Of a DNA stretch of 64,000 nt, positions 1 through 64,000 are shown piece by piece. How positions within the stretch are numbered: position 1 is the first letter of the stretch; each line of letters opens with the position of its first letter. This DNA is from an uncultured Sulfurovum sp. GTDB taxonomy: Bacteria; Campylobacterota; Campylobacteria; Campylobacterales; Sulfurovaceae. The notes under the pieces are model-generated. The model had not been told where the DNA came from, ran no database searches, and worked only from the letters and a program-made list of their open reading frames with translations. The stretch is taken from assembly GCA_913055205.1 (NCBI GenBank), contig CAJXJN010000005.1, positions 1 to 64,000 on the forward strand. Direction: 5' to 3'. The translations under genes and the position numbers were made by a program.

Positions 1-41
1 TTCTAGATAAATACAAATTTTATAAAGCAAATGAGCTTTTT

Positions 42-63
42 GTGGGACTGAAGTCTCCACTTC
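42..63. repeat. Dispersed 22-bp repeat, copy 1
   Basis: The 22-mer beginning gtgggactgaagtctcc also occurs as an exact reverse complement at 10179-10200 and with one change at 10287-10308. It lies in the gene-free leader of the window. The short, dispersed, intergenic nature fits a REP-type element, which is an inference. Confidence 0.6.
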
Positions 64-145
64 CTTTGGTTCTTTCACAATCTCTGGAGTTTGGGGATGA
101 GAAATTGATTTTACAGTATGTAATGACTTTCTTTTTTCTTTTGAT

Positions 146-170
146 TATAATCTGAGAAAGAAGGGGAGGG
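146..170 (+). promoter_or_regulatory. Promoter -10 and ribosome site for the DUF4874 lipoprotein
   Basis: A perfect TATAAT lies at 146-151, followed by a strong purine-rich ribosome site (aaggggaggg, 161-170) six bases before the ATG at 177. No clear -35 is seen, which is usual for Campylobacterota sigma-70 promoters. Confidence 0.55.
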
Positions 171-176
171 ATTGCA

Positions 177-1547
177 ATGCTATTAAAGTTATTGGGAAGT
201 TTGATATATCTTTTTTTGCTCTCCGGCTGTGGCGGAAGCAGCTCAACAAATGAAGAGAACCCCTCCGTCAATATTAAATTCTCAGAAGACAGCAGTGTCA
301 ATATCTTAAATCCGGACAGAGGATTCTATGATGCTGACTATGAGTTAAATGCAGATACGAACTATAATATGTTCGAAGGTGTCATAGAGAGCGGATATAC
401 TTTAGTTTATGCACCACTTAATCTGGAAGAGTATAATACTACAGCCATACTGCCCAGTGCACTGATCAATACGATCAATAAAAATTTAAATGATGCCAAT
501 ACCAGCGGTGTCAAGCTGATCTTCCGGATCAAATATCGTTCTGACCTAAATGGGTATGACCCTTCAAAAAGTATCATATTGGGCCATTTGGATCAATTAA
601 AACCACTGCTTCAAACCTATAAAAACATCATTTCTGTTATCCAGGCCGGGACTATAGGTGCATGGGGTGAATGGCATAGTTTTACAGGTGATTATGCTGA
701 TAATGATGCAGAGTATAAGATCAATAGAAAAGATATTATTGCAAAACTGGCTGATATATTTCCCAATAAATATATTCAGATAAGAACGCCTATGCATAAA
801 GAGTTGCTGTATGGTGCTTCAAATGATTATGCAGATGAAAGTGATGAGGGGAAAATTACACCGGATATTGCATACAGTGATAATATAAGAGCAAAAATAG
901 GACATCATAATGACTGTGTGCTTGCCAGTGAAAACGATATGGGAACCTATCCGTCCGATAACATAGAATTTTGGAAAAGTTATGTAGTCAATGATTCCAG
1001 GTATGCTCCTGTCGGCGGAGAGACATGTGGCATAGGAGAGGGGAGCGAAGCTTCTCTATCCAGTTGTACCAATGCATTATCGGAATTAAAAAGATTACAA
1101 TACTCTTATCTCAATGATGCATATCATCCGGATGTCTTACAGAAATGGAAAGATGAAGGGTGTTATCAGGAAATTAAAGAAAACCTGGGATACAGACTGG
1201 TTGCCGATGAACTGGATATACAAAAGAGTTCTGATATGCTCACACTCTCTTTATCTATTCAAAACAAAGGGTATGCCGCACCTTATATAAGATCGGATGT
1301 GAATTTCATCCTTAAGAACGATACCCAAGAATATAGTTTCAGACAAGATATTGATATGCGAACATTTTATCCGCAGGAAACAAAGCAAATAGAAAGCAGT
1401 CTCTCTCTGGACGGTATACCAAGCGGTGAGTATTGTTTATATATGCAAATAGGGGAAAATTATTCAGCCATCAGGCTGTCAAACAGCCAATTATGGGATG
1501 AAAGCAGTAAAACAAATAAGCTGGCCTGTAATATCTCTTTGGAATGA
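177..1547 (+). CDS. DUF4874/DUF4832 family lipoprotein
   Basis: 456-residue exported lipoprotein of unknown function. The N-terminus is a hydrophobic leader ending in the lipobox LSGC (Cys18), so the mature protein should be lipid-anchored. The body has the layout I associate with DUF4874 followed by DUF4832: an early NPDRGFYDADYEL motif, an IGAWGEWHSF motif near residue 160, and a C-terminal beta-rich part after about residue 330. These families resemble glycoside-hydrolase-like barrels and are often tied to polysaccharide or cell-surface functions, but no catalytic role can be read here. The gene stands alone, convergent with yggS, behind its own promoter. Family assignment is from memory of motifs. 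Confidence 0.75.
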   Translation: MLLKLLGSLIYLFLLSGCGGSSSTNEENPSVNIKFSEDSSVNILNPDRGFYDADYELNADTNYNMFEGVIESGYTLVYAPLNLEEYNTTAILPSALINTINKNLNDANTSGVKLIFRIKYRSDLNGYDPSKSIILGHLDQLKPLLQTYKNIISVIQAGTIGAWGEWHSFTGDYADNDAEYKINRKDIIAKLADIFPNKYIQIRTPMHKELLYGASNDYADESDEGKITPDIAYSDNIRAKIGHHNDCVLASENDMGTYPSDNIEFWKSYVVNDSRYAPVGGETCGIGEGSEASLSSCTNALSELKRLQYSYLNDAYHPDVLQKWKDEGCYQEIKENLGYRLVADELDIQKSSDMLTLSLSIQNKGYAAPYIRSDVNFILKNDTQEYSFRQDIDMRTFYPQETKQIESSLSLDGIPSGEYCLYMQIGENYSAIRLSNSQLWDESSKTNKLACNISLE

Positions 1548-1553
1548 TCTTAC

Positions 1554-1574
1554 GGGTGGTTATAATTCCCACCC
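1554..1574. terminator. Weak stem-loop between convergent genes
   Basis: gggtgg and cccaccc arms surround an 8-base AT loop between the lipoprotein stop and the yggS stop. It could serve both strands, but neither side has a run of T, so it is a weak call. Confidence 0.35.
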
Positions 1575-1580
1575 TGTATA

Positions 1581-2264
1581 TTATTTAAAGAGAGCTGACC
1601 CTATACGGACAAGATTGGATCCACACTTTATAGCCAACCGGTAATCTCCGCTCATCCCCATAGAACAAACAGTAGCTCCCTCTTTCCCCAGCTTTTCATA
1701 GATGCTGTGTGTGGTCTCGAAACTCTGTTGTATGAGCTTTGTATCCTCACTGTGGGCTCCTATGGTCATGACACCCTTGAGGTTGATGTTTGGACAGTTC
1801 TCTCTGATCTCCTGGTAGATATCTATAGCCTCTTCGGCAGATACCCCCGACTTACTCTCTTCCTTGGCAGCGTTTATTTGCAGTAGGCAATTCATTTTTG
1901 CTTCTTTTGCTTCAAGTTTTTTGTTAAGTTCCTGTGCCAGTTCAATGCTATCCAGTGACTGCATGAGAGCAGGGCGAAGGTCTATGAGATTGTTGATCTT
2001 GTTTTTTTGCAGGGTGCCTATCATATGCCATTCAAGTGGCAACTCTTCAAGTTCTGTCATACGTTCTTTAAGCTGTTGTACCTGATTTTCGCCAAAGGCT
2101 CTTTGTCCCAATTCGTAGAGTGTTTGGATGTTCTCTAATTCAGTATATTTTGTAACAGTCACAAGTTTCACGATGTGGTGTTCACTGACAGTGATACGTG
2201 CTTCTTCTATGTTCCAGATGACTTCATCCAAGTTTGCTCTTAGTTGTTCTTTGTCTAGTATCAT
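1581..2264 (-). CDS. yggS: PLP homeostasis protein, YggS/PROSC family
   Basis: Pyridoxal-phosphate-binding protein that buffers cellular PLP; it is a cytoplasmic alanine-racemase-like barrel without known enzyme activity. The lysine of VTVTKY (residue 39) is the expected Schiff-base lysine, and the C-terminal MGMSGDYRLAIKCGSNLVRIG block is the family signature. The ORF track starts at 2324, but I choose 2264: it gives 227 residues, the usual length, and has aggagagg five bases upstream. The extra 20 codons come from a REP-type palindrome reading through in frame. It lies 101 bases downstream of rseP on the same strand (counting from the chosen start) and is probably co-transcribed. Confidence 0.93.
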   Translation of the reverse strand: MILDKEQLRANLDEVIWNIEEARITVSEHHIVKLVTVTKYTELENIQTLYELGQRAFGENQVQQLKERMTELEELPLEWHMIGTLQKNKINNLIDLRPALMQSLDSIELAQELNKKLEAKEAKMNCLLQINAAKEESKSGVSAEEAIDIYQEIRENCPNINLKGVMTIGAHSEDTKLIQQSFETTHSIYEKLGKEGATVCSMGMSGDYRLAIKCGSNLVRIGSALFK

Positions 2265-2290
2265 TTTTTCCTCTCCTGTAAAAAATATGT

Positions 2291-2364
2291 CATCCTGATC
2301 TTGTTTCAGGATCTCTTTATGCATTTGAAATTATAGGGGATTCTGAAACAAGTTCAGAATGATG
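2291..2364. repeat. REP-type inverted pair (catcctga...tttcagg family)
   Basis: The left arm begins catcctgatcttgtttcagg and the right arm, inverted, begins gattctgaaacaagttcag, with about 25 bases between them. Sequences of this type (CATCCTGAACTTGTTTCAGGATC) are, from general knowledge, a very common dispersed bacterial repeat. The pair sits between yggS and rseP and adds a spurious N-terminal extension to the yggS frame. Confidence 0.7.
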
Positions 2365-2365
2365 T

Positions 2366-3418
2366 TTAGCCCCAAAGTCTATTAATATCATTATACAGTC
2401 CTAATAGCATAAGACTGATGAGCATTGCCCAACCTACCAGTGTGATGTAGTACATGGCATTGTCACTAGGTGCTTTGCCGCGTATCATTTCATAGAGGTT
2501 AAACATAATATGTCCTCCATCCAGTGCCGGAATAGGGAGAAGGTTCAGTACCCCTAAATTAACTGAAATGAGCGCAGTAAAGAAAAAGAGGGCTAAGATA
2601 CCAGCAGAACTGGCTTGTGCAGTAACATCAACAATGGTAATGATACCACCCAGTTTATCTGTACTGACGACACCAGTAATAAGTTTTTGTACACTTTTAA
2701 AAATAAGAAGACTTGCTTTTTTTGTCTCTTCCCAAGCATAGATAAAACCATCAATGAAGCCATAGTGTACGGTTGTCTGTTTTCCCAAAGGGCTAATACC
2801 GATAATACGTCGTGTGATCTTCTCTCCAAATATATTTTGATCATCTATGACCTTGGGTGTAAGTTGGATTGTCATAAGTTTATGATTACGATCTATGACA
2901 ACAAAAATGTCTTTCTTGTTTTCATTGATATGTTTACCAATATTTTCCCAGTAAAGAATGTTGTCACCATTGATTTGGACTATCTTGTCTCCTTTTTGTA
3001 GTCCTGCTTTATATGCGGGTGTGTCTTTAGCTACTTCACCTACGAACGCTAAGAGTTTGGGGACACCCATATAGGAGATCGCCAAGTAAAGTAAAAATGC
3101 CATTAAAAAGTTTGCAAATGGGCCGGCAAGCAGAATGATGATGCGCTGCCAAGGTTTTTTAGTATTATAACTGTCATCATCATAACTTACTTTTGTAGGA
3201 TCGGTGTCATCCTGTCCCTTCATCTTAACATATCCGCCAAGAGGGATAGCGGAGATACTCCACTCTGTTTTCCCTATCATTTTAGAGTAGAGTTTTTTAC
3301 CAAATCCGATACTGAATACATCTACCTGTACACCAAAAAAGCGTGCTGCGGTAAAGTGTCCTAATTCATGAAAAAATATCAGTACCGATAAAACTAAAAG
3401 TGCAACTAAAATGCCCAT
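2366..3418 (-). CDS. rseP: Site-2 metalloprotease RseP (M50)
   Basis: Inner-membrane intramembrane zinc protease. In other bacteria it cleaves anti-sigma factors and leftover signal peptides. The zinc motif HELGH is at residues 17-21 in the first membrane helix, a PDZ domain spans roughly residues 110-190 (VAKDTPAYKAGLQKGDKIVQINGD), and the third zinc ligand lies in the C-terminal PIPALDGGH motif. The 350-residue length fits the single-PDZ form found in Campylobacterota. The start has no competitor and is preceded by aggaat. It is followed by yggS on the same strand. No anti-sigma partner is visible in the window. Confidence 0.95.
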   Translation of the reverse strand: MGILVALLVLSVLIFFHELGHFTAARFFGVQVDVFSIGFGKKLYSKMIGKTEWSISAIPLGGYVKMKGQDDTDPTKVSYDDDSYNTKKPWQRIIILLAGPFANFLMAFLLYLAISYMGVPKLLAFVGEVAKDTPAYKAGLQKGDKIVQINGDNILYWENIGKHINENKKDIFVVIDRNHKLMTIQLTPKVIDDQNIFGEKITRRIIGISPLGKQTTVHYGFIDGFIYAWEETKKASLLIFKSVQKLITGVVSTDKLGGIITIVDVTAQASSAGILALFFFTALISVNLGVLNLLPIPALDGGHIMFNLYEMIRGKAPSDNAMYYITLVGWAMLISLMLLGLYNDINRLWG

Positions 3419-3540
3419 AATATTCCTGTTTGTTAATTTACTGAATTATATCCAAGTGTATTAAAAAATTGATATATATTAAACATTTATGAAAAAATTT
3501 TGCTAAAATAAATAATAAGCATTATTTTAAAGGATAAAAA

Positions 3541-4674
3541 ATGAAAGAAGAGAGTGAAACTGTCGAAAATCTTAAAAATGAAGTCCGAGAAGATATTTCA
3601 GAAAATATAGAAGAGAACAGTTCTGAAATAGATGAAATAAAAGAAATGGAAGAAGAGACAACTTCTGAAGTTGAAGAAGCGGAAGAAGATACAGAAGCAG
3701 AAGAGAATGCAGAAGTTGAAAATGAAGTGATCTCTCAAGTTAAGAACATGAAAAAACATGATGCATCTAAATTATTGGTTGAAAAAGCAAAAATAATTGT
3801 TCAAGAGGCAGAAGAGCAGATGGAAGCATGTAAGCTTTTGCTCTCTGATGATCTTAAAGGTTATGAGGAGGCTAAGAAAGCGTTAAAAGAGGGTGGTCTT
3901 GACGAAAGTGAAGCATTGCTTTTAGAATTGGGATATACCAATAATGATGAAGAGAGTGCAGAAGAAGAGAGTGTGGTTTTTGAGACTAAAGAAGATATTG
4001 AACCTATTATTCTTCATGATGTTTCCAGCGGTAAGTTTACAGGTTTCCTTTTAGCTCTGCTGGGAGGTGTTGTGACGTTGGCAGGTTTGGTTTTATTTGC
4101 CACAGAAAAGTTGGACATTCCACTTGATGTAACAAAGGTTCCATCATCAGATACAATAACAACGATTGCAGGTTGGTTCACTACGCTCTTTGGTGCAAAA
4201 CCGGATGCCTTTCTTGGTGGAGCATTTGTGCTTTTTGTAGTACTCGCTGTTATGGGAATAATCTATGGTATTCGTGTGAGTATCAAGGGGAGTAAAAACC
4301 TTGATTTTGCGATCATGCAGCTTGAAGAGGCAGAAGCATATGCAGCACATAAGGGTAATTGTAAAGAGGAGATGGATAAAGTCGATGCACACATCCATGA
4401 TGCAATTGAAATACTTAATACATATCAAGTACTCTTCAATGAGCAAAAAGGAAAACTTCAGAGAATCTTATATATTGAAGGAAAGAAAGAAGTACCTTCA
4501 GAGTATCATGAAAAATCTATTTTAGAGATGAGAGATACACAAGCGTTGATCAATGCTATTCGGAATTTTATGGCTACAGCCATGTCGGAAGAGGGAAAGC
4601 TGTCAGGAAAAAGTAAACTCTTTTTACATAGTGCAAAAAATAAAATGCAAAAGATGATTGAAAGACTTTATTAG
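3541..4674 (+). CDS. Unknown acidic membrane protein with two helices
   Basis: I do not recognise this 377-residue protein. Residues 1-70 are extremely rich in Glu and Asp. Residues 70-130 look like a helical, possibly coiled-coil segment. Two membrane helices follow, at about 165-190 (GFLLALLGGVVTLAGLVLF) and 220-245 (FVLFVVLAVMGIIYGIRVSI). The C-terminal 130 residues are again helical and basic at the end. The ribosome site aaaggat is seven bases before the ATG. It is a single gene, convergent with czcA and ended by a strong hairpin. It may be a membrane-anchored structural or scaffold protein, which is inference only. Confidence 0.75.
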   Translation: MKEESETVENLKNEVREDISENIEENSSEIDEIKEMEEETTSEVEEAEEDTEAEENAEVENEVISQVKNMKKHDASKLLVEKAKIIVQEAEEQMEACKLLLSDDLKGYEEAKKALKEGGLDESEALLLELGYTNNDEESAEEESVVFETKEDIEPIILHDVSSGKFTGFLLALLGGVVTLAGLVLFATEKLDIPLDVTKVPSSDTITTIAGWFTTLFGAKPDAFLGGAFVLFVVLAVMGIIYGIRVSIKGSKNLDFAIMQLEEAEAYAAHKGNCKEEMDKVDAHIHDAIEILNTYQVLFNEQKGKLQRILYIEGKKEVPSEYHEKSILEMRDTQALINAIRNFMATAMSEEGKLSGKSKLFLHSAKNKMQKMIERLY

Positions 4675-4688
4675 TCTTTCAATCTTTT
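4656..4688 (+). terminator. Strong intrinsic terminator overlapping the stop codon
   Basis: A perfect 12-bp stem (gattgaaagact / agtctttcaatc) with a 5-base loop is followed by tttt. The upstream gene's TAG stop lies in the loop and right arm (4672-4674). It separates this gene from the convergent efflux operon. Confidence 0.85.
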
Positions 4689-4703
4689 AGGAAATAATTA
4701 TAT

Positions 4704-7700
4704 CTATTTTCTAAAAAACAGTACATAGAGACCAGGTAAAACCAAGAGTGTTAAAATGGTCGAAGAGATGATACCTCCTGTGACTACTACAGAAAGTGGG
4801 TATTGTATCTCACTTCCTACCCCTGTAGCATAAAGTAGAGGTAAAATACCAAAGAGTGTAGTAAAGGCTGTCATAAGTACCGGTCTCAGACGTAATAGAG
4901 TTGCATTTTTGACCATATCTATCATTTTTACATCCGGGAATTTTTTGCGTAGTTCATCAATGAAAGAGATGAGTACAATACCGTTAAGTATGGCTATGGC
5001 AAAGATAGCGATAAACCCTACGATGGCAGAAACACTTAAGTATTCACCGCTGATAAGCAATCCTGCGATACCCCCTATGAGCCCTAACGGTACCCCAAGC
5101 AAAATCAAAAATGCTTTTTTAAATGAGTTAAATGCAGTATAGAGTAAGAGTAAAATAATCAGCAGTGTGATAGGGATGATCATTATGAGTGTAGCTGTAG
5201 CTTCCTGCATATTTTTAAAGTCACCTGCCCATTTAATATAGTACCCATCAGGGATGTCCACATTTTGTTTTATCTTTTTATTTGCTTCTTCTACAAAAGA
5301 TGCGATATCTCGATCTTCTACTTCCAGTGAAAGTACCATGTAGCGACTTAGATCTTCACGTTTAATGAATGCTGGTCCCTGTACTACAGTGATGTTACAC
5401 ACTTCTTTCAGAGAAACAATTTTACCACTTTTTGAGCGAAGGAGCAATGATTTAAGTGACTCAATATCTTTTTTGGCATTTTTCAATTTAGCAACAATAC
5501 CAAAACGTTTCACACCTTCTATTTTTTGTGTGACTGCTTCTTCACCGATACCATAACGAATCACTTGCATGATATCGGCTACACTTAAGCCATAGCGTGA
5601 AAGTGCCAAGTAGTCGGGTTTAATGTTGATCTGTGCCTGTCCTAGCTGTGTTTCAACCTCTGCATGATCAAGTCCTTCTATACCTGAAAGTGTTTGAGAA
5701 ATCTGTGCAGCAATGCTACTCATTACTTTCTGGTCTTCACCATAGATCTTAACGGCAAGTTCTGCGCTTACGCCTTCAAGTAACTCTTCTATACGCATGG
5801 CTATAGGTTGTGTAGAGATAAACTGTAAATAGCTAAATTTCTCTTTAAGCTTTTTGGTCATCTCCTTATCTAAGGCTGCTATCTCCTTGAAGTCCGGGTT
5901 TAGCGTTAAAAGTACTTCCATATAGTTTGCTTGTGCTGTCTCCCCCTTTTCACTTCTTCCTATCATACTTAGTACGGAAAGTACTTCATTTGGATAGGTC
6001 TCAAGTATAAATTTCTCGATGGCTTGTGCATTGTCAACACTTTGTGTGAGAGCGGTCCCTGGGATGGCAATCACTCTGTACATGATCGTCTCTTCATTGA
6101 GCTCTGGCATAAATTCCCGTCCTTGTTGGGAGAGTAATCCTGCCAATACAAAAAAGAGTAAAAAAGTAATAGTCACTATTTTTTTTGCATGATGCAAGCA
6201 GAAGACTAGCATAGGTGTATAAAATGATTTAATGGCTGTCATCAAGGGACTATTTGCATGTTTTCCCTGTTTTAGCATCATATAGGAGAGTACAGGTACC
6301 AACAACAGTGCTACTGCAAGTGAACCCAACATAACAAAAACAATGTCAAGTGCCATAGGAGTATAGAGTTTTCCTGCAAGTCCTTCTAAACTTAATAATG
6401 GGATGAATACGGTTGTGATGATAAGTAGGGCAAAAAGTACTGGTTTTGCTACTTCAGCCGTTGCTTTGGCAATCACTTCAGCTCTAGACATATTAGGATT
6501 ATCATGTAAAAGCCTGAAACTATTTTCCACTACTACGATAGTACCATCGACTATCATCCCTATGGCGATGGCAAGACCACTTAAACTCATAAGGTTTGCA
6601 GATATACCATACTCTTGCATCATTAAAAATGCGATGAGTAGTGAGATAGGCAGTGAAATGATCACAATAAATGCTGAGCGTAACTCAAACAAAAAGAGAA
6701 ACAAAATAATCGCAACAAGTACAGAACCTGTCAAAAGTGCATTTGTCATCGTACTTACTGCTTTATGTGTAATTTCTGTTCTATCGTAAATCACCTCTAA
6801 ACTTACACCTCCGGGAAGTGCTGCATTCACCAAAGGCATCTTAGCCTTTATGAGTTCTACCACTTTGGCTGCATTGGTACCAGAACGTTGGAGTACCATA
6901 CCGAAGACTCTCTCTTTACCATCTACACTTACTGCGCCAAAACGAGGTGCTTTGCCCTCTTGTACTGTAGCAACATCATTGATTGTGACTGCTTTTGCTT
7001 CTTTGGTTCGTATAATTGTATTACGTATGTCATCCATTGTTCCATAAAGGCCTGCACCCCGTATAAGGTATTGTTCTTTGTTGAATTCCAGGTATTGGCC
7101 ACCTACGGACTGGTTACTTTTTTCCAGCGCTTCTATGACTTCATTGTACGTGACATCTACAGACTGTAAACGTTTGGGATCTATAAGTACTTCATATTGC
7201 TTTTCAAAGCCACCCCAGGAAATAACTTCTTCTACACCATCTACAGATTTAAGCAGGGGTGCTACAACATACTCTTGTATTTGACGCAGTTGGCTTACTG
7301 TGTGCTTTTTATTACTATCTTTAAGTGCATACCAAAGCACTTGGCCTAGACCTGTCGTATTTGGACCCATGACCGGTGTTCCCCAGCCTTGAGGGATGTC
7401 TACCGTATTGAGCCGTTCTGTTACTAACTGACGTAACAAATAGGTATCGTACTCATCTTCAAAAAAGATAGAAACGTAAGAGAGCCCGAAGATAGAGTTT
7501 GAGAGTATCATCTTCACACCCGGCAAGCCGGACATGGCTGCCTCTATAGGATAAGTGATGAGTTTCTCAATGTCTTCAGCTGAGTTTCCGGGACTTTCAG
7601 TATAGATCACTACCTGTTTAGGTGTAATATCCGGAAAAGCATCTACAGGTATATCTTGATACGCTTTATATCCAAATCCGGAAATAGCGATAAAGAGTGC

Positions 7701-7748
7701 GAGCATGAGAAATTTATACTGTATAAGTATTTCAAAAAATCGTTTCAT
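4704..7748 (-). CDS. Heavy-metal RND efflux pump, CzcA/CusA family
   Basis: 1014-residue inner-membrane proton/metal antiporter of the HME-RND family, the engine of a tripartite efflux complex. It shows the usual two-fold architecture: helix 1, a large periplasmic loop (about 35-330), a bundle of helices, a second large loop (about 550-850) and a final helix bundle. The central helix motif IGMIVDGTIVVVEN carries the Asp-Gly pair typical of divalent-cation (Czc/Ncc-like) pumps rather than the DAA form of CusA, so Co/Zn/Cd/Ni are more likely substrates than Cu/Ag; this is inference. It is last in an operon behind the adaptor (9-base gap) and the outer-membrane channel. Confidence 0.93.
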   Translation of the reverse strand: MKRFFEILIQYKFLMLALFIAISGFGYKAYQDIPVDAFPDITPKQVVIYTESPGNSAEDIEKLITYPIEAAMSGLPGVKMILSNSIFGLSYVSIFFEDEYDTYLLRQLVTERLNTVDIPQGWGTPVMGPNTTGLGQVLWYALKDSNKKHTVSQLRQIQEYVVAPLLKSVDGVEEVISWGGFEKQYEVLIDPKRLQSVDVTYNEVIEALEKSNQSVGGQYLEFNKEQYLIRGAGLYGTMDDIRNTIIRTKEAKAVTINDVATVQEGKAPRFGAVSVDGKERVFGMVLQRSGTNAAKVVELIKAKMPLVNAALPGGVSLEVIYDRTEITHKAVSTMTNALLTGSVLVAIILFLFLFELRSAFIVIISLPISLLIAFLMMQEYGISANLMSLSGLAIAIGMIVDGTIVVVENSFRLLHDNPNMSRAEVIAKATAEVAKPVLFALLIITTVFIPLLSLEGLAGKLYTPMALDIVFVMLGSLAVALLLVPVLSYMMLKQGKHANSPLMTAIKSFYTPMLVFCLHHAKKIVTITFLLFFVLAGLLSQQGREFMPELNEETIMYRVIAIPGTALTQSVDNAQAIEKFILETYPNEVLSVLSMIGRSEKGETAQANYMEVLLTLNPDFKEIAALDKEMTKKLKEKFSYLQFISTQPIAMRIEELLEGVSAELAVKIYGEDQKVMSSIAAQISQTLSGIEGLDHAEVETQLGQAQINIKPDYLALSRYGLSVADIMQVIRYGIGEEAVTQKIEGVKRFGIVAKLKNAKKDIESLKSLLLRSKSGKIVSLKEVCNITVVQGPAFIKREDLSRYMVLSLEVEDRDIASFVEEANKKIKQNVDIPDGYYIKWAGDFKNMQEATATLIMIIPITLLIILLLLYTAFNSFKKAFLILLGVPLGLIGGIAGLLISGEYLSVSAIVGFIAIFAIAILNGIVLISFIDELRKKFPDVKMIDMVKNATLLRLRPVLMTAFTTLFGILPLLYATGVGSEIQYPLSVVVTGGIISSTILTLLVLPGLYVLFFRK

Positions 7749-7757
7749 AGTATGCTC

Positions 7758-8855
7758 CTAGTGACCATGTTCGCCAAGTGAAGATTTCAGCATCATAGAC
7801 TTGACAAAATATACACCTTCACTGACGTACTCTTCATCTGCATTAATCCCCTCTACAGCTACATAGTCACCGGTATATGCGATGATTTTGACGACTTTTG
7901 GGGTATATGGAAGCTCTTCATGTTCATCATGACCTTCTTCATCATGTCTTTCTTCATCATGTCTTTCTTCATCATGATGCTCTTCAACAAATACTACCCA
8001 TTCACCTTGAAAAAGTGTCAAAGCACTCTTTTTAACCATCATGACATTACGATAAGGCGCTAGTGAAATTTCTATTTGTGTATAGGCACCAAGTAGGAGA
8101 TTTTCAGGACTTTTTTCTATCTGAAACAGTACTTTTGCACGTTGTGTCTCTTTGTCTATGTGTGGCAGTAGTTGTACAAAATGGCATGGATACTGTTTTT
8201 TTGCAACACTTAACCATCCTTTGGTCTGAGCTGATACTTTCATGGCATCATCTACCCCAAGATAAGCGATAGCATAGTATCCACTTTGACTGACCAATGT
8301 CATTAAAGATGTTTTCGCATCTACATTACTGTGAAGTGGAACCAATATTCTACCCACTACACCATCGGCATGTGCATAGAGTATAAACTGATCTGTTGCT
8401 TTAGTGAGTTTTGATGGTGTAATACCCAATGATTCCAATTGTGAAGCTAAAGCATTTTGTTTAGAACGTATCTCTTCCAGCGCTATAATAGAGTTACTCA
8501 GATCATTTTTCGAAGTTAGTCTCTTTTTATAGAGCTTTCTAGTTGTGCTCAACTGTTCTTTTGCTGCTTTTACTTGCTGCAAAAGTGCTATATATGTGGC
8601 ACTCATCTTAGAGAGTTTTATAGACTCAATAAGTACGACTTTATCACCCGATTTTACTTTTTCTCCAGCTTTCACAAAATAGGCTTCCACATGTCCGGAA
8701 AGTCTGGAGACGATTTCTTGTTTCTGATCAGAGAGTTGGGTAATTTCAGCATTGGTTTGTATGATTTTCCCTAAAGGTCTCATCTGTGCATGTTCCACTG
8801 TGATTTGATTTGCCAAACCCAATAGTGGTAATAGCAATAGTAAGTATTTAGTCAT
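7758..8855 (-). CDS. Periplasmic adaptor of metal efflux system, CzcB/CusB-like, His-rich
   Basis: Membrane-fusion protein linking the RND pump to its outer-membrane channel. I use the ATG at 8855 (365 residues), not 8957: it starts a clear signal peptide (MTKYLLLLLPLLGLANQ), has aagga upstream, and overlaps the channel gene's stop by 8 bases. The middle has the barrel/lipoyl/helical-hairpin pattern of the family (SGHVEAYFVKAGEKVKSGDKV). Near residues 290-315 there is an unusual insert of repeated HDEER/HDEEG units with about nine His, coded by 15-bp tandem repeats. A His/Glu-rich stretch like this probably binds metal, as in CzcB-type proteins. Confidence 0.9.
   Translation of the reverse strand: MTKYLLLLLPLLGLANQITVEHAQMRPLGKIIQTNAEITQLSDQKQEIVSRLSGHVEAYFVKAGEKVKSGDKVVLIESIKLSKMSATYIALLQQVKAAKEQLSTTRKLYKKRLTSKNDLSNSIIALEEIRSKQNALASQLESLGITPSKLTKATDQFILYAHADGVVGRILVPLHSNVDAKTSLMTLVSQSGYYAIAYLGVDDAMKVSAQTKGWLSVAKKQYPCHFVQLLPHIDKETQRAKVLFQIEKSPENLLLGAYTQIEISLAPYRNVMMVKKSALTLFQGEWVVFVEEHHDEERHDEERHDEEGHDEHEELPYTPKVVKIIAYTGDYVAVEGINADEEYVSEGVYFVKSMMLKSSLGEHGH
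7917..7985. repeat. 15-bp tandem repeat inside the adaptor gene
   Basis: The unit catgtctttcttcat recurs three to four times with small changes and codes for HDEER/HDEEG repeats on the minus strand. Copy number could vary by slippage in steps of five residues without breaking the frame. Confidence 0.75.
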
Positions 8856-10032
8856 TGTATTGTCCTTGTAAAAAACGTAATTGTATTTTTTGATTGTTAA
8901 TCTTTTTTTGTGTCTGAAGCAGTGATTTCCGTGTTTGTATGAGTCTGCTTTTTGCATTCATCAGTTCAAAAAGTGAGCCTTGAGCTATTTGATACCCTTC
9001 TTTGAGCAGTGCGCTCAGTGTTTGTTGTTCTTTTTGAAGTACTTTTAGCGAGTGGTATTGTGCAGAGAGTTCTTTTATAGAAGCTTTCAGCATTTGTTTT
9101 TGTGATTTCAGATCAAGAGAGAGCTGTGCGTTATCTAGCTTTAACTGTTGCATTTTTAACTTAGCTAAGGTCTTCTCTTCTTCTTTGTTGTGTCGTACAG
9201 GCAAGGGGAGAGAAACACCTAATCTCAAGATAGACTGGTCAGGTTCTTTTTCTATACCGGCAGAAATCTCATAGCTGTTAAAGCGACTTTCACTCATACG
9301 TATTCCGCTTGTATAGAGTTTCTCTTTGGCCAATAATATTTTCTGTTTTGGACTTAACTTAGATGACTTTTTTGTCTTATGAGAAACAGAGTAGATAAAC
9401 TTTTTTTCTAAAGAGACCTTTTTGTTAAATCCTGCTATCGCTAAGAGTTGATAGTAAAGTGTTCCTGCTTGCTGTCTGGTAGTGTGCATCTGTGTTTTAA
9501 GTGTCAGTGTTTCCGTTTTGGCTTGCAAGTATGCTACTTTGTTCTCTGACCCATTTTCATAGCGTTCTTTTACCATAAGAGTAACTCTGTTTGAGAGTTT
9601 GTACTCTTGTTGGAGCAATGAGAGAAGCTTACTTTGATAGACATACTCCGTATAGAGTTCTTCAAGTGTTTTAATGTATCCCGCTTTTCCCTGGGCTACG
9701 TAAGCTTTACGAAGCAGGGTAGAAGCATAGGCTTTATCTCTAAGCCCATCTAAATAATTTTCAGTACGGACAGTTTGTGATACACTGACACTGTATCCAT
9801 ATCTGGAAGAGGAGAAATCGGGATCATATTTCCCTACTTCAAGGTTAAGTGCAGGGTTTTCGGTTCTTAAAAGTATATTATTCTCTTGTTCAGTGGTTTG
9901 AAGTGAGAGGGCTTGACTTTGTAGTATCTTTGAGTGTTTAAGTGTATGTTTCTTAAACTTTGTATAACTCATTCCAAAAAGAGTGAGAGAAAAAGTAAAA
10001 AAAAGCATGATAGTTTTTTTAAGATTCGGCAT
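8848..10032 (-). CDS. TolC-family outer-membrane efflux channel (CusC/CzcC-like)
   Basis: 394-residue outer-membrane channel subunit of the RND complex. It begins with a short signal peptide (KTIMLFFTFSLTLFGMS) and is dominated by long heptad-like helices (residues about 100-190 and 265-394), as in the TolC helical barrel, with the two internal halves recognisable. It is first in the operon channel-adaptor-pump and overlaps the adaptor start by 8 bases. Assignment is by architecture and neighbours; sequence identity to named members cannot be checked here. Confidence 0.85.
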   Translation of the reverse strand: MPNLKKTIMLFFTFSLTLFGMSYTKFKKHTLKHSKILQSQALSLQTTEQENNILLRTENPALNLEVGKYDPDFSSSRYGYSVSVSQTVRTENYLDGLRDKAYASTLLRKAYVAQGKAGYIKTLEELYTEYVYQSKLLSLLQQEYKLSNRVTLMVKERYENGSENKVAYLQAKTETLTLKTQMHTTRQQAGTLYYQLLAIAGFNKKVSLEKKFIYSVSHKTKKSSKLSPKQKILLAKEKLYTSGIRMSESRFNSYEISAGIEKEPDQSILRLGVSLPLPVRHNKEEEKTLAKLKMQQLKLDNAQLSLDLKSQKQMLKASIKELSAQYHSLKVLQKEQQTLSALLKEGYQIAQGSLFELMNAKSRLIQTRKSLLQTQKKINNQKIQLRFLQGQYND

Positions 10033-10114
10033 TTAGTGCCTCACTGTACTGAATTTCACACAAATCATTTAGTGATTCGCTGCATTGTATTTTAATATTT
10101 ATAATTCTTGTCAT
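10019..10114 (-). CDS. Possible 31-codon leader ORF overlapping the channel start
   Basis: A short frame starting MTRIINIKIQCSES has a ribosome-like aggaaat before its ATG and ends 13 bases inside the channel gene in another frame. It could couple translation of the efflux operon, or be chance. There is no homology I recognise. Confidence 0.25.
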   Translation of the reverse strand: MTRIINIKIQCSESLNDLCEIQYSEALNAES

Positions 10115-10178
10115 GGTCTATTTCCTATATGTATATTGTTGTTTTCATTCGAGAGTGTACAAAAATCTATTGCTTCTT

Positions 10179-10308
10179 GAAGTGGAGACTTCAGTCCCAC
10201 TTAGAATCTATATGCAGTGTATATATTTACGCCAAAAGAAGCATAATTAACAAAGGAATAAATTTTTTTGAGCAAATAAACTTTTGGTGGGACTAAAGTC
10301 TCCACTTC
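10179..10308. repeat. Inverted pair of the gtgggactgaagtctcc repeat
   Basis: The left copy (10179-10200) is the exact reverse complement of the repeat at 42-63; the right copy (10287-10308) is in the forward orientation with one mismatch. Together they form a 130-bp inverted pair, the layout called a REPIN. They occupy the gene-free stretch 10115-10357, where nothing else is visible. Confidence 0.6.
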
Positions 10309-10357
10309 CAAATATTTTTATATAGTTCCTTTAGAGAACTATGGTGTATTGAAAATG

Positions 10358-10690
10358 TTAAACAATAGGAGGTTTTATAGTAGTCTCTTTAAAAGGAGGG
10401 TGGTAGAGAAGCATCTCTTGTGTTGGTTGTTCGTTATGTGTTAAAGTATCAAAGTCTATGTTTGGTGTATTAAGGATAGCCATAAAATGAAAGAGGTGAT
10501 GCATGTCGCATAAGTCACCACACTCATCAGCAATATTTTTCTCCATCACATACTCTGTAAGTGTATCATGATGACACTCATTTTCCATAGCAATGATAGA
10601 GGCATGTGTAATATTAAAAAACAGTGACAGTAATAATAAAAGCTTTATTATTTTTAATTTCAATACTCTACCTTTTTTCATTTGTTTCAT
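10358..10690 (-). CDS. Small exported Cys/His-rich protein
   Basis: 110 residues with a signal peptide (KIIKLLLLLSLFFNITHAS) followed by a short mature part carrying CHHD, CGDLCDMHHLFH and a Pro-rich tail ending KPPIV. Cys and His density suggests metal binding. Position matches the other small exported protein at 13985-14275: both follow an OprD-like porin sequence and precede metal-transport genes. The KPP tail recalls DUF2946-type proteins, but this is a weak resemblance. The start could be 10690 or 10681; neither has a good ribosome site. Confidence 0.6.
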   Translation of the reverse strand: MKQMKKGRVLKLKIIKLLLLLSLFFNITHASIIAMENECHHDTLTEYVMEKNIADECGDLCDMHHLFHFMAILNTPNIDFDTLTHNEQPTQEMLLYHPPFKETTIKPPIV

Positions 10691-10696
10691 TATAGC

Positions 10697-10785
10697 TTAA
10701 AATGTATAATTTGGAAAGACTCTTAGATTTTGAACTGATTCATCTCTATTATCAATATCGCTATAGATAGCAGAGCATTTAAATG
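10697..10785 (-). pseudogene. C-terminal fragment of an OprD-like porin
   Basis: The last 28 codons (SAIYSDIDNRDESVQNLRVF...) match the end of the porin at 14345-15478 (SAIYSDIDDREDSFKNLRVF...), including the terminal aromatic residue needed for outer-membrane insertion. Upstream of this the frame has no porin-like sequence, so it is a remnant. It precedes a small Cys/His protein just as the intact porin does, pointing to a duplicated and decayed cassette. ORF-track entries here are by-products of this fragment. Confidence 0.75.
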
Positions 10786-10889
10786 ACCCTGGTATATAGA
10801 TATGTTGCAACCGAGAAACTGAAGAAAGGAAGTTTTCAGGGGAAAAAGTATACTTTTTTGCACTATGTAAAAAGTACAATATAAAAGAT

Positions 10890-10918
10890 GCCTGAAAGAC
10901 GTTAATAGTCTTTTAGGC
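10890..10918 (-). terminator. Hairpin at the end of the ABC permease gene
   Basis: Arms gcctgaaagac and gtcttttaggc pair with one mismatch around a 7-base loop and include the permease stop codon. On the minus strand the stem is followed by a T-rich stretch (atcttttatatt). Confidence 0.6.
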
Positions 10919-11653
10919 ACTAAACACTAAAGCACTCAAAACACCTATGAGAGAAGCAATGAACACGATAGTATATCCTGTAGGCAAGTCAAAAAAATAA
11001 GAGAGTATCATCGATATGATAATGATCAATGAACCAACTATCCATGCGAAAGGTAATTTTATAAATTTTGTCTGAATCAAAGATAAAAATGAGGGGACAA
11101 TTAAAAGTACAAAAACCACCAATACCCCTGCAAGTTGTACAGATGATGTCACTGTCAAAGCTAAAAGTCCAAAGAAAAACATCTCCTTGGCTATCCCTGA
11201 TAGCTTATGGTGAAAAAGAAAGAAGAGCATAGCAATACCACTATAAAGAATCAATGGTTCCCATAGGTCGGTTGCTATCGTAAAAAGTATATCTGTTGCT
11301 TGAAGCTTATTAAAGAGTTCTGTTCCTTGTGTGGTATTGGAAAGTAGCACAATAATGCTACTCGCCCCCAATGCATACAGCATACCAATAAATGCTTCAA
11401 TATGTTTTACACGATATGTAGCTGCAGAGATAAGCAAAGCCCCAATAAGTGCAAAGAGCAATGTTAAAAGGAAGGTATACCCTCCCTCAAAAAACAACAG
11501 ACTCACTGCTACACCAATAGCAGCGAATTGACCAATGGCAAGATCGGTGAATATCACCCCTCGTTTGATGATCTCCAGCCCAAAAATCGTATGAATGAAT
11601 ACCAGCAGTATCGCCAAGGTGAATGCCGGCCATAAAAGAGTAATTAGTGACAT
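10913..11653 (-). CDS. Metal ABC transporter permease, ZnuB/MntB-like
   Basis: 246-residue membrane protein of the ABC-3 family with about eight hydrophobic helices. It forms the membrane channel of a Zn/Mn/Fe importer. Its start overlaps the substrate-binding gene by 10 bases, so the two are translated together. No gene for the ATPase subunit lies next to it or elsewhere in the window, so energy must come from an ATPase coded elsewhere or the system is incomplete. It ends in a hairpin that closes the operon. Confidence 0.88.
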   Translation of the reverse strand: MSLITLLWPAFTLAILLVFIHTIFGLEIIKRGVIFTDLAIGQFAAIGVAVSLLFFEGGYTFLLTLLFALIGALLISAATYRVKHIEAFIGMLYALGASSIIVLLSNTTQGTELFNKLQATDILFTIATDLWEPLILYSGIAMLFFLFHHKLSGIAKEMFFFGLLALTVTSSVQLAGVLVVFVLLIVPSFLSLIQTKFIKLPFAWIVGSLIIIISMILSYFFDLPTGYTIVFIASLIGVLSALVFSA

Positions 11654-12525
11654 AGTCGTTTGGCTATGGTTTCATAAAGTGCTTCCAAAGTCTCTGTGTC
11701 GTTGATACTGCCTACATCATGAGGAATGACAACAACCTTCGCACCTGTTTTAGAGGCAATGAACCGTGCCGTTTTTTTCTCATGATACGGATCTTGCAAA
11801 ATAGTTTTGATCTTTTCTTTTTGCATTTTCTGTATCAATGCGAGGGTATGTTTTGAACTGGGTGCGATCCCCGGAAGCGGTTCGATGGTGGCTACAGCAT
11901 GTATATCATAGCGTTTTAGCAGATAGTTGTAAAGTTCATGGTATTGTATGACTTGTTTGCCTTTGCATGCTTTCATCTGTCTGTCAAATGTGTTGAGAAA
12001 TGCATGCCATCTGCTGATGAATTGGCTAAGGTTATGCTGATATGCTGCCTTGTGAGCCGCATCTAAACGTGAGAGTTTCTGTGTCAGATATTTTGCAATA
12101 GGAATGATGTTGTGTGGATCGGTGTCGAAGTGAGGATTGCCCTCTGGATGGACATCCCCATAGGCACGGGAAACAGCAGTTGGTTTATCTATCAGTGCGA
12201 TGGCATGGCTGGCATCTACAAATCCTTCTGTGCCTATGCGTACTTTAGGGTTATTCGCACTTTTAAGTAAGGGGGGTAACCAGCCTATTTCCAGTCCTGC
12301 CCCATTGGCTACGAGCATATCAGCCCGTGCAATGGCAGGAATGAGTGAAGGTTTGGGGATGATGAAATGTGGATCAAATTTAGGCGAAGCCAACACTTTG
12401 ACTTTGACATTGTCTCCCCCGACAGCTTGCACGATCTTTCCCAGGTAAGGATAACTTGCGACAACATTGAACTGCGCAAATGCCATAGCCGATAATAATA
12501 TAAAGATAGAGAATGTTTTTTTCAT
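11644..12525 (-). CDS. Metal-binding protein of ABC importer, ZnuA family
   Basis: 293-residue periplasmic solute-binding protein of family A1 (PF01297 type) with signal peptide MKKTFSIFILLSAMAFA. It has expected metal-site segments: KFDPHFIIPKPS near residue 50, HPEGNPHFDTDP near 127, a YHELYNYL histidine near 190 and an acidic QDPYHEKK region. There is no long His-rich loop of the classical ZnuA type, so zinc versus manganese or iron is open. It lies 9 bases after the outer-membrane gene and overlaps the permease gene. Confidence 0.88.
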   Translation of the reverse strand: MKKTFSIFILLSAMAFAQFNVVASYPYLGKIVQAVGGDNVKVKVLASPKFDPHFIIPKPSLIPAIARADMLVANGAGLEIGWLPPLLKSANNPKVRIGTEGFVDASHAIALIDKPTAVSRAYGDVHPEGNPHFDTDPHNIIPIAKYLTQKLSRLDAAHKAAYQHNLSQFISRWHAFLNTFDRQMKACKGKQVIQYHELYNYLLKRYDIHAVATIEPLPGIAPSSKHTLALIQKMQKEKIKTILQDPYHEKKTARFIASKTGAKVVVIPHDVGSINDTETLEALYETIAKRLCH

Positions 12526-12534
12526 GTTGTACTC

Positions 12535-13776
12535 CTAAAATGCATGTGCGCCGTGTGCGCCTGTTTCAACAGTAAATCCCAAGAGGATCTCAGAAAGATT
12601 TTTGCGCTCATCATTGCTACCGAAGGCTTTCGATCTATCGTATGTGTACTGTAGTCTGAATTTTGTAAATTCAAAGGGTTTATACTCTACCATAGCCGTA
12701 TATCGGTCAAGGTCGTCAGGTTGATCGGAGATATTTTTAAATAGACTGTCATACCGAATACCTGTCTTCCAGTTTTGATCATATTGATAGACCAGTTGCG
12801 TGTAGTATCCTGCCTGTTTTTCTGTACCGTTCTCTGTTTTTTTATCACGATAGAGTAGTTCAGATTGCCATAAAAGATTGCTGTAGCTGTCCAGAGCAGT
12901 TTTTATGGTCAGGTCAGTGCCATATAGGTTCGTGTCGTGCCCATCTTCGTTTTTACCGTGTGCGATGGAAGTACCTGCTAATAGGATTGTAGTATCGGTG
13001 ATGTCCATACTTCCTTTGAGGTAGCCTATATAGAGGTTGTTTTTTTCTGTATCTCCAAAACTGACATCGTTGCTGCCTTGTAAAGCTTCAAGTCCAGCCA
13101 TCATATAGGTATCGGTAGGGAGTACCCATTGGAGCTGTACACCTGCATCGTTGATCCCCTCTCCGCCGAGGAGTGCTTCGTAAACAAGCGGTTTTGATGT
13201 AAACTTCCATGCATGTTGATGGATCGCATTGATACGGCCAAATTCACTTCTGAATTTTCCGATTTTGGCACGAAGACCGTAAGGGAATGTTCGGGAAGTT
13301 ATGTATGCCTCTTCTATCTCGAATTCATCTGGACTCAGATGGAAAATGGCATCTGCATCAAAATAAGGACCTACGGTCGAATGCAGGGCAAGTTCCGCAT
13401 AGTTAAAGTTAAATCCACGGTTTCTGTTAAAAGGGATCTCGCTCTCTTCGTTGGGATCGTATTCGCTAAATCCCGGTATATGATAGGTTTCATATGTGCT
13501 ATTGTCTATATTTCTTCCGACAGCTGAACCGTCCAGGATCAATGCAATGTCAGGCAGAAATGATTTTTGATCAAATGTTGCAGAAGGTGCTTGTGTGGTT
13601 TTATTAGTGTTTGCAACTGTCTCTATCTGTTTTTTTTCAAGTTCTTCCACGCGTTTTTGCAAGGCTTGTGTTGCGTGTATCTGTTTGGCTAATTGTGCTT
13701 TGAGTTGTGCCAGGTCGCTTTGTGCAAAAAGTGTTGCAGAAGCAGCCAGCGACAAGAAGATCATTTTTTTTGTCAT
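12535..13776 (-). CDS. Outer-membrane protein of the metal uptake operon
   Basis: 413-residue predicted beta-barrel protein. After a signal peptide (MTKKMIFLSLAASATLFAQ) comes a coiled-coil segment (about 20-55, LAQLKAQLAKQIHATQALQKRV), as in trimeric porins, then alternating aromatic/polar strands. It heads the operon with the ZnuA- and ZnuB-like genes, 9 bases apart, so it probably admits the metal or a metal complex through the outer membrane. Close homologues are usually annotated as hypothetical or zinc-regulated porins. No TonB box or plug domain is visible. Confidence 0.75.
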   Translation of the reverse strand: MTKKMIFLSLAASATLFAQSDLAQLKAQLAKQIHATQALQKRVEELEKKQIETVANTNKTTQAPSATFDQKSFLPDIALILDGSAVGRNIDNSTYETYHIPGFSEYDPNEESEIPFNRNRGFNFNYAELALHSTVGPYFDADAIFHLSPDEFEIEEAYITSRTFPYGLRAKIGKFRSEFGRINAIHQHAWKFTSKPLVYEALLGGEGINDAGVQLQWVLPTDTYMMAGLEALQGSNDVSFGDTEKNNLYIGYLKGSMDITDTTILLAGTSIAHGKNEDGHDTNLYGTDLTIKTALDSYSNLLWQSELLYRDKKTENGTEKQAGYYTQLVYQYDQNWKTGIRYDSLFKNISDQPDDLDRYTAMVEYKPFEFTKFRLQYTYDRSKAFGSNDERKNLSEILLGFTVETGAHGAHAF

Positions 13777-13860
13777 GGGTCTTTTCTCCTAAAATAATTA
13801 AAATAATGGAACCCTCTGATTATTTTACAAATTTATCATCTGTCTTATTCTAAATTTATA

Positions 13861-13924
13861 CCCCAAGGGCATTTCCTTCGGGCATTCAGAAATCCCTATA
13901 GTGGATACTGTAAATATCCTTGGG
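13861..13924. repeat. Imperfect palindrome in the intergenic gap
   Basis: ccccaagggcatttccttcgggc at the left and ccttggg about 50 bases to the right form inverted arms (cccaagg / ccttggg). It sits between the small Cys/His gene and the metal outer-membrane gene, and may be a terminator for the former or a REP-like repeat. Confidence 0.35.
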
Positions 13925-13984
13925 ATGTAAGTTCAAGATGATGTGAAGCTCATCAGAGAGTTTAATGAAGTTGATGTTTTTGTT

Positions 13985-14275
13985 TTATCTGTTCCAGAAG
14001 AAAAAAGGAGGTGCTTGTGCGTTAAAACCTTTTGCAATGGTAAAGTAGAGAATAGTTTCATAAAATATGATCTGTTCAAAAACAGTATTCCAAACTGCAG
14101 GTAGAATGCCAGGCTCAGGCATATCTCCACTATGAAGATTTTTAACGACCACACATACTTTACAATTAGCATGAGACTCAAGTGCATCATGATGGATATG
14201 CGTTGCTCCCAGATAGGAAGAGAACAGGTAGAAAAAGAGGAGAAAACGTATGATGTGTTGTTTTAGCTGTCTCAC
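13985..14275 (-). CDS. Small exported protein with HxH and CxxC motifs
   Basis: 96 residues, GTG start with aggag six bases upstream. After a signal segment (IIRFLLFFYLFSSYLGA) the mature part opens ATHIHHDALESHANCKVCVVVK and ends in a GFNAQAPPFFF tail. The HIH, His and CxVC residues could form a metal site. A clear relative is encoded at 34624-34929 (ATHIHTD...HADTCQVCVLVK). The tail with APP recalls DUF2946, a family seen near copper genes, but the match is loose. It follows the OprD-like porin by 69 bases. Confidence 0.65.
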   Translation of the reverse strand: MRQLKQHIIRFLLFFYLFSSYLGATHIHHDALESHANCKVCVVVKNLHSGDMPEPGILPAVWNTVFEQIIFYETILYFTIAKGFNAQAPPFFFWNR

Positions 14276-14344
14276 AAATTTCTCCTGTTTTTTTGAAAGT
14301 ATATTCTATTTTTTATTTATTATGGATTGAAGTGTTGTTATAGC

Positions 14345-15478
14345 TTAAAATATATAATTTGCAAAGACCCTTAAGTTTTTAAATGAATCTTCTCTATCGT
14401 CTATGTCGCTATAGATCGCAGAAAAATTTAAACTGTCGTTATATTTATATGTTGCGATGAGGTCATATTCATTTGCATCATCCTTTGTACCATTGCTATG
14501 TACATCTGCATTTGCAGTTAAAACAAGCCCCTCTAATCCAATTACAGAAGCATCCCACTCCAGTGTATAAAGTATGTCGTCTCCATCATGTCCTGCTTCT
14601 GACAGGGTATGGTGTTCTGCATTGCTTACAAAAGGTCCACCACCGAAAAAGTTTTCTGCTGCTCTGCCATCTGTTTTATTGTAGGCAATAGATGCTGTTA
14701 ATCCTGTACTTTTCAAACCGAGAGAGCCGCTGACCCCATAGATAGTTGATCTTGTAGCATCATCATAGTCTTGTAAAGCATATTGAGCAGTAAGACCATA
14801 GGTAAGGCTATCTGTTTCTGCCTCATAATTTACTTCCATGTAGGTTAATTTTGCAACATTATTGATATTGTAAAACCACCCTGAAAATGTAGTGTTTTTA
14901 ACTCCTTCATAGGTAAGTCCCAAAATCTGTACGCCATCATTTCCATTGAGTTTGATAAAACTGCTTGGTGCGTCACTATCTACGCCAGACCATTTTTGGA
15001 CTTGAGAGAAAAACAGGGTTGTATCGGGTATATCTTTGTTGATGAGAGTGAAAGCTTCAAAGGTATTGGGTACCATACCTACATCATCACTGTCAGCAAA
15101 TGGTGTTTCCAATGGTTGTCGTCCTATAATGAACGTTGTATTGCTATAGGTTCCTTTGAGGTAGGCTTCTGCCAGAGTAGTGTAGTTCTCATTATTCTCA
15201 TCAAAAAAAGGAATACCTTCAAAACCTTTTTTACCATTACCTTGAGAGGTAAAAAGTGTTGCCCCAAACTGAAAACCGTGATAAGATGCTGTTTCCATAT
15301 GAAGTTTTAATCCTACAGCAAGTTCATCATCAGTATTTTCACCTATCCGGTTATTTTGATATCCGATTTTTACGGCACCCTCATAATTTGCATTTTCAAA
15401 GGCATTACTTAAATTGTTTGCATAGATACCAATAGTCATTATCATTAAAAGAATGATACTTCTCTGCAATGTGCTCAT
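14345..15478 (-). CDS. OprD-like outer-membrane porin
   Basis: Predicted 18-strand-type porin for small solutes, 377 residues from the ATG at 15478. I prefer that start over 15511 because it begins the signal peptide (STLQRSIILLMIMTIGIYA) and has aaggaa upstream. The mature part has OprD/Campylobacterota porin features: FIIGRQPLETPFADSDDVGM near residue 110 and regular alternating strands, with a terminal Phe. It lies downstream of feoA (gap about 50 bases) and upstream of a small HxH/CxxC protein. A fragment of a near-identical C-terminus is at 10697. Confidence 0.85.
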   Translation of the reverse strand: MSTLQRSIILLMIMTIGIYANNLSNAFENANYEGAVKIGYQNNRIGENTDDELAVGLKLHMETASYHGFQFGATLFTSQGNGKKGFEGIPFFDENNENYTTLAEAYLKGTYSNTTFIIGRQPLETPFADSDDVGMVPNTFEAFTLINKDIPDTTLFFSQVQKWSGVDSDAPSSFIKLNGNDGVQILGLTYEGVKNTTFSGWFYNINNVAKLTYMEVNYEAETDSLTYGLTAQYALQDYDDATRSTIYGVSGSLGLKSTGLTASIAYNKTDGRAAENFFGGGPFVSNAEHHTLSEAGHDGDDILYTLEWDASVIGLEGLVLTANADVHSNGTKDDANEYDLIATYKYNDSLNFSAIYSDIDDREDSFKNLRVFANYIF

Positions 15479-15526
15479 TTTTATTTCCTTGATTAATGAT
15501 TTAAAAGACAAGGCAATGCCTTGTCT

Positions 15527-15757
15527 TTACGACTCTATTTTCTTTACTTCTATCTTGTCTGCTTCATTTGCTCTAACTGCAATGAGGGTGGAACCAACTT
15601 CTATCTCCATTGTTTGTTTAGCAAGAGAACAGCCTTTAACAAGAAGCTCTTCTCCTCGCATTACACCAAAAGAGCTGAAACGGTCTCTTAGTGCTTTATC
15701 TGCATTGATCTTAATGATCACTGCTTTATCGCCTTTTGTTAATTCACTTAGTTTCAT
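15527..15757 (-). CDS. feoA: Ferrous iron transport protein FeoA
   Basis: 76-residue SH3-like cytoplasmic protein that supports FeoB. It matches the family in length and in the opening MKLSELTKGDKAVIIKI and RDRFSSFGVMRGEEL motifs. The ATG is preceded by a full aggaggat. It follows feoB with a 4-base gap, so feoB-feoA is one operon (reverse of the common feoA-feoB order). Confidence 0.93.
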   Translation of the reverse strand: MKLSELTKGDKAVIIKINADKALRDRFSSFGVMRGEELLVKGCSLAKQTMEIEVGSTLIAVRANEADKIEVKKIES

Positions 15758-15761
15758 ATGG

Positions 15762-17885
15762 TTATCCTCCTGTTATCATTAATGTTACTCTGTATGCTAT
15801 AAAGCTTAATGTCCATGCCGTAGCAGAGGTCATAACAAATAGATAGACCAGGTATTTCCAGCCTCCGGCCTCTCTGGTAAAGACCATAGAAGCTGCCAGA
15901 CAAGGAAGATAGATCATCACAAATACGATAAATGCAATAGCAGAAGCAAATGGAATGTTCTCTTTGATCTGTGCTATTAGACCTTCATTCCCTTCATCCA
16001 CTTCATCCCCTAAGGCGTACAGTACTCCCAGAGTTGAAACTACTACTTCTTTTGCTGCCAGTCCGGTTTCAAGTGCTACAGACATACGCCAGTCAAATCC
16101 CAGTGGAGCGAAGAATGGCTCTGATGCATGTCCTATTTTTCCCAAGTAACTCTGTTCAAGTAAGGCAAGAGAGAGTTCGTTGTTCAACTGGCTTTTTGCA
16201 TTGTCATTTAAAGCTTGTTCTATCTTTGTTTCATACTGAGCTTCAAGATCATGGTTCTTTGGATAGTTGCTTGCAAACCAGACAAGTACAGAAGCTGCCA
16301 AGATAAAGGTACCTGCTTTTTTGAGGTAAGATTTAGCCTGACCATATACAGTATGCCAAATGAGTTTTAGTGAAGGCAGACGGTATTTCGGCATCTCCAT
16401 GACAAATGGCTCATCCTCCCCTTTAAAGACAAACATTTTCAGTGCCTTTGCCATCAAAAGACCTAATATAGCTCCAGAGATGTAAATGATGAACAGAATG
16501 TTCCCTGCTTGCTCCTGACCAAAGAAAGCCCCTGCAAAAAGTACATAAATAGGCAATCTTGCACCGCAACTCATAAATCCTATGATAAAGAGGGTGATGA
16601 GTCTGTCTTTCTCATTTTTAAGGGTTCTTGCTGCCATGTAGGCTGGTACTGAACACCCGAATCCTGTGACAAGCGGGATAAAACTTTTCCCGTGAAGCCC
16701 AAATTTATGGAAGAACCCATCAAGTAAAAATGCCACACGACTCATGTATCCTGTAGTCTCCAGCAAAGCGATACCAATAAAAAGGATAACAATATTGGGT
16801 AAGAACATGATGACAGCACCTACACCGCCTATCATTCCATCTGCTACTAAAGAGCCTAATTCGCCATCACCAAGGATAGTTTTAGCCTGATCACCAAGCC
16901 ATCCAAAGGCTGCATCAATGTAGTCCACAGGGATGGACCCTACTTCAAAAGTAAGCTGGAAAAGTCCCCACATAAAGAAAAGGAAAAGGGGAATACCAAG
17001 TATTTTATTGATGAGTAGGTTATCTATCTTTTGTGTAAGGTTTTTAGCTCTCATTGATTTTACAGATATGACTTCCATTTTTGCACCTTTAGCAAACGCA
17101 AAGTGTTCATCTGCAAAAATCTGTTCCAGATCTTTTGTGCCATTGTGTACATAAATGTGATTGAGAGCTTCTCTTACGATAGGAAGTAACTCTATCCAGA
17201 TCGGTTCATCATGCATCTTTTTATATACATCTTCATCTTCTTGTAAAAGTTTTACTGCAAGATGACGGTAAGGAAGTGTACTTTTGTAGTTTTTTTCTTT
17301 CATGAAGCTGACAATATGGGCTATCTCTTCTTCAATAGGATCAGAATAAACTACTTTAGAAGAAGTTTCTTCTTTTTCAAACACTTCAATAATAGCTTCT
17401 TTAAGTGCATCTATTCCCTCTTTAGTGGCAGCTGAGGTTTTGATACATGGTACACCCAAGATAGCAGAAAGTTGTTTCTCATCTATCTCAATACCCTCTT
17501 TTTTTGCCTCATCACTCATATTGAGTGCAACAACGACTTTTTTACCTGTTTCCAGAAGTTGTGTAGTAAAGAGTAGATTTCTTTGCAAATTGGTGGAGTC
17601 CACAACATTCACGATGATATCATACTCATCACTCTGTAAAAAACTTTTGGTAACCTTTTCTTCAATGGTATATTCTGTAAGTGAGTAAGCACCAGGCAGG
17701 TCTATGATATGTACTTCATAATCCTTACAAGCTACTTCATCACAGATGTTAAAGACTACTTCTGTTTTATCAACCGTTACACCAGAGAAGTTTCCTACTT
17801 TAAGCTTGGCATTGGAGATAGCATTAATCAGTGAAGATTTCCCTACATTAGGTTGACCTGCAAGTGCAACTATAATCGGTTTCAT
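15762..17885 (-). CDS. feoB: Ferrous iron transporter FeoB
   Basis: 707-residue inner-membrane Fe(II) transporter with N-terminal G domain. G1 is GQPNVGKSS (10-18), G3 is DLPGAY (about 62-67), G4 NMSD (about 123-126). The helical linker domain runs to about residue 270, followed by two Gate domains with the conserved GCSVPAYMAART segment near 410 and FFMWGLFQLTFEVGS near 310. Length is normal. Regulation by Fur is likely because two Fur-box-like sequences lie just upstream. It is co-transcribed with feoA. Confidence 0.96.
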   Translation of the reverse strand: MKPIIVALAGQPNVGKSSLINAISNAKLKVGNFSGVTVDKTEVVFNICDEVACKDYEVHIIDLPGAYSLTEYTIEEKVTKSFLQSDEYDIIVNVVDSTNLQRNLLFTTQLLETGKKVVVALNMSDEAKKEGIEIDEKQLSAILGVPCIKTSAATKEGIDALKEAIIEVFEKEETSSKVVYSDPIEEEIAHIVSFMKEKNYKSTLPYRHLAVKLLQEDEDVYKKMHDEPIWIELLPIVREALNHIYVHNGTKDLEQIFADEHFAFAKGAKMEVISVKSMRAKNLTQKIDNLLINKILGIPLFLFFMWGLFQLTFEVGSIPVDYIDAAFGWLGDQAKTILGDGELGSLVADGMIGGVGAVIMFLPNIVILFIGIALLETTGYMSRVAFLLDGFFHKFGLHGKSFIPLVTGFGCSVPAYMAARTLKNEKDRLITLFIIGFMSCGARLPIYVLFAGAFFGQEQAGNILFIIYISGAILGLLMAKALKMFVFKGEDEPFVMEMPKYRLPSLKLIWHTVYGQAKSYLKKAGTFILAASVLVWFASNYPKNHDLEAQYETKIEQALNDNAKSQLNNELSLALLEQSYLGKIGHASEPFFAPLGFDWRMSVALETGLAAKEVVVSTLGVLYALGDEVDEGNEGLIAQIKENIPFASAIAFIVFVMIYLPCLAASMVFTREAGGWKYLVYLFVMTSATAWTLSFIAYRVTLMITGG

Positions 17886-17917
17886 AGATTATGTATCCTT
17901 ATATTTATTTAGAAGTA

Positions 17918-17938
17918 AAATGAAAATAATTATCATTT
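17918..17938. promoter_or_regulatory. Fur-box-like operator upstream of feoB
   Basis: aaatgaaaataattatcatt closely resembles the Fur consensus (GATAATGATAATCATTATC) and lies about 35 bases before the feoB start. It is placed where a repressor would block the promoter. Confidence 0.6.
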
Positions 17939-17990
17939 GGTTTTCTTTAGGAGTAATTTACTCTTTTTATTCTTAAACCATGTTAAATTG

Positions 17991-18009
17991 ACATTCATTA
18001 TCAATAAAT
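17991..18009. promoter_or_regulatory. Second Fur-like site upstream of feoB
   Basis: acattcattatcaataaat has the ATTATCAAT core of a Fur half-site pair. It is weaker than the site at 17918, and both lie in the feoB upstream region. Confidence 0.4.
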
Positions 18010-18093
18010 ACTTCTATTTTATATTGAAATGTCTTTTGACACTGTTTTTATGGAAATATATGGAATAAAATTAAGAAGAAAATAATTCCCAAA

Positions 18094-18114
18094 CACTCCC
18101 CTAAGAGGAGAGTG
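18094..18114 (-). terminator. Hairpin after the major porin gene
   Basis: cactcccct and aggagagtg pair with one mismatch around a 3-base loop, 36 bases past the porin stop on the minus strand. It is followed by tttggg and a T-rich stretch. Confidence 0.55.
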
Positions 18115-18149
18115 ATGTATTCAAAAGTTCGGGAGATTATACGTTTAGA

Positions 18150-19277
18150 TTAAAATTTGTATGTAGCAATCAATTCAAGGGCATTAGTGTCATCACCTAT
18201 ACCGTAGTCAGTGTTAGAATAGATAGCATCTACAGAAATACAATTTGTAATTCCATATGCCAAGATAACATCGATCTCATGACCTTCGTCATTCACTTGA
18301 TCATATTCATAGTAAGCATAACTAGCTGTTGCAGAAACACCACCAAACTCTTTTGCTGCTTCAAATTTAAATGCGTTACCCACTGAATTTGAAGTAAACG
18401 TGTTCCAAGAACTTGCATAGAGTGTATCTCTTCCGACATATCCAGCTACATTGTCTGCAATATTGTTATATGCTGCTAGTAGATCGAAGCCCGCAACTGA
18501 TCCAGAAGCTTTAAGACCAAATACTGTAGAGTCAGCAGCTGTGTCATAATCTGTATTGACAAATTGAGCAGCAAGTTTTACACCAGAGAGCTCTGTACCG
18601 GCATCAGCATATACTTGAGTATAGTTTCCGGCATCTACATTATAGTACCAAACACTTGCATCAAAGGCATCACTGTAGGCTGCACCAAGTGTCCAGTTGT
18701 TTCCATCACCGATATCAGTTAAATCTATAAATTGGTAACCACTGTTGTTAGGTCTCCATTTAGCAACATAAGAAGCCACTACAGTAAGATTTGAGATAGA
18801 TTTGTTTACTAATGTATAGGCTTCAAAACTTCCCGGAGCCAATAACCAGTCAAAACCACCCAACATTGGTGTATCAAGTAATTGACGTCCAGTTACCAAT
18901 GTAGTGTCAGCAAAAGTTGCTGTAATGTTGGCAACATTGAAGAAACCATCAGTTTCTATTGTACCTTCCATGTAGTTGTCATCGATAAGGTTTGTAAACC
19001 CAACTGCAGTGAAGTTTGCTGTGATACCATCCATGATCTTATGTGATACATCCAAAGTTACAGCTGCACCAAGAGCGCTACTTGCATTATCAAAAAGACC
19101 TACTGTATCATCTGTGTAGTAATAAAGCTGTGCTTTTCCATTGATCGTTGTATTACTGTTACATGCTGCTTCAACAACTGGTGTTTCTACTACTGGCTCT
19201 ACCGGAGCGATGTCCCCGCCTGCAAATGCAGAACTTACAGCCAATGCTGCTACTAAACTTAATTTTGTGAATTTCAT
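18150..19277 (-). CDS. Major OprD-like porin
   Basis: 375-residue outer-membrane porin with a clean signal peptide (MKFTKLSLVAALAVSSAFA) and a mature start GGDIAPVEPVVE. The middle shows ATLVTGRQLLDTPMLGG and AYTLVNKSISNLTVV, parallel to the porin at 14345 (FIIGRQPLETPFADS, AFTLINKDI), so the two are paralogues. The protein ends in KF, the expected barrel terminus. Good codon use, its own terminator and a monocistronic setting suggest high expression. Its mature N-terminus resembles that of the unrelated barrels at 31921 and 32852. Confidence 0.88.
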   Translation of the reverse strand: MKFTKLSLVAALAVSSAFAGGDIAPVEPVVETPVVEAACNSNTTINGKAQLYYYTDDTVGLFDNASSALGAAVTLDVSHKIMDGITANFTAVGFTNLIDDNYMEGTIETDGFFNVANITATFADTTLVTGRQLLDTPMLGGFDWLLAPGSFEAYTLVNKSISNLTVVASYVAKWRPNNSGYQFIDLTDIGDGNNWTLGAAYSDAFDASVWYYNVDAGNYTQVYADAGTELSGVKLAAQFVNTDYDTAADSTVFGLKASGSVAGFDLLAAYNNIADNVAGYVGRDTLYASSWNTFTSNSVGNAFKFEAAKEFGGVSATASYAYYEYDQVNDEGHEIDVILAYGITNCISVDAIYSNTDYGIGDDTNALELIATYKF

Positions 19278-19374
19278 GTTTATCCCTTGTTTTAAATTGA
19301 ATAGGGAAATATTATCATAATAGTTAACAAAAAATAAATGAATAAATGGTTAATTTTTAAGCAATTGAACTTTT

Positions 19375-19935
19375 TTACTGTATGGGAGTATTTTTGAAGA
19401 AGTCTCTTACATATTCATAACCGGAATAAAGGGTAAGAACAACAGCTGTCCATAAAAGTATCTCTCCGGCAGGCCACTCCATAAGTAGAAAACCTATGGC
19501 TACCATCTGTACAACTGTTTTGACTTTTCCCATCCAGGATGCTGCGATATCCAAGCCTTGGCTTACCGCTGAAACACGCAGTCCTGTAATGAAAAGTTCA
19601 CGGGTAATAATAAGGAAGATTGCCCAGGGAGAAGCACTACCCAGCATCATGAGACCTAGAAAACCTGCAAGTGTCAGCATTTTATCTGCTAGAGGGTCAA
19701 GTATTGAACCCAGTACGGTTACTTGATTGAAGGTTCTTGCGATATACCCGTCAAAAAAATCTGTAGCAGAGGCAAGTACAAAAATAAAGGCTGCAAAGTA
19801 GTTGAGCCATGACTTATGTATACCTTCAAATATAGATGCATCTTGATTTACCAAGAACAGGAACATCACAGGAGCGAGAAGAAGGCGGATAAATGCTAAA
19901 ATATTCGGAATGTTAAATATTTGTGATTTTTGCAT
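19375..19935 (-). CDS. pgsA: CDP-diacylglycerol-glycerol-3-phosphate 3-phosphatidyltransferase
   Basis: Inner-membrane enzyme that makes phosphatidylglycerol phosphate, the first committed step to PG. The CDP-alcohol phosphotransferase signature D-G-x2-A-R-x8-G-x3-D-x3-D is present as DFFDGYIARTFNQVTVLGSILDPLADK (residues about 61-87). Four or five membrane helices and a length of 186 residues fit. It is downstream of the fabL-like gene, with a perfect palindrome in the gap. Confidence 0.95.
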   Translation of the reverse strand: MQKSQIFNIPNILAFIRLLLAPVMFLFLVNQDASIFEGIHKSWLNYFAAFIFVLASATDFFDGYIARTFNQVTVLGSILDPLADKMLTLAGFLGLMMLGSASPWAIFLIITRELFITGLRVSAVSQGLDIAASWMGKVKTVVQMVAIGFLLMEWPAGEILLWTAVVLTLYSGYEYVRDFFKNTPIQ

Positions 19936-19959
19936 CTTTTATCCTCTTGATTGTGCATG

Positions 19960-20027
19960 GTAGGGTTGGCTTTAGCCGACCACCTAATATCGCATAATGT
20001 CGTTTGGTCGGCTAAAGCCAACCCTAC
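19960..20027. repeat. Perfect 23-bp inverted repeat between fabL-like gene and pgsA
   Basis: Left arm 19960-19982 (begins gtagggttggctttagcc) and right arm 20005-20027 are exact reverse complements around a 22-base loop. It fills most of the 97-base gap between two same-strand genes. No T run follows, so it is more likely a REP-type element than a terminator; a role in mRNA stability is possible. Confidence 0.7.
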
Positions 20028-20032
20028 AGTTT

Positions 20033-20812
20033 CTATCTAAAAGTGGTTCCGCCGTCCACTACTAAAGTCTGACCAGTGATCCAGCTTGCTTCATCGGTAC
20101 ATAAGAAGTAGACTGAACCTGCAAGATCGTCAGGGCTGCCCATTCTGTTCAGTGCTGAACGTTTAATTGTTTCAGCTTTTACCTCTTCATAGTTTGTAAA
20201 GGCCTTCAGTGCATCTGTATCGATAGGCCCACCGGAGACTGCATTGACACGTATGCCCATCTCACCCAGCTCTACGGCTGCATAGCGGCTCATAGCTTCT
20301 ACTGCCGCTTTGTTCGTACCATGACCGGCATAGTTTTCGATGTAAATGAGGTTACCTGTTGAACTTAGTGTAACAATGGCTCCTCCACCTACTTTTTCCA
20401 TACGTTTTGCTGCTTCCTGTGAACCACATACAAAAGCACCAACGGTTGCAGTGTAGATATTTGTTAAACCTTTTTTAGGTTTAAGACGCATGAATTTACC
20501 GTAACCGCCTACTACAGGACGACCATATATCATGGCATTGGAAACAAAGAAATCCACTCGGTCAAAATCCTGATCAATGGCTTCAAAAAGAGGTTTGAAC
20601 TCATCAAGTTCCAAAATGTTAAGAGGATATGCTTTAGCTTTTATACCATATTTTTCGGTTAGATCTGCAGCAATTTCATCTGCAGCTTCTTTATTGGAAT
20701 TGTATGTAAAAGCAACATTGACACCATTTTTAGCAAACTTTTCAGCAACAGCTTTACCGATTCCTTTGGTCGCACCTGTTATAACAAGTGTTTTGCCTTT
20801 CATGTTTGACAT
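20033..20812 (-). CDS. fabL: SDR-family enoyl-ACP reductase, FabL-like
   Basis: 259-residue cytoplasmic NAD(P)H-dependent reductase. The nucleotide motif is TGATKGIG (13-20), as in classical SDRs. The active-site pair is Y-x6-K (YAGHGTNK, near 161-168) instead of the usual Y-x3-K, which marks enoyl-ACP reductases of the FabI/FabL type, so I read it as the last step of the fatty-acid elongation cycle. It is 1 base from dapA, in the conserved pyrD-protease-dapA-reductase-pgsA run. A different SDR activity cannot be excluded. Confidence 0.8.
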   Translation of the reverse strand: MSNMKGKTLVITGATKGIGKAVAEKFAKNGVNVAFTYNSNKEAADEIAADLTEKYGIKAKAYPLNILELDEFKPLFEAIDQDFDRVDFFVSNAMIYGRPVVGGYGKFMRLKPKKGLTNIYTATVGAFVCGSQEAAKRMEKVGGGAIVTLSSTGNLIYIENYAGHGTNKAAVEAMSRYAAVELGEMGIRVNAVSGGPIDTDALKAFTNYEEVKAETIKRSALNRMGSPDDLAGSVYFLCTDEASWITGQTLVVDGGTTFR

Positions 20813-20813
20813 C

Positions 20814-21707
20814 TTATACTCCTACTATTTTGTATTTTTTCATCACTTCTTCGATCTTTTTCATATTCTCACTGCTTGGCGGTACAAGAGGCAATCTATA
20901 TTCCAATGTATCAATAAGTCCTGCTATATACATGGCAGCTTTGATAGGGATAGGGTTACTTTCACAGAAAAGTACTTTGTTAATGGCAAAAAGTTCATCG
21001 TTAATGGCTTTTGAAGTTTTAAAGTCACCTTTGAGTGCAGCATGTGCTAATTCACTTTTCATATCTGGCAGTAGGTTGGAAGTGACAGAAGTGATTCCTT
21101 TTCCTCCGCTTGCCAAGATAGGGAAGTCAATAACATCATCACCTGAAAATACATACAAGTCAGGTATTTTAGCCAAAAGTTCAACAGTCCTTTCTATAGA
21201 ACCGGTTGCCTCTTTAATACCCATAATATTTTCTACATCATCAAAAAGTCTTTTGACCGTATCCGCTAAAATGTCTACACCTGTCCTTCCGGGAACATTG
21301 TAAAGCATAAAAGGGACTTTTACTGCAGAAGCGATAGCTTTATAGTGTTGGTACAGTCCTTCCTGGCTTGGTTTGTTGTAGTAAGGACTTACAGAGAAGA
21401 GGGCATCGACACCACAAGATTCAGCATGTTTTGCGATATCTATAGCTTCATGTGTAGCATTGCTTCCTGCACCTGCAAGTACTTTGGTTTGTGTACCTTT
21501 ACAAACTTCTACAGCGATCTCAATGCATCTTTTATGTTCATCATGGCTTAACGTTGCACTTTCTCCTGTTGTCCCTACGGGACAGACTGCATCGATACCG
21601 TTATCGATTTGTCTTTGTATGAGTTTTGCAAAAGTCGGTTCATCTAATGTACCATTTTTAAATGGTGTGATAAGTGCAGTGGTTGCACCTGTAATGTAGT
21701 TACTCAT
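20814..21707 (-). CDS. dapA: 4-hydroxy-tetrahydrodipicolinate synthase
   Basis: 297-residue aldolase-fold enzyme that condenses pyruvate with aspartate semialdehyde in lysine and meso-diaminopimelate synthesis. The signatures are GTTGESATLSHDEH (about 43-56), the catalytic Tyr in MLYNVPGRTG (near 134) and the Schiff-base Lys in MGIKEATGS (near 162). Length is standard. It is tightly packed before the fabL-like gene and 13 bases after the M16 peptidase gene. Confidence 0.96.
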   Translation of the reverse strand: MSNYITGATTALITPFKNGTLDEPTFAKLIQRQIDNGIDAVCPVGTTGESATLSHDEHKRCIEIAVEVCKGTQTKVLAGAGSNATHEAIDIAKHAESCGVDALFSVSPYYNKPSQEGLYQHYKAIASAVKVPFMLYNVPGRTGVDILADTVKRLFDDVENIMGIKEATGSIERTVELLAKIPDLYVFSGDDVIDFPILASGGKGITSVTSNLLPDMKSELAHAALKGDFKTSKAINDELFAINKVLFCESNPIPIKAAMYIAGLIDTLEYRLPLVPPSSENMKKIEEVMKKYKIVGV

Positions 21708-21720
21708 TTACATCTTCCTA

Positions 21721-23133
21721 TTACTTGGTCTTTTTCAGTATCACAGTGGTTGAATAGTTGTGATCAAAATATTTTTTAGCTACATCGCTAATATCTTTGA
21801 GCGTAATTTTATCTAATTTCTCTTCATATTCAAGTAAAGGTTGGATATTTCCTTTTACATAGTAGTCTCCGTAGAGTTCTGCAAGAGAACTTGAACTCTC
21901 CAAAGAGTAGATAAACTCTGCTTTTGTATTGATCTTGACTTTGTCAAGTTCAGCTTGTGTAACATCACCACTTTTAAGTTTTTCCAGTTCAGAGAGTACC
22001 TCTTTTTCTACAGTTTCAGGTTCTACTCCCGGAGAGCAAAGTGCCATGATAAGGAAAACCCCGGGGTCTTTCATTTCCATGTTATAACCATAGATTTGAT
22101 TAACGAGTTGTTTTTCGTGTACCAGTTTTTTTTCAAGTCGGCTGCTTTTACCTGAACTTAAAATATGACTGATAGCAGAGAGTACTATTTGATCCTCGTG
22201 TTCATAGTTAGGGATAGAGTATGTGATGGCTATCGTATCGACCTGATTACTCTCTTTATGCAAAATGGCCCTTTTTGTTCCATCCACTTTAGGCTCTACA
22301 GCTGTCACCTTTGGAATTTTATGCTCATTTTTAATGTTTCCGAAATACTTTTGTGCTTCTGTAAATACTTCTTCAGGCTTAATGTCTCCCGCAACAACAA
22401 GGATAGCATTGTTCGGTTGGTAGTAACGATGATAAAAATCTCTGATATCTTCTATCTTCCATGAGAGGATATCTTGCATGAAACCTATAGGAAGCCAGTG
22501 GTAAGGGTGGTATGTAAAATGTGTGTTGAAGATACGAAAGTAAAGGTAACCCATAGGGTTATTGTCTGTACGTAAGCGTCTCTCTTCAGCAACAACATCA
22601 CGCTCTTTTTGGAACTCTTCATCTGTGAGTTTTAGATTATGCATCAGTTCAGAAAAAAGGTCAAGACTCAGTCCAAGGTTTTTACTTGCTGTTTTAATGT
22701 AGTAGTGTGTTTTGTCAAATCCTGTTGAAGCATTATTTACACCGCCTTGCGCTTTTACAATAGTATCAAATTCACCTTCTTTGAGTTTCTTGGTAGACTT
22801 GAAACTTAAGTGTTCAAGCATATGTGCCATACCACTTTTCCCCATTACTTCATTTCTGCTGCCTACTTTATAGTAAATATCTGTAGTGATGACACCTGAA
22901 TTGTTATCCATAGGGATAACAACGATCTGCATACCATTGTCTAATGTTTTTGTAAAATGTTTTGGCAATGAATTAGCCATTAATACTCCTGATGATAAAA
23001 ATAGTACAAGTGCTATTTTAGTGATGAGTGATGAGTGATGAGTGATGAGTGCCGGTTTGCATTGCTCTGCAATGCTTCTTTTTTTTAGATTAAACAAAAG
23101 CTTTTCAAAGAAAAGCATACCATAATTCCTCAT
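21721..23133 (-). CDS. M16-family zinc peptidase (PqqL/pitrilysin-like)
   Basis: Zinc protease of the M16B type. The inverted zinc motif HMLEH lies near residue 107, with the further Glu in the VVAEERRLRTDNNP segment, and the C-terminal half is the non-catalytic twin domain. The start is uncertain. The track start at 23133 gives 470 residues and reads through a (gatgagt)n tandem repeat before a convincing signal peptide (KIALVLFLSSGVLMA). The ATG at 22980 (MANSLPKHF) has a good aggag and gives 419 residues without a signal. The repeat seems to have displaced the original 5' end. It belongs to the conserved pyrD-dapA cluster. Confidence 0.85.
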   Translation of the reverse strand: MRNYGMLFFEKLLFNLKKRSIAEQCKPALITHHSSLITKIALVLFLSSGVLMANSLPKHFTKTLDNGMQIVVIPMDNNSGVITTDIYYKVGSRNEVMGKSGMAHMLEHLSFKSTKKLKEGEFDTIVKAQGGVNNASTGFDKTHYYIKTASKNLGLSLDLFSELMHNLKLTDEEFQKERDVVAEERRLRTDNNPMGYLYFRIFNTHFTYHPYHWLPIGFMQDILSWKIEDIRDFYHRYYQPNNAILVVAGDIKPEEVFTEAQKYFGNIKNEHKIPKVTAVEPKVDGTKRAILHKESNQVDTIAITYSIPNYEHEDQIVLSAISHILSSGKSSRLEKKLVHEKQLVNQIYGYNMEMKDPGVFLIMALCSPGVEPETVEKEVLSELEKLKSGDVTQAELDKVKINTKAEFIYSLESSSSLAELYGDYYVKGNIQPLLEYEEKLDKITLKDISDVAKKYFDHNYSTTVILKKTK

Positions 23134-23165
23134 TCTTCATTCCTTACTCGTCATTCCTTACTCGT
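23021..23165. repeat. Heptamer tandem repeat with inverted counterpart at the peptidase 5' end
   Basis: About four copies of gatgagt (from 23021 to about 23050) and, 80-110 bases on, two copies of a ttccttactcgtcat unit in roughly opposite sense. Between them is a gcattgctctgcaatgc palindrome. The layout looks like a small inverted-repeat element inserted at the start of the peptidase gene. Confidence 0.5.
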
Positions 23166-23167
23166 CA

Positions 23168-24238
23168 TTATTTATAGTCTGCCCCGATGGCTTCTGAAAT
23201 ATGATTATATCCATCCTTCTTTAACAGGGTGATAAGTCCTTCGTTGATCTCTTTGATCAGTGCAGGTCCTTTATAGATAAGCATACTGTAGACTTGTACC
23301 AACGAAGCACCGGCTTTGATGCGTTTGTATGCCTCTTCTGCAGAGTCTATACCACCTACTGAGATAAGCAGTGTTTTACCATAAAGCTCTTGACCGATAG
23401 CTTTAAAGAGTTGATAGGATTTTTCTGTAAGCAATGCACCGCTTATACCGCCAAAATCTTTTTTGGATGGACTGTCTGTGAGTGAGTAATCTATAGTGGT
23501 ATTGGTTGCGATGATACCGGCTGCTCCTGCTTCTACAGCTGTTTTGCAGAGCATTACAGCATCTTCAGGCTCCATGTCGGGAGCAATTTTAAGTAGAACA
23601 GGCTGAGAAGTGATCTCTTTTGCCAATGCAAAGACAGCGTTGATGAAATTCTCATTTTGCAAGTCTCTTAATCCCGGTGTATTGGGAGAAGAGATATTGA
23701 TAACAATGTAATCACCGTATGCTTTAAATGCTTTGAAAAGTGTTTCATAGTCACTGAGTGCTTCACTTTCCGGTGTGATCTTGTTCTTACCGATATTAAT
23801 ACCGATAGGGTAGTCAAAAAAGTAAAGTTTTTTAAGTTGTTGCAGCATGTAATGGCTGCCTTTATTGTTAAACCCCATTGCATTTTGTATAGAATTATCT
23901 TCGATAAGTCTAAAAAGTCTTGGTTTAGGATTACCATCCTGTGGACGAGGTGTGACTGTTCCTATCTCGGTAAAGCCAAAGCCCATAGTCGGCATTGCTG
24001 TAATGTATTGACCATCTTTATCAAAGCCTGCACCAAGACCTACAGGGTTTTGAAAGGTGCGTCCAAAGATCTCTTGCTTGAGCATAGGATGTGTAACAAA
24101 ATTTTGTTTTGCAAGATAGCGTAAAAGGGCAGGACAGTGTGAAGCAGTTCGCAAGCCAAATCCAGCAATTGTGTGAGCAGTTTCCGGATCCAGTTTAAAA
24201 AGTATTTTTTTGAGGTTCTGATAAGAAAAAAGTGACAA
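23168..24238 (-). CDS. pyrD: Dihydroorotate dehydrogenase, class 2
   Basis: 356-residue membrane-associated flavoenzyme that oxidises dihydroorotate to orotate with quinone in pyrimidine synthesis. Family motifs are the N-terminal amphipathic segment, NPVGLGAGFDKDG (about 65-77), the catalytic serine region INISSPNTPGLR (about 178-189) and LVQVYSMLIYKGP near the C-terminus. It heads the pyrD-peptidase-dapA-fabL-pgsA run on the minus strand. Confidence 0.96.
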   Translation of the reverse strand: MSLFSYQNLKKILFKLDPETAHTIAGFGLRTASHCPALLRYLAKQNFVTHPMLKQEIFGRTFQNPVGLGAGFDKDGQYITAMPTMGFGFTEIGTVTPRPQDGNPKPRLFRLIEDNSIQNAMGFNNKGSHYMLQQLKKLYFFDYPIGINIGKNKITPESEALSDYETLFKAFKAYGDYIVINISSPNTPGLRDLQNENFINAVFALAKEITSQPVLLKIAPDMEPEDAVMLCKTAVEAGAAGIIATNTTIDYSLTDSPSKKDFGGISGALLTEKSYQLFKAIGQELYGKTLLISVGGIDSAEEAYKRIKAGASLVQVYSMLIYKGPALIKEINEGLITLLKKDGYNHISEAIGADYK

Positions 24239-24280
24239 AGTGTAACTCCATAATATAATAGGCTGATTATATCACAATAA

Positions 24281-24769
24281 TCAATAAAAATAGTGGATAC
24301 CGAGGGTTATCCCCTGTATTTTATCTACGGATTCTATCTTCTGTACCGAGTAATAATGATAAGCCAGATCTACATCAACAGTGTCAGTGGCATAGAAGAT
24401 AAATCCGGTATTTATACCATAATAATATCCATGTGTATCCAAGAGACTATCATAATCCAATTTGAGTGTTCCGACGGAGATTCCAAGATAAGGTCTGACT
24501 TTAGGTGTACCAAAAAGTTCATCCAGCACTATTTTGTCTATCTCGGCAGAAAAAGATTGGTATTCCTTACTATAGTCATAGGTAAACATTGTTCGCCAAT
24601 CCAAAGTTTGTTTTCCGTAGCGTAAACCTATGGATTTTATTTGTTCGTTATTTGAATCAAGGTCAATGGCATTACCTGATATACTCAGACCCAAAAAAGT
24701 GAACTCTTCTTTTTGGTTAGCAGAAAGTGAACTGAAAAGTAGTGCAGTAAACAGGATTATTTTAAACAT
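24281..24769 (-). CDS. Small outer-membrane beta-barrel protein, unknown
   Basis: 162 residues from the ATG at 24769 (ggagc upstream; the track start at 24781 lacks a site). Signal peptide FKIILFTALLFSSLSA, then alternating strands with many aromatic residues, ending HYFY, which fits an eight-strand barrel. No named family is recognised. It lies alone between msbA and pyrD on the same strand. Confidence 0.65.
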   Translation of the reverse strand: MFKIILFTALLFSSLSANQKEEFTFLGLSISGNAIDLDSNNEQIKSIGLRYGKQTLDWRTMFTYDYSKEYQSFSAEIDKIVLDELFGTPKVRPYLGISVGTLKLDYDSLLDTHGYYYGINTGFIFYATDTVDVDLAYHYYSVQKIESVDKIQGITLGIHYFY

Positions 24770-24867
24770 TCTTTGCTCCAAAAAATTAAAATATTAGTAT
24801 AGTATTTCTTCTGTTGCAGACTTCTTATTCTGTAACATACCATTGTACAGTGGTCTCTCTATGGATG

Positions 24868-26571
24868 TTAAATATTTTTTGATAGCTTCTGATAGGTTGG
24901 ACAATGTTGAAGCAATTCATCATGTGATCCGCGACAAATGATCTCCCCATCCTGAAAGACCAAAATAGTATCAGCATCTTCTATAGTACTGAGTCTATGA
25001 GCCACTGTAAAGGTAATCATTTCAGATTTAAGTTCCTGCAGGGCTTGTTGTATAAGCGCTTCACTTTTATTGTCAAGTGCAGAGGTTGCTTCATCCAAAA
25101 TGAGAATATCCGGGTTCTTATAGAGTGCACGTGCCAATGCGATACGTTGTCTTTGGCCTCCTGAAAGGTTGTCTCCGCTTTCAGACAATATAGTATGAAT
25201 ACCATCTTCCAGTTTTTCTATAAACTCCATAGCGTAAGCTTTATGCAATGCCTCTATAACTCTTTTCTCATCTATTTCTTCCCCATAGGCAACATTGGCT
25301 GCAATGCTGTCATTGAAAATATAAATACGTTGTGTGACATATGAAATTCTTTGGTGTAAAGAGGCGAGTGTAAAGTCTTTAGTGTCACTGTTGTTGATAA
25401 GGATTTTCCCGGAACTCGGGTCATAAAAACGTACCAGTAAATTGACCAGGGAACTTTTGCCGGCACCGCTGTCACCTACCAGTGCAATGGATTCTCCCTT
25501 TTTGGCTTCCAGTGAGATGTTTTTTAATGCAGGTGTATTCGTATAGCTCAGTGAAACATTTTCTAAAGAAATAGTTTCAATCTCCTCTGTAAGTTCTTTT
25601 GTACCGGATGTAATACTAGGCTGAATAGCCAGAAGTTCATGCATACGGGTATTTGCTGTAATGGCATCCTGTGCTTGGTTGTATAATCCTGATAGCCGTT
25701 TTATAGGAGTATAGAGCATAAAAAGAGCAGTAGCAAAAGCAAAGAATTCACCTACAGACATATGTCCGTCTATGACTTCTTTGCCTCCAATATAAATTAC
25801 TGTACCTATGGCTATAGAGCCCAGTATCTCCATGATCGGAGAGGTGAGGGCATTGGTTCTTATCTGTTTCATAATGAACCTGAAGACATTTTGGTTTTCT
25901 ATAGAGAAACGCTGCTGTTCATAGTTTTGTGACGAGTTGGATTTTATCACTTCAATATTCGATAGGATCTCACCGAGCCGGGAAGTCATATCGGCTGTAC
26001 TTTCCTGAGAAAGTTTGGAATATTTACGCATTTTTTTAGCAAGTCTTGAGAGAGGGAAAATAGCTAATGGCATAATGATGAGAAAATATAAAGCAAGTTT
26101 GGGATTCTCGTAAATGACATACCCTGTCAGGGCCAGTATGGTCAAACTTTCTCTGATAAGATTAGGTATGATGTTCGATACCACATTTTGTATACGGTTG
26201 ATGTCGTTAGTGACTCTGGAAAGTATCTCTCCGGTATGTGTCTTTTTAAAAAATTCCATATCAAGGTAAGTAATATGCGATACGAGTTTATTCCGCAGCT
26301 TTCTGATTACATCCTGACCAATGTATGAGGTGTAGTACGTTTGTATATAGGCTCCTGTGCCTTTAAGGGTAAAAACGCCGACTAAAAGGAAAGGCATGAG
26401 TGTAAGCATCTCTCTATCTTTGTTGATAAAAACATCATCGAGTACAGGTTTAATGAGTTGTGCTGTTCCCGTAGTCCCTATGGCAACAGCTATCATTCCA
26501 AGAATAGCAAAGAAAAACTGTTTTTTATAGCCAATAAGATAAGGAAGATACTGTTTTAAAAGGTTTTTCAT
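24868..26571 (-). CDS. msbA: ABC transporter, MsbA-like lipid A flippase
   Basis: 567-residue half-transporter: six membrane helices (about 15-300) fused to an ATPase domain. Walker A GDSGAGKSS (about 362-370), signature LSGGQRQRIALARAL (near 470) and Walker B ILILDEATSALD are intact. The likely role is flipping lipid A-core or another lipid across the inner membrane. It abuts cysS (2-base gap). Other multidrug-type exporters share this architecture, so the symbol rests on length and context. Confidence 0.85.
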   Translation of the reverse strand: MKNLLKQYLPYLIGYKKQFFFAILGMIAVAIGTTGTAQLIKPVLDDVFINKDREMLTLMPFLLVGVFTLKGTGAYIQTYYTSYIGQDVIRKLRNKLVSHITYLDMEFFKKTHTGEILSRVTNDINRIQNVVSNIIPNLIRESLTILALTGYVIYENPKLALYFLIIMPLAIFPLSRLAKKMRKYSKLSQESTADMTSRLGEILSNIEVIKSNSSQNYEQQRFSIENQNVFRFIMKQIRTNALTSPIMEILGSIAIGTVIYIGGKEVIDGHMSVGEFFAFATALFMLYTPIKRLSGLYNQAQDAITANTRMHELLAIQPSITSGTKELTEEIETISLENVSLSYTNTPALKNISLEAKKGESIALVGDSGAGKSSLVNLLVRFYDPSSGKILINNSDTKDFTLASLHQRISYVTQRIYIFNDSIAANVAYGEEIDEKRVIEALHKAYAMEFIEKLEDGIHTILSESGDNLSGGQRQRIALARALYKNPDILILDEATSALDNKSEALIQQALQELKSEMITFTVAHRLSTIEDADTILVFQDGEIICRGSHDELLQHCPTYQKLSKNI

Positions 26572-26573
26572 GA

Positions 26574-27974
26574 TTAGGCTTTTTCCCAGACAGTACCATC
26601 AGCTGTATCCATGATGGCTATACCCATAGAAATGAGTTCATCGCGAATAGTATCAGAACGTGTAAAGTCTTTGGCTTTTTTTGCCTGGGTACGTTCTTCC
26701 AGTAGTGTTTCTATTTTCTCTTTGAGTGCTTCATCTACACCGATCTGAAAGTAGGAAAATGGTTCTTTTCCTCCAAATCCGAGAAGAGTCTCTATAAACT
26801 CTATGTTGGCAATAGTCTCTTTTTTGAGTGCTTTGTCTTTAGGATTGGCATCAAATTTTTCATTGGTTGTAGCTATCATTTCATCTATGACTGAGAGTGC
26901 TATTGAAATATTAAGGTCATCAGACATAGCATTCAAGAGAGATTGTTTAAATGCTTTATTTGTACTTGAACCTTTTCCTGGAGTTACACGTTTTTTAAGT
27001 CTATAGAGTTTATCAAGTCTCTTTTTGGCTGTAAGCAGATCCTCTTCATTGAAGTTGAAATCATTACGATAATGTACAGAGTTAAGGTAGTAACGCAACA
27101 CTTCACCATCGTAGACTTTGAGTGCATCTTTAAGAAAAAAACTGTTACCCAGAGATTTACTCATCTTCTCCCCGTTGATCTGTACAAAACCGTTGTGCAT
27201 CCAGTATTTGGCAAGTTCATGTCCTGTAGCACAGCGACTTTGGGCAGCTTCATTTTCATGGTGAGGGAAAAGCAGGTCTGCCCCGCCACCATGGATGTCT
27301 ATGCTGTACTTTTCTGTACCTTCAAAGTATTTTTCTATCATGGCTGAACACTCTATGTGCCATCCCGGACGACCTGAAGAAAAAGCCGTATCAAAGCAGA
27401 TGTCTTCCTCTCCTTTACATGCTTTCCAAAGTGCAAAGTCTTTAGGGTTTCTTTTTTCTGAAGTGTGTTCTACACGGCTTTGGTTGTCTTCATCATCACC
27501 TACCTGGTGTGAGATCTCTCCATAGTGTGCATCTTTGCCGGTATCAAAATAGACATCGCCGTTTGAGATGATATAGGCTACATCTTTGTCGATGAGTTTT
27601 TGTATCATTGCTTCGATAGCCTGAAGCGACTCAGTGGCTTTAGGTTCAATATCTGCTCTTTGTACTCCCAAGGCTTCCATCTCTTCAAAGTATCTATTGA
27701 TGTAGTAAGAGGTGATCTCCTCCATAGATTTACCGCTTTCTTCCACTTTTTTGATGATCTTGTCATCAATATCGGTAAAGTTCTTTGCCAGTGTAACTTT
27801 GTAGCCTAGAGCCTTGAGTGTACGAGAGAGCAGGTCAAAGGCCAGAGAACTTCTTGCATGCCCCAGATGGGCATCATCATAGACAGTAGGACCACAGACG
27901 TAGATACTCGCTTCACCTTTACGTATGGGTTCAAAAGGGACTTTGATTTTTTGTACGCTGTCGTAGATCTGCAT
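26574..27974 (-). CDS. cysS: Cysteinyl-tRNA synthetase
   Basis: 466-residue class I synthetase that charges tRNA-Cys. The zinc/active-site CGPTVYDDAHLGHAR segment (about 27-41) holds the HIGH-like HLGH, and EKMSKSLGNS (near 270) is the KMSKS loop; WHIECSAM and HHENE zinc ligands are present. Length is normal. It is followed 2 bases later by the msbA-like gene. Confidence 0.97.
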   Translation of the reverse strand: MQIYDSVQKIKVPFEPIRKGEASIYVCGPTVYDDAHLGHARSSLAFDLLSRTLKALGYKVTLAKNFTDIDDKIIKKVEESGKSMEEITSYYINRYFEEMEALGVQRADIEPKATESLQAIEAMIQKLIDKDVAYIISNGDVYFDTGKDAHYGEISHQVGDDEDNQSRVEHTSEKRNPKDFALWKACKGEEDICFDTAFSSGRPGWHIECSAMIEKYFEGTEKYSIDIHGGGADLLFPHHENEAAQSRCATGHELAKYWMHNGFVQINGEKMSKSLGNSFFLKDALKVYDGEVLRYYLNSVHYRNDFNFNEEDLLTAKKRLDKLYRLKKRVTPGKGSSTNKAFKQSLLNAMSDDLNISIALSVIDEMIATTNEKFDANPKDKALKKETIANIEFIETLLGFGGKEPFSYFQIGVDEALKEKIETLLEERTQAKKAKDFTRSDTIRDELISMGIAIMDTADGTVWEKA

Positions 27975-28183
27975 GCTGTTTTGACCTTTATTGTTTAGAA
28001 TGCTGAAATTATAGCTAAAATCATCCTAAATAAATCCTTTTGTATAGTTTTAGGAATTTATTTTTTAATTTTTTAAAAATCATTAGAGATGTACCCTAAA
28101 GTCGAACTGACAGTGATTTGAGAACGGAGAGCTGCGGTTTTTTTCCAAGATAACCAGGGTTAAAATTCATAGCAGGAATCAAC

Positions 28184-28726
28184 GTGGAGAATATAGATAA
28201 AGTACTTGAGAATAGATATACAAAAGAAAAAGTTGTATTGGCAAAACCAATAGACAACGAGATAGAGATATATGAGAACAGTATACTGATCACCGAAATT
28301 GACAAGGATGGTTATATTACCTATGCGAATCGTCGGTATATTGAGTTATCAGGTTTTTCCAAAAAGACATTGATCGGCTTACCTTATATTGTCGATCGCC
28401 ATCCTGATATGCCGGAGGGACTTTTTCATGCACGCGATCAGATCGTTGCACAAAAAAAGATTTGGCGCGGTTATGTAAAAAGCCTTTGCAGAGATGGATC
28501 TTTTTATTGGACATTGACCTATATGCAGCCAAAATTGAATGATGAAGGTAAGATCATCGGTTATACACTTACGAGGAGACAGGCATATCCTGAATCGATC
28601 AAAGAAATGGAAAAAGTATATAACACATTACAAGGGGAAGAACATATAGGAGATCCGTTTTTTATGCGTGGAGAGCTGTTTCATGGTGAAGATTTGGCAA
28701 CTCATGCTAATATAGTCGGATCTTAA
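28184..28726 (+). CDS. Single-domain PAS protein, CetB/Aer-PAS-like
   Basis: 180 residues, GTG start with gcagga upstream. Residues about 30-145 form a PAS domain very like that of Aer and CetB: ITYANRRYIELSGFSKKTLIG, the RHPDMPEGLF motif, and WRGYVKSLCRDGSFYW. These domains bind FAD and sense redox or energy state. No HAMP or signalling domain follows, so it should act through a partner, as CetB does with the membrane receptor CetA in Campylobacter energy taxis. No cetA-like gene is in the window. It is convergent with murJ. Confidence 0.8.
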   Translation: MENIDKVLENRYTKEKVVLAKPIDNEIEIYENSILITEIDKDGYITYANRRYIELSGFSKKTLIGLPYIVDRHPDMPEGLFHARDQIVAQKKIWRGYVKSLCRDGSFYWTLTYMQPKLNDEGKIIGYTLTRRQAYPESIKEMEKVYNTLQGEEHIGDPFFMRGELFHGEDLATHANIVGS

Positions 28727-28730
28727 GTCA

Positions 28731-30137
28731 TTATCTGATAAATTCAACTATCCAGATATTGAGAAAATAGATGATCACTGAAAAAACGATCATCATTACA
28801 ATAAAATAGAATGATTTTTTGGAGTTGATGATCTCCATAAACTTCTCTGTTCCTACCTCTTTCACTGTAAAGATAAAGAGCACCCATCCACCGATACTCC
28901 CGGCTAAAGCAAGTCCGGAAGGACCTAAAGGATGCATGAGTATAAGTGAAGAACTTACGCTTGCTATGAGAGAGTAGACGGCGATTTTTGCTGCTTTGAG
29001 GTGTCTGTGTGAAGCATAAAGAAAGAGTGAAAAGAGTTTCGCCAGTCCAAAAGGTAAAAGTCCTACCATATACATGCGCAGTACATTTACGGTCTCCAGT
29101 GTCTGAACCTGTGTAAATTTTCCTCTCTCAAAGAGCAGCCAGACAATGGGTTCTGCCAGTAAGATACCTCCGACCATAGCAGCACCCAGCAAGAATGCAA
29201 GTAACCAAAAGGCTTGGTTCAGGTTTTGATAAGCTGCATCTTCCTGACCGTTCTTAAGTGCTTTGGAGACAGAGGGGAAAAGTACTGTAGCTGTAGCAAT
29301 GGCAATGATGGCAAGAGGGAGTTGAAAGACACGATTTGCATAAAAAAGATAGGAGACTGAACCTGTCATCAAAAATGTAGCCAAGAGGGTGTCAATAAAA
29401 GCAGAGATCTGAGGGGTGGAATTTCCCAATATACCCGGGAAAAAAAGAGATTGGAAATGTTTTTTCTCATCTTGTACATCTTTGTGTTTTCTATACTTCC
29501 ATCCGCCTAAAAGAAGTTTATGCAGCTTAAATCTGTTTATGGTAACAAGGTGTGCAATGACTTGCAGTGTACCTCCTGTGAGTACAGCAAAACTGAGTGC
29601 ATACGCTACAGTTTCAGGGTCCTCTTTCATATAAATATAAAGTGCCCCTATCATAGAGATGTTGAGCAGGGCTGTAGACATGGCAGTGGTTGCAAAATGT
29701 TCTTTATACTGCAGCAGTGTAGCCAAAAAAGTCACGATAAAGATAAGGTCAAGGTACCAAAAGTTTATGGCAGTGAGTGGTGCAGTATTTGCTATGAGCT
29801 CCTCTCCCCACCCCCATGCCAACAGTTTGGTAATGGGTTCGGGAAAGAACATGATGAGTAAAGAAAATGCCATCAAAAAAAGTAAGAACCGTAAAAATAC
29901 AGCCGTAGCAAAAACCCCTTTATGTTTAGATGCGATGAAAGAGGGCATAAAAGCCTGTGTGAATGCACCTTCTGCAAAGATACGACGAAAGAGATTGGGT
30001 AACTTAAAAGCAACAAAGAACATATCACTCCATACCGAAGCTCCCAGTGCGGAAGCCATAAGTACATCACGTCCTAAACCTGTTACACGTGAAAAGAGGA
30101 TACCAAAACTGTTGGTAAAGATGGATTTAAGTCGCAT
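28731..30137 (-). CDS. murJ: Lipid II flippase MurJ
   Basis: 468-residue multispanning membrane protein of the MOP superfamily that moves lipid II across the inner membrane for peptidoglycan synthesis. It has about 13-14 hydrophobic helices and the family start SFGILFSRVTGLGRDVLMA with the conserved DMFFVAFKLPNLFRRIFAEGAF block (38-59). The gene is monocistronic between divergent and convergent neighbours. Confidence 0.94.
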   Translation of the reverse strand: MRLKSIFTNSFGILFSRVTGLGRDVLMASALGASVWSDMFFVAFKLPNLFRRIFAEGAFTQAFMPSFIASKHKGVFATAVFLRFLLFLMAFSLLIMFFPEPITKLLAWGWGEELIANTAPLTAINFWYLDLIFIVTFLATLLQYKEHFATTAMSTALLNISMIGALYIYMKEDPETVAYALSFAVLTGGTLQVIAHLVTINRFKLHKLLLGGWKYRKHKDVQDEKKHFQSLFFPGILGNSTPQISAFIDTLLATFLMTGSVSYLFYANRVFQLPLAIIAIATATVLFPSVSKALKNGQEDAAYQNLNQAFWLLAFLLGAAMVGGILLAEPIVWLLFERGKFTQVQTLETVNVLRMYMVGLLPFGLAKLFSLFLYASHRHLKAAKIAVYSLIASVSSSLILMHPLGPSGLALAGSIGGWVLFIFTVKEVGTEKFMEIINSKKSFYFIVMMIVFSVIIYFLNIWIVEFIR

Positions 30138-30228
30138 AATTCTCTTTAGTTGTTATTTTAAAGGTATTTTAACATAGATAAACCAAGCATTGCGACTTAT
30201 CAGCAATATTGCAAAAAATGATAGATAT

Positions 30229-30250
30229 TCCTGATCTGTTTTCAGGGATT
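30229..30250. repeat. Degenerate copy of the catcctga-type REP
   Basis: cctgatctgttttcaggg resembles one arm of the pair at 2291-2364. It is in the 258-base gap between murJ and the rhodanese gene, which otherwise holds only the rhodanese promoter region. Confidence 0.3.
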
Positions 30251-30395
30251 GAACAGAATTTGCCATAAATCTAAATATAATGAATGAATATATTTACTAT
30301 TTAACTGATTTATATATTGAAATACCTATAATAAAGTCCTTTGAATATCAGGTATGGTCTACATGGTACGATAATAAAATATACAAGGAAACAGA

Positions 30396-30860
30396 ATGAG
30401 AAAAATTTTATGGATTGTTACTTTTGCTATGGTCATAGTGAATGCAAAAGATACAGTAGATGCAAAAACTTATATTAGTTCGATACACTCAAAACAGATA
30501 GAGGCAAAAGAACTTTATAAACTGATCAAAAAAGATGAAGACAATCTTTATATCGTTGATATTCGGGAGCCTGACCAGGTAGGACATGGAGAAATATTTC
30601 ATTTAAATCTGGTAACGATCACCAGAGGGTATTTGGAGTTTAAGATCGAAAAAGAGATCCCCAATAAAGATGCACAGGTTGTGATCTACTGCTGTACAGG
30701 CAAGAGAGGGAATTTGGCTGCCAAAACACTGACAGATATGGGATATACCAATGTCGCTTCGCTCAAATGGGGTATCAGAGAGTGGGTAACAGAAGGCTAT
30801 CCTCTTGATACAGTATATGGAGAGGTATTTTTAAAAGATATTAAACCGGCAGTTAAATAA
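30396..30860 (+). CDS. Exported single-domain rhodanese
   Basis: 154 residues with a signal peptide (RKILWIVTFAMVIVNA). The rhodanese domain runs from about 32 to 140. It has IVDIREPDQVGHGEI and the active-site loop CCTGKRG, with the catalytic Cys in the C-T-G-K-R-G loop, and ends in WGIREWVTEGYPL. It should transfer sulfane sulfur in the periplasm, which fits a sulfur-oxidising lifestyle, but the substrate cannot be read. A tataat at about 30327 and a cttaaaggaaa-like purine stretch (acaaggaaacag) lie upstream. Confidence 0.85.
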   Translation: MRKILWIVTFAMVIVNAKDTVDAKTYISSIHSKQIEAKELYKLIKKDEDNLYIVDIREPDQVGHGEIFHLNLVTITRGYLEFKIEKEIPNKDAQVVIYCCTGKRGNLAAKTLTDMGYTNVASLKWGIREWVTEGYPLDTVYGEVFLKDIKPAVK

Positions 30861-31012
30861 TATATGACAAGTTTGTCAATGTGGACAATATCTGGTTTGT
30901 TCAGTGTATAAGTATGATCGTAAATTTTAAAAAGTATTACAATATGACATATTTTTCAGGTTTTCAAAAAAAGTGTTGATATACTTTGATAATTAATTGA
31001 TAAGGGTATGTC

Positions 31013-31570
31013 ATGATAGTAGGTATAGAAGGGACAGTCGAACGAAAAGATCCCACTTTTGTGCATCTGAATGTAAATGGTATCATCTATGAAGTACAAG
31101 TATCGATCAATACTTCAAATGCTATCAAGGAAAAGAAAGTAAAGCTTTTTGTAACACAGGTCATCCGTGAAGATGCAAATCTTCTTTTTGGATTTATGGA
31201 TACCAATGAAAAGAAGATGTTCGATACGGTACTTAAGATCAATGGTGTAGGTCCTAAAGTAGGGCTTGCTATCTGTTCAACTTTTACGCCAAGTACTTTT
31301 GCAAAAGTGGTAGCTTCCAAAGATGTAAGTATGCTTAAACGTGTACCGGGTATCGGTCCAAAAGCTGCGAGCCGTATTTTGGTCGAATTGGCTGATTTTA
31401 TTGTTGATGGTAATGGAGAGAGTGGAAACTCTGGAGCATTGGGCGAAGCTGTAATGGCCTTAGAGAGTTTAGGCTTTAAAAAAGATGCCATCCAAAAAGC
31501 ACTTTCCGGATGTTCGGGAGATACGAGTACCCTGGTCAAAGAAGGGTTGAAAAAATTACAAAGATTATAA
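31013..31570 (+). CDS. ruvA: Holliday junction DNA helicase subunit RuvA
   Basis: 185-residue DNA-binding subunit that holds four-way junctions for the RuvB motor. An N-terminal OB fold ([20 protein letters not shown]) is followed by two helix-hairpin-helix motifs ([12 protein letters not shown] near 75, [16 protein letters not shown] near 110) and the C-terminal RuvB-binding three-helix domain. The ribosome site taaggg precedes the ATG. There is no ruvB or ruvC nearby, as is common in Campylobacterota. Confidence 0.96.
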
Positions 31571-31576
31571 TCGTAC

Positions 31577-31801
31577 TTAGATTTTATCTTTTTCTTGCCT
31601 TATAGTTATCGTCGGATAAGCAAATCCAAGATGATTATCTTTAAGAATTTTCATAATCTGATATATGATATATTCTTTTGTTGCTAGCCAGTTGTTCCAA
31701 TCTACAGAACGACCGAAACAATACACTAAGATGTGAATATAAATTATACTCATCTGCTTCAGGTGGATATACCATCTTGAGGTAATCTGCCAATTTTCCA
31801 T
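31577..31801 (-). pseudogene. C-terminal remnant of an MscS-type channel
   Basis: The frame reads ILVYCFGRSVDWNNWLATKE...ILKDNHLGFAYPT, which matches the usual MscS C-terminal domain (VYCF..T.DW...I..ILE..GI.FAFPT). Immediately upstream the matching sequence continues in a different frame (LADYLKMVYPPE), so the gene is both truncated and frameshifted. No upstream membrane part is left. It sits between ruvA and the tandem barrel genes. Confidence 0.6.
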
Positions 31802-31814
31802 TAGGACCTTTTTT

Positions 31815-31920
31815 TAATTTTTATCACATTTTCTCACATTTTCTCACAATAACCCTTTTGGCACATCTTTGGCACATCTTAATGTTACAATGAAAATGCG
31901 TAAACAAAAGGAGAATTAAT
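31815..31920 (+). promoter_or_regulatory. Promoter region of the first tandem barrel gene
   Basis: The sequence has a tandem acattttctc, a doubled ttggcacatct, and an extended -10 tgttacaat, followed by aaaggag before the ATG. The whole block is repeated almost exactly at 32760-32851 before the second gene, so the pair should be expressed alike. Confidence 0.6.
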
Positions 31921-32607
31921 ATGAAAAAGTTTACACTTTCTGTAGTAACGGTTTTGGCAATGAGTACATTTGCAGTAGCAGGTGGAGATATAGTACCAGT
32001 AGTTGAACCGGTAGTGGAGGCGCCGCCACCGGCAGCAAAGACAGGATTCTATGTAGGTGGGGCTATCAGCTTGATTCAGAATGATTTTAGATCTTGGTAT
32101 TATTCTGAGTATTACAATGAAAATCGTACAATGGCGATAGGCAATACGGATCATATAGGAGGGATGCTGCAGGTCGGATATAAATTCAACCCTTATCTCG
32201 CAGTGGAGACACGCTACTGGATCGCAGGGGATGAAGATTGGCAAGATACAGAGAACTGGGGTGATAATGACACGTTTACAACAGAATTTGATGCAATGGG
32301 ACTCTATCTTAAACCTATGTACCCTGTAATGGATGGACTGGATGTCTATGCTTTGCTTGGGTTCGATATTATGAATTATGATTTAACTGCAAAAGATGGG
32401 GATGGTAGTCCATATGCACATCGTAATTTTTCAGACACCGCTTTCTCGTGGGGCCTGGGCGCTTCCTATGCCGTCAATGACTCGCTTGCTGTCTTTGTGG
32501 ACTATGTAAGACTCTATGATGATACGATCCAGGTATTCTATAATAGTGACGTCTTTGCAGATATCACTTCAGATACCTGTAACTTCGGTATTACATACAG
32601 TTTCTAA
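31921..32607 (+). CDS. Outer-membrane beta-barrel protein, tandem copy 1
   Basis: 228 residues with signal peptide MKKFTLSVVTVLAMSTFAVA and mature start GGDIVPVVEPVVE. The rest is an eight-strand OmpA/OprF-like barrel (KTGFYVGGAIS at about 39-49; MLQVGYKFNPYLAVETRYW; ending GITYSF). There is no peptidoglycan-binding OmpA C-domain. Copy 2 at 32852 has the same length, the same signal peptide and near-identical flanks. Differences cluster in predicted surface loops (DFRSWYYSEYYNEN versus DFRAHSGGDGYDD), suggesting diversification of exposed parts. Confidence 0.85.
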   Translation: MKKFTLSVVTVLAMSTFAVAGGDIVPVVEPVVEAPPPAAKTGFYVGGAISLIQNDFRSWYYSEYYNENRTMAIGNTDHIGGMLQVGYKFNPYLAVETRYWIAGDEDWQDTENWGDNDTFTTEFDAMGLYLKPMYPVMDGLDVYALLGFDIMNYDLTAKDGDGSPYAHRNFSDTAFSWGLGASYAVNDSLAVFVDYVRLYDDTIQVFYNSDVFADITSDTCNFGITYSF

Positions 32608-32613
32608 AACATT

Positions 32614-32660
32614 TCTGCCGCATTACGGTGCGGTAGAATTTAAATCGTCTTTTTTGATTA
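32614..32660 (+). terminator. Terminator of tandem barrel gene 1
   Basis: ctgccgca and tgcggtag arms around a ttacgg-type loop, followed at a short distance by tcgtctttttt. The same structure follows copy 2. Confidence 0.65.
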
Positions 32661-32851
32661 TTATGAATTCAGTAAGGTGAATCCTTCTTTCTGCTTGTAC
32701 TCTCTTTAATAAAAATCTTCTTTTGTATTGTCCTTTATATGTTTGTTTGAGATCAAACTTTTTATCACATTTTCTCACAATAACCCTTTTGGCACATCTT
32801 TGGCACATTTCAATGTTACAATGAAATTGCGTAAACAAAAGGAGAATTAAT

Positions 32852-33538
32852 ATGAAAAAGTTTACACTTTCTGTAGTAACGGTTTTGGCAATGAGTACAT
32901 TTGCAGTAGCAGGTGGAGATATAGCACCGGTAGTAGAGCCGGTAGTAGAGGCAACAGCACCGGCAGCAAAAACAGGGTTCTATGTAGGTGGAGCTATCAG
33001 TTCGTTTAAAAATGACTTTAGAGCTCATAGTGGAGGGGATGGTTATGATGACACAATGGCACAAGGAGATACAGACCCTATTGGCGGGATGCTGCAGGTT
33101 GGGTATAAGTTCAATCAATACCTGGCAGTGGAGACGCGTTACTGGCTCGCAGGGGATGAGGAGTGGACAGATCTGGAGAATTGGGGAGATTATCCTTTCA
33201 CAACGGAATTTGATGCAATGGGACTCTACCTTAAACCTATGTATCCGGTAGCGGATGGGCTGGATGTCTATGCTTTGCTTGGGTTTGCCCTTATGAATTA
33301 TGATCTGACTGGAAAATATCCGGATGGTACTCCATATGCACACCGCAATTTCTCGGATACGGCGTTCTCTTACGGAGTGGGAGCTTCATATGCCATCAAT
33401 GATTCATTTTCAGTATTTGCAGACTATGTGAGACTCTATGATGATGATATTAAAGTATTCTTCTACGGTGATGGAGAGTTTGATGCTGGAGAGATTACTT
33501 CTGATACCTTTAACTTCGGTATTACATACAGTTTCTAA
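32852..33538 (+). CDS. Outer-membrane beta-barrel protein, tandem copy 2
   Basis: 228-residue paralogue of the gene at 31921, 931 bases downstream in the same orientation. Signal peptide identical, mature N-terminus GGDIAPVVEPVVEATAPAAK, then the same barrel with altered loops. It keeps an aaaggag ribosome site at the same distance. The duplication unit includes promoter, gene and terminator, about 0.93 kb. Function is probably structural or small-solute passage, which is inference. Confidence 0.85.
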   Translation: MKKFTLSVVTVLAMSTFAVAGGDIAPVVEPVVEATAPAAKTGFYVGGAISSFKNDFRAHSGGDGYDDTMAQGDTDPIGGMLQVGYKFNQYLAVETRYWLAGDEEWTDLENWGDYPFTTEFDAMGLYLKPMYPVADGLDVYALLGFALMNYDLTGKYPDGTPYAHRNFSDTAFSYGVGASYAINDSFSVFADYVRLYDDDIKVFFYGDGEFDAGEITSDTFNFGITYSF

Positions 33539-33545
33539 AACCCTT

Positions 33546-33592
33546 CTGCCGCATTACGGTGCGGTAGAATTTAAATCGTCTTTTTTAATTAT
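33546..33592 (+). terminator. Terminator of tandem barrel gene 2
   Basis: Same ctgccgca/tgcggtag hairpin and ttttt tract as after copy 1; part of the duplicated unit. Confidence 0.65.
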
Positions 33593-33713
33593 TATGAATG
33601 TAGTAAGGTAAATCCATTTTTACATATAGGTAGATTTTGATACGTAGTCAAATGTATGGCATAGTTATGATTTTTTTAGTAATATGACTGATATCTATAG
33701 TTATTATAATCCT

Positions 33714-34541
33714 CTAACCTCTTTTAAAGATCAATTCCTGAACTTCTTTTCCTATGGCTTGGGCAACTACGTTGCATTTTACGATAAAAAGAAAATAAAC
33801 AGGACGATCAGCTTCCAGATAAAGACTTTCAAAATTTCCCATACCTTTGGCCAATACGATATCGGCACGATCAAAAATGGCTTTTGACTCTGCATTGGCC
33901 TCTTTAAGATCATATCCGGGAGTTGCAACGCCTGTATCAATAATATGAGCACAGTTTTTGAGTATCTGTGCTTCCTTCACTGTGACATCATTGATAATAG
34001 GTTTTCCCCTTACAAAATAATATACGTCTACATTGTAGCTCTTTTTGATCATTTCGATCAGTAGTTTGTCAAAGATATGTTCACCGACATTATCACCAAT
34101 GAATACCAGCTCTTTCGCCTCTTTCAGTTCTTGTTCAAAATCAGCAAGATCATCTATGCCAAAAGAGCGATGAAAATGACTTTGGATCGTCGCATTAAGA
34201 TCAAGCTGATTTTGTGCACCAAAGTCGATCACATTACCGATAGTAGCCAGTTTGATCGCCTCTTGGATTGTATGTACGAAATCTGTATTGACCTCAAGGG
34301 CAAGTTTGGTTGCATGTTCTTTTGCAAGTGCTACAGGATCAGCTTCACCGGTGATCTCTGAAATCATACTATAAATACTTTTAGCTATCTGTGGAGGTGT
34401 ATGGTTTAGATCATGATCTATCAATAGTTGTGCAGTATGATCAAGAAGCGTTTTGCTTTTGTTATCATCTAGTCCAAGTAATTTAGATACTTTGAGTGTC
34501 TGATTCATGAGGCAGGTGATGCAGTCAGGTTTAATATTCAC
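33714..34541 (-). CDS. DUF89/ARMT1-like metal-dependent phosphatase
   Basis: 275-residue protein of the DUF89 family, whose members act as damage-control phosphatases on sugar phosphates or nucleotides. Recognisable parts are the N-terminal KPDCITCLMNQ with two Cys (7 and 10), FIGDNVGEHIFDKLLIE near 140, RGKPIINDVT near 165 with the metal-site Asp/Asn, and DIVLAKGMGNFESL near 230. Subfamily I proteins have this Cys-containing N-terminus. No operon partner. Substrate unknown. Confidence 0.85.
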   Translation of the reverse strand: MNIKPDCITCLMNQTLKVSKLLGLDDNKSKTLLDHTAQLLIDHDLNHTPPQIAKSIYSMISEITGEADPVALAKEHATKLALEVNTDFVHTIQEAIKLATIGNVIDFGAQNQLDLNATIQSHFHRSFGIDDLADFEQELKEAKELVFIGDNVGEHIFDKLLIEMIKKSYNVDVYYFVRGKPIINDVTVKEAQILKNCAHIIDTGVATPGYDLKEANAESKAIFDRADIVLAKGMGNFESLYLEADRPVYFLFIVKCNVVAQAIGKEVQELIFKRG

Positions 34542-34623
34542 TTTGCACGTCCTTTTATTTTTTGTTATTGTATCACTTCTTGTTTATAAAAACAGTATCA
34601 GTAAAAAAGAAGATTTATAATGA

Positions 34624-34929
34624 TATGCTTCGAAAATAAACAAGTTATGGAGTCATAGTATCAAACAGTTTTTACTTAAAATTTTATTTCTTTTTTATCT
34701 AACCTCCTCCTTTCTAAGTGCAACACATATACATACCGATGATGAGGCACATGCCGATACGTGTCAAGTCTGTGTCCTCGTGAAGGTTTTCCATAGTGCT
34801 GATGTACCAAACCTTGGAGTTGATATCCCTCTCTTTAATGCTGTTTATGATACGATAGAACTCACTTACAGTTACACTGCTACTTCTGTCTATAAAGGAT
34901 ATCGAAGCACTGCACCCCCTTCATATTGA
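34624..34929 (+). pseudogene. Relative of the small HxH/CxxC exported protein, no normal start codon
   Basis: This open frame is not in the ORF track. It reads SIKQFLLKILFLFYLTSSFL, then ATHIHTDDEAHADTCQVCVLVK, and ends GYRSTAPPSY, matching the protein at 13985-14275 over its full length. No ATG, GTG or TTG occurs in frame before the signal segment; the nearby ATG at 34647 is in another frame and meets a stop after three codons. Either a one-base frameshift has inactivated the gene or an unusual start codon is used. It precedes an outer-membrane gene, repeating the pairing seen elsewhere. Confidence 0.6.
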
Positions 34930-34987
34930 ACTTCTTATACACATTAACAACGATCAGTAATTATTAATATCAATGAAGGATAACTCT

Positions 34988-35824
34988 ATGAAAAAAATAC
35001 AAACTATACTTATGGCATCACTGCTTTTGATGAGTACATATGCTGATGATACAGTACTTAAATTGACGTATGAAACATTAGACTTTGATAACTCAAAGAA
35101 AAAAGACAAAGGAAAAAGAGTAGGTATTGCTTTAGACTATAAACAAGAAAACAGTCTCTATCAACTGCTCTATGAAAAAACAGATACGGATACATTTCAA
35201 CCACCACTTACAAAAGATCTGAAAGTAGATAAATATTACTTTAAGTATACACGAAAACTAGATGCTGTACAGGCATTTAGTCTAAGTTATGCAACCATTG
35301 ATGATAATCTTATGAAAGAGACAGATGGTGGGCATATCTATGGGCTTGGTTACTGTTATGATGATTTTGGTTTGACACAGTATTTGAGTGATTATAAACA
35401 TTTTAATGTGTATCAAACTGAAGCTAAATACACGTTTAAAAAGCAGTTTGGTGAAGTAAAAACCAGTGCAACCATTTTAGGAAAATATATTCATCTACAA
35501 GACAAAGGGAGCAATGATTTCAGTAAAAATGCCAAAGAGAACTACTTTACTCCAGGTGTGAAACTTCATACAGACTATAAGGGATATCATTTTGGGATGG
35601 GAGCATTTTTCGGAAAGAGAATTTTTGCTGTAATGAATAATGGATTTAAGGTACAACACCATGCGATGGAGTTTAAAGAGACCTATATGTGTGGTATAGG
35701 TAAACATTTTGAGCGGGGTGACGTACATTTAAAATATGTATACCAAAAAGCATCTGAAATACCTATACACAATGACAATGTCAAAGTACAAAACATCATT
35801 TTACAAATAGGGTATCATTTTTAG
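34988..35824 (+). CDS. Outer-membrane barrel-like protein, unknown
   Basis: 278 residues from the ATG at 34988, which has aaggat seven bases upstream; the track start at 34973 does not. Signal peptide KKIQTILMASLLLMSTYA, then alternating-strand sequence rich in Tyr and Lys, ending IGYHF, the usual barrel terminus. No family recognised. It follows the small HxH/CxxC frame by 58 bases and is convergent with the two-component operon. Confidence 0.65.
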   Translation: MKKIQTILMASLLLMSTYADDTVLKLTYETLDFDNSKKKDKGKRVGIALDYKQENSLYQLLYEKTDTDTFQPPLTKDLKVDKYYFKYTRKLDAVQAFSLSYATIDDNLMKETDGGHIYGLGYCYDDFGLTQYLSDYKHFNVYQTEAKYTFKKQFGEVKTSATILGKYIHLQDKGSNDFSKNAKENYFTPGVKLHTDYKGYHFGMGAFFGKRIFAVMNNGFKVQHHAMEFKETYMCGIGKHFERGDVHLKYVYQKASEIPIHNDNVKVQNIILQIGYHF

Positions 35825-35837
35825 AGGTACCCTATAT

Positions 35838-36656
35838 TTACCAAATACTATATCCAAATTTTATATTTAATGAATTGTGCAGATCTTCATCATCGATCTC
35901 ATGACTATAGGAGAGTGTGGTAAACCATTTTTTATTTATTTTATAAAATAGTGTACTCATGATAGAGTTTGCAGCATGTTCAGTGGTAAACTTACTTTGG
36001 GCATAGCTGTATGCAATATTGGCATAAAAATGGGATGTAAAATAGTAACCGGTCCCTATGTAGAATGTATTCGTATTCCGGAGGGGGGTGATAGTTTGTT
36101 CATCATTGATAAATGTATGACTTACACCAGTAAAAATTGAAAGTGATGATTGTGGATAGTAGGTCAATGAACTATAAAATGTATAGTCTGTTTTGTTGCC
36201 GATAAAATCATAAGTTGGTAATTTTACCCCTAGTCCAAGACCAAGTTTTAGAGATTTTGTAAGCTTGAATTTTCGTTTGATCTTGAGGGTAGTGTCCTGC
36301 ATACCATTGTCACTGTCAGTTTTAAAATAACCAGTTCTTAGAGAGTAGCTCCATGTATTATGATAATAGGTTATTTGTACTTTTGTAGTATATTGTGTAT
36401 CTCTTCCAATAAGATCTTCATTGTTACTAAATCCATAACCAAAGCTGATATCTAAACCATCATTATCTTTCTCTTCCGGAAGTTTTAATGTATTGGTTGA
36501 ACATCCTTGAGAGTCAACTTCATCTAAAAAAGGAGTGTCTATACATTGATCTATAGTGTCAGGCACACCATCCATATCTTGATCTATTGTTGATTGGGCA
36601 CTGCTTAGTGAGTGTAGTGTTAGCCAAAGTAAAAGTATTCTAGTCATCTTCATCAT
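35838..36656 (-). CDS. Outer-membrane protein with a thrombospondin-3-like calcium motif
   Basis: 272 residues from the ATG at 36656 (gagg upstream); the longer track ORF (36788) only adds a basic tail read from the neighbouring gene's tandem repeats. After a signal peptide (ILLLWLTLHSLSSA) comes DQDMDGVPDTIDQCIDTP, a TSP type-3 repeat that binds calcium, then a barrel-like domain ending in YSIW. It is last in the operon response regulator-kinase-acidic protein-this gene, and may be the output or sensor partner of the kinase. Start overlaps the upstream gene by 17 bases. Confidence 0.7.
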   Translation of the reverse strand: MMKMTRILLLWLTLHSLSSAQSTIDQDMDGVPDTIDQCIDTPFLDEVDSQGCSTNTLKLPEEKDNDGLDISFGYGFSNNEDLIGRDTQYTTKVQITYYHNTWSYSLRTGYFKTDSDNGMQDTTLKIKRKFKLTKSLKLGLGLGVKLPTYDFIGNKTDYTFYSSLTYYPQSSLSIFTGVSHTFINDEQTITPLRNTNTFYIGTGYYFTSHFYANIAYSYAQSKFTTEHAANSIMSTLFYKINKKWFTTLSYSHEIDDEDLHNSLNIKFGYSIW

Positions 36657-37104
36657 GTTCATCCTCAATATTGTCTTCTGTTTCATTTTCAATATTTTCT
36701 TCTGTTTCATTTTCAATATTGTCTTCAGCTTCATTTTCAACACTCTCTTCAGTTTGATTTTCAACGCTCTCTTCTGTTTCAGTTTCATTATTAGTATGTA
36801 GAAGAGAGTTGCTATGTTCTTTTCTCTGAGTTTGTTGTTTCAAAGGATGTCGTTTTGTTCTTTGGGTTAACTCTTTTAATGCTTTGTCCGCATGTTTACT
36901 TTTTGTGATAGACTTAAGTTTCTGTAAAGCTTTTATCCGTTCTTCTTCCTGCATCTGTATAATTTCATTTTTAAAGGCATTCATCAGTTTAAATCGTTCT
37001 TGCAGAGGAGCTTTTTGTATCGCTTCGATCTGTGCATCAATATTCGCAAAAAGAGATAAGCTGAACAATATGAGGAGTAAAGGTTTTAAAATTATATACT
37101 TCAT
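36640..37104 (-). CDS. Exported protein with long acidic repeat tail
   Basis: 154 residues with signal peptide (KPLLLILFSLSLFA). A charged helical middle (20-100) is followed by a tail of repeated ESVENQTE / DNIENETE units ending EDEHDEDD, about 45 residues with almost no hydrophobic side chains. The tail comes from 24- to 30-bp tandem repeats. It overlaps the kinase stop by an ATGA and overlaps the next gene's start, so all four genes are translationally linked. An acidic tail could bind calcium or metals; no homologue recognised. Confidence 0.7.
   Translation of the reverse strand: MKYIILKPLLLILFSLSLFANIDAQIEAIQKAPLQERFKLMNAFKNEIIQMQEEERIKALQKLKSITKSKHADKALKELTQRTKRHPLKQQTQRKEHSNSLLHTNNETETEESVENQTEESVENEAEDNIENETEENIENETEDNIEDEHDEDD
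36660..36790. repeat. Low-complexity tandem repeat coding an acidic tail
   Basis: Units such as tcttctgtttcattttcaat recur about six times with substitutions. In the true frame they code Glu/Asn/Thr-rich repeats; in the +1 frame they stay open and give a Lys-rich tract, which explains the overlong ORF at 36788. Confidence 0.7.
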
Positions 37105-38156
37105 ATTAATTTCTCTGTAAGATGTTTAAAATCTAATTTGATAGTTGTTCCTCTACCTTCTTGCGTCTCAATATCTATGTCAATGTTCAATTCGGTGACG
37201 AGTTTTTGTACGATATGCAGTCCGAGTCCCAAACCTCTCTCCTGCTCCTTGTAATAGCGCTGAAGGACTTTATCGATATTTTTAATGCCTTTGCCTGTAT
37301 CTTTAATGATGATCGTGTTTTCCTGGATTGTAAGCTTGACTTCACCATGGGGTTTGTTGTATTTTGCAGCATTGCTCAAAAGGTTATCCAAAATCCGTGT
37401 AAGTAGGTCTTTATTGGTTATTTTAATTAAATCATGATGTTTTTCATAATTGAAAGTCAGTTTTGGATAGATATTATGTATAAAGTTCAGACGTTCTTTG
37501 GATAATTCTGCTATATCTATTTTTTCATTTTGTGAAGGTGAATGATGTAAAAAACTTTTAAGATTATTTTGTAACAGCAAGATAGTATCGAGACTGTGTG
37601 AAACTCTATTGATAAAAGGGTCATCTCCATTTTCTTCCTGAAACATTTTCATGTTCAGGACTATAGAAGTAATAGGTGTATTAAAATCATGTAAAATATC
37701 TTTGATGAATTCATCATTCAATTTCAATGCCTGCCGGATGGGTTTGAGACTGTAAAAAGTAAAAAAGAGGGCTATACCGAACAGTAACAGTGTTGCAAGA
37801 ATGAATTTGATCCAAAGAACACGTTTTATCTGTTGCATATCAGAAAGAAAGTTTTCAAAAGGATAAGAGATCTTGATATAGAATTTTTTGGATTTTGGAA
37901 TGGAGAAATAGGCATAAAGTCCGTTATCATCATGGAGTTCATTATGTTTTGTTCCTTTTTTGGGGGCAAAATCAAAAATGAACTGTTCACAGTTCATGGT
38001 ATAACTGCAGACTTGCATCGTTTTAAAAAGGTCTTGTCTGTATTCTCTTTTTTGTGTATGGTAAAGCTCCGTGAAAAGCAGGACCAGCAGTATTTCAAGC
38101 AGAGAGAAAAATACCAAAAAGTTTTTAAAAAGTGACTCTTTTTCATATCTTTTCAA
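37101..38156 (-). CDS. Sensor histidine kinase
   Basis: 351-residue inner-membrane kinase. Two membrane helices (about 13-31 and 115-135) bracket a small periplasmic sensor domain with two Cys (50 and 56). The dimerisation box FIKDILHDFNTPITS has the phospho-accepting His156. ATPase boxes are NLLSNAAKYN, DTGKGI and GLGLHIVQKL. It overlaps the response regulator by 14 bases and the acidic-protein gene by 4. Its signal is unknown; the periplasmic partners in the same operon suggest an envelope or ion cue. Confidence 0.92.
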   Translation of the reverse strand: MKRYEKESLFKNFLVFFSLLEILLVLLFTELYHTQKREYRQDLFKTMQVCSYTMNCEQFIFDFAPKKGTKHNELHDDNGLYAYFSIPKSKKFYIKISYPFENFLSDMQQIKRVLWIKFILATLLLFGIALFFTFYSLKPIRQALKLNDEFIKDILHDFNTPITSIVLNMKMFQEENGDDPFINRVSHSLDTILLLQNNLKSFLHHSPSQNEKIDIAELSKERLNFIHNIYPKLTFNYEKHHDLIKITNKDLLTRILDNLLSNAAKYNKPHGEVKLTIQENTIIIKDTGKGIKNIDKVLQRYYKEQERGLGLGLHIVQKLVTELNIDIDIETQEGRGTTIKLDFKHLTEKLI

Positions 38157-38769
38157 TAATATACCCTTTGCCTCTGATATTTTTTATTTCAATATTCAAC
38201 CTCTGTTTTATTTTGGTGATCGCTACACGCAAAGCAGTATCAGAAGCATTTTCAAAACATTCATAGAGTTCATCTTTTAAAACAACAGAACCGCATTGAG
38301 ATAAAAGTTTGGTAAAAATTTCATACTGTACATTTCCAATATCTATGATAACCCCGTCTTTTCGCAGGACCTGTGCTTCCTGATCATATTCAATACTACC
38401 GTAGGAGAGGCTGTTGTTTCTGAATTTCGCTTTCAGTCGTATGAGCAACTCCTGCGGATCAAATGGTTTCTTGATGTAATCTATAGCTCTCAGATTGAAA
38501 CCTTGTGACATGGAGTGCATATCGGTAAGGGCAGTAATAAAAATAGTAGGAGTATTGTCTTCGGCATGACGCAGTGCTTTTAAAAGTTCCAAACCGCTTC
38601 CATGGGGTAAATTAATATCGAAGAGATAGAGATCATATGTATTTTTAAAGCTTAACTCCTCAGCCTCTGCCATGCTCAGTGCAGCATCTACACTATACCC
38701 CTCTCTGCTAAGAAAAAGCTGTAAAGTTTCACTAAGTATATGGTCATCTTCAAGTAATAGCAGTTTCAT
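38143..38769 (-). CDS. OmpR-family response regulator
   Basis: 208-residue DNA-binding regulator paired with the kinase. The receiver domain has acidic pocket EDD (7-9), phospho-acceptor Asp51 in LFDINLPHGSG, and Lys in IKKPFDP near 102. The C-terminal winged helix has VLKDELYECF and ALRVAITKIKQRL. It is first in its operon. Self-regulation is likely but no operator could be identified. Confidence 0.92.
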   Translation of the reverse strand: MKLLLLEDDHILSETLQLFLSREGYSVDAALSMAEAEELSFKNTYDLYLFDINLPHGSGLELLKALRHAEDNTPTIFITALTDMHSMSQGFNLRAIDYIKKPFDPQELLIRLKAKFRNNSLSYGSIEYDQEAQVLRKDGVIIDIGNVQYEIFTKLLSQCGSVVLKDELYECFENASDTALRVAITKIKQRLNIEIKNIRGKGYIIEKI

Positions 38770-38890
38770 TCTTTAATACCTTTATATATTCATATTTTAT
38801 CATAAGATTGAAATTTTTTTAATAATTTTACAGAAAGAAGTCTTATGGATGATATTTCCACAGTAAGGTCCTGAGTTTGTATTGGAAAAT

Positions 38891-38937
38891 AAGTGATACA
38901 AGCAGGGGATAAACCCCCATTTGCTGAAGAATCACTT
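38891..38937 (-). terminator. Long hairpin after the nona-haem cytochrome gene
   Basis: aagtgat/atcactt outer arms and gcagggg/ccccc inner arms form a long imperfect stem 13 bases beyond the cytochrome stop on the minus strand, followed by attttcc. Confidence 0.5.
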
Positions 38938-38949
38938 TTATTTGAAGGG

Positions 38950-41178
38950 TCAATCTCCATTAGGTCCGTTATGACAGTCATAACAGCTTACTTGATGTCC
39001 TTTAGGGAAGTTTTTCTGGTTACCTTCAACTGAGAATGATCTGCTTGTCCATGTTTTGGAAAGAGCTGAACCTCTATAGTCCTGTCCGTGACATGCTTTA
39101 CACTGTGCAGGATCATTTTCTGCTACATCTTCATGATCTCCTATCCATGACTGTCCCACCGAGTGCATACCGTGAGGTCCTTTATTGGTTGTTTTCGGTG
39201 TGGTCGTATGACAGGCTGTACATTCACCGATCGTTCCGGAGTGACCTTGGACACCTTCACTTAAGAGGTTGTCTGCATTATGTGCAGGGTAGATAGCATG
39301 TGTTGCGCCATGGCAGGCTTCACATTGAAGATCACCGTGTCCTGTACTGAATCTGTATAGGCTTACACCTGCAACCGGTGTATCAATGTTTGTAGCGAAT
39401 CGTGTGTCGATCACATGTCTTAAGGTATTGGTTGCCGGATCTATGGCAGATGTTTCCTGCTTTCCGTCATGGTGACAGGCTTGACAGTTTGGTTCATCAA
39501 ACCATCCTTCTCTGTTCTTGTCACCTACTGCATGCATCGTACCATGGCAGCTTTGACACTGCATTTGTGAACTGCCATCCGGATTTTTTGCATCGCCCAT
39601 CGCACCTCTTAGACATTCTGTTTGTGCACCGGGATGACAAGCATAACATGAACTTCTGTTGTTACTGTCTCCCAGTTTCATACCGCTGATCGGATCAGTT
39701 ACATCAGCATGTTTGGAGTGAATCGCTTCTGTAAATGCTTTAAGTTCCAATCCTACACCAGGCAGTGCATTTGATTTGTGACATGCCACACAGAGTACAG
39801 GTGTTCCTCCCAGCGCAGTAGCTTCCAATCCTTTGGAATCGTAATTGTATCCTTTGGCTTCCAAATCAGTTAAATTTTTACTTACTGCATCCGGTTCACT
39901 CTCATCATGGAGACGTAAAATGTTGTATTTGTAGTCTTTTTCCAGATCAGCATTGTTTACCCAACCAGCATTTGGTTTAGCATCATTTGTTGCACTTGTA
40001 CTTGCGTGACATCTTTTACAGTCCATCTCATCACTGACCGGAAGTACTGTTTTTACTTCAGCAAGTATTTTGCCTGTACTGTCTTTTGCCACTACTTTTA
40101 CAAGCGGATAGTAGTTTTTAGTTCCATCATCATTATACGGAGAGATAGGTATACCTTCTGCTTCCCACCACTGGTGAACAGTATTAAATGTCATAGGTGC
40201 CGGTGTTGTACTTGACATTGGGTTACCTGTAAGTCCTACATCTGGTTGGAGTGTTGCACCAAAGAGATCTGTTGCATAGTCCCAGAAATTGGTTTTTTCT
40301 GTACCATCTGTAGTTTTAAGGCTGGTGGTATTTATTTTTCCATCTGTGCCTTGTGTAGATTCATAGGTAATGGTGATACCGGTAGTGATAAGGTCCCCAT
40401 TTTTATCCTTGATCTGTGCATGTAGGTTATTGTATGGAGGAAGTACTGAAAAGACAGAGAAATCATTTCCATCCATGCAGTGCATCCCAAGGTCATTCCA
40501 TGCCGTAAGCATATAATCACCTGTGGTATTTGTATCTACAGGAGGTGTTGTATCATTGTCATCATCATTATTGTCATCGTCATCGTCATTATCATCGTCA
40601 TTATCCTGTCCATAGTCATCATCATCAATGTTGGGGATATGGTCATGATCATCATCTTCATACATATCTATGATGCCGTCACCATCTGTATCCAAAGGAT
40701 CATTCTCATCAAGGACAATTTGAGCATCTGAAGAGGAAAGAGGGGTGACAAGAGGTGTATCTTTGACATGATCCCCGTCTATATCATCGATTTCATTTAT
40801 GGACATGGGAAGATCAATATATCCTAAGTCAACTTCATCTCCTTCAACTTTGATGATAATACTTTGATTGCCTTTCTGGTCATCAAATTTAAGGGCTGTT
40901 ATAACTTTATTAAGCGGATCATCTTCATTGGTCGTCATGATCAGTCTACAGTTGGTATTTTTGGGTATTTCCAGTGTAAATGGGTGTTTGTCTGTTTCAT
41001 TTTGAACAGACTGTGTTACCTTGTAAATGTCATTGTCGCAAAAGGCTTCAATTTTTGTTCCGGGTACAGTACCAACTATCTGGGAAGTTTGCACAGTGCT
41101 GCTGCCTGAACCTCCACCGCCGCAAGCCGCGAGAAAAGGTATGGCAGTTAAACTTAAAAGTATGGATTTTTTTTGCAT
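38950..41178 (-). CDS. Multihaem c-type cytochrome lipoprotein with nine CxxCH motifs
   Basis: 742-residue exported lipoprotein (lipobox LAAC, Cys19, then a Gly/Ser linker). Residues about 130-215 hold calcium-type Asp repeats (DTDGDGIIDMYEDDDHD) ending in a nearly pure Asp/Asn tract. Then a domain with WNDLGMHCMDGNDFSVFSVLPPYN, and from about residue 390 nine haem-binding motifs: CKRCH, CVACH, CYACH, CQSCH, CQACH, CEACH, CTACH, CKACH, CYDCH. This should be a surface or periplasmic electron carrier with up to nine haems, possibly for extracellular or sulfur-linked electron transfer. It is monocistronic. The family name is not certain. Confidence 0.88.
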   Translation of the reverse strand: MQKKSILLSLTAIPFLAACGGGGSGSSTVQTSQIVGTVPGTKIEAFCDNDIYKVTQSVQNETDKHPFTLEIPKNTNCRLIMTTNEDDPLNKVITALKFDDQKGNQSIIIKVEGDEVDLGYIDLPMSINEIDDIDGDHVKDTPLVTPLSSSDAQIVLDENDPLDTDGDGIIDMYEDDDHDHIPNIDDDDYGQDNDDDNDDDDDNNDDDNDTTPPVDTNTTGDYMLTAWNDLGMHCMDGNDFSVFSVLPPYNNLHAQIKDKNGDLITTGITITYESTQGTDGKINTTSLKTTDGTEKTNFWDYATDLFGATLQPDVGLTGNPMSSTTPAPMTFNTVHQWWEAEGIPISPYNDDGTKNYYPLVKVVAKDSTGKILAEVKTVLPVSDEMDCKRCHASTSATNDAKPNAGWVNNADLEKDYKYNILRLHDESEPDAVSKNLTDLEAKGYNYDSKGLEATALGGTPVLCVACHKSNALPGVGLELKAFTEAIHSKHADVTDPISGMKLGDSNNRSSCYACHPGAQTECLRGAMGDAKNPDGSSQMQCQSCHGTMHAVGDKNREGWFDEPNCQACHHDGKQETSAIDPATNTLRHVIDTRFATNIDTPVAGVSLYRFSTGHGDLQCEACHGATHAIYPAHNADNLLSEGVQGHSGTIGECTACHTTTPKTTNKGPHGMHSVGQSWIGDHEDVAENDPAQCKACHGQDYRGSALSKTWTSRSFSVEGNQKNFPKGHQVSCYDCHNGPNGD

Positions 41179-41281
41179 TTTGTTCTCCTTTTAATAGATA
41201 AAAGTATATTGGAAACAGCGTTACTTGTCTGTTATAGAAGTGTTAGCGGAGTGCTAATTGTGTGATCGTTTTTTGGGAGAT

Positions 41282-41962
41282 TTATGATCTTTTGTTTAAT
41301 ACTCTTTTGGCAGAGATGAATTTCTCGGCATAGTATCCATGATACAGAGGAGAGATAATGATCCCCTTCTTTTTTGATGCAGCATGAATGAATTTTCCAT
41401 TACCGAGATAAATACCGACATGGGTAACGGGGATACCGCGTTTTTTGTCAGTAAGAAAGAAGAGCAGATCACCTTTTTGAAGACTGTTCCTGTTTACAGG
41501 AGCCCCTTTTTTAGATTGGGCATAGGCGGTTCTCGGTAAGTTGATGTTGTGTTTTTTGTAAAGGTACTGTACGTAGCCTGAGCAGTCAAACCCTTCGGGT
41601 GAAGTACCGCCCCAGACATATTTCCCGCCTTTGAAGAATTTGGCATCTTTGAGAAGCTGCTGTCGGTCTCCTTCCGACATATGATAGACCTTTCCTGCTT
41701 TTTTTGCTGCCTTTTGGGCATTGGCTATACGTTCGGCTCTTTTTCTTGCCGCCTCTGCCATGCGGGCAAGGTTCTCTGCTTTGTGAAGTTCATTGTAGAT
41801 AGCCTGAAGGGAGTACTCGGTAGCTTTTTGGTTGATACAGGCATTTTCGGTATGTTCGATATTTTTACTGTGTATGACTTTGCCTGCTTTATCGGTTACT
41901 ATAAATATGTTCCCGTATGTAAATGATATGGCTACTGTCCACATAAAAAGTTTTTTGAACAC
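41282..41962 (-). CDS. NlpC/P60 peptidoglycan endopeptidase
   Basis: 226 residues with an N-terminal signal segment, a helical charged spacer (50-95) and a C-terminal NlpC/P60 domain (about 100-226). The catalytic Cys127 is in SPEGFDCSGYV and the catalytic His181 in VTHVGIYLGNGKFIHAAS. It cleaves peptide stems of peptidoglycan in the periplasm. It stands alone between the cytochrome genes. Confidence 0.9.
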   Translation of the reverse strand: MFKKLFMWTVAISFTYGNIFIVTDKAGKVIHSKNIEHTENACINQKATEYSLQAIYNELHKAENLARMAEAARKRAERIANAQKAAKKAGKVYHMSEGDRQQLLKDAKFFKGGKYVWGGTSPEGFDCSGYVQYLYKKHNINLPRTAYAQSKKGAPVNRNSLQKGDLLFFLTDKKRGIPVTHVGIYLGNGKFIHAASKKKGIIISPLYHGYYAEKFISAKRVLNKRS

Positions 41963-42028
41963 AATACACTTCTTTTTTTGAATTAATACTCTCTATAAGT
42001 ATAGCATAACTCATTCCAATAGTGTACC

Positions 42029-42382
42029 TTAATGCCGTGTCCCACAGAAGTTTGCATCACAGCCATGTACTTTTCCAGAAAACTTTGAATTGTTGATCAA
42101 GAATTTCAGTAGACGTTTTTTTCGTTTTTTAAAGAGAGGACTTTTTAAGTTTTTAATCGCTTTTGGTTTGTTTTTGTGAATAGATAAAAGTTTCCCATCC
42201 TCCTCAAAATAGAATTCCCAGTCATCATCATCTATCTGTTTAGCAGCATAAAATGGAGTCCCATGACAGGGTGTACAGAGTTTCGTAAAGGTACGAAAGG
42301 CTGTTGTATCATACTTTTCAGCAGCGCTTAGGAGGGTAGATAGACTTGAAGTAAGAAGTAGTAGAGCTATTGTTTTTTTCAT
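42029..42382 (-). CDS. Small mono-haem c-type cytochrome
   Basis: 117 residues from the ATG at 42382 (aaaggttg upstream), which begins a signal peptide (KKTIALLLLTSSLSTLLSA); the track start at 42490 adds a non-signal tail. One haem motif, CTPCH, near residue 36, followed by short DDDWEFYFEEDGKL and a basic Lys-rich region. The C-terminus has two more Cys (VHGCDANFCG). A periplasmic electron carrier is likely. Confidence 0.8.
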   Translation of the reverse strand: MKKTIALLLLTSSLSTLLSAAEKYDTTAFRTFTKLCTPCHGTPFYAAKQIDDDDWEFYFEEDGKLLSIHKNKPKAIKNLKSPLFKKRKKRLLKFLINNSKFSGKVHGCDANFCGTRH

Positions 42383-42619
42383 AATACAACCTTTAGTTAT
42401 GATAAATATTTTATGAATTATGTCATAGCAGTGTGTAGTGTTTGTGTAGTAGCAAAAACCTCTGAATAAGTCTGGGCCAGGCACGCACATTCAGGGCTGG
42501 CCATACTGATTTGAACGGGTGTGACGACATAGAAATGGAAAGCTGGTTTTGTCCGGAAGATATGCTTTAAAAAGGTGATTTTTCATAAAATATCTGTTCG
42601 ACTTAGCTATAATATCGTT

Positions 42620-43762
42620 ATGAATAAAAACATCGTCATTATAGGAGGAGGAGCAAGTGCATTGATGCTGGCTTCTTTGCTTCCCAAAAATACTGTTACT
42701 ATGATAGAAACCAATGCCAAACCAGGAGCTAAAATTTTGGTTTCGGGTGGAGGAAAATGCAATATTACCAATGCACTGATGGGAACGCAATATTATCTCG
42801 GGGATAAAGCATTTGTACAGCACGCATTGAGATCTTTTAATGAAAAAGCACTTATCAAATGGCTTGAGAGGCAGAATCTTATGCCCGTTCTTCGTAAGAA
42901 GACGCAATATTTTTGTCAAAATTCAGCCAGGGAACTTTTGGATATTTTGCTCAAAGAGAGTAAAAAACAGAAAATACTGACAAATGAAAAAGTGTTAAAT
43001 GTTTCAAAAAGAGATGATGTTTTTTATGTGAAAACAGATAAACGGACAGTGACAGCAGATATTGTTGTTATAGCTTCCGGAGGCTTGAGTTTCCCTAAGC
43101 TTGGGGCAAGTGCAATAGGGTATGAGATCGCAGAATGTTTTGGACACAGTATTGTCAAAACGGCTCCTGCTTTAGTAGGCTTTACAGTACAGAAAGAGCA
43201 GTTCTTTTTTAAGGAACTAAGCGGTGTTTCTACAGAAGTGGAGATAAAAGTAGGGGATAAAATGTGTAAGGGATCACTGTTGTTTGCCCATAAGGGAATC
43301 AGCGGACCGGCCGTATTGGATGCTTCACTGTATTGGGAAAAAGGAAGAATAGAGATCGATTTTTTACCAGGGTTTTCATGGAACGGCTTAAAAGGCAGTA
43401 AAAAACAGATAAGTTCACTTTTACCGATGCCAAAACGCGTTACTAAGGCATTTTTGCTACAATTTGGTATCGAAGATAAAATGGGATCTAAATTAACATC
43501 AAATGAATGGGCACTGCTCCAATCGCTTCATCACTATATTTTTGCACCTGCAGGAACTTTTGGTTATTCAAAAGCAGAAGTGACAAAGGGTGGTGTCTGT
43601 ACAGATGAGGTGGATGCCTGTACGATGATGAGCCGTAAGGCAGACGGACTTTATTTTATCGGGGAAGTACTGGATGTGACGGGGAGACTTGGGGGTTATA
43701 ATTTTCAATGGGCATTTTCAAGTGCCTATATATGTTCGAAAAAAATAAGGGGAGAAATATGA
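42620..43762 (+). CDS. BaiN/HI0933-family flavoprotein
   Basis: 380 residues from the ATG at 42620, which directly starts the FAD-binding motif NIVIIGGGASALM; the longer frame from 42575 adds nothing conserved. The family signature VSGGGKCNITNA (near 47-58) and the C-terminal TKGGVCTDEV...LYFIGEVLDVTGRLGGYNFQWA block are clear. The physiological reaction of most members is unknown; BaiN-like reductases act on C=C bonds. A TATAAT at 42608-42613 is so close that the mRNA may be leaderless. The gene overlaps the next by an ATGA. Confidence 0.88.
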   Translation: MNKNIVIIGGGASALMLASLLPKNTVTMIETNAKPGAKILVSGGGKCNITNALMGTQYYLGDKAFVQHALRSFNEKALIKWLERQNLMPVLRKKTQYFCQNSARELLDILLKESKKQKILTNEKVLNVSKRDDVFYVKTDKRTVTADIVVIASGGLSFPKLGASAIGYEIAECFGHSIVKTAPALVGFTVQKEQFFFKELSGVSTEVEIKVGDKMCKGSLLFAHKGISGPAVLDASLYWEKGRIEIDFLPGFSWNGLKGSKKQISSLLPMPKRVTKAFLLQFGIEDKMGSKLTSNEWALLQSLHHYIFAPAGTFGYSKAEVTKGGVCTDEVDACTMMSRKADGLYFIGEVLDVTGRLGGYNFQWAFSSAYICSKKIRGEI

Positions 43763-45024
43763 GGATAAAAATTTTACTTGCGGCAGTGTTTGCTGTTTTA
43801 TTAAGCGGATGTGTCGATACGCCGGATGCAGAGGGGTGGAGATCATCGCAGAAAAATGAGTTTCTGAAGATACTGAAAACAGATAAATATGCTTCGATCT
43901 GTGATCAGCAGGCACTGTATGCAAAAGTAAAAGAGAGTAGAAATTCCAGGCTTATGACCCAGATGCTTGTAGCCTATACCAACAACCTTGCGAATGGCTG
44001 TATCGATCTTCAAAGTTTCCAGGCATCCCAGCATGCAAAAAAAGAGAGAAAGATAGAGACACATTATGAAACCTATATACAGAAAGTAAGCAGAGCCGAT
44101 CTTATGATGAAGCTGAGAGCAGGGCAGAGTATTGAACAGATTTTAAAACCTTATGTTCCTCAGTATGAGCAGTTCAATGCACTGATAAAAAGATATGCCC
44201 TGTTAAGAACAGATACCCGGATTTCAGCCGATATACTTCGCAAGATCCGACTCAATATAGAAAGAGTAAAGCTTATGAAATCAGGTCTCGGAGAGAATTA
44301 TGCTCTGATCAATATTCCTGAATTTGTTGTCCGTATTATCGAAAAGAAAAAAACAGCAGTAGCTATGGCGGTCGTAGTGGGTAAAACACGTCTGCAGACA
44401 CCAATATTCAGTGCAGACCTTCAATATGTAACGTTAAATCCCCAATGGAGTGTTCCTGACAGTATCGCCAGAAATGAGATTATCCCGAAATTGATAAAAG
44501 ATCCGAATTATTTGACAAAAAAACGTATGGTGATACGTTCATCATATGATCTCAATTCGAAAAAGTTAACTCCAGGTTCTGTAGATCTGGAATCCTATGT
44601 AGGAGGAAAAGGTGATGTACCGTTTAAATTTATAGAAGTACCTTCTGTACGAAATGGTTTGGGACGTGTAAAGTTCATCTTTCCGAACAGACACTCTGTC
44701 TATATGCATGATACACAGTCAAAATACCTCTTTAAACGTAAAGTACGGACTTACAGCCATGGATGTGTAAGACTTGAAAAGCCGATTGTGATGCTGAAAT
44801 ACATCACAAAGCACTATACATCCCAAAATCCTGAACAGGTGAAAGAGTGGTATGACAGTCTCAAAACACATCATCTGGCATTAAGCAGGAGATTACCTGT
44901 GCATACTGCATATTTAACTGCATATGTAGATGAATGTAATGATCTATTGATCTTTAATGATATTTATGGCTTTGACAAGTCACAAAAACTTAATTTTAAA
45001 ATAACGGTGGAACATGGCATCTAA
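43759..45024 (+). CDS. Lipoprotein L,D-transpeptidase (YkuD/YcbB-like)
   Basis: 421 residues from the ATG at 43759 (ATGA overlap with the flavoprotein stop; ggggagaaat upstream). Lipobox LLSGC at about 15-19. Residues about 180-360 are a YkuD domain with HDTQSKYLFKRKVRTYSHGCVRLEKP, where His and Cys of SHGC are catalytic; it forms 3-3 cross-links or attaches proteins to peptidoglycan. It lies in a wall-synthesis run with murF. The helical N-terminal half resembles the YcbB/LdtD layout. Confidence 0.87.
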   Translation: MRIKILLAAVFAVLLSGCVDTPDAEGWRSSQKNEFLKILKTDKYASICDQQALYAKVKESRNSRLMTQMLVAYTNNLANGCIDLQSFQASQHAKKERKIETHYETYIQKVSRADLMMKLRAGQSIEQILKPYVPQYEQFNALIKRYALLRTDTRISADILRKIRLNIERVKLMKSGLGENYALINIPEFVVRIIEKKKTAVAMAVVVGKTRLQTPIFSADLQYVTLNPQWSVPDSIARNEIIPKLIKDPNYLTKKRMVIRSSYDLNSKKLTPGSVDLESYVGGKGDVPFKFIEVPSVRNGLGRVKFIFPNRHSVYMHDTQSKYLFKRKVRTYSHGCVRLEKPIVMLKYITKHYTSQNPEQVKEWYDSLKTHHLALSRRLPVHTAYLTAYVDECNDLLIFNDIYGFDKSQKLNFKITVEHGI

Positions 45025-45742
45025 AGAGATACAGTATAAAGAACATATGTTTCAACTCTCCTATGAGTTGGTGAACCCTTCACAGGATGATGCACTCCTC
45101 GTACTGCATGGATGGGGAAGTAACAAAGAGATCATGAAACAAGCCTTCGGTAAGTTTTTGCCGGAGTATAAACACATCTACCTTGACATGCCGGGTTTTG
45201 GTAAAAGTACCAATGATATGATCCTGACCACTGAGGATTATGCCAAGATAGTACAACGTTTTTTAGATGAACTTGGTATTGCACCTGCCATAGCCATGGG
45301 ACACTCTTTTGGGGGAAAAGTCTCAACACTGCTTAATACACCTTGTTTGGTGCTTCTTTCTTCGGCAGGTGTGGTCACAGAGAAACCCTGGTCAGTGAAG
45401 ATCAAGATCGCTACCTTTAAACTCCTCAAACCTCTTGGTATGAAAAAGATACGTGAACTTTTTGTAGCACCGGATGCACAGGGTATGAGCCATGAGATGT
45501 ATGAGACGTTTAAAAATGTAGTGGATGAAGACTTTGAGGCCAGTTTTGCCAAAAGCAAAAGCAAGGCACTGTGTTTCTGGGGCAAAGAGGATACTGCAAC
45601 ACCGCTTTATACGGGAGAGAAGATCGCCGGGCTCATAGAGAACAGTAAGTTCTATCCGCTGGACGGTGACCACTTCTTTTTCTTAAAACACACTGCTTTC
45701 ATCGCAGAGACTATTACTGAACAATGTAAGGATAATCACTAA
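45014..45742 (+). CDS. Alpha/beta hydrolase
   Basis: 242-residue cytoplasmic hydrolase fold. Oxyanion motif LHGWGSNKE (31-39), nucleophile Ser98 in AMGHSFGGK, the acidic residue around GKEDTATP and His in LDGDHFFFLKH. It overlaps the transpeptidase gene by 11 bases and abuts murF with no gap, an arrangement I recall from other Campylobacterota. Substrate unknown. Confidence 0.85.
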   Translation: MASKEIQYKEHMFQLSYELVNPSQDDALLVLHGWGSNKEIMKQAFGKFLPEYKHIYLDMPGFGKSTNDMILTTEDYAKIVQRFLDELGIAPAIAMGHSFGGKVSTLLNTPCLVLLSSAGVVTEKPWSVKIKIATFKLLKPLGMKKIRELFVAPDAQGMSHEMYETFKNVVDEDFEASFAKSKSKALCFWGKEDTATPLYTGEKIAGLIENSKFYPLDGDHFFFLKHTAFIAETITEQCKDNH

Positions 45743-47197
45743 ATGTTACTGCTCAATATACTTTTTTATACACTTTTTATTTTGGCTATGGGTTACTATG
45801 CGATCACCAATCTTCAATGGTACAGCTATAAACTTGAACGTGTCATATTCCACCATACCAAGACATGGTGGCACTTTGCTTACTTCTTGGTACCGTTTGC
45901 ACTTTATGAACTGGTAAGCAGTACTTCCGATTATGGTTTTGTAGTGGTCCTTGTCTATTTGGCAGTACTGTTCCGGTGGTACAGAGGACTTGACAAGCCA
46001 TTGGTGTGGACGGGAAGGGTCAAACGCTTCTTTGCTGCGATGCTTCTTTTCTCTGTCTTTATAGTGGTAGTGTTTCATCACTTTGCCGTGATCCTTCCTA
46101 TCTTCCTGGCATATTTCATTTCACTTTTCATTGAAAAGATGCTTTTTAACGGTTTTAAGGTCAAAGCACAAAAGAAGATAGAAGGAATGGAAGATCTGAC
46201 AGTAGTGGGTATTACTGCGAGTTATGGGAAAACAAGCATCAAAAATTATGTGGAGCATCTTCTTAAAGCGAAGTACAGAACCTATGCAACACCGCGTTCT
46301 GTAAATACACTGGGCGGTGTTATGAAAGATGTCAATGATGATCTGCCTGAAGATACAGAGGTCTATGTTGTTGAGATGGGTGCCAGAGGTGAGGGTGACA
46401 TTGCTGAGATCACTACTTTTGTAAACCCTCAGTATGTAGTCGTGGGCAAGATAGGACCGGCACATATTGAGTACTTTAAGACTATGGAGAATATCCGTAA
46501 TACCAAAATGGAGATACTTCAAACTGAAAGACTCAAAGAGGCATGGATACACGAGAGTGCTATGGTGAAACCAGAGTCAAATGTACATACCTTTGGAAGC
46601 AAAGAGAACCTGGATGTAAGATCAGGTGTACCTGCACCGGAATTTGTCATAGAAGATGTAGAAGCTACACTTGATGCAACAAGCTTTACGCTGAACGGTG
46701 TACGTTACTCTGCAAGTATTCTGGGTGCATTCAATGCCATGAACCTGGCTGCTGCAGTACTGGTAGCAAAAGCATTGGGACTGACCGATGAAGAGATACA
46801 AAAACAACTCTCCACACTCAAACCTGTAGATCACAGACTCCAGCGTATCGATGCAGGTGGTAAAGTCATTCTTGATGACAGTTTCAATGGAAACATAGAC
46901 GGAATGATGGCTTCATTTGACCTGGTATCTACCTATGAGGGCAGAAAAGTGGTGATCACTCCGGGGCTTGTTGAGGTAGATGATGAACTGAATATTCAGG
47001 TAGCCAAACGTGCCAATGAAGTGTTTGATCTGGTAGTCGTTACAGGTGATCTGAACTATGCCATCTTCAAAGAGCATGTCGATGCAGACAAGTTGGTCAA
47101 ACTTGCGAGTAAAGCTGAGATGGAGACGATGTTGGTTGAGCAGACAATGCCGGGAGATCTCATCTTGTTTGCAAATGATGCACCGTCTTTTGTTTAA
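45743..47197 (+). CDS. murF: MurF-type Mur ligase with membrane N-terminus
   Basis: 484 residues. The first ~135 residues form four or so hydrophobic helices, a feature of Campylobacterota MurF; the Mur ligase core follows with P-loop GITASYGKTSIKN (156-168), VYVVEMGARGEGDI (about 210-223), the NAMNLAAAVLVAKAL block and HRLQRI...ILDDSFNGN. It adds D-Ala-D-Ala to UDP-MurNAc-tripeptide to finish the peptidoglycan precursor. It starts immediately after the hydrolase stop. Confidence 0.88.
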   Translation: MLLLNILFYTLFILAMGYYAITNLQWYSYKLERVIFHHTKTWWHFAYFLVPFALYELVSSTSDYGFVVVLVYLAVLFRWYRGLDKPLVWTGRVKRFFAAMLLFSVFIVVVFHHFAVILPIFLAYFISLFIEKMLFNGFKVKAQKKIEGMEDLTVVGITASYGKTSIKNYVEHLLKAKYRTYATPRSVNTLGGVMKDVNDDLPEDTEVYVVEMGARGEGDIAEITTFVNPQYVVVGKIGPAHIEYFKTMENIRNTKMEILQTERLKEAWIHESAMVKPESNVHTFGSKENLDVRSGVPAPEFVIEDVEATLDATSFTLNGVRYSASILGAFNAMNLAAAVLVAKALGLTDEEIQKQLSTLKPVDHRLQRIDAGGKVILDDSFNGNIDGMMASFDLVSTYEGRKVVITPGLVEVDDELNIQVAKRANEVFDLVVVTGDLNYAIFKEHVDADKLVKLASKAEMETMLVEQTMPGDLILFANDAPSFV

Positions 47198-47214
47198 CTT
47201 TCTTTTGTCTCTCC

Positions 47215-47264
47215 TTGTTACTTTTTCTTTTTTGTACTACGACAAAAGAGAAAGAAGTAAGCAA
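47215..47264. terminator. Large imperfect palindrome after murF
   Basis: ttgttactttttcttttttgt and acaaaagagaaagaagtaagcaa pair over about 20 bases around a short loop. It could end murF transcription. The sequence type also recurs widely as an intergenic repeat in bacteria, by recollection. Confidence 0.5.
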
Positions 47265-47345
47265 AAAGAAAAAAACGTAAAGAACTGACGTATTTTAAAA
47301 ATTGCCTTGATTATTTAAGCTTAGATGTATTAACGTTGCTACCTG

Positions 47346-47780
47346 CTATTTCCCCATCTTCTTAAAAAAGAGTTCATGATTTGGACTTTTGATGGTAATA
47401 CCGTCTATCCCGTATTTTCTATCTTCTCTTACAGAAAACCCCTCTTTGAGTGTTTCATGCAGTCGTTTGCTTACCCAGTTGTGGATTGGCTCCCTGCATG
47501 CCATTTTGGTTGAGATGAGTACCGGGGTTCTCATATTGCTATTGGAATTTTTTTTCAGTGCTCCGCCTATACGGTTGCATCCGTCAAATCCGCTGAGTTT
47601 CATTTTGTTCATATCAAAATCTAAAATGGCTCTTGCCTTACGTACTTCTTTGCCATCCATCACGCGCAGATGCCAGTTCCCGTTGAGTTCGTCAGGGTCA
47701 ATATGCTTTGTCTCAGCCGATACCTGACAGGTCAATAAAGAAACCAAAGCGGTGATAATAACTATTTTTCTATAAAGCAT
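47346..47780 (-). CDS. META-domain (HslJ-like) exported protein
   Basis: 144 residues with signal peptide (RKIVIITALVSLLTCQVSA). META-domain hallmarks are LNGNWHLRVMDGKEV, LSGFDGCNRIGG (near 75-86) and TKMACREP (near 102-109). In E. coli HslJ is a heat-inducible outer-membrane-associated protein linked to novobiocin resistance; the role here is unknown. Single gene. Confidence 0.85.
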   Translation of the reverse strand: MLYRKIVIITALVSLLTCQVSAETKHIDPDELNGNWHLRVMDGKEVRKARAILDFDMNKMKLSGFDGCNRIGGALKKNSNSNMRTPVLISTKMACREPIHNWVSKRLHETLKEGFSVREDRKYGIDGITIKSPNHELFFKKMGK

Positions 47781-47841
47781 TCAAAAACTTCCTTAGGGGA
47801 TATTTTTGATATTATATTGCAGATTAACCAACGGAGCATAA

Positions 47842-48636
47842 ATGAGATCGGTTTTTTTATTTTTTTTATTTTTGACTGCACTTTTCAGTCAGGATATCCA
47901 ACTTACGCAAAAACAGGCAAACTATATCGCCAAAAAAGTATGGCAGAATGAAGGTGCGGGAAAAGACAAATATTTGATATGGTGGAACAAAGGTGAAGAT
48001 TTTGCTTCACTTGGCATAGGGCATTTCATCTGGTTCCCAAAAGACCATACGGAGCGTTTCAGAGAGGTTTTCCCTATGGTGGTGGAATTTATGCAGAAAA
48101 AAGGTGTAGAGATGCCAAAATGGCTTACTCCTGAAACAGATCTTCCCTGGCAGACGAAAGAAGCGTTCTTCAGAGCAAAAAAAGCCAAAACCAAACAGTA
48201 TATGGAACTTTTTCATTTCCTTAAAAGAACCATGCCTTACCAGGCAGAATTCATGGCAGACAGGCTCAGTAAAGCACTCCCCCAAATGCTGGAGAGCATA
48301 GAAGATGAGAAAAAAGCAGATGTCATTCAAAGACGTTTTTATGAAGTGATGCATAACAAAGACGGAAGCATTAATGAAAGAGGTCTTTATGTGCTTCTGG
48401 ACTATACCAACTTCAAAGGAGAAGGTACACTTAAAAGTGAACGCTACAAAGGGCAGGGGTGGGGATTGCTGCAAGTACTTTGGAACATGGATGATAAGGA
48501 GCTCAACAAGCAAAAAGCTTTTGCTGAGTCTGCTAAAAGCATGCTCTCAAGACGTATTAAAAATTCCCCTCCTGCCCGTGGTGAAGAGCGTTGGAGAAAA
48601 GGGTGGAATGTGAGGCTTGATACATATTGGAAGTAA
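47842..48636 (+). CDS. Secreted protein of unknown family, possibly lysozyme-like
   Basis: 264 residues with signal peptide (RSVFLFFLFLTALFS). Residues 20-60 contain IAKKVWQNEGAGKDKY...ASLGIGHFIWFP, which loosely recalls the Glu...GIGH catalytic segment of phage-type lysozymes; the rest is helical (about 90-180) and ends GKGWGLLQVLWNM-like and RWRKGWNVRLDTYWK. I recognise it as a conserved hypothetical but cannot name a family. Single gene, divergent from the META gene. Confidence 0.65.
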   Translation: MRSVFLFFLFLTALFSQDIQLTQKQANYIAKKVWQNEGAGKDKYLIWWNKGEDFASLGIGHFIWFPKDHTERFREVFPMVVEFMQKKGVEMPKWLTPETDLPWQTKEAFFRAKKAKTKQYMELFHFLKRTMPYQAEFMADRLSKALPQMLESIEDEKKADVIQRRFYEVMHNKDGSINERGLYVLLDYTNFKGEGTLKSERYKGQGWGLLQVLWNMDDKELNKQKAFAESAKSMLSRRIKNSPPARGEERWRKGWNVRLDTYWK

Positions 48637-48701
48637 TCTTGACAATTTCTCTGCAAGTAGCTAAAATAGTACTAAAAAAGATACTAAAAAGGATATAAAA
48701 A

Positions 48702-48953
48702 ATGACACAAATTTTAGCAAACTATACAGCAAGTATCTCTGAACTGAAAAAAAGTCCCTCTTCTGTCATAGAAGAGGCACATGGTGAGACAGTGGCTATT
48801 TTGAACCATAATAAGCCCAGTGCCTATTTGGTTCCCAGTGATGTATATGAGAATATGATGGATATTCTGGATGATTACTATCTAATGAAAGAGGTAGAAG
48901 AGAGATTAAATGATGGACAAAAGCCTGTCAAGGTCAATATAGATGAGCTATGA
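48702..48953 (+). CDS. Antitoxin, RelB/Phd type
   Basis: 83 residues. The N-terminal half (ANYTASISELKKSPSSVIEEAHGETVAILNHNKPSAYLVP) is a Phd/YefM-like DNA-binding fold, and the acidic C-terminal tail would wrap the toxin. It overlaps the toxin gene by 11 bases. As usual for such pairs it should repress its own promoter. Confidence 0.88.
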   Translation: MTQILANYTASISELKKSPSSVIEEAHGETVAILNHNKPSAYLVPSDVYENMMDILDDYYLMKEVEERLNDGQKPVKVNIDEL

Positions 48954-49230
48954 GCTTCATTTTAAACCTAAAGCACTTAAAGAGTGGAAAAAACTTAATC
49001 ATAGTGTAAAAGAGCAATTTAAAAAAAAGCTAAAAGAACGATTGGAACAACCAAAAGTTGTAAAAGACAGGCTTAAAGGGTATGAAAGTATCTACAAAAT
49101 AAAATTACGAAGTGTTGGCTATAGATTAGCCTATGAAGTAAAAGATGAAGAGGTAATTGTGTTGGTTCTGGTTGTAGGCAAAAGAGAGAACAATAGTATA
49201 TATGATAATCTAAAAGCAAGAAGTGAGTAG
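48943..49230 (+). CDS. RelE-family toxin
   Basis: 95 residues; basic mRNA-interferase fold (SYELHFKPKALKEWKKL start; KIKLRSVGYRLAYEV with the key Arg; VLVVGKREN near the end). It would cut mRNA at the ribosome when free of antitoxin. The next gene's ATG follows its stop directly, so the TRAP gene may be co-transcribed with this toxin-antitoxin pair. Confidence 0.9.
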   Translation: MSYELHFKPKALKEWKKLNHSVKEQFKKKLKERLEQPKVVKDRLKGYESIYKIKLRSVGYRLAYEVKDEEVIVLVLVVGKRENNSIYDNLKARSE

Positions 49231-51108
49231 ATGGAATTGCAATTTTCTTATTATTTGGACCGGATCTCAAAATACAGCGGATATCTAGCAGCCATCCTGG
49301 TAGTTATCCTCTCACTTTTAGTAGCCTATGATGCAGGGATGCGTTACCTGTTCTCTGCCGGCTCCATTGCTTTGCAGGAAGTAGAGTGGCATCTTTTTGA
49401 TGTGATTTTTTTACTTGGTCTTACCTATGCGCTTAAACATGACAAACATGTAAGAGTAGATATTTTCTTTGAGCGTTACAGTCCCGATACAAAATCCATA
49501 GTACAGATACTCTCTATGCTTCTACTTGTTGTGCCTTTTTCACTTTTGTTCTTGAATGATGCGTTTGATATGACGTATCAGAGTTATGTGCAGCATGAAG
49601 TCTCTTCTGATCCCGGGGGATTGACGCATCGTTGGCTCATTAAGGCTATGTTGGTGGTGGCTTTTGTGTTGTTGCTTCTTCAGGCTGTGAGTGAAGTGCT
49701 TAAAGCGTATCATCGGTTAGAGAATAAGATGGCACTCATCAAAACCCTCGTAGGTATAGCCCTTGTGGCTATACTCATTTATATGGCGTGGTTTAACCGT
49801 ATGGCATTTTGGTTTGATCCGGTATTCCTCATGTTCGGTTTGGCTTTGGTTTTACTTATGGCAGGCTTTCAGGTAGCCTTTGTCTTTGCAGGAGTGGCAC
49901 TCTTTTTTGCTCTCATAAGTGATGAAGTAGGCTTGGGAGTACTTGAGATGCTTCCTTACAGGACCTACGGCATTATGGGTAATGTTACGCTGATGGCTGT
50001 ACCGCTTTTTATCTTCATGGGGCTCATTCTTGAAAAGTCCAAGATGGCAGAGAATCTGCTTAGTTCTATGGGGAAACTTTTTGGGCAGGTAAGGGGCGGT
50101 TTAGCTATTTCTGTGGTGCTTGTGGGGGCTATTTTGGCAGCGAGTACAGGTATAGTAGGAGCTTCAGTGGTGATGATGAGCCTTATTGCTCTGCCTTTGA
50201 TGCTGAAACACCATTACTCACCTGCATTGGCTTCAGGGAGTATTGCAGCGAGTGGAACACTGGGACAGCTTATCCCGCCGTCCATCGTCCTCATTGTTCT
50301 GGGTGATCAGATGCACCTTTCTGTGGGTGACCTGTTTAAGGCGGCAGTCGTACCGGGACTGCTGCTTATTATCCTCTACATTATTTATATTTTACTCATT
50401 GCATATTTCAATAAAGAAGTTGCACCTGCTATTGTTTCAGACGAGCCATACGCTAAAGTGGTCAAAGAAGCGGTTAAAGCCATCATCCCGCCGCTTTTAC
50501 TCATAGGGGCAGTGTTGGGGTCGATCTTTGCGGGGATCGCATCTCCTACAGAATCGGCGGCTATTGGGGTGCTTGGAGCTATGGGATTGGCTGTATTTAA
50601 CAGAGCTTTCTCCTTTGATCTTGTGCGTTACGCAAGCATAGAAACCGTTAAGCTCACCGCGATGATCTTCATGATACTCATAGGAGCAACAGCATTCTCA
50701 CTGGTATTTAACGAACTGGGTGGAGGAGACATGGCACTGGAGTTCTTTACAGGAGATATAGGAGACAAATGGACATTCATCCTCATAGCAATGCTTGTCA
50801 TCTTCTTACTGGGATTCTTCATAGACTTTATCGAGATAGCCTTCGTAGTTGTACCTATCTTGGTACCTATCGTGGCATCGTTTGGTATAGACCCGGTATG
50901 GTTTGCCATTCTCATCGCGATGAACCTGCAAGCCTCCTTCCTCACCCCACCTTTTGGATTTGCGTTGTTCTATCTCAAAGGAGCAGCAGGGAACAAGGTG
51001 AGTACGGGAGCTATCTATAGGGGTGTGGTTCCGTTTATCTTGTTGCAAGTGTTGGCGTTGGGGATCATTGTGTTATTCCCGGAACTGATCTATCTGTTTG
51101 GGAAGTAG
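49231..51108 (+). CDS. TRAP transporter, fused DctQ-DctM membrane subunits
   Basis: 625-residue inner-membrane protein. Residues 1-165 are a DctQ small subunit (four helices; WHLFDVIFLLGLTYALKHDKHVRVD) and 175-625 a DctM large subunit (GLILEKSKMAENLL, SIAASGTLGQLIPPSIVLIV, GIASPTESAAIGV, FLTPPFGFALFYLKG). It imports an organic acid or similar solute with Na+. No DctP-type binding protein is nearby. A diverged copy of its last 26 codons and flank lies at 56506-56630. No clear ribosome site precedes its ATG; coupling to relE is likely. Confidence 0.92.
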   Translation: MELQFSYYLDRISKYSGYLAAILVVILSLLVAYDAGMRYLFSAGSIALQEVEWHLFDVIFLLGLTYALKHDKHVRVDIFFERYSPDTKSIVQILSMLLLVVPFSLLFLNDAFDMTYQSYVQHEVSSDPGGLTHRWLIKAMLVVAFVLLLLQAVSEVLKAYHRLENKMALIKTLVGIALVAILIYMAWFNRMAFWFDPVFLMFGLALVLLMAGFQVAFVFAGVALFFALISDEVGLGVLEMLPYRTYGIMGNVTLMAVPLFIFMGLILEKSKMAENLLSSMGKLFGQVRGGLAISVVLVGAILAASTGIVGASVVMMSLIALPLMLKHHYSPALASGSIAASGTLGQLIPPSIVLIVLGDQMHLSVGDLFKAAVVPGLLLIILYIIYILLIAYFNKEVAPAIVSDEPYAKVVKEAVKAIIPPLLLIGAVLGSIFAGIASPTESAAIGVLGAMGLAVFNRAFSFDLVRYASIETVKLTAMIFMILIGATAFSLVFNELGGGDMALEFFTGDIGDKWTFILIAMLVIFLLGFFIDFIEIAFVVVPILVPIVASFGIDPVWFAILIAMNLQASFLTPPFGFALFYLKGAAGNKVSTGAIYRGVVPFILLQVLALGIIVLFPELIYLFGK

Positions 51109-51142
51109 GTGGGTGCGAGTAGCGTCCAAGACAACGTTTGAT
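51009..51142. repeat. Left copy of the dctM-tail duplication
   Basis: The last ~100 bases of the TRAP gene plus about 34 bases beyond, ending acgtttgat, recur at 56506-56630 with roughly one change in eight and an 11-base gap. The copies are in direct orientation and enclose the accessory island. Confidence 0.8.
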
Positions 51143-51144
51143 TT

Positions 51145-51243
51145 GAGAAACAAGGTAAATTAATGGCTTTAATATTTGAATTTTTATGTATCTCTATGCG
51201 ACACTTAAAAGCTCGATATTTTCCGTTTATTACCTTGTTTCTC
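51145..51243. repeat. 99-bp element with perfect 14-bp inverted ends
   Basis: gagaaacaaggtaa at 51145-51158 and its exact reverse complement at 51230-51243 enclose 71 bases without an ORF. It lies between the TRAP gene and dgt at the island's left edge. It may be a small mobile element or a structured RNA/terminator. Confidence 0.5.
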
Positions 51244-51268
51244 CTCCTAGGTTTTATTATAAGCTATA

Positions 51269-52477
51269 TTATTTAAAGTATAATTTTTCAGTACTACCTT
51301 TACCAAAATATTTTTCATATTCTTGGGCAGCAAATGAGTCCATCATTCCTGATATATAGTCAGTTATAATACGGTCTTTACAATCATGAATTGTTCTTAG
51401 TTCGGCTGGTAATAAAATATTATTTTTATTATATGTTTCATCACTATATACTTCAAATAAACCTCGTATAATTTTTTCTCCTCTTTTTTCATAGAGTTGA
51501 ATATCTTTTTTACGTAATATTGCCTTAAATAATAATTTTTTTAATCCTTCGGCTAATAAAGCATGATTTTTATATCCTAATTCACCACTTACTAAGCCTA
51601 TATCTGAACATAATATATGTACAATTGTAGATGTTAATTCTTTTTTTAATACTATTGAATACTCTTCTGAAGAATTTAAACTATTTGATTTTGATGCTTC
51701 CATTTGAATATTTTTTGTAATATCTATCATTGATTGTAATGCAGAAGTATATTTTTTATTGATTCTAAATTCATGAACAATTTCACCTAGACTTATCATT
51801 CCAAAACTTATTGCATCTTCTAAGTCATGAGCAGCATATGCTATTTCATCTGCTAAATCCATAATTTGAGCATCTATACTTTTTTTTATTGATAGATTAT
51901 TTTTTTGTAATTCATTTGATAGAAACTTATAGTCATCATCATATAAAAACTTTTCAGAATTTTCTTCTTTAGTAAAAAAATATTTTGTTACTGACATTAA
52001 TGTTCTAATATTTAAATTAAGACCTGAATATTTATGGTGTTTTTTTTCTAATGTATTGAGTATTCTAAATGCTTGAGCATTTCCTTCATAACCTCCACAA
52101 TCAGAACTTAATTCATTTAAAACTACTTCTCCATGATGACCAAATGGTGGATTTCCAATATCATGTGCAAGTGCAGCTGTTTCAGTAACAACAGTATCTT
52201 CTAATTCAAGTCCAAAAGCTATTGTTCGTGCAATTTGTGCTACTTCTAAACTATGAGTAAGTCTATTTCGATTAAACTTATTAGCATCAACTCCTAATAA
52301 TTGCATTTTACCTTGCAATCGTCTAAATGATGATGAATATAAAACTCTTGCATAATCCCTCATTAGTATTTGTCTATTATTTGAACGAGTATCATTAGTT
52401 TCATGAATACGATATTCTAAACATTTAATTAACTTTTCTTGTTCTTGTGCATATTCTTTTGTTTCGGTATCATACAT
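51269..52477 (-). CDS. dgt: dGTP triphosphohydrolase-like HD enzyme
   Basis: 402-residue HD-superfamily hydrolase. Family motifs are YSSSFRRLQGKMQLLG (about 48-63), RNRLTHSLEVAQIAR with the first His (71-85), the HD pair in ALAHDIGNPPFGHHGE (about 103-118), and MDLADEIAYAAHDLED with the last metal Asp. Such enzymes split dNTPs to deoxynucleosides and triphosphate; some deplete dNTPs in phage defence. Base composition is clearly more AT-rich than in the flanking genes, suggesting transfer. It is first gene in the island, on the minus strand, with no partner downstream. Confidence 0.88.
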   Translation of the reverse strand: MYDTETKEYAQEQEKLIKCLEYRIHETNDTRSNNRQILMRDYARVLYSSSFRRLQGKMQLLGVDANKFNRNRLTHSLEVAQIARTIAFGLELEDTVVTETAALAHDIGNPPFGHHGEVVLNELSSDCGGYEGNAQAFRILNTLEKKHHKYSGLNLNIRTLMSVTKYFFTKEENSEKFLYDDDYKFLSNELQKNNLSIKKSIDAQIMDLADEIAYAAHDLEDAISFGMISLGEIVHEFRINKKYTSALQSMIDITKNIQMEASKSNSLNSSEEYSIVLKKELTSTIVHILCSDIGLVSGELGYKNHALLAEGLKKLLFKAILRKKDIQLYEKRGEKIIRGLFEVYSDETYNKNNILLPAELRTIHDCKDRIITDYISGMMDSFAAQEYEKYFGKGSTEKLYFK

Positions 52478-52519
52478 ATTTATTCCTCATCTATTTGTAG
52501 TTCGTTTTACTTATAACGT

Positions 52520-52580
52520 TTGAGTTTACCAATAAATGCCTACGAGGCATTTTCCTCGTCCCAAGCTTGGGGACAAGTAC
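52520..52580. repeat. REP palindromes near the RAYT remnant
   Basis: atgcctacgaggcat and gtcccaagcttggggac are two adjacent palindromes just past the stop of the decayed RAYT. They match the expected place and form of its REP sequences. ggggacgagg recurs at the end of the second remnant near 56456. Confidence 0.55.
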
Positions 52581-52606
52581 TTGATCCTTTTATCTGCGGA
52601 ACCTCT

Positions 52607-52810
52607 CTATTTCAAGTAATCCTTAACACCTTCATAGTCCCTGGAAGAACTATATCTCCAATGTCTAGCTTCATCTACATACCCTCTTTTTACAGGGGTC
52701 TCATGTATATATTGTATCTTATTTATACCCTTAAGGGGCAACCCCTGTCATCATGACATCTGTTTGCATCAGCTGAGGATGAAATACGTATATCTATTTC
52801 TTCCCATAGG
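52607..52810 (-). pseudogene. Decayed REP-associated transposase, copy 1
   Basis: The minus strand reads FHPQLMQTDVMMT, then after a short insert KIQYIHETPVKRGYVDEARHWRYSSSRDY and a stop. This matches the C-terminal third of the intact transposase at 54316 (YQPKLMQNDLML..KIEYIHQNPVKHGYVDEAIHWRYSSARDY). A 21-base insert with a palindromic cccttaagggg brings a stop, and the upstream two thirds are lost. The plus-strand ORF 52520-52756 in the track is only its shadow. Confidence 0.8.
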
Positions 52811-53005
52811 AGAAGTGTATCATTTTTTTATTTCATTATGAGCTTTTTGGGATGCATATATAACTGATGCATTCCTAAGCTGAAGCTTTGGGGCAAGAAA
52901 AACTGCATACTCAAGCAGACAAAATGTAGCTTTATGTAGAATCAAGGTCTAACTTTGAATTTGGTTTGAAGACTTGGGCAGGTCTCGGTTAGCTATAGCT
53001 ATTTA
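52690..53005. repeat. Duplicated segment around the transposase remnant, copy 1
   Basis: Long stretches of 52690-52860 and the segment aactttgaatttggtttgaa (from about 52951) recur at 56310-56505. The shared sequence extends beyond the transposase remnant, so the duplication was of a segment, not a simple transposition. Copy 1 has about 90 extra bases at 52858-52950. The gene-free gap 52478-53113 is otherwise empty apart from the promoter region of the next gene. Confidence 0.75.
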
Positions 53006-53116
53006 AGTTATATTTGAATATTAAGTAGATATTCTATAGTAAGTACCTTGTTTATTTCTTGTTATATGATTTAAATTGACACCTAATAAAGATACACTAT
53101 TCTAAAAGGAGAATTG

Positions 53117-53545
53117 ATGGGAATTTTTAGTAGTTTATTTAGTAACAAACCAAAAGTGAGTTATGATCAAAAAGTTATTGAATATATAACAATATTCAAA
53201 GATGCATCTTTAGCAATGGTTACTAAAAACTTAATGAAGTCAGATGATAACAAGATGAAAATGTATATGTATTTTTTTGGTGTTATAGATTATGTTGCTC
53301 AAAATAACAACATCAGTGATTCAGAAACAATAGCAATACTAAAAGCATTTTTAATGAACGAATTAAACGTTCCATCTGATAAAGTTCGTTACATAGTTAA
53401 TGAACTCATGGATAATACAACTAATGAGTATTATATGGAATACATGGTTATAGGAGGGAATGCAATTAGTGCATGGGCTAATGGAGATAGTTTTGCTCCA
53501 ATGAAATTATTGGATATTCTTAATCCAATTAGTAAGGATATCTAA
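53117..53545 (+). CDS. Unknown small protein, island gene A
   Basis: 142 residues from the ATG at 53117 with aaggag eight bases upstream; the track's TTG at 53114 is not needed. It opens GIFSSLFSNKPKVSYDQKVI and is mostly helical, with no signal peptide or membrane helix. I recognise no family. Its stop is directly followed by the ATG of gene B, so both are one transcription unit. AT-rich codon use like dgt and gene B points to a shared foreign origin. Both proteins begin with a similar short G-[IF]-F phrase, perhaps a targeting or membrane-contact segment. Confidence 0.75.
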   Translation: MGIFSSLFSNKPKVSYDQKVIEYITIFKDASLAMVTKNLMKSDDNKMKMYMYFFGVIDYVAQNNNISDSETIAILKAFLMNELNVPSDKVRYIVNELMDNTTNEYYMEYMVIGGNAISAWANGDSFAPMKLLDILNPISKDI

Positions 53546-54064
53546 ATGGGATTCTTTGGAGATTTAGCTAATGCATTTAATGGTAATGCTAGAAATAGAT
53601 ATGATTTTATACATAATAAAGTATCTAATATACTACAATATAGAGACATTAAAAAGTTTTTTTATTCCGGTACACAGTTAGATAGAGAACAAAAAATCAT
53701 AACTTTTGTATTTTTGAATGGGTTATTTTATATTCTAACTTATCAATATGAACTTGGACATCATTATAATAAAGATTTAAATGATATTGAAAATAAAGCA
53801 TTAGGTCTACAAAAACTATATATGAAAGATAAATTAAGTTGGTCTAATGTATATATTGATATGGTTATTAAAGATGTTCAAAACTATACATATAATAATC
53901 CACAACATATTCAAGGCATATATAATATTGGAATTGTAGTTGCAGTTAATCTTACTATTGACTCAAATATTGCCTCAATGATAAACACTGGTGGTGAAAT
54001 ATCAGAGGCTAATGGATATAGAGTTTTAGATGATTTCATTGATTTACTTTATATGAAAAATTAA
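53546..54064 (+). CDS. Unknown small protein, island gene B
   Basis: 172 residues, beginning GFFGDLANAFNGNARNRYDF. It looks soluble and helical with one moderately hydrophobic stretch (ITFVFLNGLFYILTY, about 53-67) and another near 127-140 (IGIVVAVNL). No motif recognised. Zero-base spacing to gene A implies that they act together. The pair is placed between a decayed and an intact transposase, beside a dGTPase gene, a typical setting for defence or stress modules, which is inference only. Confidence 0.75.
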   Translation: MGFFGDLANAFNGNARNRYDFIHNKVSNILQYRDIKKFFYSGTQLDREQKIITFVFLNGLFYILTYQYELGHHYNKDLNDIENKALGLQKLYMKDKLSWSNVYIDMVIKDVQNYTYNNPQHIQGIYNIGIVVAVNLTIDSNIASMINTGGEISEANGYRVLDDFIDLLYMKN

Positions 54065-54103
54065 ATACATATAATTAATGATAATTTATTTCGGAACTTT
54101 AGA

Positions 54104-54245
54104 GGGTCAGGTAACAAACCACAAACAAAATAAAAAATGCTATACTTACACAATTATAGAGGAGTGACAGATGGCAAGAAGAGCAAGAGTTGATCTTGAT
54201 GGATTTCATCATATTGTTAACAGTGGGGTGGCATGAATAATAGGT
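54104..54245 (+). mobile_element. Short element with truncated transposase start, copy 1 (interrupted)
   Basis: gggtcaggtaacaaaccac opens a ~140-base stretch nearly identical to the element at 56122-56292. It contains a 21-codon ORF (54171-54236, MARRARVDLDGFHHIVNSG then TGA), which is the N-terminus of a RAYT-type transposase cut short. The right terminal repeat is missing, replaced by the left REP of the intact RAYT at 54251, so the younger element probably inserted here. Confidence 0.75.
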
Positions 54246-54250
54246 GTTTT

Positions 54251-54990
54251 CTCGTTCCACCTCTCCGCAGGTGGAATGCATAGGCAATTCCAACATAGTC
54301 CTCATCATAAAAAGTCTACCAAAATCTATCAATCCCTATTAACCCTTCTTCTCCATGATAGTCTCTGGCACTGGAATACCTCCAGTGTATAGCTTCATCT
54401 ACATAGCCATGTTTTACAGGGTTTTGATGTATATACTCTATCTTACTTTTTAACATGAGATCATTCTGCATTAGTTTTGGCTGATATCCTTCTTCCCATA
54501 CTTGGAATGTCTTCTCTTTCCTGTGAGCCTTTTTATAAAAAGATAACTGATCCAATAAGGTAGTGACATTTTCTTTATGCAATAGTTTTAAAATCTCAAC
54601 CGCAGTAAATTTTTTAAAAGATTCCATACTCTTTTGTAAATCATCACTGCGTAATACCATATGCAAGTGGTTTTCAAGTATGACATAAGCGTGTAGTTTT
54701 AAGTTGTCCTGCTTCTGTAAGAATTTGAGACAATTCAATACAATATCTACACTCTCTTTTCTTGTAAATATGGGTAACCAGTGTAAGATAGTACAGGTTA
54801 CAAAATGTGGATGTGTCGGTTCAATTATTTTGTATCTACTTCTGCCCATGATTACTCTTTTTTGTTTATTGTAGTAGAATTTAGAGGTGTAGAGTGATTA
54901 TATGTCAGATTGTAATATTTTTAGCCATATCATATTGAGGATAACGTTATGACTGGCCTATACATTCCACCTACGGAGAGGTGGAACGAG
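54251..54990. mobile_element. Complete RAYT element bracketed by 35-bp inverted REPs
   Basis: Left end 54251-54285 (begins ctcgttccacctctccgc) and right end 54956-54990 are inverted copies with only two mismatches. Each end is itself a hairpin (ttccacct...aggtggaa), the classic REP form. Between them lies one intact transposase gene on the minus strand. The layout fits a REP-associated tyrosine transposase with its own substrate repeats, total about 740 bp. Confidence 0.85.
54316..54849 (-). CDS. REP-associated tyrosine transposase (RAYT, Y1 family)
   Basis: 177-residue single-strand DNA transposase/endonuclease. The HUH motif is the LENHLHMVL segment near residue 60, with HAYVILENHLH typical of the family, and the catalytic Tyr is expected in the later helix (IEYIHQNPVKHGYV near 140). 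The start MGRSRYKI and tail WRYSSARDYHG are family features. It should process the REP hairpins that flank it. It is intact and probably functional, unlike the two related remnants nearby. Confidence 0.9.
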   Translation of the reverse strand: MGRSRYKIIEPTHPHFVTCTILHWLPIFTRKESVDIVLNCLKFLQKQDNLKLHAYVILENHLHMVLRSDDLQKSMESFKKFTAVEILKLLHKENVTTLLDQLSFYKKAHRKEKTFQVWEEGYQPKLMQNDLMLKSKIEYIHQNPVKHGYVDEAIHWRYSSARDYHGEEGLIGIDRFW

Positions 54991-55019
54991 AGAGGTTTTG
55001 TTAGACATAATATATCTTT

Positions 55020-55604
55020 TTAGTATTCTATTATTTTACAAAATTTTTGTACCTTACCTAGTTTTATAAATTCGTAATCATCTTTACATGATTCTCTTAT
55101 GAAAACAAACCTAAATTCATTCTCATCACTAAAAAAACTTGGTTTTTGAGAATATGTTAATTTCGCCAATTCAATTGCTGTTGGTTTACTATCTACTTCT
55201 TTTCCATGAGAATATTTGACATTAACACCCTCGATTCCACCAAAATGTTTATAAGAACGCGTTTCTAACCATTTTGTTATTTCAGTAGCTAATTGTTGAG
55301 GGTTCGTTATTTCAACTATGAACTCTCCAAATTTACTTTGTTTTGCAGCCTCTAGAGTTCTATGAAAACATAGTATATAAAATGAATTGCTAGCAAATGA
55401 ACAATGGTAATTTAATCCATTATGCACAACATGTGCTTCACCTTCAGTAATATCTCTTCTTAGTTTATCTTCAATACATTTATACTTTTGAAGTAGGCTA
55501 AATCTAATAGTCCCATTTATGAAAGCTTTCGCGTATTTAATGTCATCAAACACGCGATAAACTGTTTGAGGATAGTCACCATGAGCTTCCAAAGATTTCA
55601 CCAT
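55020..55604 (-). CDS. Possible DUF2971-like protein
   Basis: 194 residues. The opening YRVFDDIKYAKAFINGTIRFSLLQKYKCIED, the FYILCFHRTLEAAKQSKFGEF segment and the SDENEFRFVFI motif near 165 resemble DUF2971 proteins, which occur often in mobile and defence contexts with unknown function. The match is loose. AT-rich island gene with no signal peptide. It lies between the RAYT element and a small secreted protein. Confidence 0.6.
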   Translation of the reverse strand: MVKSLEAHGDYPQTVYRVFDDIKYAKAFINGTIRFSLLQKYKCIEDKLRRDITEGEAHVVHNGLNYHCSFASNSFYILCFHRTLEAAKQSKFGEFIVEITNPQQLATEITKWLETRSYKHFGGIEGVNVKYSHGKEVDSKPTAIELAKLTYSQKPSFFSDENEFRFVFIRESCKDDYEFIKLGKVQKFCKIIEY

Positions 55605-55640
55605 TTCTCTCCAAGATTTTGTTAGTTGTTTTAAAAACTT

Positions 55641-56009
55641 TTATTGACAATTTCTTAAAACATGTTTTAATTGATATTGTAAATCTGAAAGTGCATTATT
55701 ATAATCACTTACAGCACTATTATAAGTACTTAGGGCATTTTCATAACTTGTTCTATACATCCCGTAACTTCCACACATGCTTTCATCATTTACAAATGTA
55801 CCATACATTCCACAATTTAATTCGTAATTTGATTTTGCATTTTCTAAATTACTTTCTGCACTTTCAACATTACTCTCTTGTGTTTCTAAATCATCTGCAT
55901 AGTTTTTCAGTTTTTGTGCATCACTTGAACAATATGAAGCATCAATTGGAAAACTAGCTCCAAAAACTAATGTCACTGACATTAAAATTGTAATCATAAT
56001 TTTATACAT
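55641..56009 (-). CDS. Small secreted coiled-coil protein
   Basis: 122 residues with signal peptide (YKIMITILMSVTLVFGA). The mature part is a heptad-like series (LETQESNVESAESNLENAKSN; YENALSTYNSAVSDYNNALS) around a short Cys/Met-rich loop, with Cys near both ends (SYCSSD and LRNCQ). Up to five Cys could form disulfides. No family recognised; a periplasmic helical hairpin is likely. The 112-base gap after it holds nothing visible before the next element. Confidence 0.65.
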   Translation of the reverse strand: MYKIMITILMSVTLVFGASFPIDASYCSSDAQKLKNYADDLETQESNVESAESNLENAKSNYELNCGMYGTFVNDESMCGSYGMYRTSYENALSTYNSAVSDYNNALSDLQYQLKHVLRNCQ

Positions 56010-56121
56010 GTAATTCCTTCAACTAACGGGTGCGCTGAACACCATTCAGTATGATATCAGAAAATCACGTAGTGTTTTCTGGGAGCATACTTAATGTGTA
56101 AACTTTTGAACTTTAGAAACT

Positions 56122-56292
56122 TTAGGGTCAGGTAACAAACCACAAACAAAATAAAAAATGCTATACTTACACAATTATAGAGGAGTGACAGATGGCAAGA
56201 AGAGCAAGAGTTGATCTTGATGGATTTCATCATATTGTTAACAGTGGGGTGGCATAAATAATAGGTATTAGTGATTTGTTACCTGACCCTAA
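56122..56292 (+). mobile_element. 171-bp element with perfect 18-bp terminal inverted repeats
   Basis: ttagggtcaggtaacaaa (56122-56139) and its exact reverse complement (56275-56292) bound the element. Inside are a ribosome site (gaggag) and a 21-codon ORF (56192-56257, MARRARVDLDGFHHIVNSG then TAA). That is the start of a RAYT/Y1 transposase truncated after about 21 residues, so it looks like a non-autonomous derivative. Near-identical to the copy at 54104. Confidence 0.8.
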
Positions 56293-56306
56293 TTTTTGCT
56301 AATTTT

Positions 56307-56415
56307 CTACCCTCTTTTTACAGAGTTCTCATGTATATATTGTATCTTATTTGTCATCATAGCATCTGTTTGCATCAGCTGAGGATGAAATACTTATAGC
56401 TATTTCTTCCCATAG
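56307..56415 (-). pseudogene. Decayed REP-associated transposase, copy 2
   Basis: Minus strand reads FHPQLMQTDAMMTNKIQYIHENSVKRG then a stop. It is the same family segment as the remnant at 52607 but without the 21-base insert and cut shorter at the C-terminus. The duplicated flank runs on from it to about 56505. Confidence 0.75.
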
Positions 56416-56505
56416 ATGAAGTGTATCATTTTTTTATTTCATTATGAGCTTTTTGGGGACGAGGAATAACTTTGAATTTGGTTTGAAAATTTGGTGCAGG
56501 TCAGG
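56310..56505. repeat. Duplicated segment around the transposase remnant, copy 2
   Basis: Matches 52690-53005 in the same orientation, lacking the central ~90 bases. It joins directly onto the dctM-tail copy. The gap 56010-56657 therefore holds the 171-bp element, this repeat and the dctM-tail copy. Confidence 0.75.
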
Positions 56506-56630
56506 GGGCTATCTACAGGGGGGTGTTGTACCGTTTATCTTGTTGCAAGTATTGGCTTTGGGGATCATTGTGATGTTTCCGGAACTGATCTGTCTGTTTT
56601 GGAAGTAGATGTGTGCGAGAAACGTTTGAT
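56506..56630 (+). pseudogene. Right copy of the dctM tail
   Basis: From ggctatctacagg to acgtttgat this repeats the end of the TRAP gene at 51009-51142. The last 26 codons remain in frame (PFILLQVLALGIIVMFPELICLF) with stop at 56606-56608; an extra base near 56530 breaks the frame further up. It marks the right edge of the island. Confidence 0.8.
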
Positions 56631-56657
56631 ATCTTCTCCCGGATAAGTAAGAGCTTA

Positions 56658-57851
56658 TTAGACCATTAACCCAAAGAGCCACATAGGTATCTTGTTTGTC
56701 TCCATCGTGTAATCTGTATCTACTACAACATAACTATGTGGTAAATCTTTTATTTGTTTAAAAGATTTATTTTTTCCACCTATCTCAAAAATGTGTTCGC
56801 CAACTCTGAAATCACCAATATCACTGTAGTAAATGTTCTCAAAGCAAGATGCAAAAAAAGTTTCACGTACTGTACCTATATCTACTTCTATGCTAAATTC
56901 ATCGGCATAGGTATAGAGTATATTAGTATTTGAAAAGAGAAGTTTTTCGGGTTTTTTGGAGATATTTGTTGAGAATTTTCGTATAGGACGGATGATTTTT
57001 GTCTCCTCTAAAATATTTATGTAGGTAGCCAAAGTAGGATGTGAAACTCCAAACTCTTTGCATAAAGCAGTAATATTGACTTTATAAGGTACGCGGGAGT
57101 AGATAAGTTTTGCTATGAACTTTTTGAAAATACTTAAGTGTGTATAGTCTATTTTATTGAGAGAAGGAATATCTTCTGCAATAATTTTGTCAAGGGCATT
57201 AAAAAGTTTGTTTTTGTATTCCACTTCATCTTCTATGAAAAACGGATAAAAACCAATTTGTAAATATTTTAAAAAGTTTTTGTAAAGTTCAGGGTTTTCC
57301 AGGGCTAAGGTAGAAGAGAGTTCAGACGCATTGCTGAGTATTTCATCCAGCGTTAAAGTGGGCAGTATGATATCTGCTGAGAGCTTAAGGTACTCTCTAA
57401 AGCTCAGAGGTGTTACATAGGAGATAACAGCACGTCTGCTTAAATCATACTTTTCATTAAGTATATTGAGCATCGAACTTCCTGAAAATCGTACCAAAAG
57501 GTCAGGAAAAGAGTCGTAGATGCTTTTAAGTTCTAAAGCCCAGTTCTTATACTTATGTATCTCATCTATGACTATAACCTTCCCACCCAAGCGTACAAAC
57601 TCTGTTGCAATGTCATAGATGGAGCTGTTTATGATGTAAATATCATCTGCAGAAAAGTAGAGATACTCTGTGGCTTTAAAGTTTTGTTTTAGGTATTGCA
57701 GGAGTAGGGTAGTTTTACCTACACCCCGTTGTCCTATCAGACCAACCAAGCGATTTTTAGAGATGAGCTTTCCTAAATATTTGTCACGTGTAAAGTTTAA
57801 AGAGATGGAAGATATAAGTCTTATTTGTTTATTTTGTATATACTTTATCAT
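56658..57851 (-). CDS. AAA ATPase with DUF4143-type C-terminus
   Basis: 397 residues. The N-terminal AAA_14 domain has Walker A GLIGQRGVGKTT (38-49) and Walker B KVIVIDEIHK (91-100), followed by RFSGSSMLN (sensor-like) and SRRAVISYVTPLSFREY. The C-terminal half has a winged-helix piece (CKEFGVSHPTLATYINILEETKII) and a restriction-endonuclease-like tail (VRETFFASCFENIYY...DFRVGEHIFEIGGKNKS), the usual DUF4143 layout. Such proteins are common in accessory DNA, with unclear function. Several 12-mer repeats upstream may be its operators. Confidence 0.88.
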   Translation of the reverse strand: MIKYIQNKQIRLISSISLNFTRDKYLGKLISKNRLVGLIGQRGVGKTTLLLQYLKQNFKATEYLYFSADDIYIINSSIYDIATEFVRLGGKVIVIDEIHKYKNWALELKSIYDSFPDLLVRFSGSSMLNILNEKYDLSRRAVISYVTPLSFREYLKLSADIILPTLTLDEILSNASELSSTLALENPELYKNFLKYLQIGFYPFFIEDEVEYKNKLFNALDKIIAEDIPSLNKIDYTHLSIFKKFIAKLIYSRVPYKVNITALCKEFGVSHPTLATYINILEETKIIRPIRKFSTNISKKPEKLLFSNTNILYTYADEFSIEVDIGTVRETFFASCFENIYYSDIGDFRVGEHIFEIGGKNKSFKQIKDLPHSYVVVDTDYTMETNKIPMWLFGLMV

Positions 57852-57852
57852 A

Positions 57853-57959
57853 TTTAAAGTCCATTTTAAATTTTATAAAATTATACATCAATTACTTAAA
57901 ATGAACTTTAAATGAATTAATAAAGAATTTAAAGTCCATATTCAGTATATGGATTTAAA
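57853..57959. promoter_or_regulatory. Cluster of four tttaaagtccat sites upstream of the AAA ATPase
   Basis: tttaaagtccat occurs at 57853-57864 and 57928-57939, and in inverse form at 57901-57912 (atgaactttaaa, one mismatch) and 57949-57959 (atggatttaaa, one base short). Spacing and alternating orientation suggest binding sites for a regulator, perhaps the ATPase itself through its winged helix. Confidence 0.5.
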
Positions 57960-58023
57960 TCCAAAGTGTAATTATTTTCTGCTCTCATGTTTTACGCGAG
58001 AACGAAAGGGAGAGTATAGGTGA

Positions 58024-58377
58024 TTACGAAAACAACCTCGAAAAAAACGATCCTTTCCCCGCCAGTTTATCGATCAAATTGAAATAGTATGCTTCATCTT
58101 TCAACCCAAGCTCCGGATATTTGAGTTTTTCGTTTGGCATGACAACAATGGTGAATGGTACGGACTGTATGTTGAAAGCCTGAGCCAGTTTCGGGTTTCT
58201 GCTTACGTTACACTTTACAACAGGTATGCCGTTTTCCTCTCCATACTTTTCAAGCCTTTCATCTATGAGCTGTGTCAACATTTGGCAAGGAGCGCAGGTA
58301 GGGGAGTAGAAGTCTATAAAGACAGGCTGTTCATTGTTCTTGATGATCTTTTCATAATTTTTATCTGTAAGTTCCAT
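58024..58377 (-). CDS. Thioredoxin-like protein
   Basis: 117 residues, thioredoxin fold without signal peptide, so cytoplasmic. The active site is CAPC (28-31) within FIDFYSPTCAPCQML, and the cis-Pro segment IQSVPFTIVV is present. The redox motif differs from the CGPC of standard thioredoxin A, so this is probably a secondary thioredoxin. Single gene, divergent from moxR. Confidence 0.88.
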   Translation of the reverse strand: MELTDKNYEKIIKNNEQPVFIDFYSPTCAPCQMLTQLIDERLEKYGEENGIPVVKCNVSRNPKLAQAFNIQSVPFTIVVMPNEKLKYPELGLKDEAYYFNLIDKLAGKGSFFSRLFS

Positions 58378-58487
58378 GAAGCATTGTATCTATATTTAGC
58401 TTGGAGATATTATGTGATAATAAGCAAAAATACGACAATAAACAAGTAGAATAAAGAACTTTGTTTAACATAATGAAAAGGTGAAAC

Positions 58488-59453
58488 ATGACACCCAGAG
58501 AGTCCATTAAAATATTATTAGAGAGAATGAATGAAGAGATCATAGGACAGGAACACATTGTCGAGAGATTCGTTATGGGCCTGCTTGCTGATGGCAACCT
58601 GATAGTGGAGGGACTGCCGGGACTGGCAAAGACCAGAGCCGTACGTGCAATGGCAGATGTGATCGATGCCAAATTTTCCCGTATACAATTTACCCCGGAT
58701 CTGCTTCCTTTGGATGTTACAGGGCAGGAACTGATATATGAAGAGAACGGAAAGCATATCTTCCGTTTTCACGAAGGTCCTATATTTGGAAATATCATAT
58801 TGGCAGATGAGATCAACCGTGCTCCGGCAAAAGTGCAGTCTGCTATGCTTGAAGCTATGGAAGAACGACAGGTGACAGTGGCAGGAGAAACACATAAACT
58901 TCCCAAACTGTTTATTGTGATGGCAACACAGAACCCCATAGAACAAGAGGGGACCTATCCTTTGTCAGAAGCACAGAAAGACCGGTTTCTGATGCATGTA
59001 GAGATTACCTATGTCAATATGGAATCAGAATTCAAAATGATCAAGATGGTGCAGGAAGAGAAACATAAAGAGAAACAACAGAAAGCAAAGATCTCCCAGG
59101 AGATGATCTTTGCGGCACGTGATGAAGTTGCACAGGTAGAACTCAGTGATGAGATCGGACATTATATTGTTGAGCTGGTATTCTCAACACGCTATCCGCT
59201 TCGCTACAGCAAACAGCTTGAAGTCATGATCGATGTCGGGGTCAGCCCAAGAGGCTCTTTGGCACTGACCCAGTGTGCACAGGTACATGCATGGATGAGG
59301 GGAAGAACAGAGGTAACAGTTGAAGATGTACAGGCTGTTATTCATGATGTTTTCCGCCACCGTTTGATCATAAGCAAGCATTCACGTTTTAACAATATAA
59401 AGATCGACGAAGTTGTAGATATTATTTTAAAACAGGTTCCGTTGCCAAAATAG
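58488..59453 (+). CDS. MoxR-family AAA ATPase
   Basis: 321-residue chaperone-like AAA+ protein. Walker A GLPGLAKT (42-49), Walker B ILADEINRAPAKVQSAMLEAMEER (near 105-128), then PLSEAQKDRFLMHV and the C-terminal lid with SPRGSLALTQCA. MoxR proteins usually act with DUF58 and von Willebrand factor A proteins to activate or insert metal centres; none is next to it here. Ribosome site aaaggtg. The neighbours are unrelated, so its clients are unknown. Confidence 0.92.
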   Translation: MTPRESIKILLERMNEEIIGQEHIVERFVMGLLADGNLIVEGLPGLAKTRAVRAMADVIDAKFSRIQFTPDLLPLDVTGQELIYEENGKHIFRFHEGPIFGNIILADEINRAPAKVQSAMLEAMEERQVTVAGETHKLPKLFIVMATQNPIEQEGTYPLSEAQKDRFLMHVEITYVNMESEFKMIKMVQEEKHKEKQQKAKISQEMIFAARDEVAQVELSDEIGHYIVELVFSTRYPLRYSKQLEVMIDVGVSPRGSLALTQCAQVHAWMRGRTEVTVEDVQAVIHDVFRHRLIISKHSRFNNIKIDEVVDIILKQVPLPK

Positions 59454-59527
59454 TGATTTGTATGGTGCAGTATAAATGATGTATCTGTATGTATATGAAG
59501 AAAAAAGTGGCTGAAAAATGACCTTGG

Positions 59528-59914
59528 CTAAATACTGGGTTCCCAGCGGTTAGGCAAGAGTTCATCCAGTGTCATGTATTTCTCTTCGGATACATAGACC
59601 TTTGTATCTATATTTTTGCAGTCGATCTGAAACATCAGTTCCCTGCAGCGTCCGCATGGTGCGATAATAGAATCCAAATGTATGGCAACGATCATTTCGA
59701 TCCGTGTTTCCCGATGTTTTAACATTTCAGCAATGGCTGAATGCTCTGCACAAAATCCGATACCGCAGGCTATTTCTATGTTGATACCGGTGTACACATT
59801 TCCTTGTACCGTTAAAAGGGCAGAACCAACGGCTCCTGCAGAAAAATCAGGACGGCTAAGCGTATATTCACCAACAACTTTACGTGCTTCTTCTATTAAC
59901 TCTTCTGCGCTCAT
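59528..59914 (-). CDS. cdd: Cytidine deaminase
   Basis: 128 residues from the ATG at 59914, which has gagggg upstream; the track start at 59953 adds a tail without a ribosome site. Zinc motifs are CAEHSAIAEM (catalytic Glu) and the PCGRCREL pair. It should deaminate cytidine or deoxycytidine in pyrimidine salvage. The sequence SRPDFSAGAVGSALLT fits the homotetrameric class. Blasticidin-S-deaminase-like members are similar, so the substrate is not certain. Confidence 0.85.
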   Translation of the reverse strand: MSAEELIEEARKVVGEYTLSRPDFSAGAVGSALLTVQGNVYTGINIEIACGIGFCAEHSAIAEMLKHRETRIEMIVAIHLDSIIAPCGRCRELMFQIDCKNIDTKVYVSEEKYMTLDELLPNRWEPSI

Positions 59915-60016
59915 AATACCCCTCTTGATACAGTAATAACGACAGTATATCAAAATCCAAAAAAGAAGGAAACAGGCTGATGAGGTTATTCAGAGGTTCT
60001 ATAGTAAAATACCAAT

Positions 60017-60238
60017 ATGGAACAGAATATTAAAATAGAATTGAAACAGACTACAGTAGAAAACCTTCAGGCTTTTTCAGAGATCCTGAAAAAGGATATC
60101 AACACGATACTGGAAGAAGCACTGGAACAGTACTTTGAAAGTGAACAGCAGAAGCTCCTGGAGAAGAACAGGGATGATGAAAATGCCATGACGAACCTGG
60201 ATTATGATGAGTTCTGGGACGGGTTGGACCTGGGTTAG
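60017..60238 (+). CDS. Small ribbon-helix-helix-like protein
   Basis: 73 residues. Residues 4-45 (IKIELKQTTVENLQAFSEILKKDINTILEEALEQYF) look like a CopG/RHH DNA-binding fold, followed by an acidic tail (NLDYDEFWDGLDL), like an antitoxin. No toxin is adjacent; the next gene is a kinase-like protein starting right after the stop. A taaaat at 60005-60010 lies so near the ATG that the transcript may be leaderless. Confidence 0.65.
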   Translation: MEQNIKIELKQTTVENLQAFSEILKKDINTILEEALEQYFESEQQKLLEKNRDDENAMTNLDYDEFWDGLDLG

Positions 60239-61093
60239 ATGCAGCAACTCAAAGAGCATCTTTCCCGTAAGCTGGACAAAGAAGTCAATACTATACACTT
60301 CTTTGCAAAAGGGCAGATAGGGGATATTTATAAAATAGATACGTCAGAGTCAAGCTATATACTTAAAACTTCAGAACCCTCGGACAGACTTATTACAGAA
60401 GCAAAGATGCTCCAGGATATTAATAAATATGATATCCCTGTCCCCAAGGTGTATGCTGCTGCTGAAACCTATCTGCTTTTAGAATATATAGAAGAGAAGA
60501 GACTGGAAAAAGAGATACAGGAGAGAACTGCCGCCCGGGTATTGGCAGACCTGCACAGTGTGACAAATGAGAGTCGTATGTACGGCTACTATTATGATAC
60601 GACCATTGGACCTTTCAGACAAAATAATGAACAGACCCAATACAATTGGGGACTTTTCCTGGGGCAGATGCGTATCATGCCTATGGCAGCTGTCTGTTAT
60701 GACCGGGGACAATTGGACAGACAGACAATGGAAAGACTCGAAAGGTTAAGCAGAGACATCTACAAGCGTATCGATATGAGCACCATCATGCCTTCTCTCC
60801 TGCACGGAGACCTGTGGAGCGGTAATATATTGTTTAATATTAAAGGTGCAGTATTGATCGATCCTGCACTATACTTTGGAGACAGAGAGATGGAACTGGC
60901 TTTTATCCTGATGTTCAATACCTTTGGTGAGACATTTTTTAATGCCTATACAGATGTACATCCTTTAAGTGATGATTTTTATGATACAAAGGTACCACTC
61001 TATCAAATATATCCGACTTTGGTACATATAGCACTTTACGGTGGTGCGTATACCGGACAACTGGAGAATCTGCTTCAAAGGTTGAAGGTATGA
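60239..61093 (+). CDS. Fructosamine-kinase/aminoglycoside-phosphotransferase-fold protein
   Basis: 284 residues. N-lobe: FFAKGQIGDIYKIDTSESSYILKT with the ATP Lys. C-lobe: catalytic LLHGDLWSGNILF (near 182-194) and metal-binding VLIDPALYFGDREMELA, the exact pattern of the FN3K/YniA family, which phosphorylates ketosamines in deglycation. It shares an operon with the RHH protein (0-base gap) and the thioredoxin gene (ATGA overlap). Confidence 0.87.
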   Translation: MQQLKEHLSRKLDKEVNTIHFFAKGQIGDIYKIDTSESSYILKTSEPSDRLITEAKMLQDINKYDIPVPKVYAAAETYLLLEYIEEKRLEKEIQERTAARVLADLHSVTNESRMYGYYYDTTIGPFRQNNEQTQYNWGLFLGQMRIMPMAAVCYDRGQLDRQTMERLERLSRDIYKRIDMSTIMPSLLHGDLWSGNILFNIKGAVLIDPALYFGDREMELAFILMFNTFGETFFNAYTDVHPLSDDFYDTKVPLYQIYPTLVHIALYGGAYTGQLENLLQRLKV

Positions 61094-61584
61094 AGAAGTG
61101 GAATATAAGATCAATATTCAAAGAGATGGTCACAATAACAGCAGCAGTATTTATATTAACTAATATAATAAGTTATGTGCGTAAACCCGAGCTTGTGCAA
61201 ACCAAGCTGCCGAATATAGAAGCAGCGCTTCTGGACGGCAGTCAATTTAAAGTGGAAAAGGGTAAACCGCTGGTCATACACTTCTGGGCTACATGGTGTC
61301 CCACCTGTAAACTTGAAGCACCAAATATAGAGAGAGTATCAAAAAAATATGAAGTCCTGACCATTGCAGTCAATTCCGGAGATGACAAGAAGATAAAAAC
61401 CTATCTGAAAGAGAGAGGGTTGACATTTAAAGTGTTGAATGACAGTGACGGAAAGTGGGCAAGACAGTTTAAAGTAGAAGCTTTCCCTACAACATTCATC
61501 TATGATGGTCAAGGTGAACTGAGGTTTACAGAAGTAGGTTATACGACAACGGCAGGATTGTTGGCGAGATTGGGATTTCTGTAG
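61090..61584 (+). CDS. Membrane-anchored TlpA/ScsD-like thioredoxin
   Basis: 164 residues. A single N-terminal helix (about 12-30, EMVTITAAVFILTNIISYV) anchors a periplasmic thioredoxin domain with active site WATWCPTC (Cys70, Cys73) and cis-Pro in VEAFPTTFIY. The pattern matches ScsD/TlpA-type disulfide oxidoreductases, which handle envelope disulfides and sometimes copper stress. Overlaps the kinase gene by 4 bases. Confidence 0.87.
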   Translation: MKKWNIRSIFKEMVTITAAVFILTNIISYVRKPELVQTKLPNIEAALLDGSQFKVEKGKPLVIHFWATWCPTCKLEAPNIERVSKKYEVLTIAVNSGDDKKIKTYLKERGLTFKVLNDSDGKWARQFKVEAFPTTFIYDGQGELRFTEVGYTTTAGLLARLGFL

Positions 61585-61662
61585 AGTAGCAGGAAGGAAC
61601 CAGCCTACGGATATTTAATGAAAAAAGAGTAAAATACGACCAATAATACAGAAGGAAACAAA

Positions 61663-62202
61663 ATGAGTATAGATAAAGCATTGATGGAGAGATCCGGTGG
61701 CAAGTGTGAACTTTGCGGTTCAGAAGAAGGTTTGACAGCGTATACCGTAGCACCCAAAGATGAAGCTATCGTTATCTGCAGTACCTGTGCCGCTTCCATA
61801 GAAGATCCTACGCAGAATGAAAAACACTGGAACTGTCTGCATGACAGCATGTGGAGTACAGAACCGGCAGTGCAGGTCATGGCATTCAGACTGTTGACCA
61901 AACTGGGTGCGCAGGACCAACTGGATATGATGTACCTTGAAGATGACGTTAGAGCATGGGCAGAAGAAGGGCTGGCAGATGAGAGTGTAGAGCCCACAAG
62001 AGACAGTAACGGGAACATACTCAATGAAGGTGACTCCGTAACGATCATCAAAGACCTGCCGGTCAAGGGTGCAGGCTTTACGGCTAAACAGGGAACAACA
62101 GTGAAGAACATCCGTATGGCACCGGGTGACCCGACACATATTCAGGGTCGTGTGAACGGAACGATGATCTTTTTGAAAACAGAGTTTTTGAAGAAGCTGT
62201 AA
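61663..62202 (+). CDS. PhnA/YjdM-family protein with N-terminal zinc ribbon
   Basis: 179 residues. N-terminal zinc ribbon with CELC (15-18) and CSTC (39-42), a helical middle, and the C-terminal PhnA domain DSNGNILNEGDSVTIIKDLPVKG...IFLKTEFLKK. PhnA proteins are named after phosphonate genes but their role is not settled; no phosphonate genes are here. A taaaat promoter element and gaagga ribosome site precede the ATG. Single gene. Confidence 0.87.
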   Translation: MSIDKALMERSGGKCELCGSEEGLTAYTVAPKDEAIVICSTCAASIEDPTQNEKHWNCLHDSMWSTEPAVQVMAFRLLTKLGAQDQLDMMYLEDDVRAWAEEGLADESVEPTRDSNGNILNEGDSVTIIKDLPVKGAGFTAKQGTTVKNIRMAPGDPTHIQGRVNGTMIFLKTEFLKKL

Positions 62203-62506
62203 ACCTTCCTCGCCTTTTTACTGCTTTCTCCTGCCAGGTAGTACGGTAGGAGTATTCAGGATATTTTTCATTACAGGGAAATATCCATTTTATATCTTTC
62301 CTCCATTTATCTTAAACCCGGAATATGCATTAGAGATCACCAATCTCTCACAGATCGTTGTCTCATGGGCATTCACAAAGAACCATCGATTAACCTACGG
62401 GTTAAACTCAAATTCTTTCTAAACACCCATGAGGTAAGTATCAGTGAGATATTTGGCAATTCTAATACATATTCAGGGTTAAATAAGTTCCATTTCTGCC
62501 AATTTG
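62203..62506. other. Gene-free stretch before the pyruvate dehydrogenase genes
   Basis: No ORF of note and no tRNA-like or repeat structure was seen on either strand. The region ends in the pdhA promoter. Confidence 0.5.
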
Positions 62507-62535
62507 TGTGTATAATAAAAAAGACGTAACTAAAG
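62507..62535 (+). promoter_or_regulatory. Extended -10 promoter and ribosome site of pdhA
   Basis: tgtgtataat (TATAAT at 62511-62516) is a near-perfect extended -10, and gtgagg follows before the ATG at 62547. The -10 overlaps the track's earlier start at 62508, which rules that start out. Confidence 0.65.
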
Positions 62536-62546
62536 TGAGGTTTACA

Positions 62547-63500
62547 ATGGATAAATTATTGCTTGAAGAGCTCTATTACCTTATGGTATTGGGCCGGCAG
62601 TTTGAGTATGCGGCAAAAGAGCACTATATGCAGGGCAATATTTCAGGTTTTCTGCATCTGGATATCGGGCAGGAAGCATTGAGTGTAGCTTCTATGAAAG
62701 CGTTTGAAAAAGGAGATGTCTTTACCACCTACCGTGAACATGTGCTGGCGCTTGCCAGAGGGATCGACCCCGGATCTGTCATGGCGGAACTCTTCGGCAA
62801 AGTGACCGGTATCAGTAAAGGAAGAGGCGGGTCAATGCATTTGTTCGATCCTTCACACTTCTTTTACGGAGGAGATGCAATTGTCGGTGGGCAGTTACCC
62901 AATGCAGTGGGATGTGCCTATGCACGTAAACTGCAGGGAAGTGAATACGGTGTGCTGGTTCTGTTCGGTGACGGAGCGAGTAACGGTGGAGCGTTCTTTG
63001 AATCGCTTAATATTGCTTCAGCACAAAAACTTCCTCTGGTCTTCCTGTGTGAGAACAACCAGTATGCTATCGGGACACGCATCGACCGGGTGAGTCCATT
63101 TGAAAAACAGGCGAACAAAGCCAAACCTTATATGCCGACCATGGAAGTGAACGGGATGGATCTCATAGCGGTCTATGAAGCAGTTTCCAAAGCACAGCAG
63201 TATGTCAGTGAGGGGCATGGCCCTATTTTTGTTGAAGCGATGACCTGCCGTTTTGAAGGGCACTCTATGAGTGACTCCAACAGTTACAGAAGCGCACTGG
63301 AGATGAATATCTGCAAATCCAAAGATCCTATAGAATCACTTAAAAAGAGACTTGATCCGGGAATGGCAGAAACACTTGAAAGCAAAGCGGAAAAAGAGAT
63401 CGAAGAAGCGGTAGCATTTGCTCTCAACTCTCCTGAACCGGATATTTCCGATCTGAAAAAATATACATTTACCCGGGAGTTACAGCATGTTGTATCGTGA
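62547..63500 (+). CDS. pdhA: Pyruvate dehydrogenase E1 alpha subunit
   Basis: 317 residues from the ATG at 62547. Alpha subunit of the thiamine-diphosphate E1 component that decarboxylates pyruvate toward acetyl-CoA. GFLHLDIGQEA near the start, the THF-like RGGSMHLFDP segment, and the TPP motif GDGASNGGAFFESLNIA...LCENN (about 143-170) are clear, as is the phospho-loop-like FEGHSMSDSNSYR. Branched-chain 2-oxoacid dehydrogenases look similar. It overlaps the beta gene by 14 bases. Confidence 0.9.
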   Translation: MDKLLLEELYYLMVLGRQFEYAAKEHYMQGNISGFLHLDIGQEALSVASMKAFEKGDVFTTYREHVLALARGIDPGSVMAELFGKVTGISKGRGGSMHLFDPSHFFYGGDAIVGGQLPNAVGCAYARKLQGSEYGVLVLFGDGASNGGAFFESLNIASAQKLPLVFLCENNQYAIGTRIDRVSPFEKQANKAKPYMPTMEVNGMDLIAVYEAVSKAQQYVSEGHGPIFVEAMTCRFEGHSMSDSNSYRSALEMNICKSKDPIESLKKRLDPGMAETLESKAEKEIEEAVAFALNSPEPDISDLKKYTFTRELQHVVS

Positions 63501-64000
63501 AGCACTCAATAAAGCACTTGATGAGATGATGGAAGAGGACAGAAATGTTGTTGTTCTGGGAGAAGATGTAGGGCTGGTGGGAGGAGCTTTCCGTGTCACG
63601 GAAGGTCTTTTTGCCAAATACGGTGAAGAGCGTGTCATTGATACACCTATAGCAGAGTTGAGTATCGTAGGAAATGCTGTAGGGATGGCTATAGGAGGTT
63701 TACGTCCTGTGGCAGAGCTCATGACAGCCAATTTCTCCCTGCTTGCTTTTGATCAGATCATGAATCATATGGCAAAACTGCATTATATGAGTGCGGGGAA
63801 GATCATTCTTCCCATGATCGTAAGATTTCCCCAGGGGGTCAGTAAGCAGCTTGCAGCACAGCATTCTGAAAGTTATGAACAGATGCTGAGTGCAGTACCC
63901 GGACTGATCGTATGGGCTGTTTCTGATCCGAATTATGCTTATCATGCAATGAAGAAAGCGATCATGATGGATGATCCTGTGATCTTTATAGAGCATGAGT
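63487..64000 (+). CDS. pdhB: Pyruvate dehydrogenase E1 beta subunit (cut by window end)
   Basis: This frame runs off the end, so it is absent from the ORF track. The 171 visible codons begin MLYREALNKALDEMMEED and contain VLGEDVGLVGGAFRVTEGL, DTPIAELSIVGNAVG with the catalytic-type Glu, and RFPQGVSKQLAAQHSESYEQM, all typical of E1 beta. It starts inside the end of pdhA, so the two subunits are translationally coupled. The rest of the complex presumably follows beyond the window. Confidence 0.9.
   Translation, partial: MLYREALNKALDEMMEEDRNVVVLGEDVGLVGGAFRVTEGLFAKYGEERVIDTPIAELSIVGNAVGMAIGGLRPVAELMTANFSLLAFDQIMNHMAKLHYMSAGKIILPMIVRFPQGVSKQLAAQHSESYEQMLSAVPGLIVWAVSDPNYAYHAMKKAIMMDDPVIFIEHE

Follow-up and report, generated by a model that had tools for sequence, protein, structure and literature searches.

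CruR (bp2923) of Bordetella pertussis, a DUF2946 protein, is encoded by a small exported ORF heading its operon; it has a CxxC motif and an RAPP sequence a few residues before the stop codon, and the next gene encodes an outer-membrane importer (PMC9426467). Both RAPP and CxxC are required for copper control, and their spacing matters (PMC9426467): 45 residues intervene, i.e. 46 by the count used here. CruR senses copper and acts by Rho-dependent termination over a 162-nt gap (PMC9426467); its arrest in vitro leaves the two Pro codons occupying the P and A sites (PMC12992588). CutF of Rhodobacter capsulatus is an exported sensor with a Cys motif, a proline-rich end and a stem-loop that hides the Shine-Dalgarno (SD) sequence of the next gene; the presence of copper turns copper detoxification on, and outer-membrane efflux genes are the commonest neighbour class of CutF-like proteins (PMC9973294).

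Arrest peptides of the RQH/RAPP type, ApdA, ApdP and SecM likewise come from small exported ORFs that precede the gene they control, and they carry an RAPP-like motif at the C-terminus (PMC10987492, PMC10951233, PMC12992588); in the RQH arrest family this motif can take the form HAPP or QAPP (PMC10987492). Peptides of the ApdA, ApdP and SecM type monitor protein export. CopL (Xanthomonas) and CzcI (Cupriavidus) are small metal-linked ORFs placed before copper or czc genes; CzcI was reported without a proline motif.

We analysed a window of 64,000 nt from an uncultured Sulfurovum sp. that contains three small ORFs (A, B and C) with likenesses to these systems (Table 1). The minus-strand gene order around A and C is feoB, feoA, OprD-like porin, ORF A, a second outer-membrane gene, znuA, znuB, a porin remnant, ORF C, czcC, czcB, czcA. 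Among the 282 window ORFs of at least 60 aa, seven have PP in the last 14 residues; three of the seven also have a Cys pair, and these are exactly the small proteins A, B and C. The combination of a PP end with a Cys pair picks them out beyond chance. No Rfam family was found in positions 8000-37000, and a scan for promoters and terminators gave no signal above shuffles.

Table 1. Features of the proposed leader ORFs and of the genes around them (window positions)
Feature	Position	Strand	Description
OprD-like porin upstream of leader A	14345..15511	-	Adjoins feoA/feoB; Pfam OprD 2.9e-12
Leader ORF A	13985..14275	-	96 aa from a GTG start preceded closely by AGGAG; hydrophobic helix at N-terminus, then HIHHD...H..CKVC, a 45-residue stretch and QAPP near C-terminus
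Putative metal site of leader A	14153..14200	-	H26, H28, H29, H35, C38, C41; invariant or nearly invariant columns
Putative arrest motif of leader A	14006..14017	-	QAPP codons CAA GCA CCT CCT
SD-sequestering hairpin A, left arm	13992..14006	-	Last QAPP base and following codons; duplex energy, MFE
Hairpin A, right arm	13780..13794	-	Holds porin-gene SD TTAGGAGAAAAG; duplex energy, MFE
Outer-membrane beta-barrel porin	12535..13776	-	413 aa, N-terminal coiled coil; proposed regulated gene 1
ZnuA-type substrate-binding protein	11644..12525	-	Pfam ZnuA 5.6e-49
ZnuB-type ABC permease	10913..11653	-	Pfam ABC-3 6.8e-7; after znuA in relatives too
3'-end remnant of OprD-like porin gene	10690..10808	-	DNA alignment to 3' end of the 14345 porin gene; outside the leader design
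Leader ORF C	10358..10690	-	110 aa; CxxxC-44-KPP; heads czcCBA; own family
CzcC-like outer-membrane efflux protein	8848..10032	-	After leader C; Pfam OEP 6.4e-13
CzcB	7758..8957	-	After CzcC
CzcA	4704..7748	-	After CzcB
Leader ORF B	34660..34929	+	TAPP at 34909-34920
Hairpin B, left arm	34918..34929	+	Second Pro codon to stop
Hairpin B, right arm	34970..34979	+	Over next gene's SD (GAAGGA)
Outer-membrane-type protein after leader B	34988..35824	+	278 aa

With the single protein as query, relatives of A turned up in 31 of 249 genomes; a profile search of the order gave 72 of 399. A contig scan added family members from contigs labelled Sulfurimonas, Hydrogenimonas and Helicobacteraceae and from two Sulfurihydrogenibium MAGs; it used profile A2, the first profile (A1) being too diverse for scanning. 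An earlier note on this DNA had drawn attention to the Cys and His residues, and these are conserved: H26, C38 and C41 are invariant in 26 aligned sequences, as are P89 and P90. The median dN/dS in close pairs is 0.18, with all 72 pairs (not independent of one another) below 0.5; given these low values, translation of the A-family peptide and selection on it are very probable. B is a homologue of A (42% identity, E 2.4e-18). Leader B is without an ATG, GTG or TTG start and likely begins at an ATC codon at 34660 after GGAG. AlphaFold predicts the N-terminal helix of A (residues 2-25) with confidence and the rest with low confidence; no credible homologue of the small protein was found among solved structures.

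None of the small window proteins matches DUF2946 (Pfam PF11162). A direct search with DUF2946 gave matches in 3 of 120 genomes, one of them above the cut-off, so that a profile of the family's own was needed. One A-family member exceeds the DUF2946 cut-off (26.4 bits vs 23.7), and others score 16-20 bits, below the cut-off, over the same part of the profile. Judged by these matches, the A family looks like a divergent branch of the DUF2946/CruR family.

In 92 of the 93 members, the C-terminal-most x-x-P-P stops 1-6 residues short of the stop codon. Its form is RAPP in 52 members, RSPP in 15, HAPP and NAPP in 6 each, QAPP and TAPP in 5 each and RDPP in 2, with 2 others. Counted from the last CxxC cysteine, the motif begins 45-47 residues on in 78 of 89 members; the count is 46 in both A and B, the CruR value. 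The A family also has the features that mark CutF-like proteins: small size, a signal helix, a metal motif, PP in the last 15 residues and a next gene on the same strand. It differs from CruR in its gap of ~50 nt, its SD-sequestering hairpin, its porin-znuAB operon, the added HxH and the occurrence of RSPP, QAPP, HAPP, TAPP and NAPP variants, and from the ApdA, ApdP and SecM type in having a putative metal site and preceding metal-transport genes. Two details count against a leader function: the window copies carry the variants QAPP (A) and TAPP (B), not RAPP, and A runs three residues beyond the stop of its nearest relatives. We know of no demonstration of TAPP as an arrest motif.

Gene neighbourhoods were compared for the 93 members with enough flanking sequence, using a simple ORF caller and profile labels. 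A same-strand gene lies within 250 nt downstream in 91 of the 93 loci (median gap 52 nt). This gene is a homologue of the 12535-13776 porin in 79 loci, a gene of the copy-B type (~280 aa) in seven, a gene of TonB-receptor size in four and another gene in one; znuA is found downstream in 67 of 93. On the upstream side, only 50 of 90 loci have their nearest gene on the leader's strand, and so the position of the leader as first gene of its operon is not certain everywhere. This nearest gene encodes an OprD porin in 3 of the 90, a count from which a fourth case, locus L129, was excluded by the flank filter. Of 399 genomes, 65 have both the leader and the znu porin, seven the leader alone and 13 the porin alone. 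Taken together, the downstream, upstream and co-occurrence counts define a conserved unit of leader, porin, znuA and znuB.

The earlier note had seen here a recurring cassette of an OprD-type porin followed by a small exported Cys/His protein. Part of what it described in the window is confirmed: such a porin does precede A, DNA next to C aligns to the 3' end of that porin gene, and a small relative of A at 34.66 kb adjoins an outer-membrane-type gene. The small proteins also lie beside outer-membrane and metal-transport genes, as was supposed; the conserved partner, however, is the downstream porin, usually with znuA and znuB, not the upstream OprD porin, and the neighbourhood counts contradict the cassette. 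Most likely the note joined the small protein to the wrong neighbour, the porin before it instead of the genes after it.

In most loci the stretch from the codons after PP through the stop codon (often TCTCCTAA) forms base pairs with the next gene's SD. The unpaired probability of this SD averages 0.085 vs 0.184 in dinucleotide shuffles; when a ribosome footprint at x-x-P-P is blocked, it becomes 0.27 vs 0.20 in shuffles (Wilcoxon 6e-8 unblocked and 8e-9 blocked). Duplex energy is -9.9 kcal/mol for a locus's own arms and -7.0 kcal/mol for swapped arms. With kinship ignored, the co-evolution of the arms has z -13.6 in 91 loci and -10.6 in the 59 loci with divergent right arms, values reached by none of 3000 permutations. 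For the porin-znuA junction the same statistic is -3.6 over all loci and -2.0 in the divergent set; for the upstream gene and the leader's own SD it is -2.3, within the leader +0.8 and beyond the stop +1.7. Controls of similar relatedness give small but nonzero z values, and the permutations ignore phylogeny. The arm in the leader and the arm at the next SD have co-evolved.

The PP codons themselves (CCTCC) were considered as a co-evolving anti-SD and rejected, because cognate pairs did not differ from permuted ones (z -0.7); the pairing signal thus sits in the codons after PP and the stop. Covariation is seen at two places: the stop codon, with TAA opposite T and TGA opposite C (Fisher 1.5e-6), and the final codon, whose last base is C opposite G and T opposite A (1e-8). 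In both cases the register was chosen by pairing and kinship was ignored, and we therefore rely on the permutations and controls and not on these p-values.

In the window, hairpin A has a 15-bp stem of -13.9 kcal/mol despite a 208-nt gap, and the stem is also present in the MFE structure of the whole stretch. The length of this gap counts against the leader model. The arms of hairpin B have -9.9 kcal/mol vs -5.2 kcal/mol for non-cognate arms.

The genes after A bear on which metal is likely. For the 12535-13776 porin, AlphaFold predicts an N-terminal coiled coil and a beta-barrel (pLDDT 78.6), and Foldseek matches known porins (best E 5.9e-12). The best NCBIfam match of the ZnuA-type protein is AztC (4.1e-32, below its cut-off), and the sequences read have His (QYHELYNY) at the third ZnuA ligand position, which in this family is assigned to zinc. 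The ZnuA/AztC kind of the protein and this ligand pattern make zinc the likely metal of leader A and of ZnuA. The 278-aa protein encoded after leader B has no Pfam match.

Leader C has to be treated separately. It was found neither with A as query nor with the A-family profile, and its relatives, present in 46 of 249 genomes, are a family of their own; a single family for A, B and C, as the earlier note had it, was therefore rejected. Most C relatives close with [RK]PPI and one to three further residues, and in 24 of the 27 relatives having CxxxC this motif is separated by 44 residues from the one preceding PP. In 18 of 30 C-family loci a CzcC homologue comes next. Arm pairing in the family has z -5.0; the window copy is without a clear fold, since it is separated from czcC by a REP pair and a tiny ORF, and this too counts against the leader model. 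With its CxxxC and its place before an OEP gene, leader C resembles CutF-like proteins (PMC9973294), and as a small metal-linked ORF before czc genes it resembles CopL and CzcI, although its score against the CopL model is 12.9 bits, under the cut-off of 40. By these analogies the C family fits the CutF/CopL kind.

The downstream partner counts, the fixed spacing, the x-x-P-P end, the SD pairing, the CruR and RQH parallels, the DUF2946 matches and the dN/dS values all argue for a regulatory function, and we consider it quite probable that the small Cys/His ORFs encode CruR/CutF-like exported metal-sensing leader peptides acting in cis on the next genes. Conservation, gene order, spacing and RNA pairing are results of the analysis; arrest, the identity of the metal and the sign of regulation we infer by analogy with CruR, as follows. 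The N-terminal helix would bring the nascent chain to the membrane, and the ribosome would arrest on reaching the C-terminal x-A-P-P. By the geometry of CruR, the HxH...CxxC site ~45 residues back would by then be outside the exit tunnel. The arrested ribosome would cover the last leader codons, which are otherwise paired with the next SD; the SD would open and the outer-membrane porin, then znuAB, could be translated, so that uptake is on at low metal. Binding of metal (most likely zinc for leader A) at HxH/CxxC would release the arrest, the hairpin would close and uptake would be turned off. Leader C may be a CutF/CopL-like version of opposite sign before the czcCBA efflux genes.

Other readings explain part of these data. 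If the small ORF served translational coupling alone, terminating ribosomes would open the SD hairpin with no arrest or metal sensing; the hairpin does span the stop codon and the gaps are short, but the invariant His, Cys and PP, the 45-residue spacing and the purifying selection would be left unexplained, which makes this reading improbable. Somewhat less probable again is a periplasmic chaperone for zinc or another metal, co-expressed with the downstream porin and ZnuAB, the reading that comes closest to the idea of the earlier note. That note was right as far as export and metal context go, and the export helix, the conserved HxH/CxxC and the placement among uptake genes would suit a carrier or chaperone; against it stand the low-confidence structure past the helix, the arrest-like C-terminus and the fact that no protein product of the analogues CruR and CutF was detected in cells. 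The constant interval between CxxC and x-A-P-P and the pairing of the stop region with the next ribosome-binding site suit a regulatory leader better than a carrier. As for metal delivery through the upstream OprD porin to such a carrier, the adjacency seen in the window and in loci L098, L124 and L129 has to be set against its rarity among the 90 loci, a nearest upstream gene that is on the same strand in only about half of them, and a different outer-membrane gene almost always downstream; we regard delivery by this route as very improbable.

Within the leader-peptide reading, the choice of metal is less settled. A CruR-type leader sensing copper or several metals would be a variant compatible with the mechanism given above, and it draws on CxxC being the copper motif in CruR and on the few members that head genes of TonB-receptor size. 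The usual operon of outer-membrane porin, ZnuA and ZnuB, the His at the third ZnuA ligand position and the extra HxH speak against it, and we think such a leader unlikely, though not far-fetched. We give an even chance to a zinc-sensing nascent-chain switch, in which an arrest leader exposes the next SD when zinc is scarce and turns porin-ZnuAB on, across Campylobacterota and Sulfurihydrogenibium and beside or in place of the Zur repressor.

A literature search on zinc with arrest peptides found nothing relevant. No zinc-uptake target for CutF-like proteins is named in the main text of PMC9973294, and the word zinc is absent from the main texts of the two founding papers and of a 2025 survey, whose supplementary tables may list some such proteins. 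The parts of the proposed switch are themselves known; we did not find described the zinc-uptake target, the spread over Campylobacterota and Sulfurihydrogenibium, the added HxH or the joining of CruR spacing to a CutF-like SD stem.

The fixed spacing and the covarying SD hairpin make the leader model directly testable. The metal-sensing arrest leaders described so far are mainly copper-related; a zinc version, if true, would widen the mechanism to a further metal and take it into two phyla. It would also explain the conserved small ORF, for which we found no described function, before porin-znuAB in many Campylobacterota.

The small Cys/His ORF that precedes the porin gene (leader A) is separated from it by 208 nt, compared with the usual ∼50 nt; this gap (window 13785-13984) holds an additional structured segment, of which ∼25 nt are also present elsewhere in the genome.

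Between leader C, the small ORF of a separate family that heads czcCBA, and czcC we found REP-like palindromes with the sequence GTGGGACTnnAGTCTCCAC. Genome-wide, this sequence had 27 matches, versus 2 with a reversed control. By eye, ORF 54316-54849 resembles a REP-associated tyrosine transposase.

REP-like palindrome in the window
Feature	Length	Arrangement	Coordinates	Location
REP-like palindrome	19 bp	inverted pair	10182-10200 + 10287-10305	between leader C and czcC

Upstream of leader B, a homologue of leader A, lies a divergently oriented DUF89-like ORF (33714-34541); such a divergent upstream ORF also occurs at L125 and L128, two other loci of the leader family. Two similar outer-membrane-type ORFs of 228 aa each stand in tandem (31921-32607 and 32852-33538), and the ORF at 48943-49230 looks, by eye, like a RelE-type toxin gene.

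In four leaders (leader B at window 34660 and those at L114, L128 and L131), ATG, GTG and TTG are absent from suitable positions and the apparent start, ∼7 nt past the Shine-Dalgarno sequence, is ATC or ATT, possibly used here as rare start codons.
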